From: Terriglobia bacterium
Lineage (GTDB): Bacteria > Acidobacteriota > Terriglobia > Acidiferrales > UBA7541
Length of the DNA stretch: 41,387 nt
NCBI GenBank assembly: GCA_020073705.1
Contig: JAIQES010000041.1
Coordinates: 1-41,387, forward strand
Direction of reading: 5' to 3'
Within the stretch, counting starts at the first letter, position 1. Each line of letters opens with the position of its first letter. A model generated the notes under the pieces. It was not told the origin of the DNA and ran no database searches. It saw only the letters and a list, made by a program, of their open reading frames with translations. Of this stretch, positions 1 to 41,387 are shown one piece after another. A program made the position numbers and the translations under genes.

Positions 1-2
1 GC

Positions 3-1094
3 GAGAAGATGAGCAAGTCGCGCGGCAACGTGGTGCGGCCGCGCCCCATCGTGAACGTGCTGGGAATTGAGGCGTTGCGGTACTACCTGCTGCGCGAGAT
101 TGTGTTCGGGCAGGACGGCAGCTTTTCCTACGACGCACTGGTCGGCCGTTACAATAGCGATCTGGCAAATGGGCTAGGGAATCTCGCCAGCCGCACGCTC
201 ACCATGATTGACCGATACTTCTGCGGAGAAATTCCGAAGCTGGCGGTGGCACGAGGCGCAGAGGGATATGCGCCAGGCACAGCAGATTTTGCCAGCGTGG
301 CGCTGACGAATATTACTCAGTTGTATGACCGGTTTAGTTTTTCTTTGGCGCTCGAAAGAATATGGGAGGTGCTGGCTGAGATCGACAAGTACCTGACCGT
401 CGAGAAGCCCTGGACGCTAGCCGAGCAGCCGGAAAACCGGGAGCGCCTGGCTAAGGTGCTCTATACGGCGGCAGAAGGTCTGCGAATCATCACGGCACTA
501 GCGCATCCCGTGCTTCCTAAATCGACGGAGAAGATCTGGAGGCAGTTGGGGCAAACCGAGCCTCTAAGCCGTATTCAACTGGACCAGCTCGCCTGGGGAC
601 AGCTCAAACCCGGAACGAAGATCGGCAAACCCGAAGGAATTTTTCCGCGCGTCGAAAAATCCGAAGTGATTGAAAGGATTGAAGCCATGGAGCAGGAAGA
701 GAACAAGGCCGCCGAAGCACTGGCAGCAGCACCCGCCGCAGCAACGCCGGCAGTGGCAGCACCAGCGAAGATTGGAATCGAGGATTTCACGAAGGTCGAG
801 ATGCGCGTCGGACAAGTGAAGTCCGCCGAACGTGTGGCGGGCGCCGACAGGTTGCTGCAATTGCAAGTGGACATCGGCGGCGAGGTCCGGCAAATCGTTG
901 CCGGGATCGCTTTGGCATATAAGGCAGAAGATCTGATCGGTCGCAAGGTCGTGGTAGTGACGAATCTCCAGCCGCGCAAATTGCGCGGCGTGGAATCGAA
1001 TGGCATGATCGTGGCGGCTTCCGCTGGCCCGGATGGGGCCCCCGTGCTTGCCGGATTTCTGGAAGATGTGCCCGTTGGAGCGCGGCTCAAGTAG
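3..1094 (+). CDS. metG: Methionine--tRNA ligase, C-terminal 363 residues (5' end outside window)
   Basis: Charges tRNA-Met with methionine in the cytoplasm. The reading frame is already open at the window edge and starts with EKMSKSRGNVV, the KMSKS loop that stabilises the aminoacyl-adenylate transition state in class I synthetases; the Rossmann fold and HIGH motif lie upstream of the window. The anticodon-binding helical bundle follows (roughly residues 45-215), then an Ala/Pro-rich linker (about 235-255). The last ~105 residues, beginning near IEDFTKVEMRVGQV, are a Trbp111/EMAP-II-like OB fold that binds tRNA non-specifically and dimerises bacterial MetRS. The gene ends with TAG 21 bp before the TatD start, so the two probably form an operon. 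The family call is secure. Confidence 0.96.
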   Translation, partial: EKMSKSRGNVVRPRPIVNVLGIEALRYYLLREIVFGQDGSFSYDALVGRYNSDLANGLGNLASRTLTMIDRYFCGEIPKLAVARGAEGYAPGTADFASVALTNITQLYDRFSFSLALERIWEVLAEIDKYLTVEKPWTLAEQPENRERLAKVLYTAAEGLRIITALAHPVLPKSTEKIWRQLGQTEPLSRIQLDQLAWGQLKPGTKIGKPEGIFPRVEKSEVIERIEAMEQEENKAAEALAAAPAAATPAVAAPAKIGIEDFTKVEMRVGQVKSAERVAGADRLLQLQVDIGGEVRQIVAGIALAYKAEDLIGRKVVVVTNLQPRKLRGVESNGMIVAASAGPDGAPVLAGFLEDVPVGARLK

Positions 1095-1115
1095 CCCCAG
1101 GCTCGTTTCGTGGAT

Positions 1116-1952
1116 ATGTCCGTGGACCTGATCGATTCGCATGCACATGTGGATGTTTCCGACTTCGATGCGGACCGCGATGCAATGCTCGAGCGGGCGC
1201 AATCAGCGGGCGTTGGGACCTTGCTGGCGATCGGAAACGGGCCCGAACTTGAAAAGCTCGGGGCCGCGGTTCCTTATGCCGAGCAGCATGAGTGGATCTA
1301 TGCTTCGGTGGGGATCCATCCGCACGAGGCAAGGCACGCGACCGATGCGCATTACGCGGAACTCAACCGGCTGGCTCAGCATCCGCGCGTGATCGCGTGG
1401 GGCGAAATCGGACTCGACTACCACTACGATCATTCGCCACGGGACGCACAAGCTCAAGTGTTTCGCCGGCAACTCGAGCAAGCGCGTGCTGCAAAGCGGC
1501 CCATCATCATCCACTGCCGGGAGGCATGGCCGGACTGCCTGAAGATACTCGATGAAGACTGGCGGAGTTCAGCGTTGGGCGGGATTTTCCATTGTTTTGG
1601 GGGAACATTAAAAGAAGCACGCCATGGCATGGAAATGGGGTTTCTCGTGTCGTTTGCAGGGAACGTGACTTATCCGAAGGCGCAAAACCTGCGCGACGTG
1701 GCCCGGGAGATTCCCCTCGACCGATTGCTCGTGGAAACGGATTCACCATTTTTGGCGCCCCAGCCCTACCGGGGGCAGCGGAACGAGCCGGCCTATGTCG
1801 CGGAAGTGGCGCAAACCATCGCGAATGTGAGAAACTTGGCAGCGGCCGAGGTTGCCGGGGAGACGGCGGAAAACTTTCGCCGGTTTTTTGGCCTTGGCCA
1901 ATCCAGCGGGCGCAACATGGGACTTCCGGGAGGAGCGCCATCTCACTTCTGA
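1116..1952 (+). CDS. TatD-family metal-dependent DNase
   Basis: A 278-residue TIM-barrel hydrolase of the TatD/YcfH family, metal-dependent 3'-5' exonucleases implicated in DNA repair and RNA turnover. Visible metal-site motifs in order are DSHAHVD at the N terminus, GEIGLDYHYD, IIHCREAW, FHCFGGT and ETDSPFLAP followed by a typical RNEPAYV tail. In-frame starts are GTG 1110, ATG 1116 and GTG 1122; ATG is chosen because the family normally begins a few residues before DSHAH, and no good ribosome-binding site separates them. The gene lies 21 bp after metG, and its last 13 bp overlap the apparent start of the polyprenyl synthase gene. The family is certain; the substrate is not. Confidence 0.93.
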   Translation: MSVDLIDSHAHVDVSDFDADRDAMLERAQSAGVGTLLAIGNGPELEKLGAAVPYAEQHEWIYASVGIHPHEARHATDAHYAELNRLAQHPRVIAWGEIGLDYHYDHSPRDAQAQVFRRQLEQARAAKRPIIIHCREAWPDCLKILDEDWRSSALGGIFHCFGGTLKEARHGMEMGFLVSFAGNVTYPKAQNLRDVAREIPLDRLLVETDSPFLAPQPYRGQRNEPAYVAEVAQTIANVRNLAAAEVAGETAENFRRFFGLGQSSGRNMGLPGGAPSHF

Positions 1953-2923
1953 CGTCGAAGGAAATCTTTGATCTCGTTCGCGAAGACCTGATCAAGGTCG
2001 AGCAGGAACTCACGCTCCAGAACGGTTCGGCCATCGAGCCGGTCGCGGAGATTTCCAGTTACCTGCTGGCCGGGGGCGGTAAACGACTGCGGCCCGCGCT
2101 GCTGCTGCTTTCAGCGGGGTATGCTGGGTATCGTGGAGGAAGTGCGATCCGCCTGGGGGCGGTTGTCGAGCTGATTCACAGCGCAACTCTGATCCACGAT
2201 GATGTGATTGACGGCGCGAATACGCGCCGCGGCCAGCCCTCCTCGAATTCACGCTGGGGCAATCACCGCAGCGTACTGACGGGCGACTGGCTTTACATGC
2301 AGTCGTTTCAAATGGCGCTTACGGAACGCAACTTTAAGATCCTCGATGTTCTGATCGAACTCACCCAAAACATGGTCGAAGGCGAACTGGTCCAGTTGAC
2401 CAAGCTCGGACGAATGGATTTAACCGAACAGGATGCTGTCGAGCTGGCGGCGCGGAAGACGGCTTGTCTGTTCGCCGGCTGCGCCCGGCTGGGCGCCGTC
2501 CTCGGGAACCTGGACGAAGCGGGCGAGCAGGCTATGGCCGACTACGGACACTTCGCAGGGCTAGCGTTCCAGCTTGTAGACGACCTGCTGGACTTTACGG
2601 CGTCCCCTGAGCAGCTGGGCAAGCCGGTGCTGAGCGATCTGAAGGAAGGCAAGGTCACACTGCCGTTGATCTATGCGCTTGAGAGCGCGGGGGCAGAGGG
2701 GCAGCGGCTGGTTCATACCGTACTCGAGGAAAAAGGTTTCGTAAGCGTCCGGCCCGAGCAAATTGCGGCGTTGGTGCAAGAGTCAGATGCACTGGACCGC
2801 ACGCGAAGAGCCGCGCACGACTTTGCCCGGCGCGCAAAGGCCTGCCTGAATGGCAACTCGAATTCGGATTTCGGACGCGCGCTGCTGACCGTCCCGGATT
2901 TCATCCTCGACCGGCATAATTGA
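1940..2923 (+). CDS. Long-chain polyprenyl diphosphate synthase (octaprenyl/heptaprenyl type)
   Basis: Trans-prenyltransferase that elongates farnesyl diphosphate with isopentenyl diphosphate to the side chain of a respiratory quinone. The ~327-residue product has GGGKRLRP (about 45-52), first aspartate-rich motif DDVID (87-91) and second motif DDLLD (214-218). Small residues (Ala-Thr) at positions -5 and -4 before the first motif fit a long-chain product. The start is unusual. The first conserved residues (LLTSKEIFDLV) are reached with no ATG, GTG or TTG nearby; ATC at 1940 is in frame and sits 6 nt after GGGAGG (1928-1933), at ideal spacing. An upstream ATG-frame extension to 1592 is only the shadow of the TatD gene. 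The gene therefore overlaps tatD by 13 bp and is probably translationally coupled. Confidence 0.92.
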   Translation: MSLLTSKEIFDLVREDLIKVEQELTLQNGSAIEPVAEISSYLLAGGGKRLRPALLLLSAGYAGYRGGSAIRLGAVVELIHSATLIHDDVIDGANTRRGQPSSNSRWGNHRSVLTGDWLYMQSFQMALTERNFKILDVLIELTQNMVEGELVQLTKLGRMDLTEQDAVELAARKTACLFAGCARLGAVLGNLDEAGEQAMADYGHFAGLAFQLVDDLLDFTASPEQLGKPVLSDLKEGKVTLPLIYALESAGAEGQRLVHTVLEEKGFVSVRPEQIAALVQESDALDRTRRAAHDFARRAKACLNGNSNSDFGRALLTVPDFILDRHN

Positions 2924-2951
2924 GTTAGGCCCATCGGCTCGGGTTTCCGCT

Positions 2952-3881
2952 ATGTTGCCGTTCAAGCTGATTTACCACCCTCGCTACGACTTGGATCTGG
3001 GACCGCACGTTTTTCCATCACAAAAATTCAAGATGGTCCATGATTCACTGCTGGAAGAAGGGCTGGCTGACGAGAGCGATTTCCTCGAACCGGAGCCTGC
3101 CTCCGACGAAGATGTCCTGCGTGTGCACACGCCGGCGTGGGTGCGGAAGCTACAGACGGATTCCCTCACGTTGAGCGAGCGCATGAAACTCGAGATTCCG
3201 CTCTCGGAAGCGACGGTCAAGGCCTTCTGGCTAGCGGCGGGGGGATCCATCCTTGCGGGACGCCGGGCTCTTCAAGATGGATTCGCCGCAAATCTCAGCG
3301 GTGGATTCCATCATGCGTATCCCGGACAAGGGGAAGGCTTCTGCATGATCCATGACGTGGCGATTGCGATTCGGTCTCTCCAGGCCGGAGGAGCCATCCG
3401 AACGGCGATGGTCGTGGACACCGACGTGCATCATGGCAACGGGACCGCGGCAATTTTCGCGAACGATGCGACTGTTTTTACACTTTCCATCCATCAGGAA
3501 AACAATTATCCAATGCCGAAACCTCCATCGGACGAAGACATAGGGCTCCGAGACGGGACGCGAGACGCCGAATATCTGGACGCTCTGGAAGAGGGCTTGA
3601 TTCATTCTGCCAAGAGAATGACCCCGGACCTGATTTTCTACGTCGCCGGGGCGGACCCATACCGCGAAGACCAGCTGGGAGGTCTGGCGCTGACGATGGA
3701 AGGTCTGCAAAAGCGCGATCGGCTGGTATTCGAACACGCGCGTCACCGAGGGATTCCCGTGGCGTCCACAATGGCGGGCGGGTACGCCAGGCGCGTAGCG
3801 GACACGGTTCAGATTCACGTCAACACGATCGTTGCCGCCCGCGATGTGGCCATGCAGCAGTCTCCGGCCGGCAACCAGTAA
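2952..3881 (+). CDS. Histone-deacetylase-superfamily hydrolase
   Basis: A 309-residue arginase/deacetylase-fold zinc amidohydrolase. Bacterial members remove acetyl groups from small molecules such as acetylpolyamines, or from proteins. The catalytic core is complete: the tandem histidines in GGFHHA (120-121), zinc ligands Asp158 and His160 in DTDVHHGNGT, Asp235 in AGADPY, and the catalytic Tyr in AGGY near residue 280. The overall length and the short N-terminal region resemble class IV/HDAC11-like bacterial proteins more than the longer acetoin-utilisation type. It begins 28 bp after the polyprenyl synthase on the same strand and could be co-transcribed, although no strong Shine-Dalgarno is visible. 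The substrate cannot be told from sequence. Confidence 0.9.
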   Translation: MLPFKLIYHPRYDLDLGPHVFPSQKFKMVHDSLLEEGLADESDFLEPEPASDEDVLRVHTPAWVRKLQTDSLTLSERMKLEIPLSEATVKAFWLAAGGSILAGRRALQDGFAANLSGGFHHAYPGQGEGFCMIHDVAIAIRSLQAGGAIRTAMVVDTDVHHGNGTAAIFANDATVFTLSIHQENNYPMPKPPSDEDIGLRDGTRDAEYLDALEEGLIHSAKRMTPDLIFYVAGADPYREDQLGGLALTMEGLQKRDRLVFEHARHRGIPVASTMAGGYARRVADTVQIHVNTIVAARDVAMQQSPAGNQ

Positions 3882-3997
3882 ATCCAAACTCTTTAGCAAA
3901 CTCAGGAAATCTCAGACATAGCGGTCCGTCAGCGGTTTGCGCAAAATAGATTTATGGAGCAGAGCCGGGGGGCGACCAGGGCATGGCCCCGTAAACT

Positions 3998-5314
3998 TTA
4001 CTTAAAATCCAGCAGGACATCCACCGTGTGCCGATCGGTATTGGACCGGAGCCAGTGGCCGCACTCGGTATAATGAACGGGCATGTCGCCGAAAATGTCC
4101 GGGCTGGGCTTGGCTAGCACCTTGAGGAATCTCTCGAAGTAACCGTTGTCGAACACTTGGCCCGGCGCAAGCTGCCACGCGTGTTGCAGACGTTTTTCCG
4201 CGTCGAGCGAAAGACCGGTAATAATCATTTCCCCCATGCGATATTGGGGGCCTTCTGCAATGCTGACACGGTAAGAAACACGACGGGCAGCGTCGTCAAA
4301 CTCCGGCTGCTCGGTAAGCTTCACATCGAGATACCCATGTTTCCCGTATTCGGATTCGACGTTTTGCCACGCTGCTTCAATTTTTATTCCGTCTGCGACA
4401 TCCCCGGGTCTCAGGCCGGCCACTCCATCAAGGCTGGCGGAAGAAATAGCGACATTGCCCTGCCAGGATGCACCATTCCACAAATACGCCTGTCGGGGTG
4501 AGATGGGTATGAGCACCTCAACATTCGATCCTGCAGGATCATCGGGATTACCGGCCAAGCGGAGCTGCGGCGGGCCGATTTGTGCGTGGAGATACCCCTT
4601 TGAGTCGTACAGCGGCCGCACCTGTTCATCCTCAAAGACTTCAATCGCGAAGCGCGAGTATGGTTGGCTTTTGAGGTCGGAAACCCGGTCTTTGAGCCGC
4701 TCGGAATCGGCTGCGAGAGAGTCGCCGAACTGTAGCGATTGAATCTTGACTACGGGACCTTCCACGCGGAACTGCATGATCATGCCGTCGCCGGCCGGTT
4801 GCGCAATAAGCTGGTGCGTTATAGTGCCCTTTATTTTGTGAGAGGACAGCAGCTTTTCGACCGCGACGGTTATCTCATCCAGCATCGTGCCGCCCTCCGG
4901 CGCCTCCCCAATGAACAACCCTACTTCCTGACGGACTGCGTCGGCAATCTCGCCGTCCGTGAACCATGGGAAATTGTCGAATGAGAGAGGGACAGTGCGG
5001 GCCTCCTGAACCTGGAATTCGAGGGCAATCGTGTCGCCCTTGGAGGAGAACCGATAGTTGACGGTCGAAAACACTCCTAACGCGGCGAGACGGTCCGCGG
5101 CAGCCTGAATCTGCTCCGCGCTGACAACATCGCCGGGCTTAAGCCCGCTGGCGGATACCATCTCGGTCGCAGAGAATTTGCGACTTCCGGTGACGGTAAT
5201 TTCCGCGATCTTGGACGTCTTCGATGGGTTCTGCCCCGGAGACTGCGCATGCACGCGGGGTACAGCGACCAGCGTCAGGACAGCGGCGAGGAGTTGTAGA
5301 AAATGGCGTCCCAC
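3998..5314 (-). CDS. Exported POTRA-repeat protein without a beta-barrel
   Basis: A 438-residue protein with a Sec signal (hydrophobic stretch ending near VHAQS, about residue 24) followed by repeated POTRA-like modules. The clearest repeat is near residues 34-100 (KIAEITVTGSRKF, then GLKPGDVVSAEQIQ), with another near the C terminus (MIITGLSL, QLAPGQVFD). POTRA domains bind client polypeptides in BamA/TamA/FhaC-type outer-membrane machines, but this protein stops after them with no 12-16-strand barrel and no C-terminal aromatic signature. It is probably a periplasmic assembly or scaffold protein. The start is GTG at 5314, preceded only by a weak GAG. It lies 122 bp after glmS on the same strand. 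The domain call is good; the function is inferred. Confidence 0.75.
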   Translation of the reverse strand: MGRHFLQLLAAVLTLVAVPRVHAQSPGQNPSKTSKIAEITVTGSRKFSATEMVSASGLKPGDVVSAEQIQAAADRLAALGVFSTVNYRFSSKGDTIALEFQVQEARTVPLSFDNFPWFTDGEIADAVRQEVGLFIGEAPEGGTMLDEITVAVEKLLSSHKIKGTITHQLIAQPAGDGMIMQFRVEGPVVKIQSLQFGDSLAADSERLKDRVSDLKSQPYSRFAIEVFEDEQVRPLYDSKGYLHAQIGPPQLRLAGNPDDPAGSNVEVLIPISPRQAYLWNGASWQGNVAISSASLDGVAGLRPGDVADGIKIEAAWQNVESEYGKHGYLDVKLTEQPEFDDAARRVSYRVSIAEGPQYRMGEMIITGLSLDAEKRLQHAWQLAPGQVFDNGYFERFLKVLAKPSPDIFGDMPVHYTECGHWLRSNTDRHTVDVLLDFK

Positions 5315-5436
5315 AACAGTCTCATTCTACGCGAGGACGCTCAATTGGTGAAATGGATGCGCGGGCCGGAGCTTTCTGCCTGCACACCAGTGCGGGATGC
5401 AGACCTCGCGGAGATGATCGCGCGTGATGCCAGGAA

Positions 5437-7302
5437 TTATTCCACGGTAACGGATTTGGCAAGGTTGCGCGGCTGGTCCACGTCGCAACCGCGGCGCACG
5501 GCAATGTGGTAGGCAAGCAACTGCAAGGGGATGACTTCAAGCAGCGGCGCGAGCATCTCGATTGTGGGTGGAACGACGATGACGTGATCGGACGCCTCGC
5601 GCGCCAAGTGATCGCCTTCGGTAACCACAGAAATGACGATGCCGTCGCGCGCCTTGACTTCCTTGATATTCGAAACGCTCTTCTCATAGCGCGTCATGGA
5701 TTCCGGATCGCTATCGTCCCGCGTAGCAAGCATGACGACGGGAAGATTCTCATCGATTAGCGCGTTGGGCCCGTGCTTCATCTCGCCGGCTGGATAGCCC
5801 TCAGCATGGATGTAAGAAATCTCCTTCATCTTCAGAGCACCCTCGAGAGCGATGGGGAAATGGATGCCCCGTCCGAGAAAAAGGAAATTAGTATGGCGGA
5901 AGAACTGCCGGGCGAGGCCTTCATAAATACTCGTTTCATCGGCCTGAAGAACTGTTTCCATCTTGTGCGGCACGCGCATGAACTCCTGAAGGAGCATCTT
6001 GGCGCGGTCCTCGGTGAGCGTGCCGCGCACCTGGCCCAGATACAATGCCACCAGCATGAGGGCCGTCAACTGCCCGGTAAACGCCTTGGTGGAGGCTACG
6101 CCGATTTCCGGCCCGGCGTGCGTCAGAATCGTTCCCGCCGCCTCGCGTGTGATCATCGAGCCAAACACGTTGCAAATGGCAAGTGTTTTCGAACCTTTGT
6201 GTTTGGCCTCGCGCTGCGCGGCAAGAGTGTCCGCCGTCTCGCCGGACTGGCTGATGCAAATCGTCAGCGTTTTCGAGTCGATGATCGGGTCGCGATATCG
6301 GAATTCGCTGCCGTAGTCCACTTCGACAGGGACTTTCGCCAGGCGCTCAATCATGAACTTGCCGATCTGCCCGGCGTGCCAGCTCGTGCCGCAAGCGACA
6401 ATCTTGATGTTGGTGAAATTGGTGAATTCTTGCCCGGAAATGTCCATCTTGTCGAGGAACACCTTGCCGGAATCGAGCGACATGCTGGCAAGCAGGGTGT
6501 CACGAACGGCGCGGGGCTGTTCGAAGATTTCCTTTTGCATGAAATGCTTGTAGCCGCCCTTTTCCGCCATGATGGGGTCCCAGGAGATATGCTGCACGGT
6601 TCGCTCGAGGGTATTGCCGTCGAGATCCATGACGCGGACGCCTTGTGGGGTCAGCACCGCAATGTCGCCGTCAGCCAGGAAGAACATGTCCCGTGTGTGG
6701 GCAAGGATCGCCGGAATGTCGCTGGCGACAAAATACTCGTTCTGGCCCAGGCCGATAACCGATGGCGGGCCGTTTCTCGCAGCCACGATCTTGTTCGGGT
6801 CTGCTGAGGAAAGAATGGCCAATGAATAGACGCCGGTGAGCTGCTTCACCGCCTTCCTCACGGCGTCTTCGAGCGGGCCGCCGCCCACCATGTGCTTTTC
6901 CACCAAGTGAGCGATGATTTCGGTATCTGTTTCCGTGACGAACTTGTGGCCCTCTTTTTCAAGCTCTTGCTTTAGCTCGACGTAATTCTCCACGATGCCG
7001 TTATGGACAACGACGATCTGGCCGGTGCAGTCACGATGAGGATGCGCATTCTCTTCGGTCGGACGGCCGTGCGTGGCCCAGCGCGTGTGGCCGATACCAT
7101 ACGAGCCGTCAATCGGGGATTGCCGGATTACTTCTTCCAGGTTGTGAAGTTTCCCCGGAGCGCGGCGAATCTCGACCTTTCCGTTCTGGGAAACGACAGC
7201 TATACCGGCGGAATCATAGCCGCGATATTCGAGGCGCCTCAGGCCGCCGAGGATGAGGGGAACGACTTTCTTGGGGCCGATATATCCGACGATTCCGCAC
7301 AC
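5437..7302 (-). CDS. glmS: Glutamine--fructose-6-phosphate aminotransferase (isomerizing)
   Basis: First committed enzyme of UDP-GlcNAc synthesis, making glucosamine-6-phosphate from fructose-6-phosphate and glutamine. The 621 residues match the family length. The protein begins MCGIVGYIG, so Cys2 is the N-terminal nucleophile of the glutaminase domain after Met removal. Two SIS isomerase domains follow ([17 protein letters not shown], then [21 protein letters not shown]), and the C terminus is [11 protein letters not shown] as expected. The start codon is GTG at 7302 with GGAGAG about 8 nt upstream. No glmS ribozyme core was recognised in the 142-bp leader, consistent with a non-Firmicute host. 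Confidence 0.98.
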
Positions 7303-7444
7303 AGTTTTCTCTCCGAACCTTCGAGCTAGGCATCAGACAGGGAAGCCCGCAGGGAAAAGATTAGCACAATGGAATTGAAGATTCGGCTTAGCAAGGCGCT
7401 ATGTTTCCTGGAATTAACAATCCAGGCATTGCGGACGCAGATCG

Positions 7445-7696
7445 CTAATCGACGATTTCGTAGCGAAATTCTTCGATGACCGGGTTGGTCAGGACCTCAC
7501 GCGACAAGCGTTCGACGAGATTTTCGGCGGCCTCGCGTGTGGTGAGATCCAGGTCCAGGACAAAGAATTTGCCTTGACGGACCTCTCGGACGTTGTGGAA
7601 GCCCAAGGAAGACAGTGCGTGCTGAATCGCCTGTCCCTGCGGATCCAAAACCGTGCGTTTCGGCATTACCCAGACATGAGCTTTCATCGCAGGCAT
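7445..7696 (-). CDS. purS: Phosphoribosylformylglycinamidine synthase subunit PurS
   Basis: Small subunit of the three-part FGAM synthase (PurS-PurQ-PurL) in de novo purine synthesis; it bridges the glutaminase and synthetase subunits. The 83-residue product has the typical VWVMPKRTVLDPQGQAI opening, GFHNVREVRQGKF middle and LLTNPVIEE-like end. Two starts are possible, ATG 7696 and ATG 7687 (MKAHVWV, the commoner family N terminus). ATG 7696 overlaps the TAA of the upstream deaminase by one base (TAATG), suggesting translational coupling of two purine genes. purQ and purL are not nearby in this window. Confidence 0.93.
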   Translation of the reverse strand: MPAMKAHVWVMPKRTVLDPQGQAIQHALSSLGFHNVREVRQGKFFVLDLDLTTREAAENLVERLSREVLTNPVIEEFRYEIVD

Positions 7697-8730
7697 TATA
7701 CCAAGCCGAGCGCCGCTCTGCCGGAGTGAAATGCTTTCAAAAGAGCGTTCTTCTCCTGAATCGGGAGAAACGCATGCTGGAAGCTCGCCTCCGCAATATG
7801 GACAAGCTCAACGGGCGTGAGACCCATGCGATGGGCCTGGAGGTACTCGGTGCTGAGCGTAGTTTCAAACATCGCGGGATCATCACTTGATAGTGTGACC
7901 GGGAGGCCGCGACGAAAGAAGGATGCCAGAGGGTGCTGCTGGTATCCAGCGCTGTCGCGGCCAAGCTGTCGAGCGAGAGCTCCGGTGCGGAGGTTGCTGG
8001 TAAGGCAGACCTCCAGAGGTATGCCGCGTGCCGCCAGGAAATCCATCGTGCGCTCGTCCCGCATGACGCCGATCCCGTGACCGATGCGTTCCGCGCCGAG
8101 AATTTCGACGGCGTCTCGAACAGACTCAGGCCCGCCGATTTCTCCGGCGTGAATGAGGCGATGCAGGCCCTGGCTCGCCGCGTATTCATAAACGTGGCGA
8201 AGTTCCCTTGCGGGAAGCGCGAGTTCATCGCCACCAACCCCGAAAGCGACAATATCCGGCGAGCGCAATTGAGCCGCGATCTGTGCAACTTCCGCCGCAG
8301 CGTTCGCGCCCCACTGGCGGACGGCATCAAAAATCCATGCCAGACGGACACCCGGAACCTGCGAGGCAGCTTCCCGGAGCGCGGAAAAGTTGGCTTCGGG
8401 GTCTTGCTTACGCCGAAACATGATGCCAATCGAAACAGTGACCTCCGCATACAGGACGTTCTGCCGTCGCAGCGATTCGGCGAAACGCCGCGCAATCAAG
8501 GCGTAATCAGCGGGTCCGCGAAGCAAGGACGTCACCCATTTGAAAGCCTCGATGAATTGCAGAAAGTCACCCGGAGCGTAGCATGCGGCAGCCTTTTCGA
8601 CGGTGAGCGAAACGCCGTGCCGCGCCGCAAGTTCGACGACCGTCGATGGCTCGATCGAACCTTCCAAATGCACGTGTAGTTCGGCTTTCGGCAGGGCCGT
8701 GAGGAGATGTTTGAGGGAGGGTGTGTTCAC
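7696..8730 (-). CDS. Adenosine deaminase-family enzyme
   Basis: A 344-residue zinc-dependent TIM-barrel deaminase that hydrolyses the 6-amino group of adenosine or a related purine. Motifs visible in order are LPKAELHVHLEGS (zinc HxH pair), HAGEIGGPESV (His plus catalytic Glu), RIGHGIGV and LSSDDPAMF (zinc Asp). The start is taken as GTG 8730 (VNTPSLKHLLTALPKAE); the open frame continues 17 codons further but into the neighbouring gene. It overlaps purS by one base, so a purine-salvage/biosynthesis pairing is likely. Adenosine, adenine and other aminopurines cannot be separated by these motifs alone. Confidence 0.9.
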   Translation of the reverse strand: MNTPSLKHLLTALPKAELHVHLEGSIEPSTVVELAARHGVSLTVEKAAACYAPGDFLQFIEAFKWVTSLLRGPADYALIARRFAESLRRQNVLYAEVTVSIGIMFRRKQDPEANFSALREAASQVPGVRLAWIFDAVRQWGANAAAEVAQIAAQLRSPDIVAFGVGGDELALPARELRHVYEYAASQGLHRLIHAGEIGGPESVRDAVEILGAERIGHGIGVMRDERTMDFLAARGIPLEVCLTSNLRTGALARQLGRDSAGYQQHPLASFFRRGLPVTLSSDDPAMFETTLSTEYLQAHRMGLTPVELVHIAEASFQHAFLPIQEKNALLKAFHSGRAALGLV

Positions 8731-8741
8731 GGTCGCGGCGA

Positions 8742-9584
8742 TTATTGGGGCGGAAGCTGAGGCCGGCCAGCGTTGATCCACGCAGTCAGCCAGTAGGAGC
8801 CTACATCGGTGGCGGCATCGGTGAGCTGGCGGATCACAATCGCTCCGGCCAGATTGTAAAAGCGGTCGTAATACTCATCCGTGTAATCGGAGAGCCCTTC
8901 GCGAGCCTGGCGATCCGCGAGAAGGATGTTTTCAAGCCATGCGTGCGCGGACATGCATGCGTCAAAGGCGTGATCGGTCGGGTCGCGCAGAAACATTGCG
9001 TCGTTTGGCCGCATAGGGAAAAAAATGGAAAAGCGACCCACCAGACTCGATCCGAAGCGAAGATCCACACCCGGCCGGCCGGATAAATGCCCGTCGAAGT
9101 TTTCCGTCGTATGAAACGGGTCATGTGCCTGGGCGACATACGCAGCCAGGTACGCTGCTGCCAACCGCGCCTGCTCCCAGTCATGGTCCCGAAGCGCTGC
9201 CGTCAATTTCTGGCTGTAAACGCCGATTTGCCATGGCAGAACCCCGGAGCTTTCCAGCTTGGCCTTGGTGAACTTGGCAACTGCCTCCTTGTAGTCCCTT
9301 GGCAGAGAGTTGAATGGAAATTTTCCGTAGTGGTCGAGATAGAGAAAATGATTGCGGCGCTCGGTCGAGGGATTCTTGGCAAGCCAGTCCAGAGGGTCGG
9401 TAACGTGGCGGCTCAAAAAATCACGGTTCGCTTCGAAGAACCCGCGGATATCCGGAGGAAGCGTCTCCACAGCCTTGTTGGCGACCAAACGCTGGGCATT
9501 TGCGCCCCAGGCGCGAGCCAACTGCGGAGCGGCAAGCAACACCGCCGCGAGTACGGCGGCGCGCGAAAGAGCCCTCGGAATCAA
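8742..9584 (-). CDS. Exported S1/P1-nuclease / phospholipase C-like protein with altered metal site
   Basis: A 280-residue protein with a clean Sec signal ending ARA, giving a mature N-terminal Trp-Gly as in zinc-dependent phospholipase C and P1 nuclease, where the mature Trp1 is itself a zinc ligand. Later regions also look family-like (NHFLYLDHYG, then YVAQAHDPFHTTENFDG). However, the position of the usual His6 is Gln (WGANAQR), and the usual HxxxD of the helix before the HxPxH stretch is replaced by residues such as Ala and Gln. The trinuclear zinc site is therefore probably incomplete. The start is TTG at 9584 with AAGGGAG 6 nt upstream; this TTG overlaps the TGA of the upstream permease by 2 bp, implying coupling. 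The assignment is structural, not functional. Confidence 0.65.
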   Translation of the reverse strand: MIPRALSRAAVLAAVLLAAPQLARAWGANAQRLVANKAVETLPPDIRGFFEANRDFLSRHVTDPLDWLAKNPSTERRNHFLYLDHYGKFPFNSLPRDYKEAVAKFTKAKLESSGVLPWQIGVYSQKLTAALRDHDWEQARLAAAYLAAYVAQAHDPFHTTENFDGHLSGRPGVDLRFGSSLVGRFSIFFPMRPNDAMFLRDPTDHAFDACMSAHAWLENILLADRQAREGLSDYTDEYYDRFYNLAGAIVIRQLTDAATDVGSYWLTAWINAGRPQLPPQ

Positions 9585-11113
9585 CGTTGCTCCCTTGCCA
9601 CGTCTGGATTCAGCGCGCTTCGGTGGCGGCCATAAAGAAAGTAGATCACCAGTCCGATCGCAAGCCAGACGAAAAAGCGGATCCAGTTCTCCAGCGTCAA
9701 ACCAGTCATTAGTATAAGGCAACAGAGGACGGATAGAATCGGCAACAATGGCACGAAGGGCACATGGAAGCTGCGAGAGCGGTCCGGCTGGGTGCGGCGA
9801 AGGATCAGCACGGCGAGGGAAACCAGCATGAAGGCAAACAGCGTGCCGATGTTCGAGAGATCGGCCAGAGTGCCGATATCAAAGATGCCGGCCGGTATGC
9901 CGACGAAAATACCCGCAATCCAGGTAGCCATGTGCGGTGTGCGGAATCTCACATGAACGCGCGCGAAAGTGGCGGGAAGCAGTCCGTCGCGCGACATCGC
10001 ATACCAGATGCGTGCCTGCCCCATCTGGTAAACGAGCAACGACGAGACCATGCCCATCAGGGCGCCGATGGTCACCCATCTCTGGAGAGTGTCGAGGCCG
10101 ATGTTGTGGAGCGCAGAGGCCACCGGAGCGGCGTCTCCGCGAAAGATGGAGTACGGCTGGATCCCTGTGAGCACGATCGCGACGGACACGTATAGAATCG
10201 CGCAAACCAGCAGGGAGAACAGAATTCCGAGCGGCAAGTCACGTTTCGGATTCTTACACTCTTCTGCGGCAGTAGAAACCGAGTCAAACCCGATGTAAGT
10301 GAAAAACACAAGGGCGCCCCCGGTCAGGACGCCCTGCCAGCCGTTCGGCATGAATGGCTTCCAATTCACCGGGCGGATGTACTTTGATGCGAAAACGATG
10401 AAGATAAAAATAGCGGCTAGCTTGATTCCCACCATGACGCTGTTGGCTTTGGCCGATTCGCGGATGCCGATCACGAGCAGGACCGTCAGCAGCATTACGA
10501 TCAGAAAGCCGACGATGTTGAAGTGGAGGTGCCAGCCGGAGTCGGGAGTGTAAGCCGGCGTGGAAAGCCCGGGGGGAAGATGGATTCCGAACGATTCGAG
10601 GAGGCTGTCCACATACGCTGAAAAGCCGACTGCAACGGCCATGTTCGAAACAGCGTACTCCAGGATCAAATCCCAACCGATGATCCAGGCGATCAGTTCT
10701 CCCATCGTTGCGTACGTGTACGTGTAAGCGCTTCCGGCAATCGGAATCATGGAAGCCAATTCGGCATAGCATAGGGCCGCAAATCCGCACACGACGGCCA
10801 CGAGGAAAAAAGAAAGCGCAATCGCCGGGCCTGCTCCGGGACGCCCAGTCGCCCCTGCCGCATGCGAACCATGCAGCAGGACCTGCAACAGCGGGGCTTT
10901 CAGGATGGAAGGATATTCAACAGCTTCACCGGCAGCCGCGGTGCCCGTGAGGACAAAGATGCCCGTGCCAATGATGGCGCCGATGCCGAGAGCAGTTAGG
11001 CTGACCCAGCCGAGAGACTTCTTTAACCGGCGTTCAGGTGCATCCGCATCGGAGATTAACTGGTCGATGTTCTTGATGCGGAATAGCCCTGAACCCACTC
11101 GGCACCATCCCAA
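9581..11113 (-). CDS. APC-superfamily amino acid permease (cationic amino acid transporter type)
   Basis: An inner-membrane transporter of 510 residues with about 12-14 hydrophobic segments. The first helix carries the APC signature GIGAIIGTGIFVLTG (about 41-56), which forms the substrate-binding unwound helix. LGWVSLTALG before it and FTYIGFDSVSTAAEECKNP in the middle are characteristic of the CAT/YfnA subgroup, and the long C-terminal pair of helices (14-TM layout) also fits. The substrate is probably a basic or broad-range amino acid; this is inference. The annotated start is TTG 11113; GTG 11098 is an alternative. Its TGA overlaps the start of the downstream nuclease-like gene. Confidence 0.9.
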   Translation of the reverse strand: MGWCRVGSGLFRIKNIDQLISDADAPERRLKKSLGWVSLTALGIGAIIGTGIFVLTGTAAAGEAVEYPSILKAPLLQVLLHGSHAAGATGRPGAGPAIALSFFLVAVVCGFAALCYAELASMIPIAGSAYTYTYATMGELIAWIIGWDLILEYAVSNMAVAVGFSAYVDSLLESFGIHLPPGLSTPAYTPDSGWHLHFNIVGFLIVMLLTVLLVIGIRESAKANSVMVGIKLAAIFIFIVFASKYIRPVNWKPFMPNGWQGVLTGGALVFFTYIGFDSVSTAAEECKNPKRDLPLGILFSLLVCAILYVSVAIVLTGIQPYSIFRGDAAPVASALHNIGLDTLQRWVTIGALMGMVSSLLVYQMGQARIWYAMSRDGLLPATFARVHVRFRTPHMATWIAGIFVGIPAGIFDIGTLADLSNIGTLFAFMLVSLAVLILRRTQPDRSRSFHVPFVPLLPILSVLCCLILMTGLTLENWIRFFVWLAIGLVIYFLYGRHRSALNPDVAREQR

Positions 11114-11231
11114 CGCGAAACGGATTGAGAACCGTGGAAACTCTACCTTGAGGGGCTTGGCCCCGCAACTGCCCGCATGGCCCCAGGGAAGCAGATGTGT
11201 TCAAAGACGCTCACAGAAATACTGTGCGTGC

Positions 11232-13493
11232 TCAGGCCCAGCTCAGATTCGCATACCTCTCCATGAGTTTCTTCGTTCCGTGATCGGAGAAACGCACGGT
11301 CAGTTTGCGGTCGTCGCCATCGCCCTCGACGCCGGTGATGGTTCCGGCGCCGTATGTGGCATGGCGCACGCGCTGGCCGATCAGCGGATTCGTCTCAGTG
11401 CGCCCGAGGCGGCGCGGCACCGACGAACGCGTTCTGCTTGGTGTTTCGGAATCGCGCCTGCCCGGAGCGGCAGCGCCACGCACTCGGCGGACAAACTCTT
11501 GCTCTGAGTAGGAATATTCGGGATCGGGCTCGTAGCGTCGGGTCTCTCCCGCGTCGGAAAGGGAGCCCTCCGCGGTATCAACCAAGCCTTCCGGGATCTC
11601 CTGCAGGAAGCGCGAAGGCAACGAGCCGATGAGGCGTTCCGAACCGTAAATGCGGCGATAAACGGCGCGCGTGAGCGTAAGCGTTTCCTTCGCGCGCGTC
11701 ATTCCAACGTAGCAGAGGCGGCGTTCCTCCTCGAGTTCTTCCGGATCGTTCTGCGAACGGCTGTGGGGGAAGACTCCTTCCTCCAAGCCGGTCAGAAATA
11801 CGTGGTCGAATTCAAGCCCCTTGGCGCTATGCAGCGTCATCAGTGTGATCAGAGCTTGCTCGTCGTAGCTGTCAGCGTCACTGACCAGAGCGGCGTGGTC
11901 CAGGAAATCCGTCAGCGTTTCGCCGCGCTCCGAGCCCTCGGCCATGGCGTTAACCAGTTCGCGCAGGTTGTCGGCGCGCGCGGTATCTTCACTTGAATCC
12001 CGCTGTGTGAGCATGTCGATGTAGCCACTTCGAATCAGAACGGACTGCAGAAAATCCGCGGGCGAGGAAGAAGCGGCCTCACCCTGGAGTTCCTCGATCA
12101 ATGTCCGGAAATCCTTAAGCGGAGCGACGGTGCGGCCCGAAGACCCCATATCGAGCATCTTGCCGATGGCCACCCAAAGCGACACGTCGTGCTCTCGGGC
12201 CAATGCGAAAAGCGAGTCCAGAGTCGTCTTGCCGATTCCGCGCGGGGGTGTGTTGATCACGCGCAACAGGGCGATATCATCGTCCGGGAAAATCGCCAGG
12301 CGCGCGTACGCGAGGGCATCCTTAATTTCCGCGCGCTGATAGAAAGAAAAGCCGCCCAGCATCCGGTACCGCATGCCGCGCGCGCGAAGTGCCTCCTCAA
12401 AGGCGCGCGACTGAGAATTGGTGCGGTACAAAACAGCAACGTGTACGGCCGGATCATCGCCATGCAAAATGCGGATGCGATCGGCGACGTATTCGGCTTC
12501 TGCCTTGGAGTCGCGCGCTTCGAAAAATCCCAAATTAACGCCGGAAGGGCGCGTGGCTTTTAGATTCTTACCGAGACGCCGCTGGTTTTTGGAGACGACT
12601 CCGGCGGCCGCGTCGAGAATCTTTTGGGTTGAGCGGTAATTTTGCTCGAGTCGCACGACACGAGCCCCGGCATAATCCTCGTCGAAGCGGAGAATGTTGC
12701 CGACATCCGCGCCGCGCCAGCGGTAAATGGATTGGTCCTCGTCCCCGACGACGCAGAGGTTGCGCGACTCACTCACCAGCAAGCGCAACAGGTCATACTG
12801 CGCGCGGTTGGTGTCCTGGTACTCGTCGACGTGGATGTAATGGAAGCGGCTTTGCCAGGCGGCACGCGCTTCGGGAAATTCCTTGAGAACCTGCACGGCC
12901 CGAAGCAATAGATCGTCAAAATCGAGTGCGCCGGCTTTACGGAGAATTTTTTCGTATGCCTCATACACCTTGGAGGCTGTGATGCCCAGTGCATCGTTGC
13001 GCTTTGCGGCGTCGCTGGCGACCTGCGAGGGAGTCAGTCCATGGTTTTTCGCGAAGCTGATCCGTTCCAGGAGGCCGCGGACGCGCTCGCCCGGGTCCTT
13101 GATGTTGAGCTGCTCGAGAGCGAGCTTAACGACGGCGGTCTGGTCATCCGCGTCATAAATCCTGAAGTCTCTGGGAAGGCCGAGGCGTGGGGCTTCACGA
13201 CGCAATAGCCAGGCGCAAAAGGAATGGAATGTGCCGATCCATGGATCGTCAAACGCAAGCCCCTCGCGGACCAAAAGGTCGCGGACGCGCTCCTTCATCT
13301 GCCCGGCAGCCTTATTCGTGAATGTGACGGCAAGAATCGTGCTCCCAGGGACACCCTTCTCGATCAGGTGAGCGATGCGGTAGGTAATGGCACGCGTCTT
13401 GCCCGTCCCGGCCCCGGCAAGGATCAGTACGGGTCCCTCAATGGCTGTTGCGGCTTCGCGCTGTCCGGAATTCAGTTCGTCAAGGAGAGTCAT
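11232..13493 (-). CDS. pcrA: ATP-dependent DNA helicase PcrA/UvrD
   Basis: Superfamily 1A 3'-5' helicase used in nucleotide excision repair, replication restart and recombinase removal. The 753-residue product has the Q motif (LNSGQREA), Walker A AGAGTGKT, DEYQDTN (motif II), GDEDQSIYRWRGA (III), LEQNYRST (IV), TLHSAKGLEFDHVFLTGLEEG (V) and VGMTRAKE (VI), then a PcrA-type C-terminal SH3-like tail (VRHATYGAGTITGVEGD). ATG 13493 (MTLLDELNSGQ) is chosen; the open frame runs 88 codons further upstream but that part is Cys/Arg-rich, unlike the family, and contains the promoter. Length and domain order are normal. Confidence 0.97.
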   Translation of the reverse strand: MTLLDELNSGQREAATAIEGPVLILAGAGTGKTRAITYRIAHLIEKGVPGSTILAVTFTNKAAGQMKERVRDLLVREGLAFDDPWIGTFHSFCAWLLRREAPRLGLPRDFRIYDADDQTAVVKLALEQLNIKDPGERVRGLLERISFAKNHGLTPSQVASDAAKRNDALGITASKVYEAYEKILRKAGALDFDDLLLRAVQVLKEFPEARAAWQSRFHYIHVDEYQDTNRAQYDLLRLLVSESRNLCVVGDEDQSIYRWRGADVGNILRFDEDYAGARVVRLEQNYRSTQKILDAAAGVVSKNQRRLGKNLKATRPSGVNLGFFEARDSKAEAEYVADRIRILHGDDPAVHVAVLYRTNSQSRAFEEALRARGMRYRMLGGFSFYQRAEIKDALAYARLAIFPDDDIALLRVINTPPRGIGKTTLDSLFALAREHDVSLWVAIGKMLDMGSSGRTVAPLKDFRTLIEELQGEAASSSPADFLQSVLIRSGYIDMLTQRDSSEDTARADNLRELVNAMAEGSERGETLTDFLDHAALVSDADSYDEQALITLMTLHSAKGLEFDHVFLTGLEEGVFPHSRSQNDPEELEEERRLCYVGMTRAKETLTLTRAVYRRIYGSERLIGSLPSRFLQEIPEGLVDTAEGSLSDAGETRRYEPDPEYSYSEQEFVRRVRGAAAPGRRDSETPSRTRSSVPRRLGRTETNPLIGQRVRHATYGAGTITGVEGDGDDRKLTVRFSDHGTKKLMERYANLSWA

Positions 13494-13522
13494 ATGGGAG
13501 AGTGGGCCCGTTAAAGAACAGC

Positions 13523-13551
13523 ATTCTATCCGACGCGGAGGGGTTCGGCAA
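13523..13551 (-). promoter_or_regulatory. Sigma70-type promoter of the pcrA gene
   Basis: Read on the minus strand, TTGCCG (13551-13546) and TAGAAT (13528-13523) are separated by exactly 17 bp. They lie about 30 bp upstream of the ATG, placing the transcript start just before the gene. Both hexamers differ from consensus at two or fewer positions. Its location inside the spurious N-terminal extension of the frame also supports the ATG 13493 start. Confidence 0.6.
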
Positions 13552-13712
13552 ATTCCCGTCCGTAATGGGCTCCGTTGCAGGAAGAAATCCTGTAAGATAT
13601 AGTGCTCGTGCCCGCGCCTAATTCCTCGAAGTGCCTGAATTCGTTTTTTTTCGAAAGCGGCCTTTGCGCAACGCGCGCTGCGGCCATGTCTGATACAATT
13701 TGACCTTTTCGA

Positions 13713-14330
13713 ATGCACCTTATGGACGCACCGACACCCCGGGTTCACATGCCCCACTGGCTCCAGGCCATTGTCGCCGGCACAGGCGGCCTGGGCCTTT
13801 TCCTGATCGCGTTTCTGGACTCTTCGGTTCTCACTTTTCCCGTCGTCAACGATCTGCTCCTGGTCGACCTTTCAATACGCCGTCCATCACGTATGCCCTA
13901 CTACGCCGGGATGGCGACGCTCGGCTCCGTAGCGGGCTGTTTGCTCCTTTATTACCTTGCGAGGAAGGGTGGCGAAGCCATGTTCAACAAACACGCCGGT
14001 CCCCGCGCGCAGCACATCCATGCCTGGATCAACCGGAACGGCTTCGTCAGCATCCTGGTTACGGCGCTTCTGCCCCCGCCGAGCCCTTTCAAGCTGTTCG
14101 TGATCGCAGCAGGCGCTTTGGAGATGCCTGTGCGCACCTTCGTCCTTGGCTTGATCGTGGCTCGCGGCTTCCGCTTTTTCGGTGAAGGATTCCTAGCCGT
14201 AAAGTACGGGGATCAGGCGACTCATTTCCTTGTGGCCCACAAACTCGAAGTTGCCGGAATCGCCCTGGGTATCGTGTTGTGCCTGTATCTGCTCTCACGT
14301 ATCGCATTTCGGCATCGTCCACCCGCATAA
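13713..14330 (+). CDS. DedA/VTT-domain (SNARE-associated Golgi type) membrane protein
   Basis: A small integral membrane protein, 205 residues, with about four to five hydrophobic segments. The re-entrant VTT-like core is visible as FLDSSVLTFPVVNDLLLV in the first half and LLPPPSPFKLFVIAAGALEM in the second, the YqaA/DedA pattern. Members move lipids such as undecaprenyl phosphate or phosphatidylethanolamine between leaflets, or keep proton-motive force and membrane composition balanced. The start could be ATG 13713, ATG 13722 or ATG 13749; none has a strong ribosome-binding site. It is divergent from pcrA across a 219-bp intergenic region. Confidence 0.8.
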   Translation: MHLMDAPTPRVHMPHWLQAIVAGTGGLGLFLIAFLDSSVLTFPVVNDLLLVDLSIRRPSRMPYYAGMATLGSVAGCLLLYYLARKGGEAMFNKHAGPRAQHIHAWINRNGFVSILVTALLPPPSPFKLFVIAAGALEMPVRTFVLGLIVARGFRFFGEGFLAVKYGDQATHFLVAHKLEVAGIALGIVLCLYLLSRIAFRHRPPA

Positions 14331-14382
14331 AGCGGCGCTCAATATGCCCTGCACCGCGCCGCAAAATGAAAGCTACACGAAT

Positions 14383-15390
14383 TCAGGGGCCCGACGGCGC
14401 GTCGAATTCGAGATGTTCGTTGATGACGAGGCTTTGCGCGTTTAGATCGATCACAGCGATGATGCCGCGCCGGCCGGGCAATTCGGAAGCGAAACGCATG
14501 TCCCGCAGACGAACCTGGTAGCCGTCGCCTTCGGGTTCCACATGGGCGAGTGGAAATCGGGCGTATCCCAGGAACTCGATAGCGGTGGCGGTGTTCCCGG
14601 CATTGCTGAGCGCCAGAGATTCTTCCGGCTTGAAGTGCACCGCGGCTGCGTCCGGATCGAAGACAGCGCCGGGTGACAGGGGCACGTCCACGTTGACCAG
14701 CGCATTGTCCGTTTCAACCACGCCCGACCAGATGAACGGATTGGAAGGCCGCGGGAAGGCCGCCACTACCAGCGGCGCCTGACCGCGGTATTCGCGCGAA
14801 TCGAGTAGCGCCACCGCGCGCTGGTGTGCCACGGCACGCCCCGCGACAAACAGAGCGACCAGGAGCAGGCTCACGATCGCGCCCCGCTGCCGCCCGCGCC
14901 GCTTGGGCTTCGATCCGATCTCTTCCAATACGAGCCGGAACAATTCCGGCAGCAGCAATCCCGCCAGCAAGAAAAAAATTATCCAGGCGTCAACCGAATC
15001 CGCCAGGTCCCACCCATACCACTTCGCGCTGAAGGGCCACATCAGCTTCACGCCATAGCCGTTCAGCAGATCGAGCAGCAGATGAACCCCCGCTCCGACA
15101 ACGCACACGAGCAAGGCAGGGAGGGCGCCGATGGCGAACTGCGGAACCTTGCGCCCAGCGAACACGAAGACCAAAGTGACCGCGACGCTGAGTACAGCCG
15201 TTCCGAGTAACGAGTGTGTCGCCGTGCGGTGACCGTGCAGGAATGCGCTTGCACCCCCTAAACGGCTGACCCAGTCCACGTCGGCCACCAAACCAGAGAC
15301 GAGCAGCATGGGTGTCGCCATCCGCGTGACTTTGTTTAACCCGGCGCGGCCGAGAGCGATCGAGGTGAGAGCATGTGTCACAGGTTCCAT
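14383..15390 (-). CDS. YdjM-like membrane-bound metal-dependent hydrolase
   Basis: A 335-residue inner-membrane protein of the YdjM/DUF457 family. The diagnostic N terminus is present: MEPVTHALTSIALGRAG, then DVDWVSRLGG and HRTATHSLLGTAV, whose His and Asp residues form the presumed metal site. Several TM helices follow in the first half (to about residue 205), then a ~130-residue soluble C-terminal domain. The family is LexA-regulated in E. coli, but the enzymatic substrate is not established. It is convergent with the VTT gene and 69 bp downstream of the lipid kinase gene on the same strand. Confidence 0.85.
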   Translation of the reverse strand: MEPVTHALTSIALGRAGLNKVTRMATPMLLVSGLVADVDWVSRLGGASAFLHGHRTATHSLLGTAVLSVAVTLVFVFAGRKVPQFAIGALPALLVCVVGAGVHLLLDLLNGYGVKLMWPFSAKWYGWDLADSVDAWIIFFLLAGLLLPELFRLVLEEIGSKPKRRGRQRGAIVSLLLVALFVAGRAVAHQRAVALLDSREYRGQAPLVVAAFPRPSNPFIWSGVVETDNALVNVDVPLSPGAVFDPDAAAVHFKPEESLALSNAGNTATAIEFLGYARFPLAHVEPEGDGYQVRLRDMRFASELPGRRGIIAVIDLNAQSLVINEHLEFDAPSGP

Positions 15391-15459
15391 TGGAAGCAGA
15401 CGTGCCTCATTGACGTGGATGGATGCGGCACACCGCGCGTTCGAACGCCTCGCGAAATA

Positions 15460-18611
<3,152 letters not shown>

Positions 18612-18808
18612 ACTGCAGCATCACGCATAGGAGGCACCGCCACAACGACCATACAGGCCACGAGCCCTCTCCGGCGCAGTTTGTATCGTCATGATTGCCC
18701 GTAATCGTTCATCGGCGCAGCGTCGCTGTGTGGAGAAATGCTCCGCTCATCCCAATCAAGGTTCCCCCACCGAGGTCCGTGTCTATAGCCAGGTTCGCGA
18801 TGGAAGGC

Positions 18809-18814
18809 TATAAT
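18809..18814 (+). promoter_or_regulatory. -10 box of rnpB
   Basis: A perfect TATAAT ends 7 bp before the first base of the RNase P RNA terminal helix, exactly where the transcript should start. No convincing -35 hexamer is visible at 16-18 bp spacing, so the promoter may depend on upstream elements. Confidence 0.7.
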
Positions 18815-18821
18815 GTAAATC

Positions 18822-19382
18822 GGCGGACAGGCCGGGTGATCGCTGGGCTGGCCTTCGTAAGAAGACCGGCCGGGAGGAAAGTCCGGACACCGTAGTTCTG
18901 GTCGGGCACGTCGGGGACTAAAGTCCTCGGCGCAAACCGCCTCGGACTAAAGGGCAACGCGCCTGGTAACGCCAGGGGACCGAGTCTCTTCACGGTAAGC
19001 GCAAGCAAACCGCGCGGGTTCGGTCACGGAAAGTGCCACAGAAAATAAACCGCCGGTGCAATTCGCCTCGGTGACCGGCTGGAGGAAAACCTTCAGCGGG
19101 TCTGATGATGGCCTACGCAAGTGGGCTGAAACAGGCGAGAGCGCAAGGTAAGGGTGAAACGGTGGGGTAAGAGCCCACCGCGTCCCGAGCAATCGGGACG
19201 GCACGGCAAACCCCGCGTGGTGCAAGGCCAAATAGGAGGGGAGAGCTGGCCCAGCTCGTTATGACCCTCGGGTAGGCTGCTGGAGTCCCGGTGCGAACCT
19301 GGACCTAGAGGAATGATCACTGCGGTGCGTGGTTGCCATTATCCACGAGCCGAACAGAATCCGGCTTACAGGCCTGTCCGCC
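18822..19382 (+). ncRNA. rnpB: RNase P RNA (bacterial type A, enlarged)
   Basis: Catalytic RNA that removes tRNA 5' leaders. The ends form a perfect 12-bp P1 helix: GGCGGACAGGCC at 18822-18833 and its exact complement at 19371-19382. Conserved blocks are GAGGAAAGTCCGGA (18874-18887, CR-I), AGGTAAGGGTGAAA followed by GTAAGAGCCCACCGC, GCAAGGCCAAATAGG, GGGTAGGCTGCTGGAG and CAGAATCCGGCTTA near the 3' end. At about 561 nt it is some 180 nt longer than the ~380-nt E. coli RNA. The extra length lies in the specificity half: between CR-I and the CGCCTGGTAACGCC hairpin, after that hairpin, and in the P12 arm. A run of six T follows at 19389-19394. Confidence 0.96.
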
Positions 19383-19488
19383 ATTAAGTTTTTTATTGTG
19401 CATAGTTTCTAGTTCGGTCTCCGAGAAATTGCCGGCGATCGTGCAATATTTGTGCAATTGGTTTTCTCCAAGCCTTCGCCATTTTCCA

Positions 19489-19812
19489 TTATGCGCCAGC
19501 CCGGTCTCGCAGTTCCCTTACAAACGGCGCGTAATGCTTCTCGATTGTCGCCACGGTATCACCTAAGAGCTTCGCGAGGTCGTAGGGGCTGCCTCCTCTA
19601 GCCAGCATGTCTACCGCGAAGGTACCTCGGTAGCGGTGAGGGTGTGCATCAGGGACGCCGGCGCGCTTCCCCAAGGCGAGCATCCGCTCGTAGAGTCGAG
19701 GACGGGTAAGCGCCTTGCCGTTCCTGGGATTCAACAGAACGCGCTCTTCGGGAAATGGGTTGCGGCGCTCGCGTTCGGCCTCAAGCGCGAAAAGCAACTC
19801 TGTCGCGCGCAC
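19489..19812 (-). pseudogene. Tyrosine recombinase (integrase) C-terminal remnant
   Basis: An open frame of 107 codons matching only the last third of a phage-type integrase catalytic domain. HPHRYRGTFAVDML contains the box II HxxR, and LLGDTVATIEKHYAPF contains the late His/Trp-position and the nucleophilic Tyr. The N-terminal arm/core-binding domains and the first catalytic Arg are absent: the preceding gene's stop codon lies only one base upstream, so the 5' part has been deleted. It points back toward rnpB, whose 3' end is 107 bp away, as expected for an integrase beside its attachment site. It is probably non-functional. Confidence 0.8.
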
Positions 19813-19813
19813 C

Positions 19814-20347
19814 TCACCGCATCTTTGATTTCAGTTTGATCGTCTCGCCATCGGCAACGAACGTACCATATCCATGATGATGGACAGTTTTGGGATTTTT
19901 CTGCGCAGGGTCCCTCCAGGCCTTGAGAACTTCAAGGATGAAAAGGTTGTATCTGTTGACGAGGCGGGTATCGGCCACCTTGCATTCGAGATTGGCAAAG
20001 CATTCGGCCACCAGAGGCGGCGCCACCCTCTTGGCGGGCATGGGTGTCAGCCCGAACGCCGCAAACTTGTCGAGGTCGCGACCCGAGCAGTTGCCGACTC
20101 CCACAACCTTCGGCGCCAATTCGAGCGCCGGGATAGCGATTATACATTCCCCTGTCGCGCGCAACGCGGCAAAGCTGTGATTGGCCTTGCTGACGACGCA
20201 GGCGACAAGTGGTGGCTCAAACTCGACCATCATATGCCAGGACATCGTCATGACGTTGGCGCGGCCCTTGCGGGAGGTCGTCAGCAGGACCACCGGACCC
20301 GGTTCGAGCAACTGGTAGACTTTCGATAAAGGCAGATCTTTCATCAT
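19814..20347 (-). CDS. Flavin reductase-like FMN-binding split-barrel protein
   Basis: About 177 residues with the pattern of the flavin reductase-like domain: KVYQLLEPGPVVLLTTSRKGRANVMT at the start, then VEFEPPLVACVVSK, HSFAALRATGECIIAIP and ECFANLECKV. Members bind FMN and act as NAD(P)H:flavin reductases or as flavoprotein electron carriers. The start is uncertain: Met-Met at 20347/20344 gives the standard N terminus, while the open frame extends 48 codons further (to 20491) with no family resemblance. It sits against the truncated integrase, so its own 3' end may also be a junction, although the C-terminal length looks normal. Confidence 0.72.
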   Translation of the reverse strand: MMKDLPLSKVYQLLEPGPVVLLTTSRKGRANVMTMSWHMMVEFEPPLVACVVSKANHSFAALRATGECIIAIPALELAPKVVGVGNCSGRDLDKFAAFGLTPMPAKRVAPPLVAECFANLECKVADTRLVNRYNLFILEVLKAWRDPAQKNPKTVHHHGYGTFVADGETIKLKSKMR

Positions 20348-20728
20348 TGTCGCGGCTCTGGCCTGCATCTGAACATCGCGGAACCCTACTGAGCGAATGC
20401 CATCCATCTTGCTGAGACGCTGGCCGAGCCAGAGACAGTCCAGATCCCCCAGGCCAGAAGTTATAACAAACGCGCCTGCGGGTCCATGCAATCGCTGGTG
20501 GATGGCGGCGTACTCGGAAGCGACCGGTTACCTTCCGGATTGGCGACGACTCACCACAAATCTTGCGCTTCAGGCCCTGTCCCTCCAAAGCAGGCAGATA
20601 CTCCCCGGATCCGAGTATTCCGAGTATATTGATGAAGAGCGATACGGCGGAGATCAGCTTGAAGGGCGGAAACTAGGCAGAGTCGCGGATACATCGAGCG
20701 CTCAGACGAAAACGCGAGGGCAACGCAA

Positions 20729-21979
20729 ATGGCAACAATGTTAAAGACTGGCCTGTTGTTGGCGAGAGCAGCGTGCCTCGCGGTTCTGTTGTTCGCAATC
20801 GTGTGCGCGATGGGCACTGCTGTGCGGCCGCAGTCGACTGCGATAACGATCACCTTGGCGGGGCAGTCGATGATCCGGTCGGACATCCGCGCGACCGCAC
20901 CGGCGGCGGTGCCGGTGATCCAGGGGCTGCTGAAGGGCGATGTGGTCTTCACCAACTTGGAATCCGCGGTCGCCGAAAAAGGCGAGACGGTCCAGGAGGA
21001 CAGGGGATTTCTCACTCCGCCTGAAGCGCTCGATGCGCTGAAGACTTTCGGTTTTAACTTGTTGTCCCTGTCCGGAAACCATGCATTCGATCTGAAAGTG
21101 ACGGGCATTCAGAACACGATCCGGGAGGCGGACAGCCGGAAGATCGTTCACGCCGGAACTGGAAACAACGTGGCCGAAGCTGTAGCGCCGGGTTATCTGC
21201 ACACGCCGAAGGGCACGATTGCCCTGATAGCGAGCGCGTCAGGCCTGATTACGCCGGGAGGAAGCGCCACGGCGGACCGGCCGGGCGTGAATGAGCTTCG
21301 CGTCGAAGCCGGCGACAAAGAAAATGAGGCGACGGACGATCTGCCCGGCGTGCCCGGGAACACGCCGAACCAGGAGGATTCGCAACGCATCCTTCAAAGC
21401 ATTCGTGACGCCCGCCAGCACGCAGACCTCGTGATCGTGTACCAACATAACCACGTCTTCGGGAATCACTCGTTCGCGACGATTTTCACGGAAGGGATGC
21501 AGGAGCGGCTCGCCCCGAATGATTGGCTCAAGAAGTGGACGCATGCGGAGGTGGATGCGGGTGCGGACATCATAGTGATGCATGGCGCGCCTCTGCTGCA
21601 CGGGGTGGAGATTTATCACGGCCGGCCCATCTTCTATGATCTGGGCAACTTCATTTACAACCTGCCGCCGACTCTGACGTGGATCGACGAACCGATGAAT
21701 TGGGAGAGCGCGGTCGCGTACGTCCAATTTCAGGGGAAGAACCTGCAATCGATTTCGTTCCGGCCGATCGCCTTGAACAACGTGGGCGAGGGCCAGCCGG
21801 ATATTCACAACCAGTACACCAACAACCAGTTCCTTGACACTCGCGGCTTGCCCTCGCCGGTGACGGGTGCGAGAGCGGGTTATATCCTCCAGCGCCTGGC
21901 TGACGCGTCAAAGCCCTTTGGCACGACGGTTGAAGTAAAGGGCGACACGGCGGAAATCAAGCTGAAAGCCGGAAATTAG
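20729..21979 (+). CDS. CapA/PgsA-family metallophosphatase-like protein, exported
   Basis: A 416-residue protein with a hydrophobic N-terminal signal or anchor (about 8-28) followed by a CapA fold, calcineurin-like, as in poly-gamma-glutamate capsule proteins. Family landmarks are ITLAGQSMI (normally GD-containing), FTNLESAVAE (the NLE motif), LLSLSGNHAFDLKVTG (the ANNH-like motif, here SGNH), VIVYQHNHVF (usual HWG position altered) and GADIIVMHGAPLLHGVEIYHGRPIFYDLGNFIY (H-GH-P-E with G-NF). No other capsule genes flank it. The catalytic details differ slightly from the consensus, so capsule function is only a guess. Confidence 0.82.
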   Translation: MATMLKTGLLLARAACLAVLLFAIVCAMGTAVRPQSTAITITLAGQSMIRSDIRATAPAAVPVIQGLLKGDVVFTNLESAVAEKGETVQEDRGFLTPPEALDALKTFGFNLLSLSGNHAFDLKVTGIQNTIREADSRKIVHAGTGNNVAEAVAPGYLHTPKGTIALIASASGLITPGGSATADRPGVNELRVEAGDKENEATDDLPGVPGNTPNQEDSQRILQSIRDARQHADLVIVYQHNHVFGNHSFATIFTEGMQERLAPNDWLKKWTHAEVDAGADIIVMHGAPLLHGVEIYHGRPIFYDLGNFIYNLPPTLTWIDEPMNWESAVAYVQFQGKNLQSISFRPIALNNVGEGQPDIHNQYTNNQFLDTRGLPSPVTGARAGYILQRLADASKPFGTTVEVKGDTAEIKLKAGN

Positions 21980-22201
21980 CGCTAAAATCCTTGCGTCGCT
22001 TCACTCCGACTGACCCGGCAGGATACTCGTGGACTTCCTTGGCTTTCCTTATGGATTGCGGTCTTCGATTAAAGGAGCCAATGGTCCCTATCCGCTAGCG
22101 ATCATCAAGCGGGGTACAATTTCCGGCTCTGTTCCCCTGGACCCAAGCAAGAAGGCAAACGAGCCGTGCCTTCAACCTCATCGCTTCCATATCCGCTCCG
22201 G

Positions 22202-22822
22202 TCATAAAGGCGGCCGCTCCGTTATCTCCAACGACCCATGACTGGCGGACGCGATCGCTGCCCGTCTGACGGTCCCTTCCCCTAGTCCCAGCTTTTTCCC
22301 GACAGTCGACCAGGAATCTCCTTCTGCGCGAAGGCGCGCAATCTCCGCCGGGTCAACGGACACTCTTGGCCGCCCGAGACACTTGCCTTTGGCCTTGGCA
22401 GCGGCCAGTCCCGAACGGACGCGGTCGCGAATCAACTCCCTCTCAAACTCGGCTATGGATGCGAAGATGCCAAACACCAGACGCCCGTTAGGGGTGGACG
22501 TGTCGACTCCTTCATGCAGGCTCACGAAGTCGATCCCGAGCGCCCGGAACTCCTCGAGGGCGTTGACGAGTTGACGCGGGCTTCGCGCGAACCGGTCGTA
22601 CCGGCAGACCACCACAGCGTCGACGGCACGTTTCCCGCAGAGGGTCAGCAGCTGATCCAGGGCCGGACGGCACTCCTTGGCGCCGCTCACTCCGGTATCC
22701 ACGAACTCCCCCGCCACCTTCCACCCACGCTTTTCACAATAGGCGCGCAGGTCGATAAGCTGCATCTCCGGGTTCTGGCCGTTATTTGTGCTAACCCTCG
22801 CGTAGATTGCTGCCCGCTTCAT
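22202..22822 (-). CDS. Serine recombinase (resolvase/invertase family)
   Basis: A 206-residue small serine recombinase. The catalytic domain starts KRAAIYARVST with nucleophile Ser11, followed by AVVVCRYDRFARSPRQLVNALEEF (conserved Arg cluster) and GRLVFGIFASIAEFERELIRDRVRSG. A helix-turn-helix DNA-binding tail follows (EIARLRAEGDSWSTVGKKLGLGEGTVRRA). Length is typical of Tn3-type resolvases and DNA invertases. ATG 22822 is preceded by GGGAGG at good spacing. Its first four bases overlap the stop of the upstream GG-repeat gene (ATGA), suggesting coupled translation. No res sites or cognate transposase were recognised nearby. Confidence 0.93.
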   Translation of the reverse strand: MKRAAIYARVSTNNGQNPEMQLIDLRAYCEKRGWKVAGEFVDTGVSGAKECRPALDQLLTLCGKRAVDAVVVCRYDRFARSPRQLVNALEEFRALGIDFVSLHEGVDTSTPNGRLVFGIFASIAEFERELIRDRVRSGLAAAKAKGKCLGRPRVSVDPAEIARLRAEGDSWSTVGKKLGLGEGTVRRAAIASASHGSLEITERPPL

Positions 22823-23028
22823 CGCTGGCCTCCCTTTTTTCTCGTAGGCCGCCCTCCCAGCTTTCCCCACCGTGACAGCTGTTTCCTGGAGTACTGCTGC
22901 GCGCGTGCCAAACCGCCCAAACGCGCCCATGCCTTTCGTTGTGCGGCGGTCGTTTTTCGAGCCCGAGCCTTGCCCCCGAGTTTGCCGAGAGCCGCAGCAT
23001 GAGGGTTCTTGGTCGCCACACACTGCAT
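22819..23028 (-). CDS. Small basic GG-repeat protein coupled to the resolvase
   Basis: A 69-residue, strongly basic protein containing three spaced copies of an (A/K)LGG-type motif (AALGKLGGKARA, WARLGGLARA, WGKLGGRPTR) separated by about 20 residues. The pattern resembles small acidobacterial proteins and KGG-type stress proteins, but no function is established that can be cited here. Start taken at ATG 23028 (MQCVATKN); ATG 23052 and an earlier GTG-type start are alternatives, none with a clear ribosome-binding site. Its TGA overlaps the resolvase ATG in an ATGA junction, the strongest sign that it is a real gene. Confidence 0.6.
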   Translation of the reverse strand: MQCVATKNPHAAALGKLGGKARARKTTAAQRKAWARLGGLARAQQYSRKQLSRWGKLGGRPTRKKGGQR

Positions 23029-23332
23029 TCTATCATACTTGTCGCTAAGCATGTTAAAAAACAATACCCGGTAATCGAGCAGGCGCACGGGCTGAACCCA
23101 TTCTCCCTAGTGACTGAGTTTAGACTGGCTAACGTTGCAGGTTCGTCAGGTTGCAGCCCAACGGCCAACGTCTTCCTCATAACGGTCTCAAAGTCCCTGC
23201 CCGTCGCGTAGGACAGCGGCCGCCTTCCTTCGGACTTGGAAGTCCGCCAGCGCTTAGACCTCTTTTCCCAAGCGACATCAACACAGTAATCATTCGGAAG
23301 GTGGTGCGCAACGCCTTGTTGCTCGTTCGGGG

Positions 23333-23510
23333 TTAGATTTTTAAGATTTTCGCAGCCGTCCCACCCAATATCATCTTGCGCTGCTCGGAGCTCAAGCGAA
23401 GTCCCTCGACCTCTTGCACGGGTTGGGTGTAACCCACGTCAAAGCAGTAGTCGCTGCCAAGCATGATTCGGCAAGCGATTTGCGTTGCAAATTGCAAGTT
23501 TTCCCGGCAT
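23333..23510 (-). pseudogene. Amidohydrolase (ACMSD-like) C-terminal remnant
   Basis: On the minus strand an uninterrupted frame ending at TAA 23335-23333 reads ...CRIMLGSDYCFDVGYTQPV, then QEVEGLRLSSEQRKMILG and GTAAKILKI. This is the C-terminal signature of COG2159 amidohydrolases (aminocarboxymuconate-semialdehyde decarboxylase-like): the LGSDY metal-site Asp strand followed by the terminal ILGGNAARLL-like helix. No start codon in a sensible place exists and the first ~250 residues are missing. The upstream boundary near 23510 is where a different broken gene begins on the other strand. Confidence 0.65.
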
Positions 23511-23685
23511 GCACACGCTCAAGCAAGAGCATTTTGTCGTTTATTCCACCGATACGGGAGAACCCATCGCGGAAGTCACCCCGGAGGAACTCGCCGAGGA
23601 GCAGTCGTGGACTGCTTTCTCTCTGGACGGCTCAATGTTTGTCGTCGGCTTTCCGCTCAGGCTGACGCTGTACCGTCTACCCTAG
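23509..23685 (+). pseudogene. Possible C-terminal fragment of a beta-propeller-like protein
   Basis: A 58-codon frame (MHTLKQEHFVVYST...) whose last part, FSLDGSMFVVGFPLRLTLYRLP, resembles the final blade of WD40/YVTN-type beta-propeller proteins, where an S-x-DG-S strand is followed by a short terminal strand. There is no ribosome-binding site and no room for the remaining blades; the frame begins at the amidohydrolase remnant boundary. Reading it as a gene fragment is inference; it could also be a small free-standing orphan. Confidence 0.35.
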
Positions 23686-23694
23686 AACCGGATA

Positions 23695-23725
23695 GGTCCC
23701 GAGAAACGGAATTATCGGAATGTGG
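23695..23725 (+). repeat. Interrupted palindrome, copy A1
   Basis: Left arm GGTCCCGAGAA and right arm TTATCGGAATGTGG flank a short centre. It belongs to the 34-bp repeat family described in the findings; here it is uninterrupted and directly preceded by GATA. It serves as the empty-site comparison for the copies disrupted by IS30-family elements at 27.0 and 41.2 kb. Confidence 0.75.
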
Positions 23726-23748
23726 CCCGAACCGACGTGGGGCAAAAG

Positions 23749-23782
23749 CCAGTTTCCGATAAGCCGACTTCTCAGGAGTTGG
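23749..23782 (-). repeat. Interrupted palindrome, copy A2
   Basis: Arms CCAGTTTCCGATAAG and (reverse complement) CCAACTCCTGAGAAG around a 4-bp centre CCGA. It lies 23 bp after copy A1, in the opposite relative orientation, just upstream of the methyltransferase gene. Confidence 0.75.
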
Positions 23783-23857
23783 CTCAGCCCGGATGTGTAC
23801 GGGTATTGATTTTATGCTTCCCCTGTGCGCTAGAATTGAGACACCCAAGGAGGCTCT

Positions 23858-24583
23858 ATCCCCATACTCCTCCCCTCTGATCTGGCGGCATTGCTCGAAG
23901 AGCAGAAGTCTTACTACGAGGCCCGAGCCACCGAGTACGACGAATGGTGGGAGAGGCGCGGCCGGTATGATCTGGGAGCAGAGGGAAACGCACTGTGGCG
24001 CGAAGAAATCCAAAAAGTCGAAGCGGTTTTCGACATGGCGCCGCTGCGCGGACACGTCCTGGAGCCTGCGGCCGGAACAGGCAACTGGACGCTCTACCTG
24101 ACGCGCCGAGCCGAAAAGGTTACGGTGTTGGATAATTCCCGGTCCATGATCGAAAAGAATCGCCGCCGGATCCAAGAAGCAGGATTACAGGGACGCGTGG
24201 ACTATGAGGAAACGGACTTGTTTTGTTGGCATCCCCGTGCCCGGTATGACGCCATATTCCTAGGTTTCTGGATTTCTCATCTGCCTTCCGCCGTCCTGGA
24301 TCCCTTTCTGCTCTTGATGGCCTCGGCGCTTAAGCCGGGCGGCTGTTTAGCCATTTTGGAGGGGCAACGGAATGGGAGGTTACGCAGCGCAACACAGGGA
24401 ACCTCTCGCTTGAACGATGAAATTGAACTCCGCACCCTCAACGATGGCCGGACGTTTCGCATTGTGAAGCGTTACGACGATCCTGAAGATTTAGCAAAGC
24501 GTCTGGAACGCGCTGGTCTAGATGCGCAGGTTGGTGCCAGCGGCGAGCAGTTCCTTTACGCCTTGGCCTTTTCTCCCAGCTAG
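23858..24583 (+). CDS. Class I SAM-dependent methyltransferase
   Basis: A Rossmann-fold methyltransferase of about 230-241 residues. Motif I is VLEPAAGTGNWT, the acidic end of strand 2 is VTVLDNSRSMI, and YDAIFLGFWISHLP with LKPGGCLAILEG marks later motifs. YYEARATEYDEWWERRG at the N terminus is typical of small-molecule or lipid methyltransferases; the acceptor is unknown. The start is unclear. AAGGAGG at 23847-23853 is a strong Shine-Dalgarno, but the in-frame codons at suitable distance are ATC 23858 and ATA 23864; the nearest conventional start is TTG 23891, 37 bp away. The gene lies between palindrome copies A2 and B. Confidence 0.85.
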   Translation: MPILLPSDLAALLEEQKSYYEARATEYDEWWERRGRYDLGAEGNALWREEIQKVEAVFDMAPLRGHVLEPAAGTGNWTLYLTRRAEKVTVLDNSRSMIEKNRRRIQEAGLQGRVDYEETDLFCWHPRARYDAIFLGFWISHLPSAVLDPFLLLMASALKPGGCLAILEGQRNGRLRSATQGTSRLNDEIELRTLNDGRTFRIVKRYDDPEDLAKRLERAGLDAQVGASGEQFLYALAFSPS

Positions 24584-24599
24584 AATTTTGGATTCTGTC

Positions 24600-24633
24600 C
24601 CACATTCCGATAAGCGGACTTCTCGGGACTTGG
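24600..24633 (-). repeat. Interrupted palindrome, copy B
   Basis: Arms CCACATTCCGATAAG and (reverse complement) CCAAGTCCCGAGAAG around centre CGGA; the best-formed copy. It starts 17 bp after the methyltransferase stop codon and separates that plus-strand gene from the two small minus-strand genes. Confidence 0.8.
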
Positions 24634-24678
24634 CGGCGCTTTCCTTATCTAGACCAACGATCCGGTCCTGCTGATTTC

Positions 24679-24930
24679 TCAACCGGCAGCGGATTCTGCG
24701 GATGCCTCTGCCTGCGCTTCCGTTGTCGTACCGACAGACTTGACCGTAATTTCGAGTCCATTCTTGTTCATATCGAATCTCTGTTTCCGGTCTAAGCCTT
24801 TGACAAACTCACGTGCTGCCTTAGCAACGGCTCCGGGAAGACTCGATGCATCCAATTTGACCGTCGATTCTATCGTTCCTTCATTTCGATCTCGATAGCG
24901 AAATTGCACCTCAAAGGTTTTCATGCTCAT
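24679..24930 (-). CDS. Small hypothetical protein, 83 residues
   Basis: No family was recognised. The protein begins MSMKTFEVQFRYRDR and reads like a single small alpha/beta domain: an N-terminal strand, a polar strand (EGTIESTVKL), an amphipathic helix (GAVAKAAREFVKGL) and another strand (GLEITVKSVG), ending in an Ala/Glu-rich tail. It has no signal peptide. GAGG lies 6 nt before ATG 24930, a good ribosome-binding site. It forms a minus-strand pair with the lipoprotein gene 82 bp upstream, both enclosed between palindrome copies B and C. Confidence 0.6.
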   Translation of the reverse strand: MSMKTFEVQFRYRDRNEGTIESTVKLDASSLPGAVAKAAREFVKGLDRKQRFDMNKNGLEITVKSVGTTTEAQAEASAESAAG

Positions 24931-25012
24931 AACCTCCCTCTTCTAACGATTAAAACAAGAAAACGACTCGCGCTTTCCAAAACAGGCGCGGGTCATAAAC
25001 CTGCCGAGACCT

Positions 25013-25297
25013 TTAACTCCGACGACGCTTTCGGCTCGAAGCTTTCGTTTGGGAGCGCTTCGTCTTGTGAGGCTTAATTCTTGCCTTGAGCACCTCGTTC
25101 TCTTTCGCTAGCGCATCGCGGGCAGCTGTCACCGTCTCAAGGTTATTTCCCAATTGGCCGTTCTCTTTCTGAAGTTCCGCCACCTGAGCCTTCAATTGCT
25201 CGTTCTCTTGCAGAGTTTTTGTGTCCTTGCAAGCAGTCAAGGACAAACTCAGCAATACCGCCACAGCAAGGGTCGCCAAAGTGTTTTTACGAGTCAT
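25013..25297 (-). CDS. Small coiled-coil lipoprotein
   Basis: A 94-residue protein with a lipoprotein signal: positively charged start, hydrophobic stretch and lipobox LTAC with Cys at about residue 23. The mature part is a heptad-rich coiled coil (TLQENEQLKAQVAELQKE, then LAKENEVLKARI) ending in a very basic tail (KTKRSQTKASSRKRRRS). It resembles Lpp-like envelope tethers in layout but not in sequence. The basic tail could contact the peptidoglycan or nucleic acid; this is speculation. AAGGATG precedes ATG 25297. Confidence 0.65.
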   Translation of the reverse strand: MTRKNTLATLAVAVLLSLSLTACKDTKTLQENEQLKAQVAELQKENGQLGNNLETVTAARDALAKENEVLKARIKPHKTKRSQTKASSRKRRRS

Positions 25298-25410
25298 GCG
25301 TCATCCTTATAAAAAATTTGAACTGCAATTGGTACAACCGATAGCGGGTGAGGAGGGAAGACACCGCAGACAACGTCAACAGCGTAATGGAGTTTCTTAG
25401 ATGGCGCAAG

Positions 25411-25446
25411 CCTGATAAGCGGCATTCTTAGTAACTGAGAAACTGG
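25411..25446 (-). repeat. Interrupted palindrome, degenerate copy C1
   Basis: Contains CCTGATAAGCGGC and CTGAGAAACTGG, matching arm pieces of the family but with about 10 extra bases in the centre. It lies immediately next to copy C2. Confidence 0.4.
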
Positions 25447-25480
25447 CCACATTCCGAGAAGACGACTTATCAGGAAGTGG
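25447..25480 (-). repeat. Interrupted palindrome, copy C2
   Basis: Arms CCACATTCCGAGAAG and (reverse complement) CCACTTCCTGATAAG around centre ACGA. It sits in the intergenic gap between the lipoprotein gene and the GGDEF gene. Confidence 0.75.
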
Positions 25481-25576
25481 CAGCGAGGGGTACCTCGGAG
25501 CTGTGGTTCTTATCTTTATCATCGGAGTTAGAACTCTCGACAAGAGCCTGAAGCGCATAGGAAGCATCGTTTACAT

Positions 25577-26854
25577 CTACATCGCTACGGACAACTTCTG
25601 GCCAATACGGCTCTTTGTCATGTACAGGACTCGGTCCGCTGCGCCCACTAGGGCTTCGAGTGTTTCGTCGTGCGCGTAGGCGGCAACGCCCACGCTTACG
25701 GAAATAGGAGGCAGCTCCCCGTCTCTCGCTACGTGGTCGCAGATACGGCGTGCCACTTCTTGCGCCGCATCCATTCCGGTCTCGGGCAAAATGAGTGCGA
25801 ACTCGTCTCCTCCGTACCGCGCGGCCGTGTCAATAGCGCGGGAATGAATGCGAAGCAAGTTCGCCACTCGGCAGAGCGCTCTACTTCCCACTAAGTGTCC
25901 GTAGTTGTCGTTGATCTTTTTCAAACCGTCCAGGTCCAGTAGTAAGAAAGCGAAGGATCTCCCTGTGCGCTGGGAGCGTTGGATCTCAGCCTCCAGTGCG
26001 TCCATTAGCCTTCGATGATTGGCCAACCCAGTCAAGGGATCACTCACCGACAACTGGCGGACGTTCTCGAACAAATGTACGTCGTCGAGAAGCGCTCCCC
26101 CCAGCAGCAAGGCATAACTGCTGAATTGAAGGATTACCGCGAAAGCGAAGGGGGCGTCGAGCCTTTGCTCGGACTGACTGGCAGCAAGACAACACGCGAC
26201 ATTCAATGCCGTTGCAAAGCAGAGGAAACGATCGAACGGGGAAGTAGTGTGCTTCAAGCGGTGATAATATCCAATCGTTGCGAAAGAAAAGAGTCCCGCT
26301 GAGAGCAGATTGCTGGGCCGTGGAAAAAGCCCTCCTGGATGAACTAACAGATCGTCAGGCAATCGTCCGTGGACGATGCTGAGTAACGACGTCGACAAAA
26401 TAACACCCGTAAGAGCCACAGCTATCTCGCGGCCGGGATGGAGTGCTGTGGGAAGGCGCTGCTCCACGAACAGTGCGGCTACAAGCAACACGGCCAGTAC
26501 CGTCCGGCCGATCACCCATGTCATTGGGTCTTTCAGGCTTGCGTCGGAAGCTAGAACTTGGAAATAAACAAGGCTCGAGCTAATCAGAGTGATGCCAACG
26601 ATTACGAAACCGCATGCGAGGACAAGCGGAAGACGGTCGCGCGTTCCCAGGAACCTTACCAGTGCGGCAGCTGCAATAATGACTGCAAGAAGCCCAGTCG
26701 TAATTTGGAGCTGCTCGTAAAGCAGACGGTCGAGGGTACCCGGGAGACGTCGCAGCGCCCAAGCCAGTGCCAGGGTACCGCTCTCCCCCATAAGGAACAG
26801 CCAGACTACTCTAGGTCTCTTCAGGAAAGTCCAGATTCTCTCAATTCTGCTCAT
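25577..26854 (-). CDS. Membrane-anchored GGDEF diguanylate cyclase
   Basis: Makes the second messenger cyclic di-GMP. The 425-residue protein has seven or so hydrophobic helices in its first ~240 residues, a membrane sensor of MASE type whose ligand is unknown. A short helical linker (LFENVRQLSVSDPLTGLANHRRL) enters the GGDEF domain. The active-site motif is intact (ARYGGDEFALI), and an inhibitory I-site RxxD (RAID) lies exactly five residues before GGDEF, so product inhibition is expected. LDLDGLKKINDNYGH supplies the metal-binding Asp. The gene is flanked by palindrome copies C2 and D/E and shares no obvious pathway with its neighbours. Confidence 0.92.
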   Translation of the reverse strand: MSRIERIWTFLKRPRVVWLFLMGESGTLALAWALRRLPGTLDRLLYEQLQITTGLLAVIIAAAALVRFLGTRDRLPLVLACGFVIVGITLISSSLVYFQVLASDASLKDPMTWVIGRTVLAVLLVAALFVEQRLPTALHPGREIAVALTGVILSTSLLSIVHGRLPDDLLVHPGGLFPRPSNLLSAGLFSFATIGYYHRLKHTTSPFDRFLCFATALNVACCLAASQSEQRLDAPFAFAVILQFSSYALLLGGALLDDVHLFENVRQLSVSDPLTGLANHRRLMDALEAEIQRSQRTGRSFAFLLLDLDGLKKINDNYGHLVGSRALCRVANLLRIHSRAIDTAARYGGDEFALILPETGMDAAQEVARRICDHVARDGELPPISVSVGVAAYAHDETLEALVGAADRVLYMTKSRIGQKLSVAM

Positions 26855-27008
26855 ACCCGGCTCTCACGCTCGGTGGGCCCCTCTAAATGAAGATTACGTC
26901 CAACTGCTGTCCTAGGCGAAGTCTGATTTCTGAATTTGTTTCCTGTGGAGCAGTGATCCAGATCACACGTTTTCTAAGCTAAGAAAGCTGCTTTTCCGCG
27001 CCTAATCT

Positions 27009-27026
27009 GGATAGGTCCCGGTAAAC
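27009..27026 (+). repeat. Interrupted palindrome, left half (copy D)
   Basis: GGATAGGTCCCGGTAAAC matches the left half of copy A1 (GGATAGGTCCCGAGAAAC) at 16 of 18 positions and stops exactly where the IS30-family remnant begins. The corresponding right half lies 207 bp further on. Confidence 0.65.
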
Positions 27027-27233
27027 GGTGCCAGCTCAACCGGTCGATGCAACACCCTTTAATGAGTTGATCCGACAATACTTCCTCTAGGGAACCGATC
27101 TATAGGGCTGTACTCAATCAGAACCTAAACAGGGCAGTGTTCCGTTCACATCAACGCCCTTGAACGAATTTAGCTTCGTAGACTCCTGCAGGTGGACTTT
27201 GAACTAGTGTTGCGACGACCCATTGAGACCGCC
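27027..27233 (+). mobile_element. 207-bp internally deleted IS30-family element remnant
   Basis: Both ends form an imperfect ~30-bp inverted repeat: 27027-27056 contains CTCAACCGGTCGATGCAACA and the complement of 27204-27233 contains CTCAATGGGTCGTCGCAACA. Between them are decayed pieces of an IS30-type transposase C terminus: ELIRQYFL-stop-GTDL near 27072-27112, matching LLRQYFPKRTDL of the better-preserved copy at the right window edge, and VATTH-stop at 27212-27226, matching TVAMTH-stop. Most of the gene is deleted and stop codons interrupt the rest, so it cannot move by itself. Confidence 0.7.
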
Positions 27234-27235
27234 GG

Positions 27236-27251
27236 GATTATCGGAATGTGG
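27236..27251 (+). repeat. Interrupted palindrome, right half (copy E)
   Basis: GATTATCGGAATGTGG is the right half of the repeat, identical to copy A1 over TTATCGGAATGTGG. Together with copy D it reconstitutes one full palindrome once the IS30-family remnant is removed. Confidence 0.65.
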
Positions 27252-27304
27252 GAATCCGCCCCTGAGGTCCGGAAGCCACAATCCGATGATGAGGCTCTTT
27301 TAGA

Positions 27305-27333
27305 TTGACATGAGCCGTTTGCAGCCATACGAT
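27305..27333 (+). promoter_or_regulatory. Sigma70-type promoter of the molybdenum hydroxylase operon
   Basis: A perfect -35 TTGACA (27305-27310), a 17-bp spacer and TACGAT (27328-27333, five of six matches to TATAAT). It lies 50 bp before the ATG of the first operon gene. Confidence 0.7.
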
Positions 27334-27382
27334 TTTGCGCACATTCAAAGTTAACTCCGTGTTATTTGGGGAAAGGCCTTGC

Positions 27383-27928
27383 ATGGCGACTCAATTCACA
27401 TTAAACGGAAAATCGCAGACGGTGAACGTCAATCCCAACATGCCGCTGCTGTGGGTGCTGCGGGATACATTGGGCATGACAGGGACGAAATTCGGATGCG
27501 GCATTGCACTGTGCGGAGCGTGCACCGTGCACGTTAACGGCGCGGCCACGCGCTCCTGCGTCACGCCGATTTCAAGTGTCGCTGGGAAGAAAATCACGAC
27601 CATCGAGGGCCTCTCCACCGATCGCAGCCACCCAGTACAGCAAGCGTGGGTTGAAACTGACGTGCCGCAGTGCGGCTACTGCCAGTCGGGCCAGATCATG
27701 TCTGCCGCAGCGCTTCTGGCGAAAAATCCGAATCCGACGGACGCGCAGATTGACGACGCCATGTCCGGCAATATCTGCCGATGCGGCACTTACCAGCGCC
27801 TGCGCCAGGCGATTCATCGCGCCGCGCAGTTGTACACGGCTCGGACTATGTCAGGAAAAAAGAGAGCGCATGACGTTGTTCGCTCGGCACATGTTGCAGA
27901 AGTCGCGGCAGCGGGAGACCCGCGATGA
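27383..27928 (+). CDS. (2Fe-2S)-binding small subunit of an isoquinoline 1-oxidoreductase-type molybdenum hydroxylase
   Basis: Electron-transfer subunit of a xanthine oxidase-family enzyme, 181 residues. The plant-type [2Fe-2S] cluster is held by Cys39, Cys44, Cys47 and Cys59 ([12 protein letters not shown] ... RSC). The second cluster in the helical domain is held by Cys97 and Cys100 (QCGYC) and Cys132 and Cys134 (ICRCG). The absence of a separate FAD subunit gene and the two-gene layout indicate the IorAB-like group, which passes electrons to a cytochrome c rather than NAD+. ATG 27383 (MATQFTLNG) has GGGGAAAGG upstream. Its TGA overlaps the next gene's ATG by four bases. Confidence 0.93.
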
Positions 27929-30075
27929 ATCCCAGCACCAGACATATAGACCGCCGCCGCTTTCTCAAGACCAGCGCTGCGGGCGCCGCCGGACTGTGGG
28001 TGGGCTTTCATTTGCCTGGGCCGCTTGCTTCAATCGCGGCGGATGAAGTAGCGGCTATGCCCTTCGCGCTCAATGCCTGGGTCCACGTCGGCACGGACGA
28101 TCTGATCACCATCTTCATCGACAAATCGGAGATGGGGCAGGGCATCTTAACTGGACTGGCAATGATCGCGGCGGAAGAGCTGGATTGCGATTGGAAGAAA
28201 GTCCGCACGGAATTTGCTCCCGCCGAAAAGGTGTACGTGAACCCGTGGTTCGGCGTGCAGAGTACGGGTGCCAGTTCGGCAACCCGCACCTCGTGGAACC
28301 CTCTGCGCAAGGCAGGCGCCGCAGCCCGCATGATGCTAATCGAAGCCGCAGCCCAGAAGTGGGGAGTAGACAACTCGGAATGCCGCGCGGAAAACAGCGT
28401 CATCATGCACGCGGCCAGTGGACGCCGCGCGAGTTACGGCAGCTTGGCCAAGGCGGCGGCGAAGCTTCCAATTCCCGCGGACGTACCGCTCAAAGACTCG
28501 AAGCAGTACCGCATCGTGGGCAAGCCGACGAAACGTCTCGACACCCGACTGAAAGTCAGCGGCGCTGCGGAGTACGGGATTGATGTGCGGTTGCCGGGAA
28601 TGCTCTACGCGGTCGTAGCACGCTGCCCGGTATTTGGCGGAAAACTGGCCAGCTTCGACGCGACCAAAGCCAAAGCGGTTCCCGGCGTGAAGCACGTAAT
28701 CGAAATTTCAAACGGCATCGCCGTGGTAGCCGACAACACGTGGACGGCGATGGAAGGACGCAGGGCTCTCGAAGTGAAGTGGGACGAAGGACCGAACGCC
28801 ACCGCCAGCAGCGCCAGCATTAGCAAACTATTTGCCGAGAAGGCAGCGCAGCCAGGATATGTCGCGCGAAAAGAAGGCGACGTGGAAGCAGCTCTCGGAC
28901 GCGCGGCCAAGACAATTGAAGCAGTTTACGAAGTTCCTTTCCTAGCGCACGCTACGATGGAGCCGCAGAATTGCACCGCGTATGTCCACGGGGACCGCTG
29001 CGACGTTTGGGCACCGACGCAGGCGCAAACCAATGCGCAGAATACCGCGGCAGCGGCGGCGGGACTCAAACCGGAAGCCGTGTTCATTCACACGACATTC
29101 CTCGGCGGCGGGTTCGGGCGGCGGTTTGAGGTCGACTACGTTCGCGAAGCGGTGGAAATATCAAAGGCGGTTGGGGCCCCGGCGAAAGTAACTTGGTCCC
29201 GCGAAGACGATTTCCAGCACGACTACTACCGCACCGCTTCATACGCGCGCTTCACGGCAGGGCTCGATGCGGATGGTTGGCCGGTGGCATGGAGCAACCG
29301 AATTGCATGTCCCTCCATCATGGCGCGGTTCGGTCCGCTCAAGAACAATTTCGATTCACGAAGCGTCGAGATTTGCGACAGTATTCCGTACGCCATTCCC
29401 AACATCCTCGTAGACTACCAACAGGCAGAGGCGGGCATCCCCATTGGCTTCTGGAGGTCGGTAGGGGCCTCGCAGAATGGCTTTTTCCTGGAGAGTTTTA
29501 TCGACGAAGTGGCCGCAGCGGGCAACAAGGACCCTTACGAACTACGGCGTCGCTTGCTGGCAAAATCGCCAAGACACCTCGCCGTGCTCGAGAAGGCAGC
29601 GCAGGAATCGGCCTGGAGCAAGCCACTGCCCGCGGGCCGCTTCCGAGGCATTGCCACAGTGACGTCATACTTCGGCTTCGTTGCCCAGGTGATCGAAATT
29701 TCGCTGAATCGCCAGAAGCGCGAACTGAAAGTGGATCGAGTCATCTGCGCTCTCGATTGCGGACGCCCCGTCAATCCATCAAGCCTAGAGGCTCAAGTAC
29801 AAAGCTGCGTCGTGTATGGCCTCACGGCGGCGCTCCGCAGCTCGATCACCATCGAGCGCGGGCGCGTCCAGCAGAATAATTTTGACGATCACCCGGTGCT
29901 GCGTATCCAGGAGATGCCCGCAGTGGAGGTGCACATCATGCCGAGCGAGCTGCCGCCCACCGGGGCGGGTGAGTTTACGGTGCCCCCCGTTGCTCCAGCG
30001 TTGTGCAACGCGATCTTCGCGGCGATCGGCAAGCGCGTCCGCCGTCTGCCGATCAGCCCGGAAGACCTGGCCTGA
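27925..30075 (+). CDS. Molybdopterin-binding large subunit, isoquinoline 1-oxidoreductase/aldehyde dehydrogenase type, Tat-exported
   Basis: Catalytic subunit, 716 residues, binding the molybdenum-cytosine-dinucleotide cofactor and hydroxylating N-heterocycles or oxidising aldehydes. It begins with a twin-arginine signal ([11 protein letters not shown]), so the complex is probably folded with its cofactor and exported to the periplasm. Recognisable cofactor regions are [22 protein letters not shown] (Q-loop), [49 protein letters not shown] and the C-terminal [20 protein letters not shown]. That final GAGE motif includes the catalytic Glu. It is translationally coupled to the small subunit by ATGA. 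The true substrate cannot be stated. Confidence 0.94.
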
Positions 30076-30495
30076 TCACAGGGCGATCGTGCTTCTCATC
30101 GAGAATTTGAAACGCAACCAAGTACCCCTTCTGTTGCATTGTGCCAGCTTGCTCTCCCGGTTTCGAAAGACTTAGGCCGTCCTGTGAGGGACGTTAGGGC
30201 AGGCGTAATGTTGCATCTCGGGTGGCTGTAGTGGCAGTCGTCTTGCTCATTGACGTGGCGATGACACATTGCAGGAGTCTTGTTACGAAGAACCTTCCTG
30301 TGTTAGGGGACTGGAGAAAAGTGCCTGCGAGGATGGGCCGTGAATCATTCCAGTGTCACGGGGGTACGATCGGCGACGATGACTTGGAAGAGCGGAACGA
30401 TTCGTTATTGCAGGCGTCTAATTGCCACGATCCCGCTGGTGGAAAGCATACAGAATCAGCTCGACACGGGTCTTTGGCAGCCCGCTCAGCAAGAT
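30076..30495. other. 420-bp region without a recognisable gene
   Basis: Downstream of the molybdenum hydroxylase operon. It holds a TTCTGTTGCATTGTGC element (30129-30144) that recurs at 31020 and short open frames with no family resemblance. No terminator with a clear hairpin and T-run was found after the TGA at 30075. Confidence 0.5.
30129..30144 (+). repeat. Direct repeat, left copy (TTCTGTTGCATT)
   Basis: TTCTGTTGCATTGTGC matches 15 of 16 bases of the copy at 31020-31035. The two copies bracket the decayed toxin-antitoxin segment. Confidence 0.5.
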
Positions 30496-30561
30496 CGAAA
30501 CAAACATCACATTGAAAAACTGAGCAAGCGATTCAAGGTTTCTCCGGAACTGTTTTTCTAG
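30496..30561 (+). pseudogene. C-terminal fragment of an XRE-type HTH antitoxin
   Basis: The last 21 codons of a longer frame read RNKHHIEKLSKRFKVSPELF(F)-stop, the characteristic ending of COG5499-like helix-turn-helix antitoxins (KHIRALAKRFKVSP pattern). Upstream residues in the same frame show no HTH motif, so most of the gene is missing. It is followed by remains of a HigB-like toxin and an intact HigA-like gene. Confidence 0.5.
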
Positions 30562-30586
30562 CAAGGCAAAGCTTGGGACGTTCTTG

Positions 30587-30619
30587 CGTTGCCAGGTCGA
30601 GATCGCTGATTACCACTAG
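30587..30619 (+). pseudogene. Extreme C terminus of a HigB-like toxin
   Basis: The frame RCQVEIADYH-stop ends at TAG 30617-30619, 9 bp before the antitoxin ATG. HigB/RelE-superfamily toxins in higBA operons commonly end with a VEIVDYH-like peptide at this position. Nothing upstream encodes the rest of the toxin; the preceding 25 bp already belong to the HTH fragment's 3' flank. Short evidence, but the location is exactly right. Confidence 0.45.
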
Positions 30620-30628
30620 GAGACGGTC

Positions 30629-30943
30629 ATGCCTAAGAAATTGAAGCCGGTGCACCCAGGTGAAAATCTACGCGAGGAGTTCATGAAGCCGCTCGGCCTC
30701 AGGATGAACCGGATGGCGCTGGACCTTCGCGTGCTGATCACGCGGATCGCTGACATTGTCCACGAGCGCCGTGGGATCGCGCCGGATACAGCGATGCGGT
30801 TTGGGCGGTACTTCAAGACCTCGCCGGCATTCTGGCTGAACCTGCAAACGCGCTATGACTTGGAAGTGATAGAAGGCCGCGAGGCGCAGCAGATCGCACG
30901 AGATGTGCGTCCGCTCGAAGCGGCTGTAGTGCGCGAGATCTAA
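30629..30943 (+). CDS. HigA-family antitoxin (XRE helix-turn-helix)
   Basis: A 104-residue DNA-binding antitoxin that normally neutralises HigB and represses its own operon. VHPGENLREEFMKPLGLRMN at the start is diagnostic for the VapI/HigA group, with the HTH between about 22 and 60 and SPAFWLNLQTRYDLEV following. TAGGAGA lies 6 nt before ATG 30629. Oddly, in the recognition region the usual Ser/Thr-rich helix is replaced by ALDLRVLITRIADIVHERRG, plausible for the family. Its partner toxin upstream is reduced to a C-terminal stub, so this is an orphan antitoxin. Confidence 0.85.
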   Translation: MPKKLKPVHPGENLREEFMKPLGLRMNRMALDLRVLITRIADIVHERRGIAPDTAMRFGRYFKTSPAFWLNLQTRYDLEVIEGREAQQIARDVRPLEAAVVREI

Positions 30944-31267
30944 TCGAGGGCTGAAACGCAAGCGCTGAGTACCCGCGAAAGGGACCCATCATTGCTTCAT
31001 ATTGTTAGTATCCCACCCGTTCTGTTGCATTTTGCTGGATCAGAGCGCTAAGAACACAAGCGGTTAACTCAGTAAGCAATACCTATTGCTGTAACATAAT
31101 GTTGCATTTTCATGTTCGTCCTAACCCTGTTCTGGTCTGCCGCTAGTTAGATTCACACAGCACTTACGCCTAAAATCCGAGACCGATTGAATCCGAATCA
31201 TCATCTCCTGTTGCTCGCCCATCCAACTAGCGCGTACAATCCCATTCCGAAGTCAATCGGAGTCAGC
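30944..31267. other. 324-bp intergenic region
   Basis: Contains a second TTCTGTTGCATT copy at 31020-31035 and a partial ATGTTGCATTTTCATG at 31100-31115, otherwise AT-richer DNA leading into the aminotransferase gene. No convincing promoter hexamer pair or RNA structure was seen. Confidence 0.5.
31020..31035 (+). repeat. Direct repeat, right copy (TTCTGTTGCATT)
   Basis: TTCTGTTGCATTTTGC, the partner of the element at 30129-30144 in the same orientation. About 890 bp separates the two. Confidence 0.5.
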
Positions 31268-32464
31268 ATGGTTCATACCGGTCGCCATTTCCTGCAAATT
31301 CCCGGTCCAACGAACGTTCCGGATCGCGTGCTCCGGGCCATGGATCGTCCAGTTATCGACCACCGAAGCGCGGAGTTTGCAAGTCTGGGCACGGAAGTTC
31401 TCGAAGGCATGCGCGCTATTTTCCAAACAAAAAGCCCGGTCGTTATGTATCCAGCTTCAGGAACTGGAGCCTGGGAAGCAGCCCTTGTAAACACTATGTC
31501 CCCGGGTGATCGAGTGCTGCTCTTCGAGACAGGACATTTTTCACAACTTTGGGGCCGGGTTGCGGAACAATTCGGTTTCCATGTCGAATACGTGCCTGGT
31601 AACTGGCGCAGAGGCGCTTCTGCTGCTGAACTAGAAGCGCGGCTGGGTTCGGACACAGATCACAGCATTAAGGCTGTCCTGGTCGTCCATAACGAGACCT
31701 CCACCGGAGTGACGAGCCGTATCCCCGATCTTCGCCGTGCGATGAAACAGTCGCATCATCCGGCATTGTTGATGGTGGACACGGTTTCTTCGCTCGCTTC
31801 CATCGACTATCGCCACGACGAATGGGAGGTGGACGTGGCCATCGCCGCTTCGCAGAAGGGGTTGATGCTTCCTCCCGGCATGAGCTTCAACGCCATTTCC
31901 GAGAAAGCGCTGCTTGCAAGCGCGAACGCCCGGCTGCCGCGGTCCTATTGGAGTTGGCAAGAGATGCTGAAGCCGAATCGCAGCGGCTTTTTCCCGTATA
32001 CCCCGCCCACCAACCTTCTCTATGGGTTGCGGGAGGCCTTGCAGATGCTACGAGAGGAAGGCCTGCCCAACGTTTTCCGGCGGCATGATCGTCACGCGGA
32101 AGCAACGCGAGCCGCAGTGCGCGCGTGGGGGTTGGAAATCGTCTGCGAGGAGCCTCGCGAATACTCCAGTTCAGCGACGGCGATCTTTATGCCCGAAGGT
32201 CACGACGCAGATAAACTGCGGGCAGTCATCCTCGAAAATTTTAATATGTCCCTGGGGGTCGGCCTCTCCAAACTCGCGGGTAAGGTATTTCGGATTGGGC
32301 ACCTCGGCAGCTTCAACGATTTGATGCTGGCCGGAACGCTCTGCGGAGTCGAAATGGGCCTTCGCCTGGCGGGGGTGCCACATAAAGAAGGCGGCGTCCT
32401 GGCAGCGCTCAATTCTCTCGCCCCAGCAGGAAGGAAAATCGTAAAGGTTCCGATGGCCAGCTGA
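31268..32464 (+). CDS. Serine/alanine--glyoxylate aminotransferase-type PLP enzyme
   Basis: A fold-type I class V aminotransferase of 398 residues. HFLQIPGPTNVPDRVLRAM at the N terminus and ASGTGAWEAALVNTMSPGD are hallmarks of the SGA/AGT group; the PLP Lys is Lys197 in ASQKGLMLPPG, with Asp171 (MVDTVSSL) as the ring-nitrogen partner. Such enzymes move amino groups from serine or alanine to glyoxylate or hydroxypyruvate. ATG 31268 has CGGAG 5 bp upstream. It is convergent with the MFS transporter gene (279 bp apart), and a second PLP enzyme follows; a linked amino-acid catabolic locus is possible but not shown. Confidence 0.92.
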   Translation: MVHTGRHFLQIPGPTNVPDRVLRAMDRPVIDHRSAEFASLGTEVLEGMRAIFQTKSPVVMYPASGTGAWEAALVNTMSPGDRVLLFETGHFSQLWGRVAEQFGFHVEYVPGNWRRGASAAELEARLGSDTDHSIKAVLVVHNETSTGVTSRIPDLRRAMKQSHHPALLMVDTVSSLASIDYRHDEWEVDVAIAASQKGLMLPPGMSFNAISEKALLASANARLPRSYWSWQEMLKPNRSGFFPYTPPTNLLYGLREALQMLREEGLPNVFRRHDRHAEATRAAVRAWGLEIVCEEPREYSSSATAIFMPEGHDADKLRAVILENFNMSLGVGLSKLAGKVFRIGHLGSFNDLMLAGTLCGVEMGLRLAGVPHKEGGVLAALNSLAPAGRKIVKVPMAS

Positions 32465-32743
32465 TTCTCCCCCAGCGCTGAAATGGAGAACTGAGAAGGC
32501 GCAATCATTTCCTGTGCTGTCGTACGCAGCCGACATAGGCAAACAAATCAAACCGCTAAGTCCGCGCCCAGAGTTCTGACATCTCTCTTCCGCCTTCCTC
32601 TGGGACGGGTGCGCCTTCAGCTGATTTGAAGGTCAGGCGCCGTGTTCTTGCTGTGTTTGCAAGTGTGCGCTCGCCCATTCTCCGCCCCATCAATTCCCCA
32701 AGGCTGTTGGGGCGGGGAGGTTACCGACAGTAGTGCCCATCGT

Positions 32744-34042
32744 TCACTTGCCCTTGTCGATGACGGACTGCTCTGGATCGATCCAGAACGCCCAAATGCC
32801 CGCGCCCAGGAAAAGCAGGCCCGCGGATACCACGAATGGAGCGACCCAAGACCCATTGGACACCAGAATTCCGAACACGGTAGGGGACAGCGCCCCGACG
32901 ATTTGTCCTCCCATGTTCATCATCCCGGACACGGTGCCAGAGAATTGGCTCCCAATGTCCATGGGTACGGCCCACGCTGGGCCGATTGTCATTTCGAGAA
33001 AGAACATAGCACTCGTCAGGCAATAAACAGCCGTATTGGGCTTCGCCACTAAGGCGGCTACCAGCATAGACGCACCGCAGCCGAGCATCCCCGCGATCGC
33101 AACCGAACGGCGAGAAAATTTGAGATTGTTTGTCTTTACCAATAGTTTATCTGTCAGCCAGCCACCGAAGGTATCACCGACCACACCGGCCATAAGTGGT
33201 AGCGAGGCAAAGAAACCCATCCTGATTAGGGTGAATTTGCGGTATTCGACCAGGTACGACGGCAGCCACGAGAGGAAAAACCAGAGGGAATATATGTAGG
33301 CGGCGTAGGCGCACATTACCGCCCACATATTTGAGTGCTTGAGCAGGACGTTCCAGGGCACCTTCGGCCGCTTCGGGATGTTAGCTTGCCTGACATCGCC
33401 TTCGTCGTTTACGCCACGGATGCGGGCGAGCTCCTTGCGGGCCACCTTCCTATGCTCCTCGGGCATGTTGCGGTACACCAGCAAATAGAGGAGGGACCAC
33501 ACTAAACTCAGGACGCCGATCACATAAAATACCGACCGCCAGCCGTAATGAATCATGATCGCCACTGCCAGAGGAGGGCCGATCGCCGCACCCAAGCGGC
33601 TGGCGGCGTGCGTGACTCCTTGCACGAAGCCGCGTTCGTCCCGCGGGAACCACATTTGCATGGCGCGCGTCGCGGTGGGAAACGCGCCCGCCTCACCCAC
33701 GCCCAGTGCGAAGCGAATTCCCCAGAGCGATTTGAAGCCCATGGCTGACGTTGTAAGTACGGCAATCACCGTTCGGTAAGCCATGATGACGGACAGGACT
33801 TTCCGGGGTCCCAACCGGTCACCCAACCAGCCGCCAGGCACTTGGAAGAGGGCGTAGGCCCAGATGAAGGCACTGAAAATAATCCCCATCGTGACCTTGC
33901 TGAAGCCGTATTCCTTGCTGATAAGCGGTGCGGTGTTGGCGAGACTTACACGATCCAAGTAGGTGATGAGATACATCACGCTGAGAAGTAGCAGCACCAC
34001 CCAGCGCACGTGACTTCCTCTGGATTGGCTCGAACTGTCCAT
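32744..34042 (-). CDS. Major facilitator superfamily transporter (anion:cation symporter type)
   Basis: A 12-TM secondary transporter of 432 residues. The first helices read VLLLLSVMYLITYLDRVSLAN, the ACS-family signature (D-R-V/A after TM1), and loop 2-3 has GWLGDRLGPRKVL (motif A). GVGEAGAFPTATRAMQMWFP is also typical of ACS members that take up hexuronates, glucarate, phthalate or similar organic anions by proton symport. ATG 34042 is chosen because AGAGGA lies at proper distance; ATG 34048 is only one base from that site and the longer frame to 34111 is unlike the family. The substrate is unknown. Confidence 0.9.
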   Translation of the reverse strand: MDSSSQSRGSHVRWVVLLLLSVMYLITYLDRVSLANTAPLISKEYGFSKVTMGIIFSAFIWAYALFQVPGGWLGDRLGPRKVLSVIMAYRTVIAVLTTSAMGFKSLWGIRFALGVGEAGAFPTATRAMQMWFPRDERGFVQGVTHAASRLGAAIGPPLAVAIMIHYGWRSVFYVIGVLSLVWSLLYLLVYRNMPEEHRKVARKELARIRGVNDEGDVRQANIPKRPKVPWNVLLKHSNMWAVMCAYAAYIYSLWFFLSWLPSYLVEYRKFTLIRMGFFASLPLMAGVVGDTFGGWLTDKLLVKTNNLKFSRRSVAIAGMLGCGASMLVAALVAKPNTAVYCLTSAMFFLEMTIGPAWAVPMDIGSQFSGTVSGMMNMGGQIVGALSPTVFGILVSNGSWVAPFVVSAGLLFLGAGIWAFWIDPEQSVIDKGK

Positions 34043-34373
34043 TCGCATTCCTCTGTCACGCCCCCCGGACATAGTCGGACAATTGCGTCTTGTCGCGCCG
34101 GTACTTCCCATTGTCCACCCATCGTCCCAGCGCAGAATGAGCGAATCCTGAAGTCGAGGATTTCTACAAGTAACGTATATACCGCGCTCCCGCTACCAGC
34201 AATAGTTTTCAGGGCATCCTGCGAACGTCTTCGAAAAGTTCTCCCAGCTTCGATTTGGCCACCGCAGGACCTATGGATTGTTTCTGCCAATGATAACTTG
34301 CGATCAACTGCGCAGACACACGTGGCTACAGAAGCTCATTCTGCGGTCTCCGAATCTCCAAACATCACCACAA

Positions 34374-35555
34374 TTAAACGGCCGCTAAAGACAATTTGAT
34401 CCGATTCAATGCTTCTTCGAGGATCGATCGAGGGCAGCCAAAGTTAAGCCGGACGAACCCGGTTCCTCCCGTTCCAAACGTCCGGCCATCATTCAATGCA
34501 ACGCGCGCATGTTTTAGAAAGAACTCGTACGGATTGTCCAGCTTTAGTTCACGGCAATCGAGCCATGCAAGGTACGTACCCTCTGGTTTCGTCATCCTCA
34601 TCCCTGGTAATTCCCGATTTACAAAATCCCACAAGAAGTCCCGATTTGCCTGCAGGTAAGGCAGCAATTGGTCGAGCCACGACTGGCCATCGCGATAAGC
34701 CGCTTCGGCGCCGATCAAGCCCATCGCATTCACCCACGGAACCAGCCCTTCGCGAGCGGAACGAAATTGGTGCCTGAGCTCCGAATTCGAGATGATCGCA
34801 AACGCGCACTGCAGACCCGCGAGATTGAACGTTTTACTTGGTGCGATGAGTGTGATGGTGTGCCGTGCGATCTCCGGGTCCAAGGTCGCGATCGGGATGT
34901 GCTCATGACTCTCGAACAGAAGATCACTATGAATCTCGTCCGCGCAGATCGTGACGTTCGCCGATAAGCAGATTTCGGCCATTCGCTCGAGTTCCTGCCG
35001 ACGGAAAACGCGGCCGACCGGATTGTGCGGATTACACAGAAGGAACAAACACGTATTCTGCGCAACACCGGAACGGAACGAGTCCCAATCAATAGAATAG
35101 GAGCCATCGTTTTCGCAATGAAGAGGAGACTCCAAACGCTGGAGGTGCGCGTTTGTCGGTCCCGCGAGAATCGGTGGGTAGACGGGGGGTTGAACGAGCA
35201 CAGAACGCTGCGCAAGATTCGAGCTCGCACCAAAAGAATGACAGGTGATGTTCAGGCCCGGCACTACACCAGGGATGAGAACCACATCGTCGACGGCGAT
35301 CTGCCAGTTGTAGCGACGCGCCATGCGATCCACAACCAGGCCGGCGAGTTCGTGAACTTGAGCCCGATCGGACGTGTGCAGCCCACGAGGATACCCAAAC
35401 ACGCCGGCATCGATGTATGCGCGCAGCGCGCGGGCAACCGGTTCCGGCGAGCGGAAATCCATATCCGCAACAAATAGCGGCATCACGTCCTCAGGATATT
35501 CTCGCCATTTATAACTTTCTGAAATCCGCCGGTTGATTACGTCATCGAAATTCAT
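34374..35555 (-). CDS. MalY/PatB-family aminotransferase / cystathionine beta-lyase-like enzyme
   Basis: A PLP-dependent fold-type I protein of 393 residues. FDDVINRRISESYKW and PLFVADMDFRSPEPV mark the MalY/PatB subfamily of C-S lyases, and the core has LLCNPHNPVGRVF, ICADEIHSDLL and APSKTFNLAGLQCAF with the PLP Lys, then FVRLNFGCPRSILEEAL with the carboxylate-binding Arg. Members cleave cystathionine or cysteine conjugates. The start is ATG 35555 (MNFDDV) with AGAAGAG upstream; a TTG at 35588 preceded by GAGAGGGA is an alternative. It lies 331 bp upstream of the MFS gene on the same strand. Confidence 0.93.
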   Translation of the reverse strand: MNFDDVINRRISESYKWREYPEDVMPLFVADMDFRSPEPVARALRAYIDAGVFGYPRGLHTSDRAQVHELAGLVVDRMARRYNWQIAVDDVVLIPGVVPGLNITCHSFGASSNLAQRSVLVQPPVYPPILAGPTNAHLQRLESPLHCENDGSYSIDWDSFRSGVAQNTCLFLLCNPHNPVGRVFRRQELERMAEICLSANVTICADEIHSDLLFESHEHIPIATLDPEIARHTITLIAPSKTFNLAGLQCAFAIISNSELRHQFRSAREGLVPWVNAMGLIGAEAAYRDGQSWLDQLLPYLQANRDFLWDFVNRELPGMRMTKPEGTYLAWLDCRELKLDNPYEFFLKHARVALNDGRTFGTGGTGFVRLNFGCPRSILEEALNRIKLSLAAV

Positions 35556-36150
35556 GCGCTCTTCTCGCAATTCAAGAGGGAAGAACAAAGTCCCTCTCAG
35601 CCGTCAACAAATATTCCCGTTCCATTGAACTAACTTGGACGGGTTTGAACCGGGATTTCCGATTTGGGCCTCTGACTCGCGCACCGTACGCTTCTCCTGC
35701 TCTCGACACAACAAATTTACCACTAGAGCAGGCCCCAGCGAGATCAGCGGGGTTCCGACGGCGGGTTTTTGCCCATCTGACGAGCCCCGCTTGCGGCAGT
35801 GTAATCGATTTCTCAGATACTGCTCCGATCCTCTTCCCTCGGCCCCAGATTTTGCAACCGCAATCGGAGTGCTATCCGCTCGGCATCACCCGTGGAAGTT
35901 TTGGCGGAGCTAGTGTCTGCTTCGCATCGGCAACGAATCCCCATCAGGGTTGGATGCCGCAGTGGCGGCTGTGGCCAGTGGCGACGGCCCTTCCAGTCGC
36001 CACAGGCTCCGCAACGCGAGAGTCCTCTCGGGACACCGTTCTCCTGGCGTGCCAGGTTCGAAACTTGCGGACGTTCTGATGATCCGTCGCGACCGTTCTG
36101 TATGTGTTTCTTGATGCATGCTCCTTTTGTTCGGCATGCACCAGGAGGTA

Positions 36151-36186
36151 GGAAAAACGCAAAGACCGCCAAAACATCAGGCGGTC
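36151..36186 (-). terminator. Candidate rho-independent terminator
   Basis: On the minus strand GACCGCC pairs with GGCGGTC around a 9-base loop and is followed by TTTGCGTTTTT. It could end a minus-strand transcript such as that of the amidohydrolase gene starting near 37915, though 680 bp lie between them. Confidence 0.4.
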
Positions 36187-36828
36187 GTAATTCCCGGAGA
36201 CTCGCTTCGGAACATTACGTTCCGCGCATCGAGCGGTTGTCCCGCTCAAGGCACCGTGGCGTCTCCTGCCCGGTTGCCGGACTCGGTTTAATCCAAGTCG
36301 CTCGTGATGCTTTCAACAACATAACGCCGCTTCTAGGTATGCGGGGAAGTTCTAGCCGGTGGGCGCCAACGGTTACATCAATGTGTGATGTGGCTCAGTG
36401 CGTTTGCCTGAGAACAGCTGTACAAAGGCCGTGGATGACGGATGGACCCACGGATGGGGACCGTCACTAGGAAAGCGGTCCTGATGGACTCAAGTCCTCA
36501 ACTCATCCGCTTGTAACCATCTCTCTCCGGGAGCAGCGGTCAGAAGAGCGAAGCCGTTAGAGCAGTACCTCCACTTTCGACGCACCGACCATACCGGTCG
36601 GAGTTTGCTGGTCGCTGCTCCTTTCTTGCTTGGCGACGGTGGCTCAACTGGAAACTTCAGCGTCTCGTTTGGAGCAGCTCTCAAAATGGTTGGGGACAAA
36701 CTTATGTGGCAGGAGCCTGCTGCGAACAAAGTCGCAATCATCGAGCCTGGGGAACTGGTGCAGTGATGTCTGCCGCTCATCGAGCTAAGAAGTGCTGTTG
36801 CTGACCGTAGTCGCAAACATTTTGTAGC

Positions 36829-36846
36829 GCCGGGCTTCAGCCCGGC
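36829..36846. repeat. REP-like GC-rich palindrome
   Basis: GCCGGGC-TTCA-GCCCGGC, a 7-bp perfect stem with a 4-base loop, 16 bp after the amidohydrolase stop codon. No T-run follows on either strand, so it is more like a dispersed REP-type palindrome than a terminator. Only one copy is seen in the window. Confidence 0.45.
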
Positions 36847-36862
36847 ATCCGGGATTTCCTCG

Positions 36863-37915
36863 TCAGTCCGCCTTCACCCCATAAATGCGCAGGGGATTCT
36901 CCATGCCGATCTTCTTGCCCAGATCGGGAGGAAGCTGATCGAGCAACTCCACGGCGGCCGCCCAGCGCTGCGGCCCGTTGGATTCGGGATAGTGCTCGTC
37001 GCTGCCGATCAGGAAGCGGTCCGGAAACTCCTGATAGAGCTTGAGCCACTCGGGCTTGATCTTGCCGTTCTCAACCGGCGGATTCTTTCCCGGTGCCACC
37101 GGATCGATCTTGATCTCCATGTAGACGTTGGGGTGGATCATCAGCATCGTGCGGCAAATTTCCGGCGTGCGGTAGCCGGTGTTGTCCGAACCGGCGTGCG
37201 CCCAGATGATCTTGGCGCGCGGGTTGTGCGCCGCCAAGCGTCCAAGTGCGGCGATATTCGCATGCAGCCGCGCCGGATTCGGCGGCGACTTAAGCGGCGC
37301 CGGCAAGGCCATATCCTGCGGCACGGCCTCGGTGTGCAGCACTATGGGCATGTTGTGCTTCGCCGCCACATCCGCCAGCAGCAACATCAGCGGATGATCG
37401 GCCGGAGCGTATTGATAAGTGGCTGAACCGGCAGACGGAAAATGTTCCGTAGTGATCTCGCCGAAGCCGATCACACCAAGCTTCACCAACTCTTCCGCGC
37501 GCGCCTTGAACTTGCGCTGCACCTCCGGACCGGCGTTGCCCGTCGTCACCGCCTGCTGCAGCATGGCGTTGAGCGTGCCTCCACCACCAACCACGGCCAG
37601 CTTGTCGGGATGCTGTTTGGCGATGGCCAGCAGCGGTTCGGTGTCGTAATTCGCCGGATCGTCGACGGTGTACGGCGGCACCAGCACGAAGATTTGTTTC
37701 ACGTTCTGGCGGCTGATGCTTTCGAGCATCGACTGCACGCCCGCCGGGCTGCGATCGTCCAAGTGCGTGTGAGCGTCGATGTACGGCGCCTTGGCCTTCA
37801 CCGCCTCTTGCGCCGCTGCGGGCGCGTGCCAGCCAAGCGAAATGCATGCGGCAACGAGCGCCACCAGGCAAAATGTCGCGATTCTAAGTTGAGGCCGATT
37901 CCTGAAAGCCGCCAA
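36863..37915 (-). CDS. Exported amidohydrolase-family (TIM-barrel) protein
   Basis: About 350 residues with a Sec signal (hydrophobic segment LRIATFCLVALVAACISLG, cleavage near PAAAQ) followed by a COG2159-type metal-dependent hydrolase barrel. PYIDAHTHLDDRSP supplies the HxH pair, GVIGFGEITTEH the central strand, MPIVLHTEAV the next His, IIWAHAGSDN another and RFLIGSDEHYPES the terminal Asp. The start is TTG 37915 because GGAAGGAG sits 6 nt upstream; the frame to GTG 37960 contains that ribosome-binding site. The substrate is unknown; a periplasmic location is inferred from the signal. Confidence 0.85.
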   Translation of the reverse strand: MAAFRNRPQLRIATFCLVALVAACISLGWHAPAAAQEAVKAKAPYIDAHTHLDDRSPAGVQSMLESISRQNVKQIFVLVPPYTVDDPANYDTEPLLAIAKQHPDKLAVVGGGGTLNAMLQQAVTTGNAGPEVQRKFKARAEELVKLGVIGFGEITTEHFPSAGSATYQYAPADHPLMLLLADVAAKHNMPIVLHTEAVPQDMALPAPLKSPPNPARLHANIAALGRLAAHNPRAKIIWAHAGSDNTGYRTPEICRTMLMIHPNVYMEIKIDPVAPGKNPPVENGKIKPEWLKLYQEFPDRFLIGSDEHYPESNGPQRWAAAVELLDQLPPDLGKKIGMENPLRIYGVKAD

Positions 37916-38167
37916 TGTTTTCTCCTTCCGCTTTGGTCCGCAGGCCAAGGTGGCCGCCACGTGCGTCGCCGGAAACCGCGCGTAGTCTATGCTCCGGACC
38001 GCGAAACGTCAAACGCCTGCACTGGTCCCGTAGGGTTGCGGAACGCGGACTGGTCGTCACGCCACTGCCGGAAATCGGTTGCGCGCAAAATGACAAACAG
38101 TGTAGGTAAGGTGTTCAGTTCATGCGCGCGGTGGGAGATAGAAAACCATCCCAATGACGAGGACACC

Positions 38168-38305
38168 ATGGCTTACGTAATCACTCCGCAACCGATTCCG
38201 ACGCTCGGCGTCGAGGGGCCGGATTCACTTCCTGTCCAAAGCCTGCGCGGCAAATTGTTTTGTATCGTCATCGATTTCATCCTCCTGATGGTCGCCCACA
38301 ATTAA
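38168..38305 (+). pseudogene. Possible N-terminal fragment of a fumarylacetoacetate hydrolase-like gene
   Basis: A 45-codon frame with GAGG 8 nt before its ATG. MAYVITPQPIPTLGVEGPDS is like the opening of FAH/maleylpyruvate hydrolase proteins (a proline-rich start then PVxGSDxxFPV), but after about residue 25 the similarity stops and a hydrophobic end (CIVIDFILLMVAHN) follows. Either a truncated gene after a deletion or a small unrelated orphan. Confidence 0.35.
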
Positions 38306-38473
38306 ATCAATCAGCGGGTCCAGTCGTTTAAGTGCCCCTGCGCTTGACCACATCTTTTCCTGAATCTCCGGGATCCACCCAAAAATGCACGCCGAACTCT
38401 TCGTAACACTGACTGCCTCTGGATACCAGAGACGCAGGGGTATAATTCTTCTTGGAATCGACAGGAGTAAGCA

Positions 38474-38725
38474 ATGACCGAACCATCTTACGAGGAACTT
38501 AAAGCACGAGTTGCTGAACTGGAAAAGCAGACAGGCGGTCGCCGCTCCGGCGAGCTTGATTTCAAGGCCGGGGAAAAGGGCGGCGTGAGCGTATATGGGC
38601 TCGGTCGCTTTCCTGTCACTCTGTATTACGAGCAGTAGATTCGACTTTTGGACACCGGCGAGAAGTTGCGGGAGTTTCTCAAAGAGAACAAGGCCGAGGG
38701 CAGGCTAAAACTAAAGGAAGAGTAG
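38474..38725 (+). pseudogene. Small conserved-type protein gene interrupted by an in-frame TAG
   Basis: The first part (54 codons from ATG 38474, GGAG 6 nt upstream) begins MTEPSYEELKARVAELEK, a short coiled coil, then EKGGVSVYGLGRFPVTLYYE, and stops at TAG 38636-38638. The same frame continues without break for 28 more codons (IRLLDTGEKLREFLKENK..., ending KLKEE at TAG 38723). In proteins of this type known from acidobacterial genomes the motif continues EQW, so TAG replaces an expected TGG. The gene is therefore probably inactivated by one base change, or produces a truncated peptide. Confidence 0.6.
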
Positions 38726-38848
38726 GCTGGTACGGCCATGCCTTGGATGACTGGTTGCAGGCCGAGGCAGAGCTAACAGAGCGAAGAAATCTCCGCGCTG
38801 CCGCGTGATGCCTCAGGCTAAGCATGTGTATGTTGAGAGGAGACAAAC

Positions 38849-39202
38849 ATGGTTACTCGTCTGGCATGGTGGAAATCTATTTTCGACACAGCGCGAGACA
38901 CCGTGAACGTCGCCAAAAAGCTTGTTGAAGAAGGGATGGTTCAGCCCGTTGCTGAGAAGACAGCGACCTTTACGGGACAAGCAGCGCTCGAAGAAGTCAG
39001 GGCGTATGTGGCCGAAAATGAGGTGATAACCAGAGCCTTGGCCACCCGTATCAAGGAAAACGAATCTGAGAATGCCGCCTTGAAGAACCGTCTTATGAAA
39101 ATGGAGAATCGCGTCCGCTCGCTGACGATATTGTGTCTGGTTCTAGCAATCGTAGTTAGCGGCTTAACCCTAGTAGTGGTGTTGCACTGGATACTGCGAT
39201 GA
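38849..39202 (+). CDS. Small coiled-coil protein with C-terminal membrane anchor
   Basis: A 117-residue protein, family not recognised. The N-terminal half is amphipathic, VTRLAWWKSIFDTARDTV; the middle (about 58-90) is a heptad-patterned coiled coil (TRIKENESENAALKNRLMKM); the last 25 residues are a single TM helix (LTILCLVLAIVVSGLTLVVVL) with a short cytoplasmic-like tail. A tail-anchored topology would leave the coiled coil exposed. GAGAGGAGA precedes ATG 38849 at good spacing. No neighbouring gene suggests a role. Confidence 0.65.
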   Translation: MVTRLAWWKSIFDTARDTVNVAKKLVEEGMVQPVAEKTATFTGQAALEEVRAYVAENEVITRALATRIKENESENAALKNRLMKMENRVRSLTILCLVLAIVVSGLTLVVVLHWILR

Positions 39203-39278
39203 ATCGGGTCCTCCGATAATTTGTGGCTGACACAAACGCTCGGTTCGGAGACACGCTCTCCGCTCCGAAGACACTGGC

Positions 39279-39425
39279 ATGAACCCCGCTTTCGAACGCT
39301 ACGTCGGCATCGACTACTCTGGTGCAGAGACGCCCAAGTCGAGCCTCACGATCCGTTGTCGCGGTTTGAATTGCGAGCATTGCAACCGTCGCAGGCGCGT
39401 TAAGAAAAGCGCGCCGCCATCCTGA
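39279..39425 (+). pseudogene. 48-codon N-terminal fragment (YVGIDYSGA family)
   Basis: MNPAFERYVGIDYSGAETPK resembles the start of longer DUF429-like proteins, in which an RNase H-like GIDYSGA strand is followed by several hundred residues. Here it continues only to SLTIRCRGLNCEHCNRRRRV and a stop. The basic, Cys-containing end is unlike the family, so this is probably a truncated gene with a fused tail. Confidence 0.4.
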
Positions 39426-39445
39426 CTCAATCGCGACTTGCTCAA

Positions 39446-39610
39446 TTAGTTCGGACGCTTGCGCTGTGGCCCGAGCTTGACGACCTCCTCCGCGTGCTGG
39501 ATAACCGCCTCCAGCAGTCCCCGAAGCTCAGCCTGATACCGCTGGAACGTCGAGGCCCTGTAGAGCATCCCCTGCCGGGTGTCGCAATAGCTATATAGCC
39601 CGCGTGCTGA
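39446..39610 (-). pseudogene. Minus-strand C-terminal fragment of unknown family
   Basis: An open frame of about 54 codons ending at TAA 39448-39446, reading GLYSYCDTRQGMLYRAST then FQRYQAELRGLLEAVIQHAE and ending QRKRPN. It is helical and has no start codon with a ribosome-binding site; an in-frame TGA closes it upstream. It could be the tail of a lost gene. No function can be proposed. Confidence 0.3.
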
Positions 39611-39907
39611 CCCACAAAAATTTCATAGTGATTTGCCAGCGGGTGCTTGCAGGTGCTTGCCTATGTTTGTATCTCCCATTTAATATCACTTTGTTATGAT
39701 TTGCTGTTCGAGGATGAGCGTTCACATTACAAAATATTTATAGGGTATCCACGAGGGATGGGGATTGCCTAAGCATATTGCGAACGATTGCAAGGGCGGG
39801 GCCCACACGTGCCCCGGGGGAGATCGAGGATAGTTGCCAGGTAAATTTCGGGGGCGCGTAAAATCTGCTCATTCGTTTCTCAGGCTCGACTGCGGGTCAG
39901 TCTTCGC

Positions 39908-40786
39908 CTAGGGTTCCTTGATGCGTGTCTGCGCGCTCATGGCGATCTTCCAGCCGTCCCCTCGGTTTACGAACAGTCGCATAACCCAGGTCGCCGGCTT
40001 CGTGGCGCCTTTCGGTCCCTGCAGGTTTTCCTGAATGACGACGTTTCCGAAATCGTACATGTGCATGACCAATACGTTCTCGCCTGGGTCAGCGCCATGC
40101 TCTCCGTAAAGCTTCCGTTGTTTCCTCAACTGCTCAACGTGCTGAAGCATGAATACGTCGCCCTTAGGAGAGATCGTCTCATGTAGTTCGTCGGCATGTG
40201 CTGTCCAGTCCTCCGGGTTCGGGTGCCATTCAGCATTTTTCAAACGTAACCACGCTGCCATGGCTCCGGCTTGGGCTTCATTTTCTGGTTTGTATGGCAA
40301 TGTTCTGCAAGGATTGTCGCAATCCGCGTTCGGGTTGGTAGGGGGCTTTGGTACGTCTGTTTCCTCACCCCTCTCCAATGGAATGGGGATATCCAGGAAG
40401 GCGAACGCCTGCCAGCCGGCGGGGCGCTTTACCCAAAGATGCGCGAAGCGCATGTTGTGGTGCATCCCGAGGACGCGTTCTACCTGGCCCAGAAAATCAG
40501 AGGTTCGCACATCCATTGCACCTTCATTGTTTGCCGCCAGCGGACCCAGATCCTCTAGGATTTGCCCCTTTGAATGGACTTTTCCATTCCACTCCACCCA
40601 TTGGAATTTCTCATCCAGAAGAGTGGCGACCGTCTTCTTATCACCTTTCGCAAGCGCGTCTGTCAGCGAGTGGTCGGCCTGACGGTAACCTTCATCGGCA
40701 GCAGCAACCGCCCTGCCTTCCTGCGCAGCCAACACGGCGCCGCACACAACGCCGATGACGAGCCCATATGTAACGAAGCGTCTCAT
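39908..40786 (-). CDS. Exported SnoaL/DUF4440-type (NTF2-fold) protein
   Basis: A 292-residue protein with a signal peptide (RRFVTYGLVIGVVCGAVLAA, cleavage near AVAAA) and two NTF2-like cone-shaped domains. The first begins ADHSLTDALAKGDKKTVATLLDEKFQWVEWNGKVHSK (about 40-140). The second spans about 170-290 and ends WVMRLFVNRGDGWKIAMSAQTRI, the classic DUF4440 ending. A Cys pair lies between them (DCDNPC). Such domains bind small hydrophobic molecules or act as poorly defined enzymes. ATG 40786 has AGGAGGGGG 5 bp upstream; the frame extends 42 codons further but without support. Confidence 0.8.
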   Translation of the reverse strand: MRRFVTYGLVIGVVCGAVLAAQEGRAVAAADEGYRQADHSLTDALAKGDKKTVATLLDEKFQWVEWNGKVHSKGQILEDLGPLAANNEGAMDVRTSDFLGQVERVLGMHHNMRFAHLWVKRPAGWQAFAFLDIPIPLERGEETDVPKPPTNPNADCDNPCRTLPYKPENEAQAGAMAAWLRLKNAEWHPNPEDWTAHADELHETISPKGDVFMLQHVEQLRKQRKLYGEHGADPGENVLVMHMYDFGNVVIQENLQGPKGATKPATWVMRLFVNRGDGWKIAMSAQTRIKEP

Positions 40787-40860
40787 GCACCCCCTCCTGG
40801 AAACTGGAATACCCACAATCTCTATCGCTTGGTCCTGGTTCATTGCGCTGATTGGCTGTC

Positions 40861-41202
40861 TTATCCGGGATTTCCATTTTGACTTCCCGGCCGACCGATA
40901 ACGTACACCCAACCCCGTCGGTCTGCAATGGGCCAGCCAGATTTTTGAGTGCAGAGCCTCTCTGACGGCCGCGGCAAAATCTCAAAGCCAAACACTGACG
41001 CTTCTCCCACCCATTCCTCAAACACTTTTCCTCCTCCAGTGTCGCTCAGCACCGAAATCTGTTTCGGTCTACGGCTGCCTGTACTGTTAATGATGGGACC
41101 ACCGCCGCGATCCTTCGAGTAAACACACATCGGGACCCGAACAACGGGCCTTTTGAAGACCTCCTGATAAACGCGCCATTGGAAAGTAGCAATGGGCAGC
41201 AT
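40861..41202 (-). CDS. Hypothetical protein, 113 residues, adjacent to IS30-family insertion
   Basis: No family was recognised. The frame MLPIATFQWRVYQEVFKRPV continues through VPMCVYSKDRGGG to a stop at 40861. Amino-acid composition is protein-like, with a possible small beta domain. The ATG at 41202 is inside the palindrome half-site next to the transposon end, so either the upstream part of a longer gene was cut away by the insertion or the frame is chance. No ribosome-binding site is visible. Confidence 0.3.
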   Translation of the reverse strand: MLPIATFQWRVYQEVFKRPVVRVPMCVYSKDRGGGPIINSTGSRRPKQISVLSDTGGGKVFEEWVGEASVFGFEILPRPSERLCTQKSGWPIADRRGWVYVIGRPGSQNGNPG

Positions 41203-41218
41203 AGGTCCCGAGAAACAA
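41201..41218 (-). repeat. Interrupted palindrome half-site (copy F) beside IS30-family element
   Basis: ATAGGTCCCGAGAAACAA matches the left half of copy A1 (ATAGGTCCCGAGAAAC identical over 16 bases) and ends where the IS30-family terminal repeat (GGTGGTCTCAATGGG) begins. The other half, if present, is beyond the window. Confidence 0.65.
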
Positions 41219-41387
41219 GGTGGTCTCAATGGGTCATTGCAACAGTGGCCTGGAGTCTACTCTCCGGAGTTTCAAAGCCCAACGTTTTTCTCGGGCGTTG
41301 ATTTAAACGCAGCGCTACCTTGTCGAGATCTGCTTGAGAGTAGCCAGACAAGTCGGTTCTTTTAGGGAAGTACTGTCGCAGCAGCCC
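41219..41387 (-). mobile_element. IS30-family insertion sequence, partial (runs off window)
   Basis: The terminal repeat at 41219-41245 (GGTGGTCTCAATGGGTCATT then GCAACA) resembles the ends of the 207-bp remnant at 27.0 kb. The transposase gene is read inward from the right window edge. The other end is outside the window. Confidence 0.7.
41226..41387 (-). CDS. IS30-family transposase, C-terminal 53 residues
   Basis: DDE transposase fragment read on the minus strand: GLLRQYFPKRTDLSGYSQAD, then LDKVALRLNQRPRKTLGFET, then PESRLQATVAMTH-stop. This is the conserved C terminus of IS30 transposases, where the catalytic Glu lies shortly upstream and RPRKTLG(F/W)ETP is nearly invariant. The frame is intact in the visible part; upstream sequence is missing. 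The same gene end, heavily decayed, occurs at 27.2 kb. Confidence 0.88.
   Translation of the reverse strand, partial: GLLRQYFPKRTDLSGYSQADLDKVALRLNQRPRKTLGFETPESRLQATVAMTH

Follow-up and report, generated by a model that had tools for sequence, protein, structure and literature searches.

Soil Acidobacteriota contain dozens of short sites that flank unrelated genes one at a time, in arrays that are ordered and run one way; the arrangement resembles a system for swapping genes. One such array lies in the window, a whole contig of 41,387 nucleotides from a metagenome-assembled genome (MAG) of a Terriglobia bacterium, and all genomes compared with this host were likewise draft MAGs. We consider it fairly probable that the sites serve as core sites for a site-specific recombinase, likeliest of the tyrosine type, that bracket genes as modules and form a chromosomal cassette system resembling dif modules or integrons. 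To our knowledge, the systems known to move single genes as site-bracketed modules are integrons and Xer dif modules, and no description of the present site system was found in the open-access literature searched. If true, a mostly uncultured soil group would have a further way of changing its genomes gene by gene, through a chromosomal system whose own sites fall into two centre classes and number dozens per genome; this would also help explain MAG breaks at these loci and provide a recombinase, with paired site classes, that could be tested.

The repeats are real. Each 34-bp unit comprises an L arm (14 bp), a centre (6 bp), and an R arm (14 bp), and the L and R arms are unlike each other; this layout fits better than the 4-bp centre assigned in the initial annotation. 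The centres fall into two classes, A (GnnGAC) and B (KnCCGT), with the consensus stretches GACTTMTC and CGTTTMTC, respectively, and by inspection the sites end in GCCA and TGGC. The window holds five copies and one further copy interrupted by an insertion (Table 1), at the positions where 34-bp interrupted palindromes had initially been noted. Searching the window for the core pattern with up to three mismatches gave 8 strand-hits against 0.22 expected (8 was reached in 0/100 shuffles), and the genome gave 47+47 strand-hits vs 2+0 for the pattern read backwards, both controls confirming the palindromes. The site search, with 242 matches in total, returned 63 in the host MAG (E up to 0.01) and 57–64 in each of three congeners, and the arm sequences differ progressively between genera. 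The exact A core had no match in viral contigs. A tRNA was present in 7 of the 49 loci scanned, the closest lying 134 bp from a site (L032).

Table 1. Sites, module genes, and inserted elements of the window array, with the nearby resolvase and the half-site at the contig end.
Feature	Position	Strand	Evidence
B-class site, left half of facing B/A double site	23691..23726	-	score 50
A-class site, right half of double site (starts 57 bp apart)	23748..23783	+	score 54
Module gene, SAM methyltransferase, 230 aa	23891..24583	+	Methyltransf_25, E 8.9e-15
A-class site, 16 bp past methyltransferase stop	24599..24634	+	score 57
Module gene, 83-aa protein	24679..24930	-	no Pfam match
Module gene, 94-aa protein	25013..25297	-	no Pfam match
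Degenerate B-class site	25404..25439	-	score 17
A-class site	25446..25481	+	score 54
Module gene, GGDEF protein, 425 aa	25577..26854	-	GGDEF, E 8.4e-38
R half of split B site	27009..27028	-	sequence read; repeat family D10
IS30-type miniature element at centre of split B site	27029..27232 (~204 bp)	.	~90% identical relatives, e.g. in L025; ends resemble an IS in L040
L half of split B site, CGG repeated	27233..27251	-	repeat family D2, sequence read
Serine resolvase, 668 bp outside array	22202..23023	-	PF00239, sole match in genome
R half of B-like site cut by IS30-type end, contig end	41203..41220	-	sequence read

None of the 177 scored copies (loci of seven genomes, fetched mostly for holding site matches, with genes called by our own codon scoring) overlapped a predicted gene by at least 18 bp, which bears out the earlier claim that the palindromes are confined to intergenic gaps. 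Sites scoring below 22 were omitted from this count and the array-end count, as well as from the covariation, neighbour-direction, and unit-gene counts. Across 173 unique sites no covariation of paired arm positions was detected (paired at 13–24: 0.40 vs 0.45 expected), and the sites thus look like half-sites for a protein binding double-stranded DNA. An attC-like hairpin formed from a B/A double site was also considered and dropped; the 20 double sites contained no compensating changes, and double-stranded sites are therefore preferred.

IS30-type and IS110 elements insert into the sites rather than lying between them. The copy first noted at 27009/27236 is a single B site interrupted by an IS30-type miniature element, CGG standing on either side of the insertion. 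The half-site noted at 41201 is the R arm left of a B-like site where an IS30-type element, continuing beyond the contig end, cuts it; both are explained by the targeting of sites by IS30-type and IS110 elements. Relatives of the miniature element with approximately 90% identity lie inside other sites (e.g., L025 15194-15431), its ends resemble those of an IS in L040, and positions 41205-41387 are 89% identical to L038. The possibility that the palindromes are terminal repeats of an ordinary IS, which had been named as grounds for abandoning the cassette idea, is thereby ruled out.

The arrays follow a direction grammar. Neighbouring sites of one class are direct repeats in 50 of 53 cases, those of different classes are inverted in 36 of 38, and one direction rule is obeyed by 86/91 neighbours, including 23/23 in the host (p = 4e-20). 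Arrays tend to open with an A site and close with a B site (p = 1.8e-5), and the commonest two-site array is A-gene-B with the L arms outward. No gene was predicted in 41 of the 79 units, and the unit genes are mixed in direction (28 with, 18 against). Regarding the window, the copies at 25404 and 25446 form a facing double site like that at 23691 and 23748, and at the scoring threshold the array reads BA.A.A, not A to B. The oxidoreductase downstream of it is kept in relatives and the left flank is not, so synteny is indecisive.

Homology ends at a site in seven homologous pairs, selected by eye from 77 alignments after setting aside those explained by IS30-type or IS110 elements, those not reaching a site, and a syntenic pair between the host (G000) and a relative (G085); the breakpoint site is degenerate and unscored in L111 and, near 8286, in L095. 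Two loci of the same genome (L105 and L106) are 100% identical over 190 bp, a stretch that runs through the 6-bp centre to its far edge, and are unrelated beyond it. At the trmD locus, the host carries a three-gene array and another relative, G083, has the flanking genes adjacent and site-free, so that the check on presence and absence recovered a site-bounded gene block missing at the same place; this locus is also variable in relatives without sites. The array start beside the SRP RNA (1,248 bp) is 99.8% identical in G000 and G085, which suggests recent transfer and could also reflect cross-assembly of the MAGs. Clean excision leaving one palindrome, proposed initially as the mark of cassette behaviour, was not found, and no recombination or excision product was seen in the genomes compared. 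The cassette reading of the initial annotation is thus strengthened by intergenic placement, one site-bounded block present in one genome and absent from another, and the exclusion of IS ends, but not by any clean excision; its lox/FRT-type role gains from the architecture, the direction grammar, and the breakpoints, whereas no recombination was seen, the recombinase gene found close to the window array is that of a serine resolvase, and the host MAG yielded no copy of the candidate tyrosine recombinase.

Under the cassette reading, a recombinase, likeliest of the tyrosine type, would act on two unlike 14-bp arms around a 6-bp centre, whose class would set the partner and permit A x A and B x B exchange. 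Because like sites (A gene A, B gene B) are direct repeats, such exchange would release a module as a circle or integrate one, and because unlike sites (A gene B) stand in inverted orientation, their R arms pointing inward, A and B would cap the array. The enzyme may belong to the family typified by L104:7454-8407, acting in trans and either missing from the host assembly or lost from the genome.

The evidence for this family as the enzyme is modest. The candidate retains the catalytic residues R, K, HxxR, H, and Y. The family was found in 23 of 89 relatives but not in the host MAG or three of its five congeners, and plasmids of Acidobacteriota and Deinococcus carry it as well. A site lay at most 520 bp upstream in 6 of 29 candidate loci, always with the L arm proximal, compared with 4 of 129 control genes; 23 of the 29 had no nearby site. 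Of the six sites, one was assigned by eye; two of the six loci had been located by way of their sites, and the remaining four give p = 0.03. Ignoring kinship, the family co-occurs with at least one site (p = 0.003-0.004), and with at least two sites the values (p = 0.07 and 0.014) are near those of an unrelated recombinase (0.05 and 0.08). No consistent palindrome emerged from an unbiased search of the regions flanking the candidate genes. Among other recombinases, a 213-aa tyrosine recombinase (contig C28) was dropped, being present in 18/89 genomes with no clear co-occurrence with sites and near sites only at G083:C84 among the loci examined. Near the window array, the sole recombinase gene found is that of the serine resolvase, one relative of which (45% identical) lies 2.1 kb from an array in G083. 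Another tyrosine recombinase was observed 6.7 kb from the C47 array. The best IntI score among the seven host tyrosine recombinases scanned was 205.7 against a cut-off of 265 bits, shorter fragments falling outside the scan; a family-wide IntI search gave zero matches and was uninformative because the controls were also unmatched.

A more specific proposal is a third cassette machine apart from integrons and Xer modules, in which the dedicated L104:7454-8407 family would act on double-stranded DNA at compatible A/B classes, with directional A-to-B capped arrays dispersed in chromosomes of Acidobacteriota subdivision 2; we regard this as possible but doubtful. It is unlikely that host Xer proteins recombine the sites as Acinetobacter-like dif modules with no dedicated enzyme. 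The host encodes XerC-like and XerD proteins, and the layout of arms, 6-bp centre, and TAA-6-TTA inner bases is like the dif consensus, but with up to two mismatches that consensus matched no A/B site in 2.18 Mb (a weak point, the lineage's own dif not having been found), and the arms drift from genus to genus. Published descriptions of dif modules include genes lying between inverted sites, arrays, and IS elements located at the sites (PMC6160057, PMC12907356).

We give little credence to A and B being terminal inverted repeats of one-gene non-autonomous transposons inserted side by side by an unknown DDE-type transposase. The commonest two-site array does resemble an element bounded by 36-bp inverted repeats, and the trmD insertion place is site-free in G083; however, direct A.A and B.B neighbours are equally common (50/91), the L105/L106 break falls at the site centre instead of the outer end, facing double sites have stepped spacings, and the 44 unit proteins share no transposase, the single one being IS110. 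Least probable is that the sites are REP/BIME-like palindromes without a gene-moving role, propagated by a REP-associated tyrosine transposase: the sites share with REPs their size, intergenic position, imperfect palindromy, and two types in sometimes facing pairs, and the genome holds one REP-type transposase-like gene under the family cut-off, but this hairpin or REP reading was dropped because the arms do not covary, the GTAG or CGTC tag (as defined in PMC3733652) is absent by inspection, and no RAYT gene is linked (no site in 4 kb around the REP-type gene), nor does it predict the ordered directions and homology breaks.

Among known systems, Acinetobacter dif/pdif sites, acted on by XerC-XerD, are alike in having two inverted half-sites spaced 6 bp apart, inverted sites on either side of genes (here between cross-class neighbours), module arrays, homologous modules in differing contexts, and site-targeting IS elements (PMC6160057, PMC12907356). 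The present sites differ in their arms and length, in having two centre classes and arrays directed from A to B, in many direct-repeat neighbours, and in dozens of chromosomal copies in Acidobacteriota. Integrons and CALINs (IntI, attI, attC) likewise hold single unrelated genes between recombination sites, in arrays with a direction and also without an integrase nearby, and the candidate recombinase, transcribed away from a site whose L arm is proximal, resembles attI geometry. Unlike integrons, the arrays described here have sites without the GTTRRRY core or hairpin covariation, no recognised IntI-grade integrase among the scanned host enzymes, mixed gene direction, and inverted sites as caps.

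The 34-bp interrupted palindrome that the initial annotation had described between single genes of the window (23695-27251) was confirmed in the sequence at every listed copy. With up to three mismatches, the core pattern gave 8 strand-hits in the window versus 0.22 expected, and none of 100 shuffles reached 8; in the host genome, 47+47 strand-hits were obtained versus 2+0 for the backward pattern. A 36-position covariance model (E up to 0.01) matched the host MAG 63 times and three congeners 64, 58, and 57 times, and 42 of the 89 genomes of the family contained at least one match (E up to 0.001, stricter filters). In a named genome collection, the degenerate core of class A sites (see below) matched 44 stretches, 39 of them Acidobacteriota by title (subdivision 2, 'Candidatus Acidiferrum', Terriglobia, and others). 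The other 5, from other taxa with one match each, may be chance, since approximately 15 random matches were estimated for this pattern.

The site consensus comprised an L arm (CCAnnTTCCGAKAA), a 6-bp centre, and an R arm (TTMTCRGGAnTTGG), with two centre classes, A (GnnGAC) and B (KnCCGT). The two arms were consistently unlike, and the site therefore has a direction. Arm covariation was absent among 173 unique sites (positions 13-24 paired in 0.40 versus 0.45 expected from composition); this lack of covariation favours a pair of protein half-sites in duplex DNA over a hairpin. The 25 facing double sites had start-to-start spacings of 37 (3), 42 (1), 47-51 (16), 57-58 (4), and 61 bp (1), close to helical steps, to which common ancestry of the junctions may contribute.

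The fetched loci of seven genomes, with a coding fraction of 0.65, contained 177 sites with a score of at least 22, and not one shared 18 bp or more with a predicted gene; the loci were mostly picked for holding sites, genes were called by our own codon scoring, and all compared genomes were draft MAGs. Among neighbours up to 3.5 kb apart, 50 of 53 same-class pairs were direct repeats and 36 of 38 cross-class pairs were inverted, 34 of the 36 with R arms inward; a single direction rule was thus obeyed by 86 of 91 pairs (23/23 in the host). Arrays with a visible end and at least two sites tended to start with A (18 A, 6 B, and 3 facing double sites, BA) and finish with B (23 B, 4 A, and 3 BA; p = 1.8e-5 for the A and B counts). 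Many were plain A.B, the dot marking the unit between sites, and longer ones included A.A.A.B, A.BA.BA.B, and A.A.B.B.B.B; the window's array read BA.A.A at score threshold 22, followed by a split B. The 79 units spanned 208-3367 bp (median 774), and a simple codon predictor found one gene in 32, two in 4, three in 2, and none in 41, with 28 genes directed with the array and 18 against it. The units encoded diverse cargo (methyltransferase, GGDEF, universal stress protein, RidA-like, metallo-beta-lactamase fold, PEGA, M50 protease with CBS, kinase, and others); the 44 unit proteins included one IS110 transposase, and each Pfam family occurred in at most two of them.

Seven homologous flank pairs of 159-372 bp, chosen by eye from the alignment list, ended at a site. 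In five, homology lay to the L-arm side of the site and the sequence across the site was unrelated (the intragenomic pairs L095/L097, L027/L034, and L103/L108, plus L098/L106 and L038/L111), while in L026/L095 it lay on the R-arm side. In L105/L106, both from the related genome G084, 190 bp were 100% identical through the R arm, the whole 6-bp centre, and two further bases, beyond which unrelated DNA in L106 replaced the L arm intact in L105; this is where a tyrosine recombinase would swap strands. At the host trmD locus, three genes lay between an ORF and trmD together with five sites, of which one was weak, whereas the orthologs in G083 were adjacent, approximately 116 bp apart, with no site in the interval even at low threshold. 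The alignment to the host began approximately 26 bp inside the trmD 3' end, and different genes without sites occupied this position in G085 and G086, so variation at this locus also arises in other ways. The recombinase-site and gene-cassette roles guessed initially gained support from intergenic placement, homology breaks at sites, and this presence versus absence of an array, which is not a clean excision. Separately, trmD was approximately 80% identical at the protein level between the host and G085 despite a near-identical start of the array next to the SRP RNA gene (Table), a near-identity that may reflect recent transfer or cross-assembly.

Insertion sequences also occupied sites. In L040, the centre of an A site harboured an element with an HTH_38 + rve transposase, which we take to be IS30 family; miniature relatives of this element interrupted B sites in L025, L027, the window, and elsewhere. 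A MITE family and IS30 targets had been among the alternatives raised initially. The half-site noted at 41201 proved to be an R arm followed by an IS30-type end. IS110-family copies terminated inside sites, and such repeats would explain the position of at least six host arrays (C2, C6, C15, C37, C66, and C77) no more than approximately 3 kb from a contig end. The L102 miniature looks as if two copies had recombined. At several chromosome-facing ends (host arrays L026, L027, L031, L033, L034, and L039), GGTRGTSG lay directly outside the L arm, a position often occupied at junctions by CAAAAA or AAATT. The conserved stretch beside five B sites may represent a promoter common to them or a further small repeat.

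Features located in the window and in fetched loci (L; G000, host; G083 and G085, related genomes)
Feature	Location	Strand	Remark
Bacterial RNase P class A RNA	window 18824-19384	+	
Tyrosine recombinase fragment	window 19531-19773	-	25.9 bits, under cut-off; no match to candidate family
IS30-type miniature	window 27029-27232		splits B site
SAM-I/IV riboswitch	window 36192-36315	-	47.3 bits, just over threshold
Serine resolvase relative	L084:2931-3617 (G083)		45% identical to window's; 2.1 kb from an array
Array start beside SRP RNA gene	L028:8058-9305 (G000), L101:92-1339 (G085)		99.8% identical
IS30-type miniature	L102:947-1190 (listed as L104:940-1200 region of L102)		between two B-site R halves
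B sites with conserved R-side stretch	L028:8862, L040:6430, L042:9796, L101:500, L111:2022		~70-90 bp, 75-80% identity between loci, 6-115 bp past R end, ahead of unrelated genes

The host contained 13 PF00589 matches alongside a single resolvase and a single Y1 transposase. A recombinase search of the fetched loci found a 318-aa tyrosine recombinase inside a G084 array (L104) and a 69% identical relative beside sites in L152. The L104 protein kept the catalytic residues, scored far under the XerC, XerD, and IntI cut-offs, and had no host match at E up to 1e-25. Its type occurred in 23 of 89 genomes (four of 13 genera), comprising 19 of 49 with sites versus 4 of 40 without (p = 0.003, or 0.004 with the other site count, kinship ignored), and an unrelated recombinase gave p = 0.30 and 0.44. 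When two or more sites were required, the contrast shrank because the p values were close (0.07 and 0.014 versus 0.05 and 0.08, kinship ignored). Of 29 L104-type loci that included both the gene start and the DNA upstream of it, a site lay within 520 bp upstream in 6, the L arm always proximal, compared with 4 of 129 control genes drawn from those loci (p = 0.003); one of the six sites was assigned visually and two of the loci had been reached by way of their sites, and the remaining 4 of 27 gave p = 0.03. The family also occurred on plasmids (8 records from Granulicella, Acidisarcina, Paludibaculum, and Deinococcus), where the three loci read gave no more than weak site-like matches, and on a single viral contig, where a site lay 202 bp upstream. 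On these sequence associations, the L104-type recombinase is a candidate, and no more, for an enzyme that would act on the A/B sites.

Directional arrays are shared with integrons, but the A/B sites have neither the attC core GTTRRRY nor its covariation as a hairpin, and no IntI-grade integrase was recognised among the seven host tyrosine recombinases scanned, the longer ones of the 13 PF00589 matches; the system is therefore not filed as an integron. REP elements, also suggested initially, differ in that the features of their definition (PMC3733652) are absent from these sites. Although filed under neither dif modules nor integrons, the system appears from sequence to work most like dif modules, for which PMC6160057 and PMC12907356 describe the same traits, namely a 6-bp spacer, inverted sites around genes, arrays, and IS elements at sites.
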